From: Leuctra nigra
Lineage: Eukaryota; Arthropoda; Insecta; Plecoptera; Leuctridae
DNA: 64,000 bases
Assembly (NCBI GenBank): GCA_934045905.1
Contig: OW203766.1
Coordinates: 20,392,309 to 20,456,308 of the forward strand
Reading direction: 5' to 3'
Shown here: positions 1 to 64,000 of the stretch, piece by piece
How the letters are laid out: every line of letters starts with the position of its first letter
Position numbering within the stretch: position 1 is the first letter of the stretch
Program-made: the position numbers and the translations under genes
Notes under the pieces: model-generated
The model's database searches: none
What the model was told of the DNA's origin: nothing
Seen by the model: only the letters and a program-made list of their open reading frames with translations

Positions 1-1190
1 ACAGATAATTTCCTAGGAGATGTTTTCTAGAACCATTTACAAGACCAATTTTTATACACAATCCATTCTCTTTTTTTCTATCTTGTTTTTTTAGATTGTT
101 GTAGTCTTGTGGATCGGTAATGAGATTGAACAACGCTTGTTATTGAGACCCTAATTGTGATCATGGCCAATCAGCGATGATGACAAAACAATGCGGACTC
201 GAATCGCAGAAGATCGAGGGAAATGTGTGCTTTTATTGGCTTAGATATCATGGGAGAGAGATAAAATAGCACAATCGTAAATTATTAAGATAAAGAATAC
301 TAATTAGGACATTTAAATAATAAACTATGGATTATTTATAGTTTATAATTTTAAATTTCATTCTAATGAAAGCAAATGACAGCTAATAGTCTGATAATGT
401 AATTAAAATCGGTATAAAATTGCTAAGAGAAATTAATTACTTTGCTGCTAAATACCTATTTTTTTACTCTTGAAGACTTAAATTTATAACTTGCAAATAA
501 TAAAAATCGCTTTCGAACTATAAAAACGAAATGGTATACGAAAATACACAGAACTATCAATGAAATTCATGGATACGTATCAAATCAGTTTGACATTCTG
601 GATTCTCAATACACGAAGTGTTGTACTTGCGCAAAGTTTTAAATAATGTTCTTCTAAAGAGTTGTAAGAACCCACTCGTACGGTTGTCTGATTTATCCAC
701 TTCTAATAGCTCCCCTGTAATGTTTAGACTGAGTGGTTTCAAATTAAGGTTCCTACCTTGCATTTAGTGTTTTTTTTTGTGTCTGAAAATTGAGCATTAA
801 TCGGTTTTTGGAGACTAATGGACGTCAGTTTTGTAATCACAGAAAATCGACGTAATTTTGTTTTGGCTTCAATTTAAGCAACAGGTGGTTGAAACTTATG
901 GTTTCTGCTTCGTTTTCTGCAGCCCAATTCCATAGCGTCAACTAGCAAAATTGTATACCTACTTAAAATCTAGAATGCGTTCACCCCAATTATTAGGATT
1001 TATAAAGATAATTTTAATTTTTTTAAGAATCCTGGGACAACTGTTTTGGAATTATAATACAAATCATACAATAATTTTTTACAGCTCGTATTGCCCTTTG
1101 AGTCACGTGATTTCCTAGCGGTAGTTAACGGTGAAAGAAACGAAGCCCGAATTTCCTATAAAAAGCTCTGAATAATGTAGATTCTAACCT

Positions 1191-1207
1191 CGGGGTTCGA
1201 ATCCCCG
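1191..1207 (+). other. tRNA T-arm/B-box-like sequence (SINE or tRNA remnant)
   Basis: CGGGGTTCGAATCCCCG forms a perfect 5-bp T stem around a canonical TTCGAAT loop and matches the pol III B box GGTTCGANTCC. A weak A-box-like TAGTTAACGG lies about 70 bp upstream, too far for an intact tRNA, and no cloverleaf can be drawn. It is best read as a remnant of a tRNA or a tRNA-derived SINE. Confidence 0.4.
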
Positions 1208-2838
1208 TCGAATCGATTTGTCTTGACGCGTTATGGAACATCGTGGAAAACTGCATTGTAATTTTTACATGAGAAAACTCACTATTTGCAAAATAATGCA
1301 AATCGTCCGCGAATTCCCTGAAGCTGCGTGTAGATGAAGAAATAATGATTAAAAATAGCTTTATTCTCGTTAAAGAATTATTCTAGAACCAGTTTATGTT
1401 GCTGAACGAACTGTTGGAAACTAACTCGATGCTTTATATTTTGTTGCACATTATTTCTTTGTATTCTCATTTTCACGCTTTATAAATTCACAAAGAAGAA
1501 ATTTAGTAAGGGAAATTTCAGCTTCCAGACATTATCAATTCGTAATATTACTCGATATTTTGTTTTAAACAAAATACTATAATTTTATTTTGGAATAATG
1601 AAAAGTTTTCTGGCTAATTTGATATCTACGGTTGATATTTGCTATATTTTTATAAGAAGAAAACTGCAAATATTTAAAACTTCCTTGACGTAACAGATAC
1701 TGTATTCGTTATCGGATATTAAATTTTAATTGAATTCCGAAACTGACTACAATGGTTACTTTTACAGAATGTGTTGACTATTTTTACTGGATTCTGGTTT
1801 CCAATTTGCATATCCATATTATAATTGATTTCCATAGTTTATATATAAAATATATATTTTCATTAAAAAACCGGCCCATGATCGAGTTTGATCCCCGATC
1901 GCATATGTTGGTGAAACATGACGAAACATGTTTAGCTCCTTAAGCAGCTCGCTGTTCTCATGGTTGAAGTTTGTCGATCACCTGCAATTACTTGCCAGCA
2001 TCTGCAGATGATTCAAATCAACGATTCGACACATCCACGTCGTTGCGCCCTGGCCGCGAGTTCGCACTGCACTTTGCAACTGTGTTGCACGCGGTTCCTA
2101 CTGCATATTGTTCAACTGCAGACTTTGACTTGCATTTCCCTTCTCTCTGGTTCATATTCTAATGAAATTATTAGATTTATAGGGGTCTTAATAATTTAAA
2201 AATTGGGACATTGAGAACATTGTTCCTTGAGAGGAGGGGAAAGGATATAGGATTTTTTTTATAATTGAGTTGAGAACGGGTTTAAATTATCAAATTTGAT
2301 CTTTGATTTCCGATCAACATCACTCGCTTGAAAGTGGACTTTTGATAGCTCATAAACGTGTCAAGAAATGGAGCCTTCTTTTGTAGATTTTATATCGCTT
2401 CTCCAGAGGGACAGATAGGTAGTTTTTTTGCTTATACAAACTGAAATATTTCGAACTTCATGATTGAGGACAAATCAGCAAATGTAAAACAGAGAAGAAA
2501 AAAGTATAATAATCATTTTACTTTTGATAAAATTTCATAATTTTACTTTTAGTGAGCAAACCGTATTTTAATACAAATTAAAGGAATTTACACTGTAGGG
2601 TATGGACATCGACTTGGCTGTGTTATGTGACTGATTAAAAAAAATCCAAAAAATCCTTGAGCAAATTGAGTCACTGAAAGAGACAGTAACTACCCAGTAG
2701 GCAGTACATGATGAAGGGGGTAGGCAGTACATGATGGGCAGCGCATTATTGCACGGAACCAAAGCTACTGAAGGTGCCATGACCGATCGAAAGAAGAGAA
2801 ATGGTTACCTTTTATTCCTATCTAGGCGTTGTCACCAT

Positions 2839-2886
2839 TGATGATGATGAAGATGATGATGATCATTATGATTATGATGATGATGA
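2839..2886. repeat. imperfect (GAT)n microsatellite
   Basis: Runs of GAT/GATGAA/GATTAT triplets, interrupted several times. Confidence 0.8.
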
Positions 2887-3796
2887 AATCTTGGAAGCAA
2901 GAAGCATAGTGTACATGTAGCCACAACACCATAATTATAACCATGTTCCACCCGCACAATTTTTATATAAAAAAATAACCAAGGTAAGATTGTAATGATA
3001 TGTTTAGTTCTGTATCAAGTCTTTAATTATCTCAGTTTGTAATTAGCCTCTTGGTTGAGGACGTGGAGCTGAAGACGCTGGTCTAGAGATGGATTTATTT
3101 ACCGCCTCGACCGCTTAAAAACTTGCCGATACGAAATAATCGGTGCTGTTTGAGAGATAGGTAATGCCGGTGAAATATTGTTACAAAAATGTTTTAATAA
3201 AGTCCGGTATCAACTAAAATGTAACGTTATTTTTGGACTAAATTGACACCTGGCAAAATAAATACTTTTAGCTTTACATTCAGTTAAACGAACAATATTG
3301 TGAATAACATTTTCAGAATTTTATTTAAATTATGAAAATAAAAAAATTCAAATCCCTAACCGAAAAACTCAGAAATCGTGTAAAACTAATTATCCTTTCT
3401 AAACATATTAATCAGCGAGTTATAAATTGATGACTTTTGAAATTTGAAGTTCCTACTTGGGATTAGGGGTTAAGTGGTATAACCAGTTTCGAGATAAATG
3501 ACCTCCAAGTCGAACTACATACTTTTAAAAAGTTGCATTTGAACGCTAATTATAGTGTAATCTATCGCGGTTTAAGAAAACCAAAGTGGCAAGGCGGTAT
3601 AAATTAATCTTTTAAGAAAACACGATAGAAAACATAGGGAAAGAAGGGTCAAACTTTACCCCTTTTCATTCAGCAGTTTTGAATCTCCCCACACGCACCT
3701 CCCCAGTTATCAATCTCCAGCACCTCCAGCAAACACTGGAGTGATGGAGGAGTCGGAATACCGTGTGAAAGAGGCGCAACGGTTCAAAGATGTGCA

Positions 3797-3821
3797 TATT
3801 ATTATTATTATTATTATTATT
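3797..3821. repeat. (ATT)n microsatellite
   Basis: About eight uninterrupted ATT triplets. Confidence 0.85.
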
Positions 3822-5781
3822 TCGCAGAGTGACATGACGCATGATTGATGCTCTAGTCAGAAATCATACCAACATCGCAGTTTCCAACTTACAAACTTAA
3901 CGAGGTTCAATTCTCCAAAACTCTCATTTTTCAACAAGAAAATGGTTTGATTTCGAGTTAGATTTGTTGAGTCATTGAGAAATGCATTATTGCACCGGAC
4001 TGGTTGAAGATAAAAAAAATATATTCAATTGAATGATAATAGAAATTGTTTCGTATTAATAACACCTATAGATACGGCTGATACCAATTAAGGTATCACA
4101 TTTTCTTAACGGATTGTAAATTGAAACTAATTATAGATTTTTATTAAGCGTTAACTTAAAAATGTAAAGCAATCAAGTTATTTGTACACTGAAAGCAGCG
4201 AGTTCATCGCCTACTCGTGCGTTGATGTCTTTGAGAGCGCAAAGCTATATTTGGGTTTTAATTAATCACATTATAACATTCTTCAATGATTTAACTAACA
4301 AGTGACAAGTATATTTACTGGTAAGATGTTCAGTTATTTTAACATTGTTCCAAATCGCGATTCGTAAGATAATATTCCAGATAAATCTCTGCTTCTATGA
4401 CGCTAAGTATAATTACATATAATATAACTTGTCAACAACCATAATAGTACTAAATACAAAGGACATTATGCAAAGTCATTTGCATGCGAACATGGATTCC
4501 ATTGTCGCAATTATTGATTTCAGCTAAGTAAAGAAGTCCGTAAGCATAGTCGAGAAATAATATATTTTGTAATGTTTTCTCGAAGTAAAGGTCGCACAGT
4601 AAACGCATAAACATGGATACCCAGTGACAGGCGTAAGTAATTGAATAGATCTACTACGTAAATTAATTACAATGAACGATCACCTTCTCTTCTATAGCTT
4701 ACAATTTTATAGAACTGGTTTTCATGGATTAGTTATTGCAAATATATTCAGAATACAATAAAAGTGATGAATTTGCAAGTGAATATAAGCTTGACCTAAG
4801 GGGTGGACATCTCGGCCAGTCAAAATTTAAACACAAAAGTTTTAATATTTCCTGTGTCTAAGCATATGCACGTCAATTTTCAGATGAGTCTACTGAAAAT
4901 TATAATAATTCTGTATCATAATTTAATAATTTTGCATAGAGGGTCAAATCATTCACATGCTTTGATGATTGACGTAAATTTTCCATAAACCTTATATTTA
5001 TCATATTTTACGTAGCATATGGCAATAGATGAATTATTGATTAAGGTATCAAGCCAAATTAAAATTAAATCTGGAATAATTATAATATTTTATGGGCCAT
5101 ATGGTCGTTATTTTGTATAGTTAATGAACTTTTGAATATTCCTTAATCTTCCGTGTCAATTTGAAGACAGGAGAGCAGTTTTAAATAAAATAATAAACTA
5201 CTTTTATTAAATTTAGCATAGAACGGTCAAATCCTGCATATTACTCGAATCTTTAAATGGCGATATTTCTGAAAGTCGAAGCGTTGCGTGAGAGCATAAA
5301 CACACACACACATGTGAGAAGATGGTTGTATTTGAGATACCGTTTAAGAGATAATTGTTCGGAATCTTGCCATCATGCGACATTAATACTTATGATGCCC
5401 GCGAGATGTTGAGCGTGGGAAAACGTAGCACTTTTCCAGAAGCTATCGTCGGTGCTATAATCGCGACCTATTCGGATTAAGAGACTCAAATACGTGGACT
5501 AAAACGCTTGAAAAAAAACAGGAAATACAAATGAAATGGTTCTGACTTCTGATTTGACACATTTTCTACGAAAATCTACAGATTGCATTAAATAAAAAAT
5601 CTATAGGATTTTACTGAAATTTGTGATTAATGTTTGTTGTAATTGTTGATAAATGTTGCATCATTTAATTCATTTTAAAATTAAAACAAACGCACTCTCA
5701 AGAAACTGAATTTTATGAAAAACTTCCAGTGTAGACTGGATGATAGGAAGCAGGATGTCAGGATGTGCGAAGTGAAAAGTA

Positions 5782-5853
5782 TCCGGCCCAACTGGGGCTC
5801 GAACCCGGGACCTACACTTGCCAGGCGAGAGCGTTACCAACTGAGTTACCCTT
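5782..5853 (-). other. tRNA-like sequence, probable SINE head or tRNA pseudogene
   Basis: On the minus strand the region reads as a tRNA: an A-box-like AACTCAGTTGGTAACG, a loop CTGGCAA that would carry anticodon GGC, and a B box GGGTTCGAGCCC. The anticodon stem has two mismatches, the T stem one, and the acceptor arms do not pair, so it is not a functional tRNA. A-to-B spacing (about 43 nt) is right for internal pol III promotion. A small plus-strand ORF over it is incidental. Confidence 0.5.
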
Positions 5854-7414
5854 CAAACGAAACGAACCCACTGATGAGCAATTTTGCTACAAAATAGGTA
5901 CAACTTCATTTAGATATCTGGCAGAAGCAAAAATTTTAATTCTTAAAAATACGGTTCTCTTTTGAATGAAGAGCAAGATATTTAAACACTGCTAGGAATA
6001 GCTGTATTCAAACCTCTTAAAACGTCGGTGAATATATTCATTTGTTCGTTCCTGACGGCGTAATAGTCAAGTCCCAATCAAAATGTCGGAGGTAAACAAA
6101 CTTTTTTCCCACAGGTGCAAAGTGTGGCTTATAGTTATGAAATGTCACTTGATCCCACAGGCATGTGATTTAGAAATGTCTGGAATTCGGTAATTACCTA
6201 TCAATTATTCTCTTCGGATTATATTAGGAAGATGATTTGACCTTAGGAGATGTGGGTTGTATAACGAAGAATAATACTACGGTTCAAAGACATTAAAAAT
6301 AAAATAGATTTTAAATAATAATTAACATAAATTTGGTGGAATTAGCATGATGTTTAGCAGTGATATTTTGACGATACTCTCGGCGTTTGACCAACGCCTG
6401 TCATACTGAAGACCTCGCAGACATTATGTAAATATCAATAGTTGTAAAGCATCATTCGTTACATTGTACAAAACTTTCACACGATGCTAACGACATGAAT
6501 TATCACGAAAACGAAGTGATTTTTACGACAAAACATGCGTTTTTTTTCAAGAATGAGAGGCAATTAAAATAATTAGCATACAGCGGTATAGGAATTGGTT
6601 ATTTCGAAAAGAAATCACGTAGAAGTGGTTTTAGAAGAAGGAAATATTTGAAGAGTGATAATTTTGGGCAATTAGATCGGGTCTAGACCGGAGTTTTGGT
6701 GTGATTCTAATCAGTGTCGAACAATACTCACTAATTACATGCGCTTGACGTTTCACACTTATTTAAAATGTGTTTATTTCTGGCGTTTTTCACAAGTCTA
6801 GCGTCTACACGTGTCGTCTTCCTTGGGATGACGTAATATTTGCTTTTCTCCGTAATTTTAACAAATTTCCTATAGAACGGTTATTTTAATGGATTTGAAA
6901 CAATATCCAGAAAATATTTATTGAATTAAATAAATTATTTTCTTTACGAAATCATACATTTAATATATAAAGAAATGAATTTTGTAGTTTCTTAAATTTA
7001 CACCATGTTAATTTTAATAAAACCAAATTAATTTTACTAAGTGCAAATGTCGGAAATTTTAGCAAATATCCAAGAATAGTAATTTATAATATTTAAACCA
7101 TTTTCGTCATTGCAAAACTCATTGAAACTTTATCCAGAAATTATCAACGTTTTTTTTTTAGAAAATCAAAGAAATATAGGCAAAAAATCTGACATTTGTG
7201 AATTTTTAGAATTTCTATCAAGTTCATTTTGATTGTCATGCAATACCTACAAATTGTCTCCAAAACAAAATTAATTTTACTAAGTTCAAAAGTCAATAAA
7301 AATATCTCTGAAAGAGAATACAAAACCTCTCAGTTCTCTTCACTGCTGGTAATCATTACTCTAGCACTGGTTGTACTTACACATGTACAAACCTCTCTCG
7401 ACGTTGAAACCATC

Positions 7415-7457
7415 TCATCACATCATCACATCATCACCATCATCATCATCATCATCA
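7415..7457. repeat. (ATC)n microsatellite
   Basis: ATC/ACATC triplets ending in seven consecutive CAT/ATC units. They create a His/Ile-rich spurious ORF. Confidence 0.85.
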
Positions 7458-7651
7458 GTCTCGTCATGCCAATATCTCCGCGAATTCTCCGCGGATATCT
7501 GATCACCGGGGAAGGTCGCCGCGAGGAGCACAATGCATGACAGGTCAAAGGTCACACACATCCAGTATGCTAATCCATATGTCAAGCTTGGCTAGGCACT
7601 GAGCAAACATTGCACGGGCATTATCATCTCATGGAGCACCGATCAGGGCAA

Positions 7652-7706
7652 TTCGGAGTGAAATTATTCACTCCGAAAATGTGATATAAAAAATAAAATA
7701 TCACAT
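7652..7706. repeat. two adjacent perfect hairpins
   Basis: First hairpin: TTCGGAGTGAA / TTCACTCCGAA, an 11-bp perfect stem with loop ATTA (7652-7677). Second hairpin, starting 1 bp later: ATGTGATAT / ATATCACAT, a 9-bp perfect stem with an A-rich loop (7679-7706). No flanking duplication was seen. Confidence 0.8.
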
Positions 7707-8866
7707 ATTATTTTTAACACCAGACTGATTATTAGAGACTAATAAAAATGGAATGTAAACAGAAAGCATTAGATATATATTAAAATATTGGGATTATAAA
7801 AAATAAAAAAATTAAAAAATAAATTGTTAAGATTTCATACATTCAATCGAAAATATCTGACAATCTCTCTTTTTTGTATTTTTGTTTCTCGCTTATGAGG
7901 TCAAAAAAGTAATGGATCAGGCACATTTTTTTCATAAAATATTAAGAACAATCCTGTTCGTTTATCTATTGATTTCTAGCAAGATTGGTCGGAATTCGAA
8001 TTTGAGTGTATGTATGGGTAGGTATATTATTTTGGTACGGTTTGAAATTTACCAATCACATTTCTCATTACACACGGTCCTAAGAGAGAACGAGGTATCC
8101 ATTGATTGGTCAAAGTGCATTTCTGTCTTTACTACTCCCTCAACACTCCTTCTGTCGATTCCTATTTTTATCATGTTTTATTAGCAAAACAGATTCGATA
8201 AGAAATATCTATACATATGTAATTTGACTTCTTTTTACAACACAACGACTCGCTTAGCTCGTTCAATAAAATATCACGTAACGAATAAACTAAGACTCCT
8301 CTGGTTTCATGAGATAAACTAAGAAAATGCATAATAACACTTTTTATAATCATTTTAATGTCTCTATAACCATCAGTACAGACGTTAAGTACTTAACATA
8401 ACATTATTATTGCTCTGATGACATCGGAAGGTGTCGGTGTTTTCTTACAAGAATCTGTGGAAGAGAACCGAGTTCTCGTTTTTGAAAAATAAAAATCGTT
8501 ACCGAGAATTACGATTTACCGATTTGTAGTAGATGACAATAATATAAACGCAACACCGTGCAATTGTGTTACCTTGAAGAATGGATCAAAAGTTCAAGAA
8601 GACTACTCCTTAGGTTATTATTCTCTTTTGTTGTAACCGTAGATTGCAATAGCCATAAAGTTTAATATTTTATTCTGAGTATATACTTTATACGTTTTGA
8701 CTTTGCATATAATATGCAAAATGCATCTTTTTAATTCAGTTGCAACATTGATAATAAATAAAGTGAGCCCCGTAGAAATAATTGATGTGCAGGACTTTGT
8801 TCACTGTTCTCGACTGAGAGTAAACTTGAACGCATTTTAACTCGAAACTATGCGTTTAAACGGTAA

Positions 8867-8918
8867 ACTAGCCGATAGAGAAGTTGTCTCTGTAAGGGCG
8901 TGGGTTCGAATTCCGGGG
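8867..8918 (+). other. tRNA-like pol III promoter unit (possible SINE)
   Basis: An A-box-like TAGCCGATAGAG is followed about 33 nt later by a B-box-like GGGTTCGAATTCC. Spacing suits a tRNA-derived promoter. Stems are poor, so a tRNA gene is unlikely; a degenerate SINE head fits better. Confidence 0.35.
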
Positions 8919-11900
8919 AATATGCATGAAGGAATGTGTTTATTCGTTCGAGAATAATCGACATTTAGCAAGATGCACAAAGTCACTGTCACTGATATTA
9001 CAACGTTTGAAGACATAATCTCCGCTAATAATAAAATTATTGCTTCAAATCTCGCTTTTGAAAAAAATATAAAAATCCCACAAGAAAGAGGTGAAGTGTG
9101 AAATTATTGAGGTATTAATTTAAATTTTCGTGAGTTTTATATGTTTGGAAATGGAGTAAAAAATCACAAAATCTGAGTTGAAAGCTACAGTCAATACCTA
9201 TAACCATAACTATAACATTCGCCACGCCGGTTTTGATTGGTTTTGATTGTTGTTTAGGTAAATAAATTAGAAGTTTAGGAGACAAAATGTGATTTCCTTG
9301 AATTCTTGCTCCTGTAGATTGATTCATATATTCGACGGAACTGTCAGAGTCTAAGTTTTGTATCTCTGAGAAATATCTCAGAGACGTATAAAACTTGTGT
9401 GTTTCATCTACATGCTGTATCATACTCATACTAAAACATGGCCATAAATGTGACATTGTAATTCAATTTCAAATACGCAAAAGTTAAAATAATCTATTTT
9501 GACAATTTTCCGCCACTCTTGACTTAAAAACCCACATTAAAATACAAGGCGTTTGCATGCATAATGAAAGAGTATCGATCTCTTCTCTTATTTCATCTTC
9601 GTCACGTGACTCCAAAACCACGCATTCGGACGCGTGTTCACACCTACTCATCTCCAAAGAGGTCCACCAAAACATCTCTAAAAGAACAACACGAAACGAA
9701 TCAACTTGTTACCGATCAAAGCTTTTAGCTACTTACAACAGATAACCATCCACAAACTGTAATATAGTTTATCGATCAATAATACGTTCTACCTACCTTA
9801 TACCTAGCTCTTAGCTGAACTGTGCAAGATCAGGTATTTACTCTTGGCATGAAGTCAAGACAAGACACCCGCATAGCGAACTTTGGACATAAGATTGCGT
9901 AATGCTAAGACTCTCCTTCTATCTGGATCAGCTTATTGTTATGTGGGTGAGTTCGCCTGAGGGCTTAAATGAAATCTCTTTACGATCATGTATAGAGAAA
10001 GCGCGACCATGGCCTTATTGGACGGGAGTTTTGATTTTTTATTTCATACTGAGATTTTAATTTTATTGAAAATTTCTTCTATTATGTATTGCATAAATGA
10101 TTATTGTCATCCTGTAAACGACGCAAATCATGAATGATTTTTGTAAAAGTGTATATCTTGATTTATTGCAATGTAAGTCTTTAGCTGTGTTTGATGCGGC
10201 TTTCTATAAATACTCATTTGCGTCAAATTTTCCACACTCTATGAATGCTACTTTAAGAGTGATGAAACGTAGGGAAATTTGCGCAATATTGAAATGTAGC
10301 TCCAGTTTCCACATCTGAACATGTGTTGATCGCGTTTAAATAGTTTTACCAGAGGAATGTGAGAGAACATAGTATATTTATCACTGAAAGCCACAATAAA
10401 TTTAATTGGAAATAAGAATATCTAGTAGATCAGATACATTTGTCCTGCAGCATATAAAATTACAAGTGTTGATGGTGGAAAGGACATTGAAATCGGATCG
10501 TGAAAGAATGTGACCGTTCAATCAAATAAAACTCAAGAAAAATACCAGGTATTTGTTTTATAATTGTAATTTAAATCCAATAATATAGTACGAAATACTA
10601 TTGGCCTTGATATTAAATGGAGTAAAATTGACTAATAGAGGGCATATAAATCAAGGTTCCCATGAATGAATGATGAATATGGGGAGGGTCCTTTTTATTG
10701 GAACCTTCAATTAATAAGATTACGAAATGTAAAGTAATTGTACTAAGCATAAAACTATAAAATATAAAAAAATACAAAATATCTTAAAACTATAGTTTAC
10801 ATACAATATGATCCTTTAGTGATTTTCTTATGTAGACATCTTATAATAAAAGAAACTGTGAATATTTTGAGTAGGAATTTAATTTAGCTGTGTACATACT
10901 ACTTGATTCTATAATCATAATATCTTTAGAATCAAGTGTCATATTCAATACCTGTTGATTGAAATGTGAAAGCACGTGGTGTGAAATGATAAAACAGTCT
11001 CGACGTCGTGAACTCAGAACTTGCGAAGTTTTCACGGTCGTAAAAAGTGTTCTGTTCTCAAGGTGTTCTCTCGCCGTCAAGGACTAGAGGTAATATGACA
11101 ATGATGAACGATGGTACGGAACTGGAGATGCCCTAATGACCTTATGAATGAAGACCAAGCCTTTTTATCACACGAGTTTTCAAAATGTTAGGGATTATAA
11201 ATACTTTAAATCAAAAGTAGCTCAGTTATGTTGAGCGGAGAGATCTTTTTAACGCCCTCTATAGGTCATCTGGACCAGAATGGTTACTCCCGAAACTGCT
11301 TTGATGAATTTCAGAAAAATCACATCTGTTGATCGTTTTATTCGAGGGGCCCACGTTCGAGACTTAGCCTATCGTGATCGTGGATTATCGTGATTTTTAT
11401 GAATGCTCCAGGGATAATTTAAATTTTATTGTTGCTACTTCTGAAAAACCCTTCTATTAAGTACTTATTTTCAGAGACACCAATTGTTTTTTCTGTACTT
11501 GTAAAAAAAACTTAGAACAATTAAAAATATTTTGTATGATTTCTCGCTTTTTGGATAAGTAAATCGTAATTCATCAAATTGCAAAACTTAAATAATAATT
11601 AACTATTTTTATATGCGATAACTGTTTTATATTATCCGTATATATAACCTATAGATGTTTGATTTAATTGATATTAGTTACCTCTATTATGACAGCTGGT
11701 TACGACAAAGCCATTTTCAATGCAATTAAGAAAAATCTCGGAACTAGAAAGTTGGTGTAATAGATGGCTAATCTATGCAGTGATAATCTAATGAATATAG
11801 CTATTAATCTGTAATATACAGTTTAGAATAGATAGTTATTTCATCTGAAAGGGCAGTAAATCTTACGCTATTTGCAGCAGTCTTGACATATCTGCTCATC

Positions 11901-12842
11901 TACACTTTCTCTATCTTGGAGATTAGTATTTTGTTTTCACCCTTCTAAAATGTCAAATCGGAAAGATGGAATGGAAATAATTGTCAAGGTAAGATTGGTT
12001 ATTAACTTATTCTACTTCCTTTTGAGGCTGAATTTTACTATCTCCTTTATATTGTGTTTTTATATAATAAATATAATATATATTCTATTCAACTATCTAT
12101 TCTAAACTATATTACAGAATAAGCTACATGAATTTACGATTTGGTAAGATCCAAACTGATTAAAAGTTAAAAACCGGTGTTTGCAAGGTATACCTTCATC
12201 AAATTTGATAAATACAAATTGATGAGAATTCTATAAAATTTTTGCTCTTTAGTGTTCAGAATTGTTTTCCTGCAGAATAAAAATTACGTGATATTTTGAA
12301 AAGTGAACTTGTATTGTAGTGGATCACCTCACCATTAATAGATGTATGAAATAACATTTTCAATTATAACTTAAGGAGTAAATATAAAATGAAAATAGTA
12401 AATTATCAAATTTTACTTACTATTTTGAACCCACAAAATACGTATTTTCACCAATTGCCTACATCAACTGGTTAAAAGAACCATTTAAGAATTATTACCT
12501 ATGTAAAACAGCATTTTTTACAGTGTAAATACCGAACTCACACCATATCTAAAAATAAAAATTTTATGGTTTGTAGCTGATTAAAAATGTAATGAGGATC
12601 GTGATGCTTTAAAAAATTAACGGTATGTTGAGTGAGTGTGAGTGTACAGTACGACTTGGCTGGGTGGAGCGACCGCTCCACTAGATTATAAGTGGGAGAA
12701 ATATTGTATTTTGTTATATTTTATAACTAAAATATTCCACATACACTTACTGTCCTCTGCTGCCACGTCCCTTCTGTCAAAATAGTTGATCATACACTGT
12801 AACTCTGTGTCGATCATTTCGTCAACTCTCCTCCTCTTCCAG

Positions 12843-13024
12843 ATTCGACGCCAGCAAGTCGACGAAGGGCGCGAGCAAGTTGCGTCGCGATCTCATCAAC
12901 GCGGAGATCGCCAACTTGCGCGACTTGCTGCCACTGCCGCCGTCAACGCGACAGCGGCTGTCGCAGTTGCAGTTGATGGCGCTCGTCTGTGTTTACGTGC
13001 GCAAGGCGAACTACTTCCAGCAAG
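12843..13024 (+). CDS. dys: dysfusion/NPAS4-type bHLH-PAS factor, bHLH exon (internal)
   Basis: This internal coding exon encodes the basic helix-loop-helix domain of a class I bHLH-PAS transcription factor, a nuclear protein expected to bind DNA with a Tango/ARNT partner. The acceptor is a pyrimidine tract ending CTTCCAG at 12842. The exon then reads 1 nt of a split codon, 60 codons and 1 nt, and ends at a GTAAGA donor at 13025. The peptide begins FDASKSTKGASKLRRDLINA, continues through NLRDLLPLP and ends RKANYFQQ. The STKGASK-RRD-INAEI-NL--LLPL pattern is the hallmark of the NPAS4/Dysfusion subfamily, and the helix 2 wording (LSQLQLMALVCVYVRKANYFQQ split across the motif) agrees with what I recall of insect Dysfusion. 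In Drosophila the gene acts in tracheal fusion cells and leg joints (family knowledge). The exon is clearly GC-richer than its surroundings. Translation continues past the donor into intron for about 40 codons by chance. The first coding exon was not found upstream. Confidence 0.88.
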
Positions 13025-13130
13025 GTAAGAAAACACTCGGAAATTACAACCAACACGTCGATATCGTTGACGACATTTACGAATCTATTGATGTTGCAAG
13101 ACGATTTTACAGTGAGAAACTAAACGTGTA

Positions 13131-13329
13131 CACTCCTGGACACTGAAACTGGTCTGCGGTCAATGTTCAAGTGACACTACAGCTAGTATTTAACAATGTA
13201 ACTTTTTAGCACAAAGACCGGATGGCTAGTGTGAGTTTAGGGCCAAAAAATTACTATAAATAAATAACAAATACTAGCCTAGGAGTCGAGTGAATACTGA
13301 CTGCGGACCATTTTCCGTGTCCAGGAGTG
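13131..13329. mobile_element. Tc1/mariner-like MITE, TA target site
   Basis: This is a 199-bp non-coding element with long terminal inverted repeats. The left end CACTCCTGGACACTGAAA matches the reverse complement of the right end CACTCCTGGACACGGAAA. Similarity continues for about 43 bp with roughly eight mismatches, then further inward through GCTAGTATTT on both sides, so most of the element could fold back on itself. Both ends are flanked by TA (13129-13130 and 13330-13331), the Tc1/mariner target. It has no transposase ORF. It sits only 106 bp downstream of the bHLH exon donor. Confidence 0.8.
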
Positions 13330-13789
13330 TACGTTATAATAATGAAGCAAACGATTCATGTCATTGACTTGGCTAATTTTTTTGATATCACTCCTTTTCA
13401 GTGTGGAATTTTTTAAATGTAAAGAGACTTGGCTGCCTTTTTTACACGGAGTGCTTTTTCTGGTTTGTTTACTCTAATTTAACTTAAAGATGTGTACACA
13501 ATTCACATTCTCAATATGGTTCACTATACAAGTACCGAAAATTCGTTCAATTCTAACACTTTATCAATTTGCAACAAATCCACCAATTTACATTGGGTTT
13601 AACACTTATTTTAATGTAACCTTCTCGCTATATTTTAATATAAAGTTTGAAATTATACAAAATGTATAAAATTTATTTTCTTGCTCGGGAATGAGAATCC
13701 TCTTTGACAATTCAACGCTATGTCATCGTCCTTAGCATCAGTGATGTAAGTCGGCGATAAAAATCCATCGAGCCACACACCTAAAACCC

Positions 13790-13990
13790 AGCTTCCACTT
13801 TATATCCGTCTGATTCTCCTCATCTCGGAGATCTCTCGAGGAATCTGTGAGATCCTGTTGCCTGGTTACCGTCATCACCGCCGGGCAGGCGAGCTGCAAT
13901 ATTCATAATCAATTCTTCAAGGGTGCGAAGAACGACGACAACCGCCCCCAAATGTTTGCCCCCCCGAGCTAAACGTCACATCATCGTCTA
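13790..13990. promoter_or_regulatory. candidate intronic regulatory block
   Basis: The block is clearly GC-richer than the surrounding intron, unique-looking and non-coding. It includes GTTGCCTGGTTACC (half-site resemblance to an RFX X-box), TAATCAATT and a C-run. The function is inferred only from composition and position, 0.8 kb after the bHLH exon. Confidence 0.2.
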
Positions 13991-16213
13991 GCCCACATAC
14001 AACAGGACGAAGGTCGAGATCAGTGCATAATATCTTTTTAATGAGTTACTAAAAGAAGACGAGACAGAGAGTAAAAAAATCGAAAATATTTATTCAAATA
14101 TTTTCACATACCGGTTAGTTTTTGACCCCATGGCATTCTATACCTATTTTAGAGATTCAAAAACCGAAGGACGATGAATACGATTAGCTATATTTTCATT
14201 TGAGATGTGTCTGCTTGCTTGTAGACTTACTGAACGAACATCTTCTTTTCATTTTTCTCTCTCTCTTTCTATATAATTAGTAAAGGCCTGTTTTTGATGC
14301 TGTGTCATGTTATACTGTTGGTACTACATGTGTTAATATGAACCCCCTGGCCCCCCCTCATCCCACAAACCAGCCCACAAAAGGGGTACCAACAGACAGG
14401 TGTGAATGGTTTTCTGTGAGAATCTTCAGACTCATTTCTTCAAAGAATTTGTTTTACTTTTTTTTCTTTTTGATCGTCGGATGAATATTATGAAGATTTT
14501 CGAGCGGCCGTCAAAGTTTTGGTATCCATTAGTTTTGTTTGCAACGGGTTAGGGTTGGTATTGATGATTGATGGGATTTTAAGAAGGTACAGTTTGATGG
14601 TCATTCAGATAGATGATGTGCTGTAAAGTCTTGTACGAAACTATCGAAGACCATTGGATACCAATAAATTCTTATATTTTGAACAAAAACTGTTATTTTT
14701 AAAACATGTTTTTGTAGAGTTACTTTTAAAATTCAGAGGAATTGTAGAAAATCGAATCAAATAGTATACGTGTATACCTACATTTTATATAGTTTGAGCG
14801 CAAGAGAACAAAAATTCATAATTGAGTTTAGATCAAAATTTGTAATTGTAACAAATTTGTGCTTTTGTTGTCAAACAACAGAGATATGACAGCTTTATTT
14901 AATCGTGTTCAACAATGAGTGATGAACTGAATTTGTGATTAATTTAAAATTTAATAAGCTTAGTGCCAAAACCGTTTCACAGGAACGATGCATATAGCAG
15001 ATCATGTTACTACCAGTATGACCTTATGTGAAAAGAGAAGCCATCTGAATTCAACTTGCACATTCGCTTAAGGACCAACTCCAGATAATGTGTGTAAAAT
15101 TATTCCACGTGTCCATACTGACAAGATGTAGCTGTGACTGCCGGTAATTTGTCAAGAAGGCCGTGGCTCAGTCACTGCCAGTCGGATCAGATGCGTGGGC
15201 GAACACAGCCAAAGAGAGAGATTATCACCCAGACAATTAACCAGGGGCTTTCCAAATTGTAACAATATCTTGCGGACGAAGAGGGCTTATTCACATTCTT
15301 AAACAGATTAACTCGAGGTTTAAATACGGTTAATTAGATAGGGTTTTCAAGTAGTGGTATTTTTTTTATTTTTTAGATATGAATCATAAGACCTCGTTTT
15401 ATAATTACGCTCGGAATCCGACATTAAGTTTGCTATTCAAATTTTAAAAGACGTTTTTAAAAATGATTGTAGTGCAATTATTGCAAATTATAAAGTGTAA
15501 GATACAATCAGATCTGTCGATTCAATGGCCACTCGAAAATTTCCAAGAAAATTGTCTTAAGCAGTTAAAGGTCTCTGTTCAAATTAAATTGGCCAATTAT
15601 AATCGAAGTAACTAAGTCTTACCAATCTCAAATTTTCTACAAAATAATCCAGAAACTAGACCTTTTGAGTCTCAGATTTTAATATTTTTAAATTTTAAGT
15701 AGGTACTACCTTTTTATTTCAAATTTCTGTTTATAAATTGAACTAAATTGAACTAATTGAATTAAATTACAAATTGAACTGATTGACAAATTAACAAATT
15801 TCTGAAAAGAAATCAGACTAACCGGAAACGACTGTCATTCACAAAATAACACTAACTTACGGGGGATTTGAAAAGCAAATAAAAAATAGCTCCATTCAAG
15901 AAAAGACAGTAGGTAGGCCATGACTAATGAAGTCAGAAACCACCCTAGAATTTGACTCGCGCTCCGAAACCCAATCCGGGTGTAAGGTGTTAGTCAATGA
16001 ATCCATTGTGATTCAAGACGAGTTTTGTGATGGCCAACTCTCCCACATCAACTGCAGACTCATTACTCAGTGTGTGTGCTCAGTGGAAGGCACAGTAGGG
16101 TGGACGTTGACAAACCTTCTTCCACCTTTCTAACAGCGAGATTGATGACATAGGATAATTTACACATAACAATTAAGATTAACAAGCGTGAAATAATGAT
16201 TTCTATGCTTGAG

Positions 16214-16250
16214 GTGATTATGATGATGATGATGATGATGATGAGGATGA
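16214..16250. repeat. (GAT)n microsatellite
   Basis: About ten GAT/GAG triplets. Confidence 0.85.
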
Positions 16251-18201
16251 GACTCATTAGTGAGGGGTAGCAAAGTATTCACTTATTGTTTGAACTTGAA
16301 CTGGGTGATAAATTCAATTGAAGAAGAACAAAACAAGCTATAAGGATACATTTGTAACTCTTTTATTTTATTTTACATTCACATTAAGTCGAAATGAATA
16401 GCATCCTCTCCATTCAAGCATTTCAAATATCACTGAGACTGAAGTAGTACGTATGTACAAATTGAATATTAAATTCTAAATGTAGGTGTCAACAAATTAT
16501 GAAAAAAACATGTAAGTTAAGCCAGGATACTTTGTAAATACTTATAAATATATTTATATTTATATTGATACTTATCAATATATTATTGACAATTTCTTGA
16601 TTGTCGCACACATTGTGCCAGGATAAATCTCGAAATGCAACGGACGTACGGAAAAAACGTTTTTATTTTACTTACTCAAAGGCAGAAAGCTCTATGAAAT
16701 AATTCAGTTCAACTATAGTGCTCGAGAAGAATCTAGTTTTGACATCCCTGATCCTGAAACATCCTGAATTTTCCGCACGTACTTACTCCGCGCTGCGAAT
16801 TATCCTTGACGAATTAAAACATTGATTTAGTGTCCTACAAGCAGCTACACGACGTCAGTAAGCATCTTACACTTGAACAAGGATACCCGTGTAGAAGAAA
16901 AACATCATTTAATGAGTAATTAATTACGATGCTAGTTTCACCACGTTACTATGGTGTGAGATCACTTCGATGACGGTCCATGACTGACAAGAGATTCTCA
17001 CGGTCCTCCAGCATCATCGCAACTTAGATTGATCACCCATCGGAGGAAACTCAATCAATTTAAATTCTTCTTATAGATCATTCGACTGAGTTTTTACTCC
17101 AGCTTATAGCAATCGGAGTGTAATCGAATTAAATCTACTAGTAATATCAATCACATTGGAATCGTCTTAAAGACGAGTAGACCACCCATCTTGTGGATTT
17201 CTTCGGGTGATGATCAACTGACCGATACGTCGATCTGATTTTTTTTTACAGAATTTGTGTTAATTAACGAATGTTCAAACCGATTCTCACTTACAACAAT
17301 TCGGATGCCGAAATTCTTTTCAGAGGAATTGAATGGAATCTTTTCGGATCTTTTGAAAATGTCAGTGATCCTCTGCTTTGGTTCTTGGCGTCTTGATCAA
17401 ATTCTTTGTCGGGTTCTTCGTCTGTTTTCGGCGGTTGAGATCTTAGTAGAATGTCTTATTTCCATGTTCATAGCCAATCTTCTTGGGTGAATTGCGAGTA
17501 GAGAGATACATTTAGTTCTTAGATTCTGCAAAATAAGTTGTACGAAAAGAAACGAGTTCATGATCCTTTTTAGCAAAAGCAAAGGTACGACTTTAAAATG
17601 CCAGTGTCATGATTTAAAGACAGATTAATCGAATGTTGTGATAAACTCTCTTATTAAAAGACTATGTGATAATTATATAAACAAACTTGTGCGTTATCGG
17701 TGAAATTATTTTTAGAGTAAAGAACAAAAAAATTAAATGCGGTTCGAAAATTTAAATTAAAATATATCTTAAGACCCATTCACAATAAAAAATAAGCTTT
17801 AATATAACTCCAACAGTCCGTCAAATCATTGTGAACACATCATGGAAAAGTTCTTCATTGTGAATGAACCTAATTGGTTATTTAACAAGGACCAATAGCA
17901 AGTAAAACCTTCTGGATTCAACTTGGCTGCACTCGTGTGATCATCTTCTAGGATTAACACCTCGAACAATGGCCGTGTTAATTGCGACAGGGAAGAGTCC
18001 GAGGCATGCCACCTACATAACACTTCTCTAATATCAACACTAATTTGTCGGGTCCTCCTCTATGTGTGAACTCTTTTAGATACACATTAACAGTCTAGGG
18101 TAGTACAGCCACTACTCGTGAAGACTATACTTGATATTGGTTATAAGAGGAAAATAGAGGCGTAAAGATCAGCAAACATCAGAATCATCATCAACCACTT
18201 A

Positions 18202-18319
18202 GGGCTGGTCTTTCAATCCTCTGTTAAACCATTAGTTATAAGTTAGGTGACGTTCATTGGTTGTTGCCATGGCAATCTAGTCCTGTTTAAAATTTAGCAG
18301 AGCATTGTAAAACGGGCCC
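18202..18319. mobile_element. Tourist-like (PIF/Harbinger-type) MITE with TTA duplication
   Basis: This 118-bp element begins GGGCTGGTCTTTCAAT and ends with the reverse complement of GGGCCCGTTTTACAAT. About 27 bp of terminal inverted repeat align with six mismatches. It is flanked by the 3-bp direct repeat TTA (18199-18201 and 18320-18322). GGGC-type ends with a TTA/TAA target are characteristic of PIF/Harbinger and Tourist elements. It has no coding capacity. Near its centre is the palindrome GTTGCCATGGCAAT (18263-18276), which is also an RFX X-box consensus. Confidence 0.82.
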
Positions 18320-18322
18320 TTA

Positions 18323-20393
18323 TAGGCAACCATTCATCAAGTAAAATCATATTTGTTTTTTTATTTTTCTTATATTTATATGTGTATAAATCGGAATGTG
18401 TTTTCTTATAACCTGTTTTATTTTTTTCATATTGTAGAATTTTAATTTTTTAGTTGTTTTTCCCTTAGCTCTCTCAATTTAGCAACCCTTTTGCACCTAA
18501 CTAGTACAAGATTATATGAAATTAAATTCCATTCCCACTCTGAAAGTGCAGGCAAGCGAACAAGTCTTGAAGCATCCAGCATTAGACTGTCTTCGTATAA
18601 TGGCTGCTCTCTACACTCTTCACAAGTCATCAGCAGACTGGACTTTGAGAATAATCTTACAAAGTGATTTAGCTGCGGGGGTGGAGAGTGTTGAGTGTTT
18701 TATGTTAATTAGCGTCATCATCATTTATCTTCGTTCGTCATTATGTCGATAGGATGATTGGGACTTGAATGAGAAGAATCTTCTGCGATTGGTTGGCTGG
18801 GATTGAGGGGAACTAATCTACGGTGTGCGCAATATTATTGGTTGAGATGCAATTATAAGATGCGATTGAAGCGTTAGTAAAGTAAACAACTTGTAGAGAT
18901 GGAAAAATATACCCGTTTTATAAACTTATAATATGGCTCACTATGTTACATACTAAATATAGTTGAATACATACATCATAACACATATTTTACATACTAT
19001 ATTCATAGCTATAATTAATTTTGTTTGGTTCCTAACTATAGACAAACTAATAAAAAATTGCACATAATTAAGAAATGTAAAACTAATTTAATTTCTTGTT
19101 AAAATCACACAGTTATCATCCATAAAAGGAAGAACCAATATAACACATTTTCCATAAGTTCAAACATTTTGTTCTTACGTCACGACACGACCAACCACAT
19201 TTTTTGTCTCCCAAATATTATTATATTTACCTTCCATTAATAGCCCTCTAAAAGTTTATACAACTAAAAATAAAATATAAATACCTTGTACTTTCCCGAC
19301 ACAAAACTCAACTGGTAGAAAAAGAAACTAAAATTTTAAACCCATTAACGAGGACTTTGTGAGTTTTCATCATATGTCAACAGTTCATGCCCGGTTGACA
19401 GGTAGCCGTGGCTAGTTAACATTGGTTAGCGCCAATGCTATTAGTGGGGACACTTAGCATCATCATGTTAATAATTAACATGGTGGTACATTGACTTTGG
19501 CAGAGGCCACACCGGCGACTAAAAAAAAGCAACCAATACCGTCTCCAAAATATTACTTTACCTATTGTTGATTTTAACACGCTTATTCAAATGTTAAATT
19601 TTATGAATGAGATAATTTCTTTTTGGCATTATGCCGTAAAGAATTAGACTTAGTTTAAAGTAGATTCTAATTGAAGTGATGCATTCTATTGAACTCTACA
19701 AACAAAAACCTTCGTGATTTGTTGATAAGTCTTGAAGAAATGAGCCGATGAGAAATGTATTTTTAACTTAGACACTTGAGTGTACCTCCTTGTATGGAAG
19801 ACTCAAGAAAATTTCAATATAAAAAAATATCTACTCATAAACTGAGTAATGATACTTTCAATTATACGAATTTTGTTTTGGTTTGCGCACAATTGATATA
19901 ATTTACGTCGAAAATGATAGTTTTCTGTCAAAGTAAAACTTTGTAAAAAGAGGAAACGTTTTTTGCAGGTATTCTAGTTTCCTAACTTTACCTGAAGAAT
20001 GGAACTCTTCTAAAGTGAATTTCCTCTGATTCATTCCGAAGTACAAACAAGATTCTCACACAGACACGAGTGATAGAAAAATCACAAGAGTTATTGTAAA
20101 ATAGTTGGAACAGACATCAGCCATTGTAACTGAATTTATAATCTACGACTTTTATTAAAATAAAGAAAAGTACTGGAATTTACATTGAAAAGAACCATGA
20201 ACGTAATTTATTAGCTATATAAAAACTAGTGAATTATATGGTTTTGTTGATTTTTGTAAGAACACTTTATCAACTTTCAACTGGTGGGATTCTATAGATG
20301 TAATCGGCGGTTCGGTCGATCACTAAACTCAAATCGCTCAAACAGGTTTCAATGAACGTAAAGCATTGGTCGTTGTGGGACACATATAAATAA
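18323..20393. other. intronic DNA, no gene seen
   Basis: AT-rich intron. Its only notable structure is a mixed-composition block at 19.37-19.51 kb containing a 19-bp palindrome. Confidence 0.5.
19464..19482. promoter_or_regulatory. 19-bp palindrome matching the HNF1 consensus
   Basis: CATGTTAATAATTAACATG is a perfect inverted repeat around one A. Its core GTTAATAATTAAC equals the HNF1/POU-homeobox dimer consensus GTTAATNATTAAC. Whether the host has that factor is unknown; paired homeodomains could also bind it. Confidence 0.3.
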
Positions 20394-20564
20394 TCAAATC
20401 GGAACCGAGTTCTTCAACGGATGAAGGGCGGTCCGCAAGGGTCAGTACTGTCCCCCGCGTTGTTCATTCTTTATGAAAGTAATATTGTGTTCAATCAACC
20501 CCATGATGAAAATACCACTCCGTGTTCCAATCACTGCTGGTATAGTTCCAATTCATACCAATGA
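20394..20564 (+). pseudogene. LINE reverse transcriptase fragment
   Basis: A 56-codon open stretch between in-frame stops contains KGGPQGSVLSPALFILY at codons 11-27. This is the conserved RT block usually written G-PQGS-LSP-LF--Y in non-LTR retrotransposons. Residues after it (ESNI...) resemble the usual -NDI/-NDL only loosely, and the upstream palm and downstream YADD motifs were not found. It is a short, degraded relic of an RT-encoding element inside the intron. The clade cannot be assigned; jockey, CR1 and I-like elements all carry this block. Confidence 0.65.
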
Positions 20565-23500
20565 CCCTTCCCCGATGTCATTTATCATTCACAGAACGGT
20601 GAGCCGTTAAACCGTTAATTAAAACAAGAAATTGTTTGTCTCTTGAGATCATACTTTGAAAATGACAATCATTACATACTCCGTTTGCGCACATAACAAT
20701 GTTTGCCATCTCAGACGGCTGCAAAACATGGCTAGAAAAACCTTCATTATCTTCACCAGTTTGCTTCTTGAGCGAGAGAGAAGGTAGTTCGGTGACTATC
20801 TGGAGGTGGAGAGAGAAGTCAGATGCTGATGTGTGTTATTACATGAATTAATTAGGCCGGTGATTGGAGGTCTGTAATCTCGAGGCATGAGCAAGTGATG
20901 GCATTTAAACAGACAGAGGGAGAGAGATGGTGGGTAGATGATTTCATAGATGTAGAGAGTGATGGAGATTGAAAGAGCGGCGTTGTTTGATGACAGAAGT
21001 TCGGTAGTAATCAATGTGTGGGATGCAAATTGACATTTTAAATTCGAAAATACCAGGACAATTTCATATTATTATTTCCTAAGAGTTGTACCAAAAAAGG
21101 ACAAAATATTTAAATATTACATTTCTAATCATATGTTGCATATAAATAAAATTTAAGACCGTAATAAACGAACCGCATCTCGCTGATTGCCTGTTCAATG
21201 AGCTTTTGAGTCTTCCGCAAACTCATCAAAACAGTTTGCAAACGCCACGAGTCAGTTGCATTTTATTCTGTCACGTGTGTGGAATTCTTTGACTGAAATA
21301 TGCCGAAAATGCAAAAAGAATGAAAACCACCCAGGGGCCATACCTTATATCGCATGTTGTATTTCTAATGATGGTGCTATTACTAAACCTTTAGATAGAA
21401 CATTGGTAGCACCACAGTAGCACTTAATGTGGTATTAGGTTAAGGTTCCGATAAATAACTTTAAAGACTTGGGAACATTGTCTGCATATTTCTTCACCCA
21501 GTAATGTCTTTCTAGACTTAATTTTATTATGCACAGTAATATAATTAGTTAGTTTTATGAGTTGATAAACTTTAGTGGTGCCATTCAGATTTAATTACCT
21601 ACCATAATCCAGCTCATTAACAATCCACAGCCTTCTAATTCGCGCGCGAAACAGAACTTTCGAAGCTTCCTGTTTGGCGGGAATTTTAAACTGGGTCACG
21701 TGCATCCTGGCAAGAGCCAATGCAAACGTTCAATTTTAAATTCCACTCGAACCACACATTTTAGAGTGAAATTGAGTTTTTTTGACGACAATTTGTTAGC
21801 CCCTGATGCATGTCGCATTCAATTAGACCGTCTATTATACTATAATGCATTAAAGGGACACCGATAGTTTATAAAAAGTCTATTGTTCATGAGTCCTCAA
21901 ACTTTGGCCAAGTTTTTGGTTGACTTTGAGAATTGATGGTTTGTAACGGTGTGAAGCTATGACCAAACGGCGATTTAGTCTTAGCGGCTTTGTGGTTGCG
22001 GCTTCAGAAGCACGGGACTAATCGGTGACGTAAGAATATTAGCGTCGAGAGACAAACAATAATACGAGAAGACAGTGGAATGAAGAAAGAGAAGAGTGGT
22101 CGCATTAAAAACAGTCTAGAAAACCTAATACGAGTTCACACCATTAGCGCATTCACTCTTCGAAGAAAACTTCTACCTCCGAAATCATTTTCTTAAAAAG
22201 GATTTTTTTCTACGCAACCGAGTTCAACTTTTAGTAAACGTCACCATCCTAACGATTTAATTTTTTTCCTTAGCTAATTGTGGTTGTTCAATGTTTCACC
22301 TTTTTTCATTTATTTATTTCATCATTCCAAAAAGTTCAAATTATTTTCTTTTTTCTACAAAGAACTCTGGCTTCGTACATTGAACGCCTGGAGAGGAGTT
22401 ATTGAAAAATGTGTGAATCTTCAAAGATAGATCTTTGATCGATCGATCAATTATAATGCAACAGATGTCAAAAGATCCGGGTTCGACTCGAGATCCAATC
22501 TATTTTATATAACATTTTTAATCATTATAAACTAATTTGTTACAAACATTATTGACAAACGAGGTATTCTCGGAAACCGCTTTGAAATGTAGCAGTATGT
22601 TGGCGTTATGTAAGTTGTAAAGTATGAAAATGCGTCAATCATAATATTATTTGTATCGTGTGTGAAGACATAAATAAAGCTCCACTTCCGAGAAACGCAA
22701 TGAATGTCATGATTGTGAGCAATCAAGTTTAGAACTTGTCGAGATGGGAGATATGGATTTCAATGTGGTGCGCTATGTGGATTTCATGTCTCGTCCTTTG
22801 TACACAGATTCATTCAAAACTAATTCCGTATAATTTTTATTACCACTTCTAGAGGATTTATAATATTACTATTGTCAGTTTATAAGTTATGGAAGATTGT
22901 ATCTACGATTTGCCTGATTAGTGGAGATAAAGTTTAGCTTCCCAGAAACTCTTTCTAGACAGAAAATACCGTCCAATCATAAGCAAGTTATGTAGAAGAT
23001 ATTCTTGAAAAAATCACAAATAAATGTGAATTGAATTGATTTTCGCGATTTGAGCTCCCAAGCTCGCATCGCTTATTACTTCGTACATTATAATGATGGC
23101 AGTCACTCAGCCGTTAAAATAATAAATTGCTGCTTTCGAAGAGATTCTGAATCCGCCCAGGGCTATGAGGAGCAAACAGAAGCTGAGTTGGTGGGAACAC
23201 TTTTTAACCCAACAACTTGCTCATTACTGTACCTACAATCTAGTGTTTTATTTTAGTTGGTGGCCTCATCGCCTACCTATGGAAGACCCAGCTAGAAAAT
23301 AGTTTTCCAAGAGTCATTTTTATTGCTTCATAACCAGAAGTAAAGAGCAGTAGCTGGGGTGTTGGATTTAATGGTCTTAAAGACTGTAACAACTTATACA
23401 AATAGCCGTCATTATAAGAAAGATGAAACAATATTTCAAATAGGATCGTGTTCCCATCACTCATTTTGTGATCTCGCAAAAAAGCGACGTTTTCAATGTG

Positions 23501-26500
23501 TAATCCGTCTCAACATGGTTATGTCGAGTGTTCTAATACCTGTTGCAGACGTCTAGAACCATGTTTCGGAACTTGAAAATAAAAATAAAACAATAATTAA
23601 CAATAAAACAGGATTGATCAACTGCTAAAACCAAACATACTTATAATACTCACGTTTTGATGATGACAATTTTAAACTTAACAAGTATAAAAATTTAGGA
23701 TGTGTCTTGTCCATGATTTTATCAATCTTACACACGCTTTTATTTACAAATATTTAGCGTGGTGTCCAATTTGATAATATTATTTCTCAGCCACACTAAT
23801 TAGTTAAAAAAGCGAAGTCGCACATAATGTCATCTTCCTCGTGATTTTTTTTACAATTTCTCCGATGCTTATCAGTAGATGCCAGTTATGTTCGTTCACG
23901 GTCTTGTATCAATCTTAACCAGTAATTACTTTGTCTAGCAGCCTCTATGCATACTACTTTCTATTAAGCCAAGAAGAATATTGACATATCATCATAATTA
24001 TTCATCCTACTAATTGATGTTAATTACATTGTACACGTAAGAGACACAGTATACACAGTCGAGTGTCAGTTTAACTTTTTATCAATTAATTTAAAAAACG
24101 TATTTGCTGACTGATTTAAAAATGTTTGCCACTGCGTCTTGACAAATATTTAAACATTTGCAATTGTATTCTCATCTTAGTTTATATAGAAGTTGTGTTG
24201 TGGCGTATGTTTGTTCTTGGATATCCTGGTTCACAAGATTTATATTTGTGTTATTAGCTAAAGAAAAATATTATAAAGTAAGAAAAATTATAGAAAAACA
24301 ACGGAAGAAATCGAATCAATCGTGGCCTGTACCTTCATTAATGTACATTACACTTTGATATATGTGTTAATTTAATCACATATGATGGTAAATAATTATA
24401 CATGTAAGCCTTCGGACTGCATTTTAGTTCATGGAGATCAATCATATGCACTGCCACCTAATGTGCAAGAAGATGCATCTGGAAGGAAAAGCAAGGTTTG
24501 ACCAATTGACCTTAGCTTGGGAATGATAGAAGAAGTGGTGGTTACCACGTCAGATCATGCTCAGAGCGCGCAGGAATTCCGATCAAGCTATATTTTACAA
24601 GTATTTTTCTCGATGCACTTTGTGAATAATTGAATATCTAAGCAAGATATTTATTGAATTCAAGGTTAGGTGATTTTCAAAATTGAGTGACGTTGTTTGC
24701 GTTTTGAATTGCTGAGTTTTGTTTTGATACACAACGTGTTATCATTGTTAACTTTTCACATTGCATTTTGTAACAACACTTTGAGTCATAAAAAAATAAA
24801 AATAAAAGTCCAGAGTAGGGTTTCTACTTAGCTTCTATAATAACTTTGAGTCATAGTTATTTGCCTTTATTTATTGTTGATTATAAATAATGATTCAAAT
24901 GCCATCTATTTTGACAAAAGATGCGGTTTAAAAAATTAGCAAATTATAGTTACAATATTTATAAGAGAAAGAGAAAAAATATAAAAAAAATATTTGATTT
25001 CTATTATTTTTTGTACCAAATTTACCTCCCATACTAATAATTTCAAATTGAGCCACCGATCTGCATAGCTTGGAGGCATTTATTGATCCAAATCAGTTAA
25101 GATAAAAATTACATTTTGACAAATGTTTCACCATATTTTGACCGAGTTGTGATTTGAGCTAGATTAATGACTCCCTTTACAAACCCTTTTGATAATAATT
25201 CTCTCTCTCTTGTCAGATAAACCACCTGGGAATACAAATTAGTAACTGATACAGTACATGAATATGAATTCTCACATTGCTTGGAGTATGTATACTTACA
25301 GAAGGCAGCTAGCAGAAGTTTGCATGTCTATCATTGATTACAACAACGAGCTGTTGAATAAAAATCACAAGTGTTAGTAAGCAATCTTCACCCAGCTCTA
25401 ACGCAACTAGCAAACACTTCGATAGGCTACAATCCTAGAAAATAGACACTTTACATCACTTTTTTCTCTCGTAGGAATACCAGTTTGCAGTAGGTAAATC
25501 AATATTGAGTGATGCTGTGATGTTAAAAATAACATGAGGTAGTTAAAGGCTAACATAGCACGAAATTGAATTACGTTTCCAATCATCATGAACTAGTTTT
25601 AATGAAACAAAAAAAAGTAGAAAAAAAACATAACAAAAAAAACATAAAAATAAATAAGTTAGTAGTATCCTCCTTTAGGATTAGTTGATATATAGCTACT
25701 TTTCCTCGGGTCTACGATGCAGAATGGTAGTCTAGATTATCAAGTTAGAATTTACTAACGAGGTATTCTCGGAGGTTTAGAAACCGAAGTAAGCATGTTG
25801 GGATATCTGATGATAGATTTCTAAGCGAGCTTTTTCTAAAACGTATGATTGCAAAATTCAATTACTAGAAATGGGATTAGATCTTGTGTACGAAATTGTC
25901 GTCTTCTGCGCAGGTAATTGCGCGGGGTCTTATCGTCGTTTGTTGTATGGTGATTTCAATGCTGGTGTAGACGAGAAAAATCGATTTTAACGAATAATTT
26001 ACTTTGTAGTATTTGAATCGGTTCGACATACGATTTCAGTTTTCAATACCATAGAAAGGATTCTGAGCGATAATCAAAATTGATGAAATTTACCTAAGAA
26101 TTTTATACCAAAATTTATAACATCATTAAAATCTATTCTCGCCATCAATCGTTTTGGGGGAAAAAACAGAGCAATATCGAGAATTTTATATTATTTCTAG
26201 ATGTAAAATAGTAAAATAAAAACATTACTTAAATATTTATTCACATTTTTCAACCTAAATTTAAATAAAATTATTTTCGCTGAAAATACCAAGATTTCGG
26301 AACAGTCACTGTTTGATTATGAAGTGTCTTCTAAAAAAGTGAACCCTGTAACAGACCTGGGACTGAGTGGAAATAATCGCGCGATATCAAAGAGACCTCT
26401 TTTCGATTGCGGTTTTCGAGCATGTTCCCACAGTGTGGCGTGTTTTTTAACCCATCTCCGTCTGCAACGGCGCGGCTGCTCTGCATCGTATAACGAACGC

Positions 26501-28425
26501 GATTTCACGACGCCGCACTCATTGTGGGCTTGTCGAAGAGGACAATTGGAATTATCACGCTCGAGTTTGGCGGTGCGATGTCGGGAGTCGGGAGAGGGAA
26601 GGCAAACAGGAACGACGGACACGTACCACTCGGGGGATCAACCGATCTGCAGTTGGAATCGATCTGATTGGTTCATTTTTACTCCAGAGGGATTTTAAAA
26701 TACAAGCAATGAGAGCTGTTTATCAAATTTTTGAAGCTTTCAAAAAAATAAAAAAAATAGTTAGAATGTCGGCGTTAGAAGTAAGTTTTTGTGCCTGAAC
26801 TTCGCGAAAACATAATGTTTGTTTATTTTAACAAAAATTGTATTTTCAATTTGGTGGTTTAATATTTAATTTCTTCTAAAATATTTAATTAACTAACGTA
26901 ATTAAATAATTTTTAAGCTTTCAAGTGAAATCAAAACGTAAAAAATAGTTTACGACCTATTTTAGAGGGTCGATGTTAGAAGTCTTCAAACGCAATATTT
27001 TTGCCCCAAATAATAATAAATTTTTAATTTGACAAATTTTAATTATAAAATATTTTTTTATTTATAAGTGGTTCATCTAAAATATTTATGATACTAACAT
27101 AAACAAAAACAAGAAAGTAAACATCTATCAAAATGTAAATAATAGAATGATTTACTTTTATCTTCAGGGGATCAACCTACTCTTAAAACAAGATTTTGAT
27201 GATAATTTGACGTAGGTATTCATTAGTCGACACCTTTTTATTCTCAATAATAATTCAGTTAAAGTTTGTTTTGTTTTCCAACTAAGAATCGTCAATCGCC
27301 CACATTGTCTTGTATCTTCTTTAGAAACTCGCACTTAATTATTCATGAAATAATTCGATTTTCGAGACCAAATCAACTACAAAATGATTACAAAATGATC
27401 TCTAACAGAGAATAAATTCAGTTTTGTAGATCATGTTCATAGACAATAGACAGTTCATCTACATATTAAACTGAAGTTCAGCTAAATCCCTGTCATTTGA
27501 CATCACCTTGAAAGAGTTAACTTATAATTGACATTGTCCATTCATTCACTATTACAAAACATCGCGAAACAAAAATTCCGTTGTTAACGATTCTTTTGAA
27601 AGCGACAACTGCACTATCATCATTTCAAATCTGCTAGTAAAATATTCAAACAATGATCTAGAGAGTTGGTTTTCAAGAAGAGCGATTGTTTTCGGGCAGA
27701 AGTATTCGGTTATTACTGGCGAGTAGGATTGTTTGTTGAACAGTAATTGACAATGTCGAGGACATCTGTGAGGCTTCAGCCACTGCCAGGATGAATTCAT
27801 GACTGAAGGCACAATCCGCTTGACGTCAGTGGAACGAGATCAAACTCGGGCCGCTCTCAGGAAGGCATTAGTTTTAACAGCTTTTACATGGTCCACAGAA
27901 TTGCGGGCGAAATTATTATTCAGATTTTATTCGGTCTTATGACTTCCTGGATGACAGTTTTTGGTAGATATCATCTTTTACGAGAGAATGGGAACATAAT
28001 CTAGATAAAAAGGTTCCTATATTGGTAAATTATACACGTTACCAGCATTTATAGCCAAGAATTAGAAGAATAAGTACAGAAAATTTGTTCATATTATTTT
28101 AACCTTTTTTTTAATGAACGTAAAACGACGACAGTGGTCATTAACATATTGCCAGAGGCTTCGCATGTCAACAAATTATTTAAACGTTCCGACACAAAAA
28201 GAAAACTGCATCTTCCCATTGGACCTATTCCGTACTTCGTCCAGGGTGGTCGTGGGACTAAATAAGGCACAATAAGTTTGAGCTCCTGCATTTGTTCTGG
28301 AACTGTGACATGCGCATGTGAACTGCGCAGAGGTTTATTTAGTGTCATGTTCAGCGCAGGACAAAAGAGCATGAGAAAGCTCGCATTGAGTTCCACCCAC
28401 ACGAGGAATCTGTGAGATGCACCGT
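20565..28425. other. intronic DNA, no gene supported
   Basis: AT-rich intron. It includes a GC-elevated block at 26.33-26.66 kb, two copies of AACGAGGTATTCTCGGA (22.56 and 25.76 kb), and two diverged tandem blocks sharing AGCTTTCAA and GTTAGAAGT (26.73 and 26.92 kb). Confidence 0.5.
26330..26660. promoter_or_regulatory. GC/CpG-elevated block, candidate enhancer or hidden exon
   Basis: A composition island in an AT-rich intron, with many CpGs and no simple repeats. Overlapping open frames exist on both strands (about 124 codons plus, 101 codons minus), neither with a recognised domain, which points to composition rather than coding. It contains a Su(H)-like TTCCCACA at about 26428. Role unknown. 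Confidence 0.25.
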
Positions 28426-29213
28426 GCATCTCGCCGCTGCCATGGCAACAGCATCCCAAACCTGGACCTGCATCTCGTCGCTGCCATGGCATCAGCATCC
28501 CAAACCTGGACCTGCATCTTAGCAACGAGTAGCAGCATCCCAAGCCTGGACCTGCATCTTAGCAACGAGCAACAGCATCCCAAGCCTGGACCTGCATCTT
28601 AGCAACGAGCAACAGCATCCCAAGCCTGGACCTGCATCTTAGCAACGAGTAACAGCATCCCAAGCCTGGACCTGCATCTTAGCAACGAGCAACAGCATCC
28701 CAAGCCTGGACCTGCATCTTAGCAACGAGTAACAGCATCCCAAGCCTGGACCTGCATCTTAGCAACGAGTAACAGCATCCCAAGCCTGGACCTGCATCTT
28801 AGCAACGAGTAACAGCATCCCAAGCCTGGACCTGCATCTTAGCAACGAGCAACAGCATCCCAAGCCTGGACCTGCATCTTAGCAACGAGTAACAGCATCC
28901 CAAGCCTGGACCTGCATCTTAGCAACGAGCAACAACATCCCAAGCCTGGACCTGCATCTTAGCAACGAGTAACAGCATCCCAAGCCTGGACCTGCATCTT
29001 AGCAACGAGCAACAGCATCCCAAGCCTGGACCTGCATCTTAGCAACGAGCAACAGCATCCCAAGCCTGGACCTGCATCTTAGCAACGAGTAACAGCATCC
29101 CAAGCCTGGACCTGCATCTTAGCAACGAGCAACAACATCCCAAGCCTGGACCTGCATCTTAGCAACGAGCAACAGCATCCCAAGCCTGGACCTGCATCTT
29201 AGCAACGAGCAAC
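28426..29213. repeat. 40-bp minisatellite, about 19 copies
   Basis: The unit is AGCATCCCAAGCCTGGACCT followed by GCATCTTAGCAACGAGYAAC, with Y either T or C. From 28535 to about 29213 the period is exactly 40 bp over 17 units. Two more diverged units lie at the left edge, near 28451 and 28495, with CTCGTCGCTGCCATGG in place of CTTAGCAACGAG. Two units carry AACAACATCC instead of AACAGCATCC, 200 bp apart. The array is much GC-richer than its surroundings. ORFs across its left end are by-products. Confidence 0.95.
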
Positions 29214-29484
29214 ACACCCGAACCAGCTGATCGTGATCGTGACCACGTGGTTCCGGTTCCCAAACAACGTCGTCTCAATGGAACAGGAAGAAGAACACGA
29301 GAGTTTTTATGAAGAAACTAAAAGAAACTTAAAATGATTCTTAATTAAACAATGTAAGAATTAATAAAGATACTTTTTTGGATTATTTAAACATTTAACT
29401 TAACATGGATTTACCAAAATTCTTTTTCTTTCCACCTTATACTCTACAAATTGTTATTCAATTTATTGTTTTATATAAGTTGTC
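29214..29484. other. short intronic stretch between minisatellite and foldback
   Basis: AT-rich; nothing recognisable. Confidence 0.5.
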
Positions 29485-29806
29485 CTGGAGGCCAAGTCTT
29501 GAAACTTACGCCTTCAGGACGCAAACGCTCTCGGACGTCAACAAGTCCCATTTACTGTAAGAATGACGACCTTGAAATCTACTGTTAACTGTTTAGCTTC
29601 ATTTTGAATAATATTTTATGACTGTATAATATCTGTAATAATAATTATAATGTTAATAAATTGTTTCCAATAGATTGCTGGATGACAATCAAATAAGTGG
29701 CTTGACTTTATGTTTCAATGTCGATCACTCTTACAGTAAATGGGACTTTATGACGTCCTAGAGCGTTTACGTCCTGAAAGCGTAAGTTTCAAGACTTGGC
29801 CTCCTG
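29485..29806. mobile_element. 322-bp foldback element
   Basis: The left arm (29485-29577) and right arm (29713-29806) are inverted copies. The left arm contains GGCCAAGTCTTGAAACTTAC and AAGTCCCATTTACTGTAAGA; the right arm holds their reverse complements. The arms are about 93 bp with roughly nine to ten differences. The roughly 135-bp centre is AT-rich with no ORF. No clear target duplication is visible; short GTTG matches flank it ambiguously. It resembles a non-autonomous foldback DNA transposon or a large MITE. Confidence 0.75.
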
Positions 29807-31540
29807 TTGCTGTATTTTATACGATAAATCATTGACTGAGTATATCAAAACATAAATCCGTCTAATTTAGACTCAAGTAAAGATCGGCATTTTTTATTGA
29901 TATGGAATTGTTTTATAACGTTTTTGGGTCCTAAAATTTTTAGATAATGTTATTAGAAACTCTGGAGTGAAACAAATACGCAAGCTAGTGGAGGTGCCGT
30001 GTTTTGAATAAGTAACAGCGAACTACGAATACCTACACTATTGTTCCGTAGCATTTTAAATCCTCTATAGTAAGTCTACTTATATTATGCAAATTTTATA
30101 TCTATTAAAGAGTAACAGATTCAGAGATTTGTGACCGTAAAGAATTAGGTTCCCGAGATAATCATGTTGTTGACACTGATCTCTCCGAACAAGTTCAAGT
30201 TCAGGCGAATTTCCATACAATTTCACTAGAAGCGTTTCGGCGATGGACCAATATCATTGTCATAATCGATAACATGCAAAAATCTCGAACAAGATTGCGA
30301 TAAAAAAAATAGAAATATCGATCAATAAATCGACGTCTTTAAAAGCGATATCTCGTTCTTCGCGTTACAGTTAGAAATCTTTACCGCGACATCGCGTATA
30401 ATATTCATGTAACGCCCTTTTTAACTAGATAACAATCTTCAGAGATCTCTTCTCCTTAGAGATTATTATAATATTCTGATCTTGTAATAGTTAAAGAATA
30501 ACGATTACCAACCGTGGTAAAGAATACCTCTCATCATATACCTATTTGACATGGTACCTTCGGAATCACCCCTCTCTCCTCCGCTCTTACTTTGCAAGCG
30601 CTGCGCACACCCCCCCGCTGGCATTTGAAGATACTTTCAACGTTTCCACCAAACTCTTCCATATATGAATCTATAATGATGTTAACTTCTTTGGTTTTTC
30701 GTTAAGTTATAAGCATGAAATTTATGCTCCCCTCTTTCCTAAGACGTTAATAAGATTTTTAACAGGTATCGCGCGTGCTGGCTCGTGTTTTCACGGCTTA
30801 TTTCTTATTAACGTGATAGTCTGACGAATTTATAGTGATGTCACGGTATATCCACTCTTCAGGTGGGAGTATTATATGAGAAGACATTTGGTTCGCGATT
30901 AAGAGCGTTGGATACACCGCGAGTGCGAAAGTTCTTGATACAAGGGTGTTTCTGGACCAATTTGGACGCAAAATATTTTATGGATCGATTACAAAATTTA
31001 CCATATTATGGAAAATATATTTTAAAACATATTTGCGTAGAGTTTTTGTCAAAATTGTTATTACTTTGGGAAAAAAATGTTTCCTAAAGTTGGTCTTGAA
31101 GGAAAATTGGAAATTGGTGGTAAAAAAGTGTAAAAGCCTCTTTAAATGTTTCGTCAATTCTCTAATTTAAAAAACGTATTATTGAAAGTAGGTGGAGATT
31201 TGAAAAAGCTCATAACGTGGTCTAATGTTGATAGTATCGTTGTCATAAATCAAAACCGAGATCTCATGCGTTTCAGTCTTAATACGTGCTTCAACTATGT
31301 AGTACGTTGCAATAACTCAATTCGGCAGTTAGCAGGCCCGCAGTTTTAGCAGACAGATATTCTTTACCGCCCCTAATAACAATCTATAGCTACAGGTGTC
31401 TTAATTGTAGCAGAATTTAGATCCGCGTTGCCTAAAGATCCGTCAAGATGGCGATCGCATTCTCTATCGTGAAGTTGACGATATTTGAAAGGCGTCAACC
31501 GCATTTCACACTTCGATGATCGTAATTCAAGATCGCGAGT

Positions 31541-31571
31541 TGGGGGTGGTGGGGGCGTGGGGGGGGGGGGA
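31541..31571 (+). repeat. G-run cluster (G-quadruplex-capable)
   Basis: Runs of five, five and about thirteen G separated by one to four bases. Confidence 0.75.
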
Positions 31572-33479
31572 GCTGTCGAGATGAAATGGATTTATTGGTT
31601 CAAAACTGTAGGAGGCACTGTGACGTTCAAAGTTCAATGGGAGATGTCTCAATCGAAGATGAACCGATTGATTTTAGAGTTTGATCGACAGATTTTAATC
31701 GAAAGTTCGATTTGATTGTCCTGAGGTTTAAAATGAAGTTAAAGTTTAAACCAGTTTAAAATCTAGTTTTTACAATACATTTATTGCGGATACATCTGCA
31801 CCAATTTTCAGCACTATTTGTACTAATTCATTTTAAAATAAAGTTCCTATTTCATTACTGTTCAGTAACGGAGACTGGCGAACATCACTGAAAAATCTTA
31901 TGTGATATTTTGGTTGTCAAAATGTACATTAAATTGTGATGAATGTGAGGAACTAAAAATCGATATAAGATCGCAGGAATTTCCTGAGTCCATTAATAAA
32001 TCTTGTCTGGCATGAAACAAAGCTAATTTGTTTGATAGCATGCTTGAATATATCGTATTAGTGCACAGTTTGTTTTTCTCATGAATTTCCCAAATTTCTC
32101 CACCAAAAAACCGCCATCAACCCGCATCGACCCACATCTTCCTCGCTCCACAATCTATATAGAACTCTATGTATAATTCCAGACGATTTAACAACAAATT
32201 ATCCACGCCGAATTCAAAACGTTTTTCGCAATTGAATTCTAAGAATAGAATTTCATGGCTGAATCTTCTAGATTTACACAAAATTACTTTATAATTCGAC
32301 ATTTAAAAAAAAATCAATCAATCCCCTTGGATCAACATGTTTTCTTGTACCGATCAGTATCGACTTCGGTGGGCCTGATTGATCGGGTTGATCCTGCATT
32401 AGGAACTCTAAGTGGCTTGATATAAGACACGCTGGGCTGGCGACTAAGACGCTCGTAATTACGATAATAATGGATCCCTATTCAACAAGTGTTAGAACAA
32501 GTGTGAGAAGAAAAGGACCACCCGCATCCGAGTAACAAAGAAAGACACTTTTCTTCTCTACCGACGATATTGATTGCCCTGCGGCGGATCCTTGGTTCGA
32601 ATCTCCTGCCCGGTTTGATATCAATTTATCCGCTCGATGATTGATCGATAATCAGTAGAGTAGAAAGCTATTTTATTAAACGTATCGGCTTTATTATTAC
32701 TATATAAGACATTGATTTGATATTGGCGTGATCCCGAATGATTGAACATGTAACAATCGATTCTAAAGAAGTCGGAGAGTTGGTTGTTAGAATCACTTAC
32801 GAGAAATATGAATCAAGATGGGTTTCGCCTAGCAAGGAAATGATCGTGTATAAAATAGTTTAATTAAAAATATTGAGAAACTTTATTTGTTATCTGATGT
32901 GTTGGTCACGTTTTGCAGTACCATCGTTTTCACATGGTTTTGCAGTTTTTAATGTCATTAACATTTTCTCCCCTTTTAGCAATCGTTAAATAGATCAGAA
33001 ATTATGTACTTTCCATCTGCCTTGAAGATCGTACATTCTATACACTTACCTGAGAAAGAAACTTAATTTATTGCCAAAATTCAATTCAAGAGAAGAAAAT
33101 TTTAGTAGAGCATGTACATAATTAACACCTTATAATTTATGCCTACGAACTCATAATTTTATTGTAATATGACAATCAAAGAGTGTTTTTATAATTTTTA
33201 TTTATAATATTTTTAAATTTTTGAACTTATATTTTAAAGAAATTGCCGAGCCATATAAAACACCAATAATTGTATCACATACCTATACATTTATTTATGA
33301 GGAGGTAGTTTTTTTTAATTACTAAAAATTCTCTTGTCATAGGAAAATGCCTTACACAGATTAAAATCGATCATCAATCGATGCAATGTTTTCAGTCCAG
33401 GTAGTACAATATTAATCAAATAGTCCAGCACATAGTGATTGATGCTTTGAATAATCTGATTGAATCTTTGTAATCATTC

Positions 33480-33620
33480 GAAGTCTCGCCAGCATCTCGT
33501 TACATTAGCCGCAAAAGACATATCACATCCCATTACATTCCACATCTAATGCGATAAATGATAATGAATGATATTAATTAGGATAAGCCGTAATGGACGG
33601 CTCACTATAAGCTAACCTAG
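33480..33620. promoter_or_regulatory. TAAT-rich block, candidate homeodomain-bound enhancer
   Basis: Several homeodomain cores occur within about 60 bp (TAATGCGATAAATGATAATG, ATTAATTAGG, GTAATGG), next to CGCAAAAG and TGATAAAT-type Hox/Exd-like sites. This is suggestive only; short AT-rich sites are common by chance here. Confidence 0.18.
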
Positions 33621-34511
33621 TTAGATGACTAGGAAACTAGATTTAGTTTCTCGATAAACTATTCTAACTTTGTAATCGTAATAGCAATCTTACAATTTAC
33701 AGGAAGTTCGATTAAACTGGACATGAATCATTCGTACTTACTACCTATATCGACATTCCTAATTGATTCGAATATGGAAGATAGCAAAATGTTTAATTAT
33801 CTATGTATAAAAAATAAAAATGTTTTAAGTTAACAAATAAACCTGATAGCATTCGAATTTATGACCTTGACCACAGATATTCTTTCAGATTATCCATCAG
33901 TAAAGTAAAGTTTCAATTATAAATCAATTTTCCGGTGAATTAAATAGACCGATCTTGCTGGAAATCAATGAATCTGTTGTGAAAAATTACCTGATCTGTA
34001 AATTTTTTGTCCTAAATGTGAAAAGATTACAATTACAAAAAATACAGGTATTGGAGTCATCAGTTTTATAAATTCGAGACAAGTAAACACAGACAATACA
34101 TTTCATATTCAAATTTATAAAGTGTTCGATATTTCGACATTTTCGTATTTTACTCGTTTTTTCCTACATTTTTTCTCATGAGATTTGTTTTGAATGTGAA
34201 CAAATTCCCTTGACGTTGTGTTGTGATCGGCTGAGAATCTACCGCCTCTGGGTGTGAACCCGCGTCCTCTCTATGCGCTACGAGGTGTTGGAGCGAGGAG
34301 ATCTTATCTCGAGAACGCTGACGAGTATGTCGGTGAGATCAATCAATCGGCGATAGCTACTCGGCCGACATCCAGCAGTTGCCATGCCAACCGAGATCAG
34401 ATCATCGAAACCCGGGTTCCGTCAACCAAATTCAAGGCGTTGAGAATATTACGGCGGTTTGTAAGTAGCAAGTCGAAATGATTCAAAGTGTGATTACTTT
34501 TTTAAAAATTG

Positions 34512-34762
34512 AAGAGCCCCCCGAAAACAAGGATGAATGTGACACATTTTTCAAAACGCGTTTTTTTTGCTTTAAAATGATAAATATCCATATATCCGTA
34601 AGCTGGCGCAATCTAAGTTCGAATTATTGAACTTCACCCTCTAAAAGAAGAACTGAAATGTCTGGTTTACATTGGTGGTGTATCTGGTGTTGGTTGGTTT
34701 TTGGTGGTTCTTGAACTATTTAAGAAATGTTGTCACATTCATCCCTGTTCCGGTGAGCTCTT
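34512..34762. mobile_element. 251-bp MITE with 6-bp AAATTG target duplication
   Basis: Terminal inverted repeats of about 38 bp start AAGAGC on each strand and share a 14-bp identical core GGATGAATGTGACA (34531-34544 and, inverted, 34731-34744). Directly outside both ends is the same 6-mer, AAATTG (34506-34511 and 34763-34768), which marks a genuine insertion. The interior is AT/GT-rich and has no ORF. Six-base duplications are unusual among common DNA transposon families, so I do not assign a superfamily. Confidence 0.82.
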
Positions 34763-35228
34763 AAATTGTCAAACAAGACGAAACATCGGCATATCTAGAA
34801 TTAATTTCATAAAAAATAATAATTAAAGAAACATTGATTATTTGAAAAAAAATGTCGAAAGAGAATAAAGTATTTTTTCTTGAACAATTTGAAGACTTCA
34901 TGTACTTAAAATATGGAAAATTTAAGAAAAAATCTCATTTGTCAGTAATATAGAAAGTAATTTCAAATTACTTTTCTAAGAATAATGTATTTGGGGCCAA
35001 GTTCGGCACCTCCACCAACTCCCCTCAAACTCTTCTAAACATAAAAGGAAGTCCATAAATCGAAGAACAGAAAACCTGAAATGTCCCTCGTATGTGGTCT
35101 AAACGGCAGTCGAACGTGCTCAATGCTGTCTCGAATAGTATAACCTTAGAGTTTTAGTTTCCAGTTAACCTAGGTCATGGTTCTCGGGTTTAGTTTATGT
35201 GACGGTCTCTCTCTCATGGGTCTAGCAT

Positions 35229-35229
<1 letters not shown>

Positions 35230-35299
<70 letters not shown>
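35230..35299. repeat. (AC)n microsatellite, about 35 units
   Basis: An uninterrupted CA dinucleotide tract of 70 bp. Confidence 0.97.
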
Positions 35300-35300
<1 letters not shown>

Positions 35301-35803
35301 CTTCCCAATGCATTCGGTGTCCCCACACAGGAGATGACGATCTCACAAGATCACGACATATCGTTCTCTCTCTTCCACTTGGGACGAAAACTATCTCTCT
35401 GTCTCGCTTACTCTCACGTGTTCACGAATCTCGCTACTTCTTCCGTGCTCGTGCTTATACAAGAATACAAACATAGCACACGATTTCACCTCATTTTTTT
35501 TGGAATTTTGTTTTGTTGGATCAACTTATATTATATTCGAGGCTTCTGCTTTCCATAAGAACTGTAAGTTATTATTCGCAAGATTTTTTTGGTATGAAGT
35601 GGCCTTGGATCTTCTATGTATACCTATTTGGGCGCAGGCACAAAAGTCAAGCAAATTATAATGGAATATTCATATTACAAATGTTCCTATTTCATAAAAA
35701 ATATAAACTCCTAAATAATAGTAGAATGGCAATAATATGTAACTTCATTTGTTTCAATTTTAATTCAATTTTAAATTATTTTCTTTTCTATAATATGCAT
35801 ATA

Positions 35804-35862
35804 AATTACAATAAATTACAATAACAATAAATTACAATAAATTACAATAATTACAATAAATG
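35804..35862. repeat. AATTACAATAA tandem repeat
   Basis: Five or more imperfect copies of an 11-bp unit (ATTACAATAAA) with small indels. Confidence 0.85.
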
Positions 35863-37971
35863 AGAAGGGCAATAATGACAACAAATTAAAATTAAAGTAC
35901 TAATAACTAATCTAAAATTTGTACTAAAAATCGAACAAAGCTAAAAAGATGAAAATCACTAATTGATTTTTGATTTCCAAGACGGCTACTACGGAACCGA
36001 AGACTATGAAACTATGATACTTATTTTTCATATATCTTTCATACAAATTCATTTGAAAATAATCAGCTCAAAACTTCGAATCGGCCACAATAAAGCATGA
36101 TTGTTCCTCTAACAAGGCATGGGCGATGACTTGTTACAAACAACTAGATCACTACTCCCTCACTCCAGCAATTTCATTGGTCCACATTTCCTAGAACAAC
36201 ATTTTCCTTTCAATTTCTTTTCGCGGTTCTTGTAGGAACTTTTCTAAGTGGCTAGTTTAACGCTCGATATCCGTATTTAATTCTACTTGTAACAAAAGTT
36301 AAAACTCTTTTCAGTGCTCATTTAACCAACCATAACCATGGTTCTAGGTATTCGACGGTGTAAAATGTGATTTGATAAATCCATGCATTTATTATAGAAT
36401 TTCGCGTGTTGTTCACAGTAGATTTGCTCCTCTGTTCTCCGGCCAGGTGGATGCTGTGATCTGCAGATCGGGAAATTAACTTGCGTCTTCGGACACCTTC
36501 TGCCGCGTCGTGACGTATGAGTTACTTGAGCTTGAGTGCTTATTGAAGAGAAGTCAGAGGAGAAACATATCTTATTATCGCACATCAGAGATACACAGCG
36601 AGAAGTGATGAGAATCTGATTAACTAATATTTGTGTGTTCAGGTTTGAAACAAACTTGCATTGTCTTCATTCGGAGCCAACTTTTGTATACGTTCAAATA
36701 AATGTATCCGGTTTTAAACTGTAACATCAATTTTGAGTATTGAACAATTAATTTCCATCTTATATTATAACGTTGAAAATAGTGTAGGGGAGGGGGAAGG
36801 GAGGGGTGGGGCTTTGAATTAAATGTATTATCATGCCGATCGCAATGTAGTTTTTATTTATTTACTTGTAGTCAGCAGTAAGCATTTATGCAGTCGATTT
36901 TTTAATAGACGTGAACTTATTTTTTTGATGTTAGTTTCTTTCACCAAAAAAATATCAAACTTGTAAATTTTTAAAAGTAAATGGGAGCCAAAAGAAAGAG
37001 CGGTTTCACGCTCAAAAGAAGCTGCATGCGCAAGCAGATATTTTAGGACGTCAGTCCTCTACACCATAAGGCAGTGAGCTAATAATCTTATGAATATACG
37101 TTTATAATTTGTTGATATTCCTTAGCAGACCCGTAAGTATATAATAATTGCCTTGAACTGACAAATAGTTAGAGCATAGCAATCAACACTGTAACACATA
37201 CAAAACACACAAAAAAACACAATAAACTGAGATGACAGATTAAACAAAAAGTTAAACGCAAACCCTCTCTTCTCTCTGAATTAAGTAAATATTCCCGTCT
37301 TGCAGTCAATCAGCCATCATTGCTCTCTCTTCTCGACGAAGAGCAAGTACTCTTCTTGCATCCATTCAACACCATTGATTGACGTAACAACAGACTCATC
37401 AGGACCAATGAAAGACACAAGTGCGTCGAATGAATTTGATCGCAATCGAATTGACAGAAGTTTAACTGATGTGGCATGGCAGTTTTTATACCGTCTTTCG
37501 GTAAACTTCTTCGCAGTCATTGTGTGTGCAATTTCAAAGTTATAGTCCCGGTCACTTATAATGACTGTCGCGCCCATGAACAAAGTATGCCCATAATTTT
37601 GAGTCGGATGTACAGCGTATCAATCTGATGCTAAAGGCATAGAAAAACTTGTACAAAAAAAGTGAATAAAATATAGTTGAAATTGTTCATAGTAACAGGG
37701 CTCTTCTATAGATTTATAATTCTGATCCTGAGGAAAAATGAAGTCAATTACTGAACTCGGCGGGAAAAAAACTGACTGAAATATTACTCAATTTCTAAAC
37801 TGTCTCGGTAGACAGTATGTGAGGAGATCAAACTAAAGTTAGTTATGATTCATTATAAAACGTAAACTTTAATAGGATTTCGACGGATTTGTGTTAGACG
37901 GAACAGATCCACTGTTTTCTTTTGAACTTGAGTCAAGATTGTCAATAGCGAAAGCTTTTTCTTCGGCGAAT

Positions 37972-37992
37972 CAAAGGTTTTACAAACCTTTG
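37972..37992. repeat. perfect 9-bp stem hairpin
   Basis: CAAAGGTTT TAC AAACCTTTG. No flanking T-run or other context suggests a role. Confidence 0.7.
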
Positions 37993-40900
37993 TAAACAGT
38001 TATGAATTAAGATTAAATAAAGAAAGAAGTAATATAAATGTCACACTGTTATATTTAAATTATCGTGTTAATAGTTATTGGAATATGTTATTAATGATAA
38101 TAACAGTTAAATAAAATAGCAAGGAAAACAACACAAATATGCACGTCATAACCGATAATGAAGGTGATTTTAATGACAAACTGGTACGATTTATGATCCA
38201 GACTTCATGCAATTACAATAAATTACATTACAATCCAGTTCTTAGAGAAAATCGATATTGTATTTAAAACAATCCATTAACAGCCTTAGCCAGTATGACA
38301 TCTGCGTTTGACATGAAACAAGACGATCTCAATATACCTGACCAAACCACTGTCGAATCCAGATGCAATTTACAAGTCAACTTTCAAACGCCCATACTTG
38401 AAAACTGGAAGCTGACTTAAAATTTGAATATCATTTATTTCAATACAGGAACTTAGCTGTAACGAACCTTATTTTAAGGTGGCTCATCCAATCGGGCATA
38501 GTCTCAGATTTTCATAATTTTTTGTCTACTTATTGATAATCATGCCATACACAATCCTTGAAAAAATTGAACACTTCTCGTGTCTAGTTTCTGAGATAAA
38601 TTGAGTTTTCTTCCCCATGTTATCTTATGGCAGACAAGTAAAATCGTGTCACATTTAGGCTAATAATGAATATCTAATTTTTATGTAGTCCCAACTTTGA
38701 ACAAAAAACTTATTTTCTTGTAGATATATGGATATCCTATTAGGAAAAAAATTGAAAACAATACCAACGTGTGCTATATTAGAAGTTATAAACCAAAATC
38801 GCACTGATTTTCCTATACCTCCTGTGTTAAAGTTTTGTTCATTCACGGAAGGCAATAATTTGAAACCTCGCTGTAAGACAGGAGCTGCAAGTTAAATGAC
38901 ATTTTATGATTCTTTTATACTTAAATATAGTTGAAATGTTGGAAAAAGTAATTCATGATGGTAATTTCAAAAAATAATTATTTTGGAATGTTCGATCGAT
39001 TGAGCCACGTTAATGATATGCAATATGACTTATGGACTTAAGTCTATAACGAATAAGGTTTTGTAAACTATTACTTAGTCGAGTCCGTAACTATTGGTGT
39101 CCCCCGCAAAAGTTAATAAGTAAGAAACGGTGATTGCTTTACCCCCTAGAGTGAGACGGGAGGGGCTCCAGCCCTGCCCTCTGTGCAATAGTTTCTCGTA
39201 GCGGTTTGACACCCCAAGTCATTCATTAAGTACGACGACTCTTAATGGGCGAACGTAACGAAAGTGTTGCAAAGAAGGCCTTTCAGCCAATTAGTAAACC
39301 TTCTAATAACAATGGTCTGGATGTGAATTAAGGTGCCCAATCAGTTGGTACAGATGTTTGGTAAAAGCAAAATCTAATTCAAGACTCATTAGGGACTAGA
39401 GAGTCCATTAAAATCAAAATGGAAAGTGTGAACTTAATGTAAAATCAAGTTTTAAAAAAATAAAAAAGGTTATGTTGGTTTGAGGTATGAAATTCCGAGA
39501 AAATAATTGTGTGAGAGAACTAGAGTTCCATACGTTTCGTAGAATTAAAATTTGCTTGAGAACATTTCAAAATTGTAAATTTGTGTATGTTACCTACTTA
39601 GCAAGAAAAAAAATGTGAAACAAAACCGCAGGGAGTTCGAGAGAAACCTTAAAACTTCTCTTTGCACTCCAAACTGCAGTCCACACAAACTATACTGTGT
39701 GTATTTATTCATTACAATTACTATAATAAATTATAGTGTTTTTGAATAATTAATTATATTTGTTATAATAAAATGTATTAACAAATTATAATTTTAAGAA
39801 AAAAATTACTGTCAATTAAAATTAAATTACTATAGTTTATGTTATAATTATTTCTCATAAGATGTAAATATTCAAAATTGTAATGAAGATGACAAACAGA
39901 AAACATTATTTTGAAAATTAAAAAAAAAATCAATTTCCTAACAGTTATAAAACTCTTTCTTACCTAAGTACTCGCCTGTCTCCACTGCAAAAGCTCCCTC
40001 ATCAGAACATAGAATCTCTCAATAATCAATATTTTGACAGCAAACTCTCATCCATTGCAGCGGCATATGTTCCCCTCTTCACTCTCAAGAGTATTTGCCG
40101 ATCAACACACCATCTGACGTCACTTTACCTCTCAGCCACCTGCTTTTTGAGCAAATCATTACCGCACATTATTGTATAATCACATTCTTGGGAGAGTGAA
40201 AAAAGCGCTCGAGGGGTACAAACTGACCAACGAGCGCATTGTCGAACTCGAGGTCGATATATTCATCGATTGACAATCGGCTGATAGACGCTTGTTTGGC
40301 GATAGTTAAAGAGGTATGCCAGGTATTTGGTTTTATGCCTGTAGAGAAATATTTAAACCAGACTACGACAAAGATCGTCATTATAGTCACTATCTTTTTT
40401 TCTTTAAAAAAAACTTCTTGCTTCTTCTCCATTAGGTAATTTTAATCTGAAGAATATGTATTATAATCTCGAATTATTGTTATTTTATTCCTAATAGTAA
40501 TTGATAAGGTTGGTGTTGATGTTATTTCTTTGACTTCAGGAGACAATTAAATATAATCAAATTAAAATCTGTGGCATACCCTCTCTATAAGTATCAATAC
40601 AATAATACAAACCAGTCAAAAGCCATTGCCATTTTAACGATCCAGCCTTTTCAACAATCCAATTGACGAGTTAATATTTGTATATAAAATAATAAATATC
40701 TGCGATAGTCTCGAAACTAGATTTCTCTTTTACACGAACAAAGATGTCACGAACAAAGTGGTTTAATTATTTCACTAATCATATACCCCTATGACGACAT
40801 AATAAAGAGATCTATTATAAAAATTATAGACGCGATACACATTTATTGTCCAACACGGAGTCAAAGTCTCTGTAGCGTACTGAAAACAATGTCAAAACAT

Positions 40901-41509
40901 AAAATAACAATTCTGAAACTTCAAAAACCAATCTAAAAATTGATATTGAATGAAATCACGTCGAAATGACAGAGAGCGTTCTTCGGAATGTTCTCACTGA
41001 GTCACCGAATCCCGCGGACAGAGAAAGCTGTTCCAGAATCCAAATCGTCACCTCCAGCTCTGCTAATTACTGTCCAGTCACTCCAGCCCATCTTGAGCGC
41101 CCACCGAAAGGTATGCTAATGCCCTCCCTCCCTCCCCCCTCACCCCACCCACTCGACAAGCGATCAATCCTCAAGCGAAAACTATGATTATATTTGAAGA
41201 CGTTGAGAATTGATCTTCATATCGATGTTTTGTCGTTGGTTTCCCACGACATGGTACTCCGCTCCGAGGGCCTCCGCCGTGCGTGTGAAGACCAAGCGCA
41301 TGCTACACTCCTGGAGAGGGGGAGGGCCTCCTGTATTTAGTGGGCGTCTCAAACCGAACCAAATTACATACCATACCAAGATTCCTCTAGATACAAAAAC
41401 ATATTGAATTAGCCAATAGACGTCTCTGATTACATAATGACAATAAGAATGCAATTGTTGTTATCTACTTTTTTTAATTCCTGACAGGTCGTGGAATGTT
41501 CGAATTTGA

Positions 41510-41534
41510 GGGGGGGGGGGGGGGGGGGGGGGGG
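41510..41534 (+). repeat. 25-G homopolymer
   Basis: Twenty-five consecutive G. It can form a quadruplex, and its length is likely polymorphic or affected by sequencing error. Confidence 0.9.
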
Positions 41535-41817
41535 TGCAACGAAGAAGATGTACTCCACATTTGTACGTCCTTCTTCTCCCATGCCCCAAGGATAAATCAT
41601 ATCAATCTCGAATATTTTTACTAGAAAGATAACTGAAATTGTCGCATATTTATTTAATTTTGAAATCAACACTTATCGTTCCAAAAAAACTAATTTCTTA
41701 TGACGAGACTTGATTTACAGAGAATATAGTTTGAAAATACGGTTCATTAATAATTAAAAGATAGCACAATAATTAAAATTCTGTTGAAGCTAAAATTATT
41801 TTTAAACAAATACTAAC

Positions 41818-42027
41818 TCACGATCCACATGTACAAATTCTGCAAAGAATGTCCGTCTTCAAGAAGATGTCAATTCCGCGCGTGTTATGATTCGAATTGT
41901 GTTCCAATCCCGTCAGAGTGCTCTGGTCCAAAGCGACAACCTTGGCAGACTCGCAGCCAGCTAGTTCCGGCTTCTCCTCAGAGACGTTGAACTCAACTTT
42001 GGCGAGCTCGCCCAAATTGTTGCGTCA
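41818..42027 (-). other. unrecognised open stretch, possible exon or pseudogene relic
   Basis: On the minus strand this is open for about 69 codons, to a TGA at 41818-41820. It has no ATG near its start; the first likely start would be TTG. The peptide includes LGELAKVEFNVSEEKPELAG and ends CRICTCGS. Codon choice (GAG, CTC, GCC, AAG, GTC, TTC) is more exon-like than the surrounding intron. No acceptor with a pyrimidine tract is visible upstream, and an overlapping plus-strand frame is also open. I do not recognise it. It could be a relic of a retrocopy or only a GC-elevated block. Confidence 0.2.
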
Positions 42028-42530
42028 TAATAATAGCAGTCTTCATCTAGATACCAGATCCATATACTCAATATCATTCGGTTCGAGTGGTTTTGTTCGG
42101 TACCAGCTCAATAGACCACCCACCCATCGATGATTACTAGTGGGAGGCTGTGATTTCGCTTTATATTATTTAAATCATCGGCGGACTATATTTTCCTTTC
42201 AGAGATTGATACCCAGAGCTTGCATTAAATGCTATCTTACATTTCTATATTTAAATCTCCGTCCTGAGTGACTTGTTTATTTCCGAATGAGAACGCTCAG
42301 CATGTTACTTGGACTACCCCCAGCTTTCAAACCCCGAGAACTTGAATGTAATAATGCAGAGCATAATAATACAAGTGCATGCAGTTCATGCAAGTATCCT
42401 ATTTCAATAGGTACATACTTGTATACGAGAATATTATCACCAGCTGTAGTTTCATTACTATTTTCATTAGTATTTTTAATTATAATACTTTTTTGCAGTA
42501 TATTCCCATTTTGAGTATATTGTTTATTAT

Positions 42531-43132
42531 GCATTGAAATCTCCAGTTTATACTCGTCTATTCCTGCATTGAAATCTCCAGTTTAAAGTCGCCAACTCCT
42601 GCATTGAAATCTCCAGTTTACACTCGCATACTCCTGCATTGAAATCTCCAGTATATACTCGCCTATTCCTGCATTGAAATCTCCAGTTTATACTCGCCTA
42701 TTCCTGCATTGAAATCTCCAGTTTATAGTCGTCTATTCCTGCATTGAAATTTCCAGGTTTATACTCGCCTATTCCTGCATTGAAATCTCCAGGTTTATAC
42801 TCGCCTATTCCTGCATTGAAATCTCCAGTTTATACTCGCCTATTCCTGCATTGAAATCTCCAGTTTTTACTCGCCTATTCCTGCATTGAAATCTCCAGTT
42901 TTTACTCGCCATTCCTGCATTGAAATCTCCAGTTTAAACTCGCCTATTCCTGCATTGAAATCTCCAGTTTATACTCGCCTATTCCTGCATTGAAATCTCC
43001 AGTTTATACTCGCCTATTCCTGCATTGAAATCACCAGTTTATACTCGCCTATTCCTGCATTGAAATCTCCAGTTTTTACTCGCCTATTCCTGCATTGAAA
43101 TCTCCAGTTTATACTCGCCTATTCCTGCATTG
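42531..43132. repeat. 35-bp minisatellite, 17 copies plus a partial
   Basis: The unit is GCATTGAAATCTCCAGTTTA followed by TACTCGCCTATTCCT. Copies start at 42531 and every 35 bp, with two 36-bp spacings (extra G, CCAGGTTT) and one 34-bp spacing. The array stops mid-unit at 43132. Unlike a CRISPR there are no unique spacers; the units are contiguous. Confidence 0.95.
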
Positions 43133-44029
43133 CCGCTTCATACATTCTTAGACCCGGCTATAAAACAAAAATTATTTTAATCATCTTAGATGTTTGTTTA
43201 ATGTTGCAGTTCATCAGTATGTCGATTGAGGCATTCGCGAAGCGTGCTCGCATCCAATAATAATATATTTAATAAACATCCGCTTTATAACTATCGTAGC
43301 TCGCTTCAAGCCTCTTCTTACCGTCGCCATTTGTTTCACGTATTGCATGCCAAGTCCCCGTAACTCGGCAGTGGCTTTAACTACCACCTCTACCCTACTT
43401 TACTAACAATATCTGATTATTATGCCAAGGGTCACCTAAGATGGCACTTTATACGGCAGTTTCTCACATTGCCGGAGACTCATAGAGATCCTTGGGAATC
43501 CTTAAACACGTTATTGAAAGTTTTATTTTGTATTAAGATGTACGCATTTGATGTTTCTCGGAAGTTTTACGTACGTTTATATCGTGGTAGGAATAATTAA
43601 GTTATACATATCGTTTGCTGTGAAATATATCTGTGGGAAATAGGCATACATTGACTGGAGTTGAATTGTGACACACATATAGATTTATAATAACTTATCA
43701 TAACTAAATACATGTGAAAATAATAAAAAAAATACTATAGTTTGCCTCAAGTGATTTTGTTAGTATTTTTTATTTTTCACTAATCAATTGATATCGTATT
43801 TTTATACAATAATTGGCAGCAAGTGATGAAAAAATAATCTTTTTGCTTTCCAGGAATTCTTATTAAAAGCAATTATAACCTCAAAAAAATGGTCCATACT
43901 TTTATCTCGTTAATGAATTTATTTTAAGTCTAATATTTAAAATCAAATCATTCTCATCGAATTTTTCTATTCATACTTTAATTTTTTCCTCGCATGTTTC
44001 CAACGAATAATGCCTCGTTTAACGAGCGG

Positions 44030-44290
44030 TTACTTAATTAAAAGCTGATTAACGACGGCTACCTCGGCGGTCCAGAGTCAGAGAGAGCAGCCTGTAAAGA
44101 TATCTCACCGACATGCTTAGATATCCGCCAAGGGAAGTTGGTTTATGTATGGTTACTGCATACAATCACGCGTCTTTAGCCAGCTAGATCGCGAGCGAGG
44201 CTTCCTAAACACCCAGCCAACAGCGATAAATAGTGTGAGCAATTAAAAGATGTTCGCGTCGCCGGGTGGGGGGAGTGGGGAGGTACGAGT
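44030..44290. promoter_or_regulatory. candidate intronic regulatory block
   Basis: GC-elevated, unique-looking and non-coding. It contains AATTAAAAGCTGATTAACGA, paired GATATC-type sites and a G-rich tract. Inferred from composition only. Confidence 0.18.
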
Positions 44291-46891
44291 CGGCACGAAA
44301 CAGTTTAGTAATTTATTTGTAACTTGTGTAATTAACAGGAAGATGGGGGTTTTAAAAAGTGGACGTTGTTTATGCTATCATTCTATGTGGAGATATTTCA
44401 CAGTGAGGTGAGAAGCATGCTGTTGTGTTACGAAACGAAGCGAGATGTGTTTTTTTAAAGATGTGTATCTAAGACTGGTATTTATTGGGGATATCATGTT
44501 ATTGGTGGCAGATTCAGTTGATGAGAATCTTAGAGTTTGTATTTTTTTTTGAACGGATCTATATTTTTTTTAAATATAGACTTACAAATTACAGTAGCTT
44601 GTCTAAACCAAGTGACTGGATTGTCTGCAGAGCTGGTATCATTTTAAACATTAATGTTATTCTCACTCGGAAAATGAATTTTAATAAAATAAAAATACAA
44701 TTACTAAATGACGCTGTTTCGCTAAATATTAATGGAATGATTTAGTGGTTTAAGCAAACATATTGGATTCGTTTCATTAAACTTTAAAAATAGTATCGAT
44801 TGGAAAAAAATACTGAAAATGATATTATGAAATTTTCTACAGAACACCGATTTCCCAATCCTGGATATTGGAAATAGATTGTTTTATTTTATCATCCCGA
44901 AAGTCCATATTACACCAAGACATTTAATTTTGACAATTTTAGACACAAGCAAATCAGGAAAGCCATTTAGACTTATATAAATTACTTATTGCAATGCAAT
45001 GAAGTGGATATTTGGCAGAGTTATTTGATTAATCTTGGGAGATACCAACATAAGTTACGCTTTGCCTGCGGTCCCTGAGTGTCCTTATTTTATTTCCTAT
45101 TACATTTTGGTCATTAATGATGCCTTGATCCCTTGAGTTTATATTTATATTATTCGCAAAGTTGCAGTCGTTTTTGCACATGCGCCTGGGGGATATTGCG
45201 TGAAGCGTGATTCTGTAAATCTATTTATAAAAGTATTTAATTTGCGAGTATTTCTTTACATTCCTAAACATTGCGTTCTAGTTACCTATGATGGATGAGG
45301 GATAATGTGTGTACCTGAGTGGAGATAATTAGGAACAAATAGTGACTTGTTCGAACCTCAGAGCGATCTGGCGGCTGCAACTTGATTTATTGATGTCCGA
45401 GTTGAAGATGTCAGAAGCTGTGACGAGAAGATGATTGTTTTCACCGCAAAGAAAACCACCCACTTCATCCTGAGTGTTTGATTTGGAACGGTAGTTAGAG
45501 GTTTGGCAGAAATTAGTTGGCGAGACTTTTACGCCTTTATCAGACGCTTGAGGAAGGATCAATGATGAGGGTCTTCGGTTTCTTGAGTCAAATCTTTACT
45601 TTGAAACCTACAAGGTAAATAATAATTACCTATTAAAAACTTTACCAAAAAATCCCGTTTGTTTGTAATTTAGTTCTTTTCAAAAATGAAGAACGAAACA
45701 TATTTAAAAATTGTATATGCAGATTACCTAAAGGTGGTACAGATTATATTTTAATGAATTCAATTATTTTATCTAAATACATTTTTTACATTTGTCATGC
45801 AAGTCAATGTTAGCCCTACTAAGGCACATGACTTTTAATTGGAATTTGTAAAGAAAATGTGACGTTTCAAGAAACGCCAGATAGATTCAGATGATAAAAG
45901 AAAGACACACCACTAAAAGAAAATAACAAATCATAACAAATATTGTCCAAAAGTTATAAAAAAAGAATCCATAAAAATTAGTGTTAGTTTGTTTTTTTAC
46001 ATTATTTCCCCACAGCCGATTATTTCTATAGTTTTGCATATTTTTCAAAAACAGTTCATCCGAAATTTGATGTTTGAATAATAGTAACATGTGGCTGTGC
46101 TTGATATATTAGCCATCTAAATAAGATAAGGACGACTCATATGTAGCTATTTAATTAATCTATACCATCTAACATCTGTGTTAATTTTATATGTGCAAAA
46201 CTCGTTCTTCATCCATGAGTTTCGAATGTGAAATAGTTTCAACAGATTCGATTATAGATAAAGTAAACTAATGTGACTTAAGGAAATTGTATCAGTCATC
46301 GAATCATCCATGTTGATGTAAAAGGAGAGAAATTGACTTGCTCATTAAAAATAATTACAATTAATTCAATTAAATCTCGAACAAACCATGACAGCACAAT
46401 CTATAAATTAAAACTAAAGAAAGCGCTGTTATTTATTTTTAATTAAAAATCTACTAAAATCTCTTTAACTCTATAAAAGCAAACAGTATAACTATAAAGC
46501 TATTTTTTATTTATGACGTCTTGGGGTTTACAAAGGATCCGCCGATATGCGATCTCTTGCTTAAAACCATCCAGGGAAAATGTCTCATTACCACGGTTTA
46601 AGACCAATTTCTTCTTTTGTTAAGAGAAAAGGTCAATCTGCAGATTACTAAACAATAAGTTAACCATCCAATCATTAGAGCAATGGGAAAACAACCGATT
46701 TCCCCATTTCGTAACATCAATCGCAGTTATTTCTTCATTAAAACACAAACAATTATCAACTATTACACAACAGTTGATGTATAGTATGCAATTAATATTA
46801 TATTTTATTCCAGTTAAAGGACGATACATGAATTAATTATTGGAATTATAAATCTATTATATCAAAGCTAACCGGCTGTTAAAAATACATA

Positions 46892-46962
46892 TCCTCGCAT
46901 ATTGAAATCTTCAAATTGCTTATTCCTGCATTCAAGTCTCCGATATTTTCTTGCCTATCACT
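46892..46962. repeat. two decayed copies of the 35-bp minisatellite unit
   Basis: CTCGCATATTGAAATCTTCA, then TATTCCTGCATTCAAGTCTC and TCTTGCCTATC, follow the order of the unit at 42531-43132 (GCATTGAAATCTCCAG...CTCGCCTATTCCT) with several substitutions and indels. Confidence 0.65.
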
Positions 46963-47257
46963 CCATCTCGGTGTTGCACCGTTCAACTTGTAATTCAATT
47001 TTTTTGCTTTAATCTTTATGAAATGAATTGTCAATAATCGTATGATTTGTTGATAAAGATAAGACCCAAACGAAAAATACTTATGCTTCACAGTTTTTAG
47101 TCTGAATTAAACAGTCCAATTTTATGAATCAAATACGCAATTTAGTCTCGAGTGATTTTTAAACGTTTTAGTTATTATTGTTAAATTTAAAAAAAAGGTG
47201 ATCCATATAATTCAGGTTGTACACAGAAATCCCGAGAAACCACAATCATGAACCCCA

Positions 47258-47320
47258 ACCACATATCGAACCCGGGAACGAAAGTCGACGAGACTATATA
47301 GACATTCCACCTAGTCTAAG
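47258..47320 (-). other. tRNA-like B-box sequence, possible SINE relic
   Basis: The minus strand reads TTCCCGGGTTCGATATG (B-box-like) downstream of TAGACTAGGTGGAATG (A-box-like). The stems do not fold as a tRNA. Confidence 0.25.
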
Positions 47321-49889
47321 TAGAGACATCGTCCAACATCCCCCCTACAGTGTCTTATTGACTATCATCCTTCATACGATCGATACAAGTTATTCGAACT
47401 ATGCCTCCAAGTATTTAGTCAGACAATCGTCTCACATCAAGAAGAGAAGACTAGAATCCAGCGGTGAATGGAGACTCGTTCATGATGATTGTATTTCATA
47501 AAGTCATTCTCTGACATAACGCGAGTTCACGCATCACTTGCCCAAGGAATCGCAAGAATACATCGACGTCGTATGGAATTGATTGGAGGGACGTTACTAC
47601 AAAGAACATCTCTGTCATATTATGATTCATACATTTCATTTCATTTCATACTCTTCGCAGTGGGATTTATCTAAAAGGAACCATGGAGAGAACCAATAAA
47701 CTTAAATTAATCCATGCAAATCCTTATGATAACATTTATTTACAAGGAATTAGATACGTGAAGATATTTTTGAGGTTATGATTTAAAATTCGAATGTTTT
47801 ATTTGAATAAAAACGAGTGTCACATCCTCAAATTAGCGTTTTATTAACTTTTCTTCACAATACAAAGTTGTGTGTTTACAACCTTTATGTACAAAGGCAG
47901 ACTTTATTTTATTGTGAATAAAGATTTATATATCCAAATCATTACGTAAAATACAAATGTATAACCTCACATTCAAGAATAAACGAAGTTCACATATCAT
48001 TTAGACACTTTGAAAGGGTTTTATAAAATTCGAAACCTAGACTCCTGTAAAAGCACAAGATAACACCCCAGGATCTTCCGACATAACTTAAAAGTCACAA
48101 ACAAACTCGAGGACCTAACTGAACCGAATACGACTGTATCAGTCTACCATCGATCTAAATGATTCAAAGTCATCGCTTATGAAATAATAGCTCTACTTGT
48201 CATGTCTTGAAAGCAACGTCGCGTCCAGCTATGAAGAGATTGTTATCGTCAACGGAGATGGCCGGAGGGCGACACGGGCCCCGCCAACTGACCAACTGAT
48301 CACTGGACCATAGCCGCATGGATGCTGGAATGTACCTCACCAACGGTCACGGTCAAAAAGATATAATTCTTCGACATTATACCCGGCCGGATGAAATGGT
48401 TATTTGGGTTATTAAAGCTAATTATCAAGTGTTATCCTGATTTGTCCTGGTCGAATTTAAGTTTTAACTTGATTGTGGTTGACCGCAATGAAACTCTGTA
48501 ACGTCGGCGGATTGTGGTTTGAATGAGACCAATTTTAGGTTTCTGAGGGAACTCGATGATAATTTTAGATGAACACGGAACTTTGTAAGTTCATTTCCGC
48601 GAGTATTTTCTTTTAGTTACATCCGTACAGATTGTTTTCTTATTCTTATTATATTTATCATCGTTATTTTATAAATGTTCTTATTTTATGCAAGACAGCG
48701 CTTTTACCTATTTTATTATTTAATTCTTGGACATTTTAACTATACTTAGCTGTGATGTCAGTGATATTATTTTTTACTGAGGAGCCGGATCTAAAGTGTG
48801 TTGCATTTTCGAAGAGGGTGTTTTTCTTATGCAACATATTTGCCCAAGGTGACGAAAGACGTAGCCCGACTTAAGACAATGGCGGATCAATTTTTAAGTA
48901 TATTTATGGGCAGAAACCGGACCAAAATTAAATCTGATCAATTTCGATAGGCTTCAAGTATCGATAAAACATAATCTTATTGGAGCATTTCTATTGTTTG
49001 AAAACACAAAAGACGAATAAAATAAGATATTTTTCGAGCCATCCCTATGGCACAATAAGGTAAGAAACTGCCACCCAGAAAAGCACCTACCTAATAATAG
49101 CCAGTAAGAATGTAATATTATATTCAATAATTTTATAACTTAGCATACGAATTGAATACGTTGTAGAGTTGCATTATTTATGGGCGTTGTTGAAGTGAGG
49201 CCCCTCAGGCAATGATGGAATGTATTGTTCATTGTTGAGAGATATTCTTTACTTTGCTCCACATTGTGAATAGCACTGGGACCCGAGGCAAAGCACCGCG
49301 GTGGAAACAAAGCGACGCATAGCTCGGAGCGTCGCGACGCTTGAGGCGTAGGGAGAAAGAGAGCGAAGAGATTAGCGGATTGTGGGATTGTGAAGGAAGA
49401 AAAATTGTGTCAGTGGTTGATGCGAAGCATATTGTTCTGATTAATAATGAAGATTTAAAATAAAATGTAACATGAAAAAATTACTACATTGTGTTTGAAA
49501 TCTCTTTAAAAAGAAGAGTCTTACGAAAACTTTCAAGGAGGAAAAAATATATTTTTAAAGAATAAATAAGAATTTTATAAGAATTTTTAGTACAGAGTTT
49601 AGGTACCTACAAACACACGCATATGAAGAAAAGTTATAGGAAGAAAGATTCTCAGTGATGAACAGTAGAACAATAGATATTTTAATGACATGAATGTCTC
49701 ATTAATTGTTCATTACTTTCTTGATTTTAAAACATAAATTATCATATTTGGACAGAACACTGATATTAGATCCTGTCAAAAATGTTCAATTAGATATTCT
49801 GTCAAAAATTTAAAATTTAAAAAAAAATCTCAAATAGATATTTGGTGAATTTTTTTAATTTTATTTACTCATATCGATCTTTCATCTGG

Positions 49890-50170
49890 CCCTAATCTAC
49901 ACCTCATCTCCTCTCTACTCCGCGTTCGCGGCGCTATTTCGCCGTGAATCTCGCAGTAAACTGTGTAGTTGGGTCTCCGCGTGCCCGCTGTTCTATTGCA
50001 GTACCACATTAAGACAACGCCTCCATCTATTACCTTATTGTTGTCCACCCTCCCACACCTAGCACCGATCACGGCGGCTCGATCGATATGCGTGCGAGGA
50101 GACGCACTGGTTTAGTAGGTATTAGGGGCGGTGGACACCTCCAGGGGACGCGCTTTACCGCCCTACACCT
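49890..50170. promoter_or_regulatory. CpG-rich block 2.5 kb upstream of the second exon
   Basis: Dense CpGs (CCGCGTTCGCGGCGCTATTT and CACGGCGGCTCGATCGATAT) stand out in AT-rich intron. The right part has an imperfect inverted pair TAGGGGCGGT / ACCGCCCTA. No exon or transcription start could be supported. It could be an enhancer, an internal promoter or a relic of a mobile element. Confidence 0.22.
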
Positions 50171-52657
50171 ACTACTAGAAAACAGTACGAGTGAAATCTC
50201 AAGTTAGTTCGAATTTAGAGAAAACTGTTGCAGCTTTCACAGGTGTTGTAACATTTAAAAAATTTAAAATCCTAACTGTTTCAATTTGTATCCAAACTTT
50301 TTTAAAAATAAATTGTACTTGTAGGTATGGATTTTTACAGCTTGTTTAAATTAGTTGATTAGAAGTATATTGACACATGGAAATATACTGCCAATTACGT
50401 ACCTGGCACTTTAACAGTATGTTAGTTGATCAGTACTTTAGCAAAGTATTTACAAATCGGTCGTAAGACTCTTTAATACAGGAAGCAGTTTTATAAAAGC
50501 TTGTTTGTCGTAAGTGATTTGTAACTTTTCTAGAAGATTCTCGTGTAACTAGTGTGTAACTATTGTTAAGAAGGATCGAGATCAAAATAGATCATGGTAT
50601 TATTACTTCCTTATTACTGCCATCTCGAAGATCATCTGCAGAAGTTACCATTTACGATAGAACAAACGAATATATCCAAGTTCATCGCATTTATAACGTA
50701 AATTGATGATTTTCTCAAGAAAATATAAGATTTTATGAGAGATATTTTTGCATCAACACTTTAATTACGACGTCGTTTTTATATATTTTGTCTTATAAAA
50801 CGGTAACAAATATAAAAAACTAATGTGAAGATCGATTACGAAAATCAAACAACTGACGTTCCAAAAAACCTTGTCATGAATCTATCATCCATTGTTCACG
50901 TCTCTTCAATTGTTAACAACTCTTCTCTCCAATCCATCAAAAACGCACGACATCTTTTCAAAAGACCTTCACAAACACTTCCTCCTCGATTTAAATATTA
51001 TTATTGTTAATATGTTATAATCTAGTTCAGCGATCCTCCTATAGCGTGAAGGTCTCAGGAGAGACCCCCGAGCGACAGTGGTAGAGCGAGCTCGGTATAA
51101 TTGCTTGGCTGCATAGGTGTGTGGATCAATAGTATCGCCTAATCGTCTGCCATTCAAACGTTAACTGACTTTTACCATTCTTCACATTTCGAAAGTGATC
51201 CTTCTCAACTCGATTACATTATAGAGTAAACTGATATGAGTTTTCGGATCACAATTGACCTATACGATGCGCGGAGGTGGGCGAGGGACGTGAGGTCTTT
51301 GAAGACCTGAAGATATCGAGCGAAGCGAACGAACCGTTTCTGGTTTTTTACGGTTGCTAATGAATGACAATTGTTAACGCTACTACCTAGGTATGATATT
51401 TTGTATAGTTTGTAGGATATGAATTATTTGTTTTTTTGTAGGTTCTCGTAAAATTGTGCTGAAGAATAAAATTTTATGCTGGGAAGGAAAAAAAGAGTAT
51501 ATCCGTTTCAGAGTAAAGTATTATTACAATGACTTAGCCAAGTTTTATGTAAAATTTATAACAACATTGAAAAATACAAAAAAAATAATGTGGTATTGGA
51601 GAGCTGTGCTATTTCATGATGATTTAACAATATCAAACGTAGTTCGGAAAAGTCTTGGTTACATGCTTCTCTTGTCCCAGCATTATGAGAAGTTCTAGAC
51701 TGATCCACAATTGACGCTACGGTGACGGAACGTAAGAATGTTAAACTTGTGTTAATTTGGTCTTGCGTCGCCGTTATGTTTACGTTACGTCTGTTACGTC
51801 AATGTAGCGCGTTATGTTTACTTTTAGGCTAAAAAGCTTAAAAAAGTACTTAGTTTTGTTAATTTCGTGGCATTTTTACGTAATGAAACTTTACATGCAT
51901 TTTCTTCTAAAATTAATTTTAATTTGCGTAGTATAATTCGTAGAATTGCACAGAATTAATCACTCTCACAATACGCCGAGCGTTTTCTTGGCAGTAAACC
52001 GATACTCGAGTCAAATCTCCATTGACCTCCACCTCAATGCAGTGTCTCAAGCTGCAAGACATGTGGGGTCCCGAGGTGATGCTGAGCTTATTAAGCTCGC
52101 AGGTGATTTGATGAGACATGAGTCATACCGAAGCGATCACCCGGGGTGATTGGATGATGTCCTGACGCTATTCCTTCTTCTCAGCTCGTTGGTTTCAGTT
52201 CAGGTTATTGAGAGGGTCATTAATTTTTTGTTGTTCTTTCTCTGAGACACACCATGTTTACAAGAAGCGTTTTTTTGAAACATTGAATAATGGATTCTGA
52301 GTTGATATTTAAATGTTTCAACGCTGTCTTGGAGGTGAACATAGAATGTGGCGGTTTCATGATGAGGATCGAATGTAGCATGAACAATGAGACAGCATGG
52401 CACCTCCACCACTAGAATTACAAACTAGTATACCGAACAAGAGTCAACATTTCAGTCATGTGTCAGAAAGTTTATATAGAAAAGAAAAAAAATATATATT
52501 AGGCACGTCAATTTACTTTTGTAATAGTGGCGATTAAAATCTTGTATATTAATAAATAAATTGTGTAAATATTAACCAGTGTGATAGACATTATTTTACT
52601 ACAAAACCATTTAAATTTAATTAGGTGTTAATGAATGTTTTCTTGTTGTTGTTTCAG

Positions 52658-52719
52658 TTTTCAAGCGTCATGATTCTGGGCTCCACTACGCACCGACACC
52701 AAACATTGGCTTCTCAAAA
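52658..52719 (+). CDS. dys: dysfusion exon joining bHLH to PAS-A (internal)
   Basis: This 62-bp exon is the probable continuation of the bHLH exon at 12843-13024. The acceptor is a T-rich tract ending GTTTCAG at 52657 and the donor is GTAAGTG from 52720. The exon reads 2 nt that complete a valine codon begun by the last G of the previous exon, then 20 codons: FKRHDSGLHYAPTPNIGFSK. The joined sequence QQ-V-FKRHD...PTPNIGFSK matches the segment between the bHLH and PAS-A domains of insect Dysfusion as I remember it. The exon ends in phase 0. The PAS-A exon that should follow is not recognisable between here and the LTR element at 60.4 kb, so it probably lies beyond 64 kb. It is too short to be judged by coding statistics. 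The call rests on the motif, both splice sites and the phase match. Confidence 0.8.
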
Positions 52720-55700
52720 GTAAGTGCAAAAGCCAAAATAAAAACATCTTACATTAGAATTATCTGCAACACAATTTAGAAAAAAAAGTTTATAAAATGT
52801 GTCCTCAACGGTCTAAAAGTTCAAACAAAGTTAAATAAAAATCAATATTTTTACTGTTCACAATGCCTGAAGATGGTTATTCACTAAGTTTAACAGTTGA
52901 TGTACTATAATATTGTCATGGCAACAACACTTGAACAATAAACGCAAAATCGGGTTTAAATATTTCAAACTCAACACTTCAACGACTTCCGTCATCTGCA
53001 AATTATTATGTTGACATCCGACATGTCACATAACCTCATTCTTCAACTGAACTCTAACCTCAAAACCCGCCTCAGCGCCGCGGTGCCGTATTCTCGTACT
53101 TACTTCACGTCACGTGACTGGAGTTAATCAAGCCTGCCAACTTGATTTAAACAGAGTGGACGATTAAGTCACTGGTGAGTTGCAAATCATAATGTTGCTA
53201 ATCAGTGGACACGCTTTGTGGACAACACCACAGTTGAGACGCCAGACGAAGGCACGATTCCAAAGTAAACCTGAATCAGGCGCACACTTTTTTATAACAA
53301 CCTATTGCGTAGCTATTGAAATACGTAGATCAACAATCTTATAAAAAAGTTTTGTTGTTGATGGACTTTTTTTTGTTGATTTGGAGGTTAATTTAAGAGT
53401 CAATGAGCTCAAAATCGAGAAAAAACGAAGGTGAATTTTATTAGAATGAAAGTAAAATGTTAATCTAAGGTTTACGTACTCTAATTCTGAAGCTTAATTA
53501 TATCCGGAAATAAGCTTAAAAATCATTGAAATGAAATCTGAACCTAACAAAAAACCTCAGAAAAAGTATTGATACCGACTATTCTTCAGCTTTGGCTGTG
53601 TCATTTCTGATGTTTTATATTTTTGCCTGTGCATTGCTTATATCTGGATCAGAAGTAGAGGGCTCGAAGTCAATTTCAATTATTCTTGAGGATAGTTCAT
53701 ACAGTAAACCATCATCCGATCAAATATTTATGGGCGACATTATAGACATTTTGTACTGTATTTGTTGGCATCAGTCAAATATCAACTGATAGAGCTTGAT
53801 TACATAATTCCAAAATTGTGCAAAGCAAAATCGAGAAAATGGACTTTGGAACTTAACTCCGAGGTTTATATAAACTCGTCATACAAGAAAATAAATTCCT
53901 GATTGCTTATTTTCCCGTATTCATCAGAACAAAATCCCATCAAAAGCCAGTTAGCTGGACCAACCCCAAAAACAACTTCCACGCTCTATAAAACTCAGCC
54001 TCAATATTCAGTAACGTCACATTCGGTCTTTAAAATCTCTACTTCTGGTCTGAAGAGACGCCAGGAGCTCTTTGATGAAGGTGTGTTGATACCGCTTTGA
54101 TCGGTCATTCATTAGCAAGTCCAATGCCCTTGTCCTGTTCAGTACAGATCTTGTTCGAGTCGGCTGTGTGGTCAAAGCTGCGAACATGTTTCTCATCACC
54201 CACATTGCCAAGAGTTTCGCCCGCACTTCTTGTTCGTTTCAATTTATTTGTCCGGTTAGTTTGATTGCAATAACCAGATCATAAAATCTAGAGGTTGGAG
54301 ATGTAGTAATATACCTGGATCACTTTACGTTACAATTGTTAGGTATGATTTGTGATGTTTCTATGTATGGGAAAGTGAGGAATTATGGTTGTAGAAATGT
54401 ATGAAGGAACTTGTGCAACTCTGAGTGCAGCAAATTGAAGGAGGTCTTCTTTTTGTATACTTTTTATATCAAGTGTTACACAATCGTCCTCCAATTTTCG
54501 CGGCATATTCAAGAAAAAATTACTTTTGCCTAAATTGTTGATATTTTATATAAATAATAGGAGACTATCAGTTATTTAATAGACTCAAAATTTACCAGGA
54601 ACAAGAATTAAAAAGGGTTGAAATCTTTCCTGAATAAGGGAACCATTAGCGATTATTTAGATTGCCATCGCTTTACACATACATTAAAAATAATATCAGT
54701 ATTTTAACGTCTATTATATTGACGTAATAATGATACATATGGATTTTGTATCAGAGCAAATCTATTATTTAAAAAAATCGGATATCAGTAATTATCACAA
54801 TTTTCATTTTTTTAAGTTGATTACGCAAGGGACCTTTTCAAGGGAATTGCTTCTCCATGACCTTCCAAAGCGTTTATTAACCGAGAAAGATATTCCGTCC
54901 CAGATAAACTCTAGGAGGTATGAGAATGTAATTTTTCATTTCACTACGAACCCATGTCTACAGTTTTATATCAAAGTGGGAGTGACCGTACCGAAAAGCA
55001 ACACTTCCCTCCTTCCCATATCTCCGTTTATCTCGTTCACTCATGGGATGGCTCTTCCCTTTCTTCATTATCTTCTGTTCCTCCCACCGAAGTTACGTGG
55101 AGAGAATCGAAGACCAAAGAACACGCCACTTAATAATACCGATAAAAACTAGACGATAATAGTAATAAAATAAATCTTATTTGGTATATTTCTTAAACAA
55201 TCGCTTTGTAACGATCAGACAATATATACTTTTCGAATTTGTTTAATATGCTTGCAAATTGGTGAGAGAAACGTTTGATCAGTTCGACTTGATTTTTACT
55301 ACCTTTAATAATTGTAATTTTTACACGCATCTGTACGTCGGTATCTGAAAAGTACGTGAAACGTGGTGTTAATGTCGAGGAAGATGGTCGAAACGTGATC
55401 TGTTCGATAAGGTGTTTAATATTTAGTGAAATTTATTGTTTATTCTACAAAAAGACGGTACACATTATTCAAAGAAATTAAGAGACACATTCGGTAAAAA
55501 AAAACGCTAAAATAATTATCAAATTTACGAACTAGATAAAATTAACGGAAATTTAATTTTCATTTTATACTTTTAGTAGACTTTTTAGTTTTTTCTTTCT
55601 AACCAACCATTCTTACATCCCAACCGAAGTAAGATATAAAGGCATCATATTATATAAAAAAAACTAATGAGAAAGCAATTGATTAGATATGAAATTTAGC

Positions 55701-58149
55701 CAGTAACTAATTCCTCCCTCTTCTCTTCAAGTAAGGTCAACCCCTTAACTCCGTGGGAAAGAAGTCCCCTGTATACAGGTGTATCGAACCCCTTCAAGAA
55801 ACCCTGGGCGTTCCATCTCCTCTTCCCAGCAACTCCGACAAGGTTTTCTCCAGCATCATAACTGATCCGAGATTTTTATAAAACACACCTGTATTTTCAA
55901 TCGAGATCGTACATCTGCGGTTGAGTGTTCAACACTTTGAGAAGCGAACTCAGAGTTTGACCTTTTATTATGTCTTGCGCGAAACTGTCGGCTTTATTTT
56001 AGCACTAAATGCATTTCTCTGAACTTTAACTGTTCATTTGATAGAATTCGATTAGTGATAGATTATGAAGTTCATCTTTTTCTGCGATCGTTGGGTGTAG
56101 AAAAAGTGAATCAATAGGAATGCTGTTAACTTCTTGGTATACCGTTTTCAATTTGAACAAGAATAATCATGAAACTTATGGGGAAAAACAGAATTGTAAT
56201 TAAATTTATTTATTTGTCAATACTTTATGAACTGGAATTTCCTGGTGGTTAGGAAAATCATTTCTATTTCCTAATCTTGAAGGAAATGTACACCCAACAA
56301 ATCATAAACGGTATTTGAACGAAATAGATTGGGTGCTGGTCAGATTCATTGACAATCAATCCTTGTTATTATCAATGAAATCAGAGCTCACCTACTTGAG
56401 GTAGGTGACGAGTAAGCATAGACTTCATCGGAAGATGCCACCTAATTTTTTTCAGACAATCCATTTCTTTCAAATACCGTTTTATGAATTGTCGAGTGTA
56501 CATGTAAAACACATTAAAAATTAAAATAAGATAAATAAAACAATAACTAAAAATCTTTTTAGATCTTAATCTTAATCTCTTACAAACTACACTTCCACAA
56601 CTGCCAGCTAAATTATGTCAGATAGTGAGACAAATTAATTTCATACAAAATCGATTTTAAATCTGTGTGTATAGTATTTATTTGTTGTTTACTTACGTCC
56701 AAAGAAGATACTCGTAATAAATAATTAATGCCTGTAATAAGTTGTATGAAATATTTTTTTAAAAAATAGATAAATAATTTAAAAAACAATACAAATTTAA
56801 ACAATTTAATTATGTCCTGTATTGTAACGTAATTTAAAAAGCATTTAGTTCTGTAATTTTAGGCATAATAATAAGATAACAAGGTCCCAATTTCTCTGAA
56901 TTCCTTCCTTTCTTCTTGAAACTACTCCAATCAATACAGCTCGTCGTTATTACCATTCCATATAATTTTCTGCTATCGATAATATGTGATCAATTCCTAC
57001 CATGGAGTCTAGTCTAGACATCTCGCTATTACCAGTCTCCATCCAATAATTCCGTCTGCTCCACAGCATCATCTGCAACTCATCTTCAGTGAACAGCATC
57101 TCTGTACCACAAACTCATCGAGAACTAATATTAGATTGACACATCTCTTCCGTGTGTCAGGCACTGAAGCTTCGCCTCATTTACACACATGCTTTACAAT
57201 GTCTTTGTTCAAGTGAAAGCCCGATTTCAACCATGTATGGCTGAAGCGATATCCAGTATTGCGATCATAGAAAAAAACAGCTCTGTAACTCGATCGAAAG
57301 ATTTTGTTGATCTATTCTCTTGCACACGTCAAGTTACTTGAAGAGAGCCATTTAAGGTTGTAGTAATCTGTTTATTTTCTTTTTATATTGAAGGAAAGTA
57401 TTTTTGAAAAATGTTAATCGAATGGGGGAGATTTCAATGCTTGGTTTGATTTTAGACGGACATAACGTGGCTTTTATTTATGAACGTCGTAAAATAATAA
57501 ATACCTTTTTCTTTTCGTTTTAAATGTTTGAGTCAATCAATCTGTTGAAGCGTGGGATAACAATCGAGTAACGGCGATTGGCGTGACTGGAGGCGGTGGA
57601 GGTGCCGAGTTATAGACACTTCACACCATTCACCACTCTCCAAGTACCGACCTCGACTCTTCGTCAGAGTAGTATTTACACATCATATAATACTACTTTT
57701 CTCAAACTGTCAAACAATTTACACATATTTTTATATTTCTGTAGCTCAGAGGCAGAAGGGCAGCAGTCAATTTTCTCGATATTGGGTTATATTTCAGTTA
57801 TATTGAAGTATTCTTATACACAATACTTATGTCACCTTTACAAATAAGACCAGAAAGAATCATTGGAATGGACTTCGGGCCTTTTACCTCTGGCGTACAG
57901 TTTTGATTATTTATGTTGATTTGGGTACTGATTATAATGCAACTTACGAGTACAAGAGATTAAGAATTTTAATAAAATTGTACAATTTGTCGTCTCAGAG
58001 CCTCAAAATAAAAATAAAAAATCAATTGACACAAAATGAGTAACACGGGAAAATGAATTACTGAAAAAATTCAAAATGGTCGAAGAACAATGAAGCTACG
58101 AAACATTAGCAAATCTCTGAGCCATCATCCACTTAGAGTAGAACTTCTG

Positions 58150-58385
58150 TGTTGAAGCTGTGATTTCGGATGCAGTTTACCCCCCGACCTTGGCGCAAGT
58201 GCACTCAGCGTCCCGGCGATTGCGTCTCCGAGATGAATCTCTTGATTTATATCGTCAGCGAGGCCTAAAGCGACGGGCCGACTGAAGATACGTACAGGCG
58301 AAGTACGTGTTGTGTTGTGACGCGCACCGCGATAACACGCGCGGCAGTAACGTCGCATCACATCACAACTACGAACACAATGCAC
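58150..58385. promoter_or_regulatory. CpG-rich block, candidate regulatory region
   Basis: A strong local rise in G+C and CpG (ACGCGCACCGCGATAACACG, GCGAGGCCTAAAGCGACGGG). An 87-codon minus-strand frame across it lacks any recognisable domain. The function is inferred from composition only. Confidence 0.22.
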
Positions 58386-58590
58386 ACGATTTCTAGTCTT
58401 GTTTTGGTCTCATATTTTCGAATTTTCATCGCATTCTGATTTTTAATACGGAATATGAATATGCATAATTTTTTTGGCGCCTTTAAAATGTTTTTTTTTC
58501 AAAATAACAGCAGTTATATTAGTAAAACACACTGTTTTCACATTCAATATTGTAAATTTTCATTCATAAGTATGAAATTTAAATTCAATT

Positions 58591-58718
58591 GACATTTTGG
58601 CGGGAAAACTGCATTCCTGTTGAATGATATCATATTTTATTGCAACCATGGCAACATCATTGTTGGTTTATGAAAATGACATTACTCGACAGGAATCCCG
58701 TTTTCCCGCCAAAACGTC
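58591..58718. mobile_element. 128-bp foldback with an E2F-like site in each arm
   Basis: The left arm begins GACATTTTGGCGGGAAAAC and the right arm, read in reverse, GACGTTTTGGCGGGAAAAC. The arms align for about 45 bp with seven mismatches. Each holds TTTTGGCGGGAAAA, matching the E2F/DP consensus. The centre has GCAACCATGGCAAC. No target-site duplication is obvious, so mobility is inferred from structure. Confidence 0.65.
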
Positions 58719-60587
58719 CCTGTTTTATTTTTATTTATTTTCAATGTTTATTTTTTATTTTTATGAATAAAAAATTTAGACTTTTGAGTGAGGAAATAGT
58801 TGATTTTACCAAGATACAAGTTGTCATTTTGAAAATGCAGTTTTTAATAAAAACAATATTACAAAACCTAAATAGATTTTTAAAAGTTATAAAGTTACGG
58901 ACTTAATTTTAGTTTCATGGACCAAATCTTCTGAATGAGAGTCTGTCGGGGTCAAATCTTCGTGTAGCACAAGAGTAGGAAGATATTTTCGAATATCAAT
59001 CTTTCTTTAGTTTCCATTGATGAGGATATTCGCTAACTACGGTTAATTACATGGTAACGCTGGTTAAAGCTTCCCGCTTATCATCACTAAACATAGCTAA
59101 TCACTCAAACCCGTCGTTAGCACTAATCAAGGCATGTGATTTATTTCAAACTTTACAACTAGGAGGAAATAATAGATGCGAATCTTACGTTTACTCAGTT
59201 GCCGTTTCCTAGAATGTTTCGGTGACTTTTAATTATAGGGCAACAGTTTCTTTCGCAGGATTCTAACTGCAATTTGCTTTGCTTTTGAAGATTGTAGTGT
59301 TTCTTTAGTGTATTTACCAGCATATTGAGAACAAGAGCATGTACAAAAATATGTTATGATTTTTTTATTTTTGAAGAAAAGTAAGAACTTACACTAATGA
59401 CTCCAGGATGTAACGAAAATTAACGAAAAGCTCGGGGCAATTAACTCTTCGGGTTTGCAGTTTGAAAAACAACTTCTTCTCTGACCAGAACATTGCTTTG
59501 TAATCTGAAAAACAGACGTATAATTCTTAATCTGCCTTGGTCTTGAGTATGATTGATAAATTTTGAGTTTCACATCGTTGTGAGAGCATGTTTTAAAACA
59601 TAGAAGGCGTCAACATAGCTGCTAAAACTTGGAAATAAATCCACCCAACTTTCCGACGCTAACCAAAAACATATCAATCATGTTGAAGCCAGACTCATTA
59701 GAACTCGTTGTCTTCCCTGGTATGTGTTGGCGCGGTGCATCCAACGCTTCTGCAGAAGTTTCGCACACAAGTTGACCTCTGCTACTCGCCTTGCATGCCC
59801 AATGATGTCCAATCAACGACTGCGTAGCTTTGTTACTGCTCGGCTACTCGTGGAGAATAAGAACACGGATGTTTGTGTGAAAACTGCAATCTTAGAACAT
59901 TTACAACTGACGTTTAAGGCAGGATTACACTTAAATGCTACACCTCATGTTTATAACATTTGAGATAAAAAAAATGTTGAGAAGTTAGCAGGAATTTCCG
60001 ATTTACTGTGTTTAATGGTATTGTTTGTGTTTTTAGAGATTAATGTTGTTGAGACAGCGTGTATTTATGTACTAGGTTTGTAACAAGTTGGCCTATCTAG
60101 GTTAGAAAATTAACTTTAAAAATAATAATGTTTGCTTGAAGTAGGTTTAAAGAATGAACAAGCTTGTAGCATGGCATTCTTAGAGTCAAGGTTAACTGAA
60201 CACAAAGTAATTAATTAGAATCATTATGTAAACTTACAATCTTTAAAATTCAACAGCAATCAAAATATAGACAAAAATATAACGAGCAATCAAATAAGTT
60301 TAACAATGTGCAATTATATCAAGAAAGTGAGTGAATCCATATAAAAAGTATGTGACCTTACCTAAATTGTGATGTCACCACGTAATAACAAGTGAACCAG
60401 TCATTGTGATAACGCTACAAAACCAGTCAGCCAGACTAGTTTTCAGTGATTCCAAGAAAAGCATGGGCCTACGTGCAGAAAGAAAGTCGTTTCGCGGGCT
60501 TTAGAAATGACAGAATGTCTAAAATTAGCTACCACGTGTACGAAACCAACCAATCAGATTCTTTGGAGGGAAAACGATGTCAGAGGG

Positions 60588-60623
60588 TATAAAACGTCAG
60601 GCTACCAGCCAAACTTCATCAGT
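60588..60623 (+). promoter_or_regulatory. LTR core promoter (TATA plus initiator)
   Basis: TATAAAA at 60588-60594 and an arthropod initiator TCAGT at 60619-60623, with the A 33 bp after the start of the TATA box, as expected for a pol II start. The GC-mixed sequence downstream includes AGACC at about +25, close to a DPE. Confidence 0.65.
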
Positions 60624-61254
60624 CGGAGTTTTCTCAGAGCAGTGAGACCTGCCTCGCGAACCGTGAAGCCTTGTGCACGCAACATCGTATAATTTCAGCG
60701 AGACAGTGCCGATGTGATCGAAGGTAAACATTAAAATAACATTTTTGTATAAACGTCAACCCAGTAAATTCAAACTTCAAGCCTAATGCTGAGGCAAATA
60801 ATATCGCATTAAGACAATTTCAAGTTACAAGTGATCAACTGAACAGTTTCAACATTAAAGTCAGTAAATGTTAAAGTATAAAAGTTAGTGAATTGCAACT
60901 CCGGGAGAAACCGACGAGTCTGCAGCCACGAATGTCATCAGCCTGAGCCAACTTGATCCAACTGCTCGAGGAGGTCACTCCTTGTGCACGGACTGCTGGA
61001 CGTCCTGGTAACCAAGGGGTTATTAGACAACATCATCGCATCGCAGCTGAAGGAGGTGACATATCCAGTCATTTCATTCTGCTGGTGGACTGGAGTTCAC
61101 GGGACACACTACGCAAGAGTCAACGCCATCCACTTGTTTACGCGGAAGTAAACAAACCAGACGACATCATCACTACTGCCGACGTATCGAACGTAATATT
61201 GTTTCATAATTTTTGATTGCTCTTTTCACATCAATGAACATTTATTTTCTCTAT

Positions 61255-61260
61255 AATAAA
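61255..61260 (+). terminator. LTR polyadenylation signal AATAAA
   Basis: AATAAA lies 61 bp before the LTR end, followed by TTCTTTGTGTTC. This fits the R/U5 boundary. Confidence 0.6.
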
Positions 61261-61322
61261 CAAATTATAATATTGCTGATTCTTTGTGTTCTACCCTCTG
61301 AGCCAAATCCCGCAGGTTTCAG

Positions 61323-61347
61323 TGGCGCTCAACGTGTGGGGCTCGAA
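61323..61347 (+). other. primer binding site, tRNA-Lys type
   Basis: TGGCGCTCAACGTGTGGGGC followed by TCGAA. It is complementary to the 3' end of eukaryotic tRNA-Lys(CUU), whose complement reads TGGCGCCCAACGTGGGGCTC, except for one substitution (C to T) and a 2-nt insertion (GT). The site lies 1 nt after the LTR, where a PBS belongs. Confidence 0.8.
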
Positions 61348-61549
61348 TAACATTCCTGGGAGCAATTGTTTTGAAAGAAATAATTGTTTTCTTGATTGTG
61401 AAAGAGTTACTCAGTTGTTCTGAAACTTGTGGACACAGGCATTGCGTAAAATTTTCATGTATTTGGAAATTTTACATAGAATCAACCCGTTAACGTAAAG
61501 ATAAAGCCAACTGTAGATTTGTGCATGTTAGTTCATTACATCTGTTACG

Positions 61550-61801
61550 ATGGCAGATCGAGATGCAAGTTTATCGTCAACTGTGAATTTAGATGATACT
61601 GTAGAGGGGGCAGAGCTTAGTGAGTCAGAGGTCACGAGTATTCAGGTGATAGAGGGGGGCAGAAACATCAACTGTGTAGTTAATTGTCATGGGAACAAGT
61701 TTGTTGTTATTGATAGCGTGGGAACCAGATTAGGCATCGACAGAAATGACCTAACCCAGTCGCTGATGATTGTTGACGGAAGTCGTCTGAAGAAGATGTA
61801 A
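61550..61801 (+). CDS. 83-aa ORF1 of the LTR element, unknown function
   Basis: The first ORF after the primer binding site. It starts ATGGCAGATC at 61550, about 200 nt into the leader, and ends TAA at 61801. The protein is small and acidic at the N-terminus (MADRDASLSS...DDTVEGAELS), then alternates short hydrophobic strands with polar turns (INCVVNCHGNKFVVIDSVG) and ends in a basic tail (SRLKKM). It has no zinc knuckle, protease motif or membrane segment. It is in the same frame as the 625-codon ORF that starts 42 nt downstream, with two in-frame TAA codons separating them. The two could be independent cistrons, products of readthrough or reinitiation, or one ORF broken by mutation. I do not recognise the family. 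Confidence 0.55.
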   Translation: MADRDASLSSTVNLDDTVEGAELSESEVTSIQVIEGGRNINCVVNCHGNKFVVIDSVGTRLGIDRNDLTQSLMIVDGSRLKKM

Positions 61802-61843
61802 AGATTCAGAAAATTGAAGAATAAGTCGTAAAGAACTTTTACG

Positions 61844-63721
61844 ATGGATGAAAAAGATGAAGAATATTGGAAATCCTGGGTCGAGCTAAATAAGAAGGAA
61901 TATGAAGAACAAGAAGAAAATAGAAGTGTCAAATTAGAATTCTGCGAGTTTAGTAATCGGGATTTATACCATTTAATGAGAACAGAACGAATTGATGAAT
62001 TGTCAAGAAGAATCTATATAGAATTTGAAAGAAGAAGAGAAGAAAAATGGACGATGAAAGAATTTGCTACATTGGATGAGGAAGAGTTGATAAGTATTTG
62101 TCACGACAGGACAGAAGAAAATGCGCAGATTAGTAAAAGGGCAAGGGCAGAATTACTTAGGAGATACGACAAAGAAGACGAAAATTGGAGAAGATATAGG
62201 GAATACAAATATGAAGCAGAGGAAACGTATTCCAAGCAAAGTTCCGAATATGATGACCACGTGTACGGAGCAGAATATTATGATGATTATGCAGATTCGG
62301 AAAGTGAAGATTTGAAGCAATTGTGGCATTGGGAACGCGTAAATCTCATAGAATACGTCCGTGAAGTTTCAAGAAAATGGAAGGATGAACTGGAGAAAGA
62401 CGCTGCATTCGAAGCAGATGTTTCAACGAGAGAAGAAGAAGAAGAAGAAGAAGTTGTCTGCAATAGGTTGCAATCAGATGTGAATTCTGAGCAGAGCTGT
62501 GAGCAGCCTGACAAAGTTGAAGAAAGTTTTTATGAGGTTACAACGCCGCAAGAAGATGTTCAAGATTTTTGTCTGCCCAAGACACAGAAGAAGGAAGAAG
62601 AAGAAACGAAGATTCAGAGTCAGGATCGTGTTGAAATCGCTGATATTTCAGTACGAGAGAAAATTGAAGAAGATGCCGAGATTATACTTCCACGAGATAA
62701 TTTCGAAGAAACCAGTGAACAATTTGAAGTTGAGAAAGTTGAGTTGCAGAACAACGACGTCATCACGAAAGAGCAAGAAGATTTAGACCAGCTGAAGACA
62801 TGTGAAGTTGTCATTGAAGGTGTTAAAGAAGACGCTGTAAAGAAAGCAGAGAGTCAAGAAAACGAATCGTTCGAAGATGAAGTCATTCCAGAATGTTTGG
62901 TACAGGGAGTTGCAGAGGAAACCGTGAACAATTCACGAGATGAAAATGAAGAATTTGAGGTGACTAGACAAGCCTTGGTCAATATTGAGTTTGACGGCGA
63001 TGAAATGGAGACTGTTTGTTGTGTGGAGGATCTGAACTGTAATGTTGTTGTTGAATTGAATTTGGAGGAGGAAGAATTTGTTGATTTCAGACGCAAAGGT
63101 CGTACTGAAGATGTGAAGATTATTGAGAATCTTGAAGATATTGAGGAGATTATTGAGATTATTGAGATGGTTACTGAAACCATAGTTATTGAAGAAAAAG
63201 CAGCAGATCAAGAACAATTAGTTAAATCCGAGTCTAGTTTTGTCCAAGAATTTGAGAAGAGCGAAAATTACAACTTTTGTGCGGAGCTTAGTTCGATTCC
63301 TGCCGCAAGTATTACTGAACGAGTGAATGACGAGTTATTAATAACATTGAACGACGAGTTGACCGAAACCAGTTATGACGAGAAAATACAACCCTTCGAT
63401 TACGTAGCAAACATGGAAATGCTCGAAGAAATTGCATACGAAGAAATGATGAAGATTACATGTCCGTTGATGCAAGAATCTCTACAAATTGAAGATAAAG
63501 ACTTTCAAGATGAAGCAAGTAACGAAGAAACTGAAACGGAAGTCAAGAAAGAAAATGAAACTTATACATCGACCACTGCAAGGAATAAGCGTGAAGAATT
63601 CTTCTGGACACACCTAGTTGAGATAATTTCAATAGGGCCAACGCAAGATGTTCACGAAGATGCAGAAGTTTCATTCCCATATGATCGTGGACGGAAGAAA
63701 TATAATACATCGATCAGCTGA
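61844..63721 (+). CDS. 625-aa acidic Glu-rich ORF2 of the LTR element, unknown function
   Basis: By far the longest ORF in the window, intact from ATG at 61844 to TGA at 63721. Residues 1-130 are charged and rich in Arg, Glu, Tyr and Trp and look helical (EEYWKSW, RRIYIEFERRREEKW, RAELLRRYDKEDENWRRYRE). Residues 135-160 are an acidic Tyr/Asp stretch, and 197-203 are seven Glu in a row. The rest is Glu-dominated with Ile/Val-rich segments such as EDIEEIIEIIEMVTETIVIE (431-450). The last 25 residues turn more basic (DRGRKKY). I see no CCHC knuckle, aspartic protease DTG/DSG, RT YxDD or integrase HHCC/DDE. It sits where gag-pol would start, so it may be a divergent gag-like protein, an accessory ORF or cargo of host origin. 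That it is real coding is likely from its length; its function is unknown. Confidence 0.75.
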   Translation: MDEKDEEYWKSWVELNKKEYEEQEENRSVKLEFCEFSNRDLYHLMRTERIDELSRRIYIEFERRREEKWTMKEFATLDEEELISICHDRTEENAQISKRARAELLRRYDKEDENWRRYREYKYEAEETYSKQSSEYDDHVYGAEYYDDYADSESEDLKQLWHWERVNLIEYVREVSRKWKDELEKDAAFEADVSTREEEEEEEVVCNRLQSDVNSEQSCEQPDKVEESFYEVTTPQEDVQDFCLPKTQKKEEEETKIQSQDRVEIADISVREKIEEDAEIILPRDNFEETSEQFEVEKVELQNNDVITKEQEDLDQLKTCEVVIEGVKEDAVKKAESQENESFEDEVIPECLVQGVAEETVNNSRDENEEFEVTRQALVNIEFDGDEMETVCCVEDLNCNVVVELNLEEEEFVDFRRKGRTEDVKIIENLEDIEEIIEIIEMVTETIVIEEKAADQEQLVKSESSFVQEFEKSENYNFCAELSSIPAASITERVNDELLITLNDELTETSYDEKIQPFDYVANMEMLEEIAYEEMMKITCPLMQESLQIEDKDFQDEASNEETETEVKKENETYTSTTARNKREEFFWTHLVEIISIGPTQDVHEDAEVSFPYDRGRKKYNTSIS

Positions 63722-64000
63722 TTCTCACAGTGACAACAAGAAGTAATGTTGATGTTTGGTATGATGACCCAGCAAGAGTAGGTCACTAGGCCAATAACGG
63801 GATTGTGATAAGAGAGAGGGTTGAGTCGAGCATCGTTTCCGGGAAGTAGGATGAGGTTTGTTTTTGTTTTGGTAGATGGAGGGGTGAGTTCATTCATTCA
63901 GGTTTTGATTAGACAGCTGTAAGGGGAAATAAACTTGCATCTGTTGAAGGAAACTTTTTGTTTGTCAAAAGGAAGAGATTATTCCTGCTAGATAGTCCAG
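63722..64000 (+). other. 3' part of the LTR element, truncated by the window
   Basis: No gag-pol frame opens within these 279 bp. Purine-rich stretches (GAGAGAGAGGG at about 63811, AAGGGGAAA at about 63921) could be polypurine tracts, but no copy of the LTR start follows before the window ends. Whether pol or a 3' LTR comes next cannot be seen. Confidence 0.4.

What the first reader, a model, noticed from the sequence alone, without database searches (positions are those of the whole stretch)
60368..64000. LTR retrotransposon with a 625-aa acidic ORF where gag-pol is expected
A well-formed LTR (TATA, initiator, polyA signal) and a tRNA-Lys primer binding site are followed not by recognisable gag-pol but by an 83-codon ORF and an intact Glu-rich 625-codon ORF. 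The large ORF has no CCHC, protease, RT or integrase motif. Intactness over 1.9 kb suggests recent activity or selection. Possibilities are a novel gag type, an accessory protein ORF upstream of gag-pol, or a non-autonomous element carrying captured host sequence.
Basis: partly seen in the sequence, partly recalled or inferred. Interest (0 to 1): 0.75.

Follow-up and report, generated by a model that had tools for sequence, protein, structure and literature searches.

The report
Gag-less jumping gene with acidic protein
A recently active, many-copy jumping gene in an animal (probably insect) genome has kept its ends and one intact acidic protein but lacks the genes needed to copy itself, while a sister element with the same ends carries a capsid (Gag) gene, which suggests the working parts are split between different elements.

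Summary
The sequence is real: one complete, young LTR retrotransposon. The host assembly shows 1243-bp LTRs (window 60079-61321, and an identical copy just past the window end), a GGTT target duplication, a tRNA-Lys primer site and a polypurine-like tract. The internal region is 2784 bp, without gag-pol, so the element is non-autonomous. The 625-aa ORF is not shown to be a Gag and precedes no hidden gag-pol. The family is large (923 LTR and 738 ORF2 first-look candidates; 67 of 70 scored ORF2 copies lack a stop). A sister family with the same LTR, leader and related tail carries a 520-539-aa Gag followed by an acidic ORF homologous to the ORF2 C-terminus. The 83-aa ORF1 begins with that Gag's N-terminus. 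No pol was seen at 51 Gag and 40 leader copies examined, mostly by short stretches or by position. Best reading: a trans-mobilised element of Osvaldo-like (Ty3/Gypsy) type that encodes only an acidic protein, with Gag from a sister element and polymerase from an unseen one. Evidence that ORF2 is selected is mixed (in-frame indels for; pN/pS about 0.75 and an equally uniform non-coding leader against). Its function is inferred.

The parts
60075..60078 (.). Target-site duplication GGTT (5' copy); the 3' copy follows window-equivalent 65348
   Evidence: flanks TAGGTT | LTR ... LTR | GGTTTT
60079..61321 (+). 5' LTR, 1243 bp, TGTAACAAG...GGTTTCA; identical 3' LTR at window-equivalent 64106-65348 (in L001)
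   Evidence: identical over 1243 bp; 40 of 40 scored places (of 923 candidates) about 100% over the 953 bp queried
60587..60594 (+). TATA-like GTATAAAA in the LTR (inferred promoter)
   Evidence: consensus match only; a second GTATAAAA lies at 60876
60619..60623 (+). Initiator-like TCAGT, about 31 nt after the TATA-like site
   Evidence: consensus match only
61255..61260 (+). Poly(A) signal AATAAA in the LTR
   Evidence: consensus match only
61323..61347 (+). Primer-binding site for tRNA-Lys (Lys1,2 type), one substitution and a 2-nt insertion
61322..61611 (+). Leader (PBS, 5' UTR, start of Gag frame) shared at 97.6-98.6% with the Gag-bearing sister family
   Evidence: (356 candidates; 40 of 40 scored match over the full 290 bp)
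61550..61801 (+). ORF1, 83 aa: residues 1-34 match the N-terminus of the sister Gag (68% over 38 columns); the rest of unknown origin
   Evidence: (82-83 aa in 10 of 10 other type A copies)
61844..63721 (+). ORF2, 625-aa acidic protein; same frame as ORF1 with two TAA codons between; C-terminus homologous to the sister family's acidic ORF
   Evidence: (67 of 70 scored genomic copies without stop)
63722..64000 (+). 3' tail, continues to window-equivalent 64105 and ends AATTCAGGGGGCTC (PPT-like) before the 3' LTR
   Evidence: 86-89% identical to sister-family tails

Best explanation
SHOWN: the window holds one complete 5.27-kb non-autonomous LTR retrotransposon, one of many near-identical recent copies ('type A'). 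It carries LTRs, a tRNA-Lys PBS, a PPT-like tract, the first ~34 residues of a Gag, and one long acidic ORF. A second family ('type B') has the same LTRs and leader and encodes Gag plus a shorter acidic ORF, with no pol in the copies read. INFERRED: type A RNA is made from the LTR and packaged through the shared leader by Gag supplied in trans (by type B or an unseen autonomous Osvaldo-like element), then copied and integrated by Pol from a third element. ORF2 protein probably works as a Gag partner or accessory factor, because both families keep an acidic ORF with the same C-terminal block (YTSTTA...FPYDRGRKK) after the Gag start. Type A probably arose by internal deletion or recombination that removed most of gag and gave a longer acidic ORF.
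For: 3' LTR identical over 1243 bp, TSD, short internal region. ORF2 loci: 30 of 30 fetched match the type A internal region, 29 over its full length; LTR sequence on both sides in 29, one side in L056. Recency: 29 of 30 LTR pairs measured, 2 with truncated LTRs dropped; the other 27 show 16 mismatches in 23043 aligned bases and 19 are identical; L040 also has a 129-column gap. Sister Gag: capsid segment hits Pfam Ty3_capsid, E 4.7e-5, 23.3 bits. ORF1 residues 1-34 match the Gag N-terminus. ORF2 C-terminus 51% identical over 68 aa to the type B acidic ORF, E 2e-15. After Gag: 40 of 40 stretches sampled at +1000 nt show the type B tail, plus 6 of 6 and 5 of 5. For constraint on ORF2, in 11 copies not chosen by ORF2 (10 by their LTRs, and the window copy): the 5 gap states in the ORF2 body are multiples of 3 against 2 of 12 in leader and tail (p 0.003); polymorphic sites 60 of 1861 in ORF2 against 31 of 374 in the tail (p 4e-5); no nonsense change among 60 sites (3.2 expected, p 0.04).
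Against: No Pol-bearing element with these LTRs was found, so the supplier is unseen. pN/pS of ORF2 is only 0.74-0.75, possibly neutral given transition bias. The non-coding leader is as uniform as ORF2 (6 of 224 polymorphic sites, p 0.84 against ORF2), so low diversity in ORF2 need not mean coding constraint. Two further gap states (4 and 8 nt) fall in the last ~10 codons of ORF2 and change the C-terminus; counting them, 5 of 7 against 2 of 12, p 0.045. Among best-scoring copies, which favours intact ones, 3 of 70 have a stop. The Ty3_capsid hit is below Pfam's cut-off (29.1); the full-length Gag's best Pfam and PDB hits are weak coiled-coil-type matches. In type B the acidic ORF is broken in 3 of 11 copies read (L010, L026, L064) and lacks an ATG after the Gag stop in 5 of 11 (L019, L063, L065-L067). 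No expression data. Structure models were of low confidence (mean pLDDT 39.3 and 47.1).
Confidence: 0.78

Rival explanations
1. ORF2 is a passenger: an arbitrary non-autonomous derivative was amplified in trans so recently that its ORF has not yet decayed. No protein function is involved.
For: Copies differ by about 1-3% and LTR pairs are nearly identical; pN/pS is about 0.75 for singleton and shared variants alike; the non-coding leader is as uniform as ORF2; non-autonomous LTR elements without long ORFs can move in Arabidopsis (passages of PMC8704663).
Against: Gap states in the ORF2 body are all in frame (5 of 5 against 2 of 12, p 0.003) and no nonsense change was seen among 60 polymorphic sites (p 0.04); a sister family keeps a homologous acidic ORF, though broken in 3 of 11 copies.
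Confidence: 0.4
2. ORF2 is itself a divergent Gag that builds its own particles.
For: It sits where gag is expected and is the only long ORF; its N-terminal ~210 residues are predicted mostly helical (low confidence).
Against: No Pfam match within its cut-off and no PDB match. A separate Gag with a capsid-like core exists in the sister family, whose acidic ORF lies after Gag. ORF2 is strongly acidic and has no CCHC box.
Confidence: 0.05
3. The N-terminal ~120-150 residues of ORF2 are captured host sequence fused to a retrotransposon acidic ORF.
For: This part has no convincing counterpart in type B and no database match.
Against: The 70 scored genomic matches all cover at least residues 1-618 of ORF2; no separate host locus appeared, but only 70 of 738 candidates were scored.
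Confidence: 0.12
4. An accessory ORF upstream of a complete gag-pol (as in Drosophila MDG1 sORFs).
For: Precedent: MDG1-group sORF1 and sORF2 lie upstream of gag (PMC11952523, passages and one section).
Against: The 3' LTR starts 384 nt after ORF2; ORF1 has no strongly hydrophobic segment (maximum KD19 0.79) and no MG start.
Confidence: 0.02

Closest known systems
Osvaldo lineage of Ty3/Gypsy retrotransposons (Culex Osvaldo-like elements, PMC3286476, passages seen)
   Same: LTR about 1-2 kb, tRNA-Lys PBS, mostly 4-bp target duplication in its table (window element)
   Different: No gag-pol in this element; its lineage cannot be placed by RT phylogeny
TR-GAG non-autonomous LTR elements of plants (PMC8704663, passages seen)
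   Same: A short LTR element with a Gag ORF that moves without its own Pol resembles sister family B
   Different: Type A, the window element, lacks Gag and carries an acidic ORF; here two non-autonomous families share one LTR
CM-gag of Culex (only its title seen, in the reference list of PMC3286476)
   Same: Insect transposable-like element said to contain only a gag gene
   Different: Not compared in sequence
MDG1-group elements with sORF1/sORF2 (PMC11952523, passages and section 10 seen)
   Same: Insect LTR elements with extra proteins besides Gag-Pol
   Different: sORF2-like proteins are 63-107-aa membrane proteins, mostly upstream of gag; ORF2 here is 625 aa and acidic, with no strongly hydrophobic segment
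Plant LTR elements with additional ORFs (PMC7264820, part 1 of 3 seen)
   Same: Conserved extra ORFs of mostly unknown function
   Different: As described there they accompany gag-pol, most often between pol and the 3' LTR

Membership tests
LTR retrotransposon (complete insertion) | Two direct LTRs TG...CA, PBS, PPT, target-site duplication | tested here: met
   (the PPT is short and only PPT-like)
LTR retrotransposon, autonomous | gag and pol (protease, RT, RNase H, integrase) between the LTRs | tested here: not met
   2784-bp internal region with ORF1, ORF2 and a 384-nt tail; no Pfam match for either ORF at E 1
Osvaldo lineage (Ty3/Gypsy) | Long LTR (997-2055 bp in Culex) | tested here: met
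   1243 bp; range
Osvaldo lineage (Ty3/Gypsy) | PBS complementary to tRNA-Lys | tested here: met
   one substitution and a 2-nt insertion
Osvaldo lineage (Ty3/Gypsy) | RT/RNase H/integrase phylogeny | not testable with these tools
   No pol in the type A or B copies read
Ty3/Gypsy Gag (sister family B) | Ty3-type capsid domain | tested here: inconclusive
   PF19259 E 4.7e-5, 23.3 bits against cut-off 29.1; Retrotrans_gag E 0.047 (segment) and 0.47 (full length)
TR-GAG | Single complete Gag ORF, no pol | tested here: not met
   Window element has only ~34 Gag residues. The sister family has a complete Gag and no pol but adds an acidic ORF
MDG1-type sORF2/FAST-like accessory protein | Transmembrane segment and N-myristoylation motif | tested here: not met
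   ORF1 begins MADR, maximum KD19 0.79; ORF2 begins MDEK, maximum KD19 0.95

The most novel reading that the evidence does not exclude
A divided LTR retrotransposon: two high-copy families with near-identical LTRs and leader split the coding load, one supplying Gag (plus a short acidic ORF) and the other only a long acidic accessory protein. Polymerase comes from a third, rare or diverged element, and the acidic protein is selected because it is needed in trans for the shared particle.
Probability: 0.27. Interest if true: 0.75.

Novelty: new variant of a known kind. Interest (0 to 1): 0.55.

Why it matters
Known non-autonomous LTR elements, as far as I recall and saw, keep either no protein or Gag. 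A very successful one that keeps only a large acidic protein, beside a Gag-bearing sister with the same ends, would show that retrotransposon functions can be split among separately amplifying elements, as in multipartite viruses. The young, near-identical copies make this testable by transcript, ribosome-profiling and proteome data from one species.

Tried and rejected
No relative of ORF2 or ORF1 was found in Pfam, the 5.8-billion-protein set or viral contigs; nor of ORF2 in the PDB or prokaryotic genome contigs. These collections may hold few insect sequences, so this says little about insects. The PBS pattern had no match in viral contigs. An apparent repeat between ORF2 residues 31-68 and 69-112 was reached by 26 of 2000 shuffles of that chosen pair, but with free choice of windows in residues 1-200 the best score was reached by 134 of 200 shuffles, so I dropped it. 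A Terminase_3 match to ORF2 residues 1-200 (E 0.014, below cut-off) was judged chance, as was a PDB match of the type B Gag coiled coil to a Rev protein (E 0.082). AlphaFold models of both ORFs were too poor for a fold search, so none was run. A search for RT-bearing partners (PF17919) did not complete in five tries, nor one with the type B acidic ORF in two. One leader copy without A or B sequence 600-950 nt downstream (L110) proved to be a type A copy cut at internal position 674.
Full report
OBSERVATION. ORF1 (61550-61801, 83 codons) and ORF2 (61844-63721, 625 codons, 21.4% Glu, pI 4.25) are present, in the same frame and separated by two TAA codons. The open frame far exceeds shuffled and Markov controls (longest 227 and 316 codons against 629). 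TGGCGCTCAACGTG follows the LTR and is the only window match within 2 mismatches, 0.12 expected. It corresponds to the tRNA-Lys1,2 PBS (letters in PMC1084362, passage) with one substitution and a 2-nt insertion.

EXTENT. The host assembly (536 Mb, 144 contigs) answered. The window is C5:20392309-20456308. The LTR is 1243 bp, window 60079-61321, not 60368 onward. An identical copy lies at window-equivalent 64106-65348, the pair is flanked by GGTT, and CAGGGGGCTC precedes the 3' LTR. The internal region is 2784 bp: 228 nt with the PBS, ORF1, ORF2 and a 384-nt tail. ORF1 and ORF2 have no Pfam match; the tail has no long open frame.

COPIES. LTR search: 923 first-look candidates, 40 scored, all about 100%. 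ORF2 protein search: 738 candidates, 70 scored, 96-100% identical, 67 of 70 without stops; these are the best-scoring ones, so intact copies are favoured. The 30 ORF2 loci fetched all match the same element: LTR on both sides in 29, on one side in L056, whose internal match ends at 2374. LTR pairs: 29 of 30 measured (L056 has none), 2 with truncated LTRs dropped (L046, L048); the other 27 have 16 mismatches in 23043 bases and 19 are identical; L040 also has a 129-column gap. These copies are very recent.

SISTER FAMILY. One search fetched 20 stretches beside LTRs. Ten are type A (L009, L011-L018, L020; ORF1 82-83 aa and ORF2 623-647 aa in 10 of 10), five a different type B (L010, L019, L021, L022, L026), L023 a deleted B, and four (L024, L025, L027, L028) showed no internal sequence on that side. 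Type B shares the LTR, the first 290 internal bases (97.6-98.6%) and the tail (86-89%). It encodes a 520-539-aa protein beginning MADRDAS with a coiled-coil-like part, a capsid-like core and an Asn/Gly/Arg-rich tail. The core matches Pfam Ty3_capsid at E 4.7e-5, below the curated cut-off; the full-length protein shows Retrotrans_gag only at E 0.47, behind weak coiled-coil-type hits, and a PDB hit to a Rev protein at E 0.082. I call it Gag on the capsid match, position and tail. ORF1 of type A starts with the same residues (1-34, 68% over 38 columns), so ORF1 begins as a Gag remnant. After Gag, type B has an acidic ORF of about 297 aa. Its C-terminal block is 51% identical over 68 aa to the ORF2 C-terminus (E 2e-15) and another part aligns at 28% (E 2e-11). 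The first ~120-150 residues of ORF2 have no convincing counterpart. In 11 type B copies read, the acidic ORF is broken in three (L010, L026, L064) and has an ATG just after the Gag stop in six. In L063 the acidic frame overlaps the end of Gag, so frameshift expression is possible but untested.

SEARCH FOR THE POLYMERASE. Gag search: 2196 candidates, 82 scored places (118 rows), one with a stop. I examined 51 Gag copies: 5 (L063-L068) and 40 by a 351-base stretch 1.0-1.35 kb after Gag. All show type B sequence there and none pol; 39 of the 40 stretches also reach the LTR start (L105 shows tail only). Leader search: 356 candidates, 40 scored. By coordinates 26 of 40 lie beside an ORF2. The other 14 were sampled by 351 bases: 12 type A, 1 type B, 1 truncated type A. 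Two single LTRs (C4:33561268, C4:31725687) had no internal sequence on either side; a third (C11:4354991) is the 3' LTR of a type A copy. The single LTR at C7:14621053 lies by coordinates beside an ORF2. Three further single LTRs (C2:15854646, C1:39610805, and C2:43126588, which lies by coordinates beside a Gag) were not fetched. An RT-family search did not complete. The polymerase source is unknown, and most candidates were not scored.

SELECTION. Over 11 type A copies not chosen by ORF2 (10 by their LTRs, and the window copy), pooled pN/pS is 0.74; over 35 distinct copies it is 0.75 for singletons and 0.75 for shared variants. This is weak, and transition bias could explain it. For constraint: the 5 gap states in the ORF2 body are multiples of 3 against 2 of 12 in leader and tail (p 0.003; an earlier count of 2 of 11 missed one; two of the 12, at 61321, come from trimming, and without them it is 1 of 10, p 0.002). 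No nonsense change was seen among 60 polymorphic sites where 3.2 were expected (p 0.04). Polymorphic sites are 60 of 1861 in ORF2 and 31 of 374 in the tail (p 4e-5). Against: the leader is as uniform as ORF2 (6 of 224, p 0.84), ORF1 has 14 of 249 and the spacer 4 of 42; and two frame-changing gap states lie in the last ~10 codons of ORF2 (with them 5 of 7 against 2 of 12, p 0.045). Gap states at one site are not independent and tail lineages may have recombined, so the p-values are optimistic. Because the leader result had been left out of my first weighing, I raised the passenger rival from 0.35 to 0.40 and lowered the novel case from 0.30 to 0.27.

MECHANISM. Shown: structure, copy number, recency, relation to type B. 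Inferred: LTR-driven transcription (TATA-like 60587, TCAGT 60619, AATAAA 61255; consensus matches only), packaging via the shared leader by Gag in trans, and reverse transcription by an unseen Pol. ORF2 as a Gag partner or accessory factor is a guess from the homologous ORF next to Gag in type B. The structure models gave no help.

COMPARISON. LTR length, tRNA-Lys PBS and 4-bp duplication fit the Osvaldo lineage as described for Culex (PMC3286476, passages: LTR 997-2055 bp, PBS invariantly Lys). RT phylogeny cannot be tested. Type B resembles TR-GAG elements (PMC8704663, passages). In the listings and passages seen I met no accessory-only LTR element like type A (searches; open-access papers only), which is not proof of absence.

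HOST. Animal, probably insect: the window holds an NPAS4-type bHLH exon at 12790-13143 (Pfam E 6.3e-23), which I read as dysfusion (recalled). The species is not known.

Noticed in passing
window 12790-13143 (+): Exon with an NPAS4-type bHLH domain (Pfam PF23183, E 6.3e-23); probably the dysfusion gene (recalled name), some 47 kb from the element.
   Followed up: partly
window 37320-37619 (-): 100-aa open frame with a marginal Phage_lysozyme match (E 1.8e-4, 22.3 bits, exactly at cut-off).
   Followed up: no
window 28445-29214 and 42530-43132: Two minisatellites: 40-bp unit x19 (96% match) and 35-bp unit x17 (94% match).
   Followed up: no
window around 5771-5820: Second-best match to the tRNA-Lys PBS in the window (score 16.0 against 18.5); may be a tRNA-derived SINE.
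   Followed up: no
L017 (C1:24108645-24113805): Tandem type A: a full internal region, then about 1.25 kb that reads as LTR, then a second, partial internal region (positions 1968-2784).
   Followed up: partly
L038, L051, L063, L068: LTRs lacking about positions 646-795 (L051 656-795, L063 646-808), apparently an LTR subtype found in both A (L038, L051) and B (L063, L068).
   Followed up: no
L061, reverse strand, frame from base 3019: 146-aa frame that looks by eye like another retrotransposon Gag, near a solo LTR of this family.
   Followed up: no
L123/L124 (C11:18630200-18633180): Truncated type A copy; L124, '-' frame from 1639, looks by eye like a formylglycine-generating-enzyme (SUMF1) exon (recalled).
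   Followed up: no
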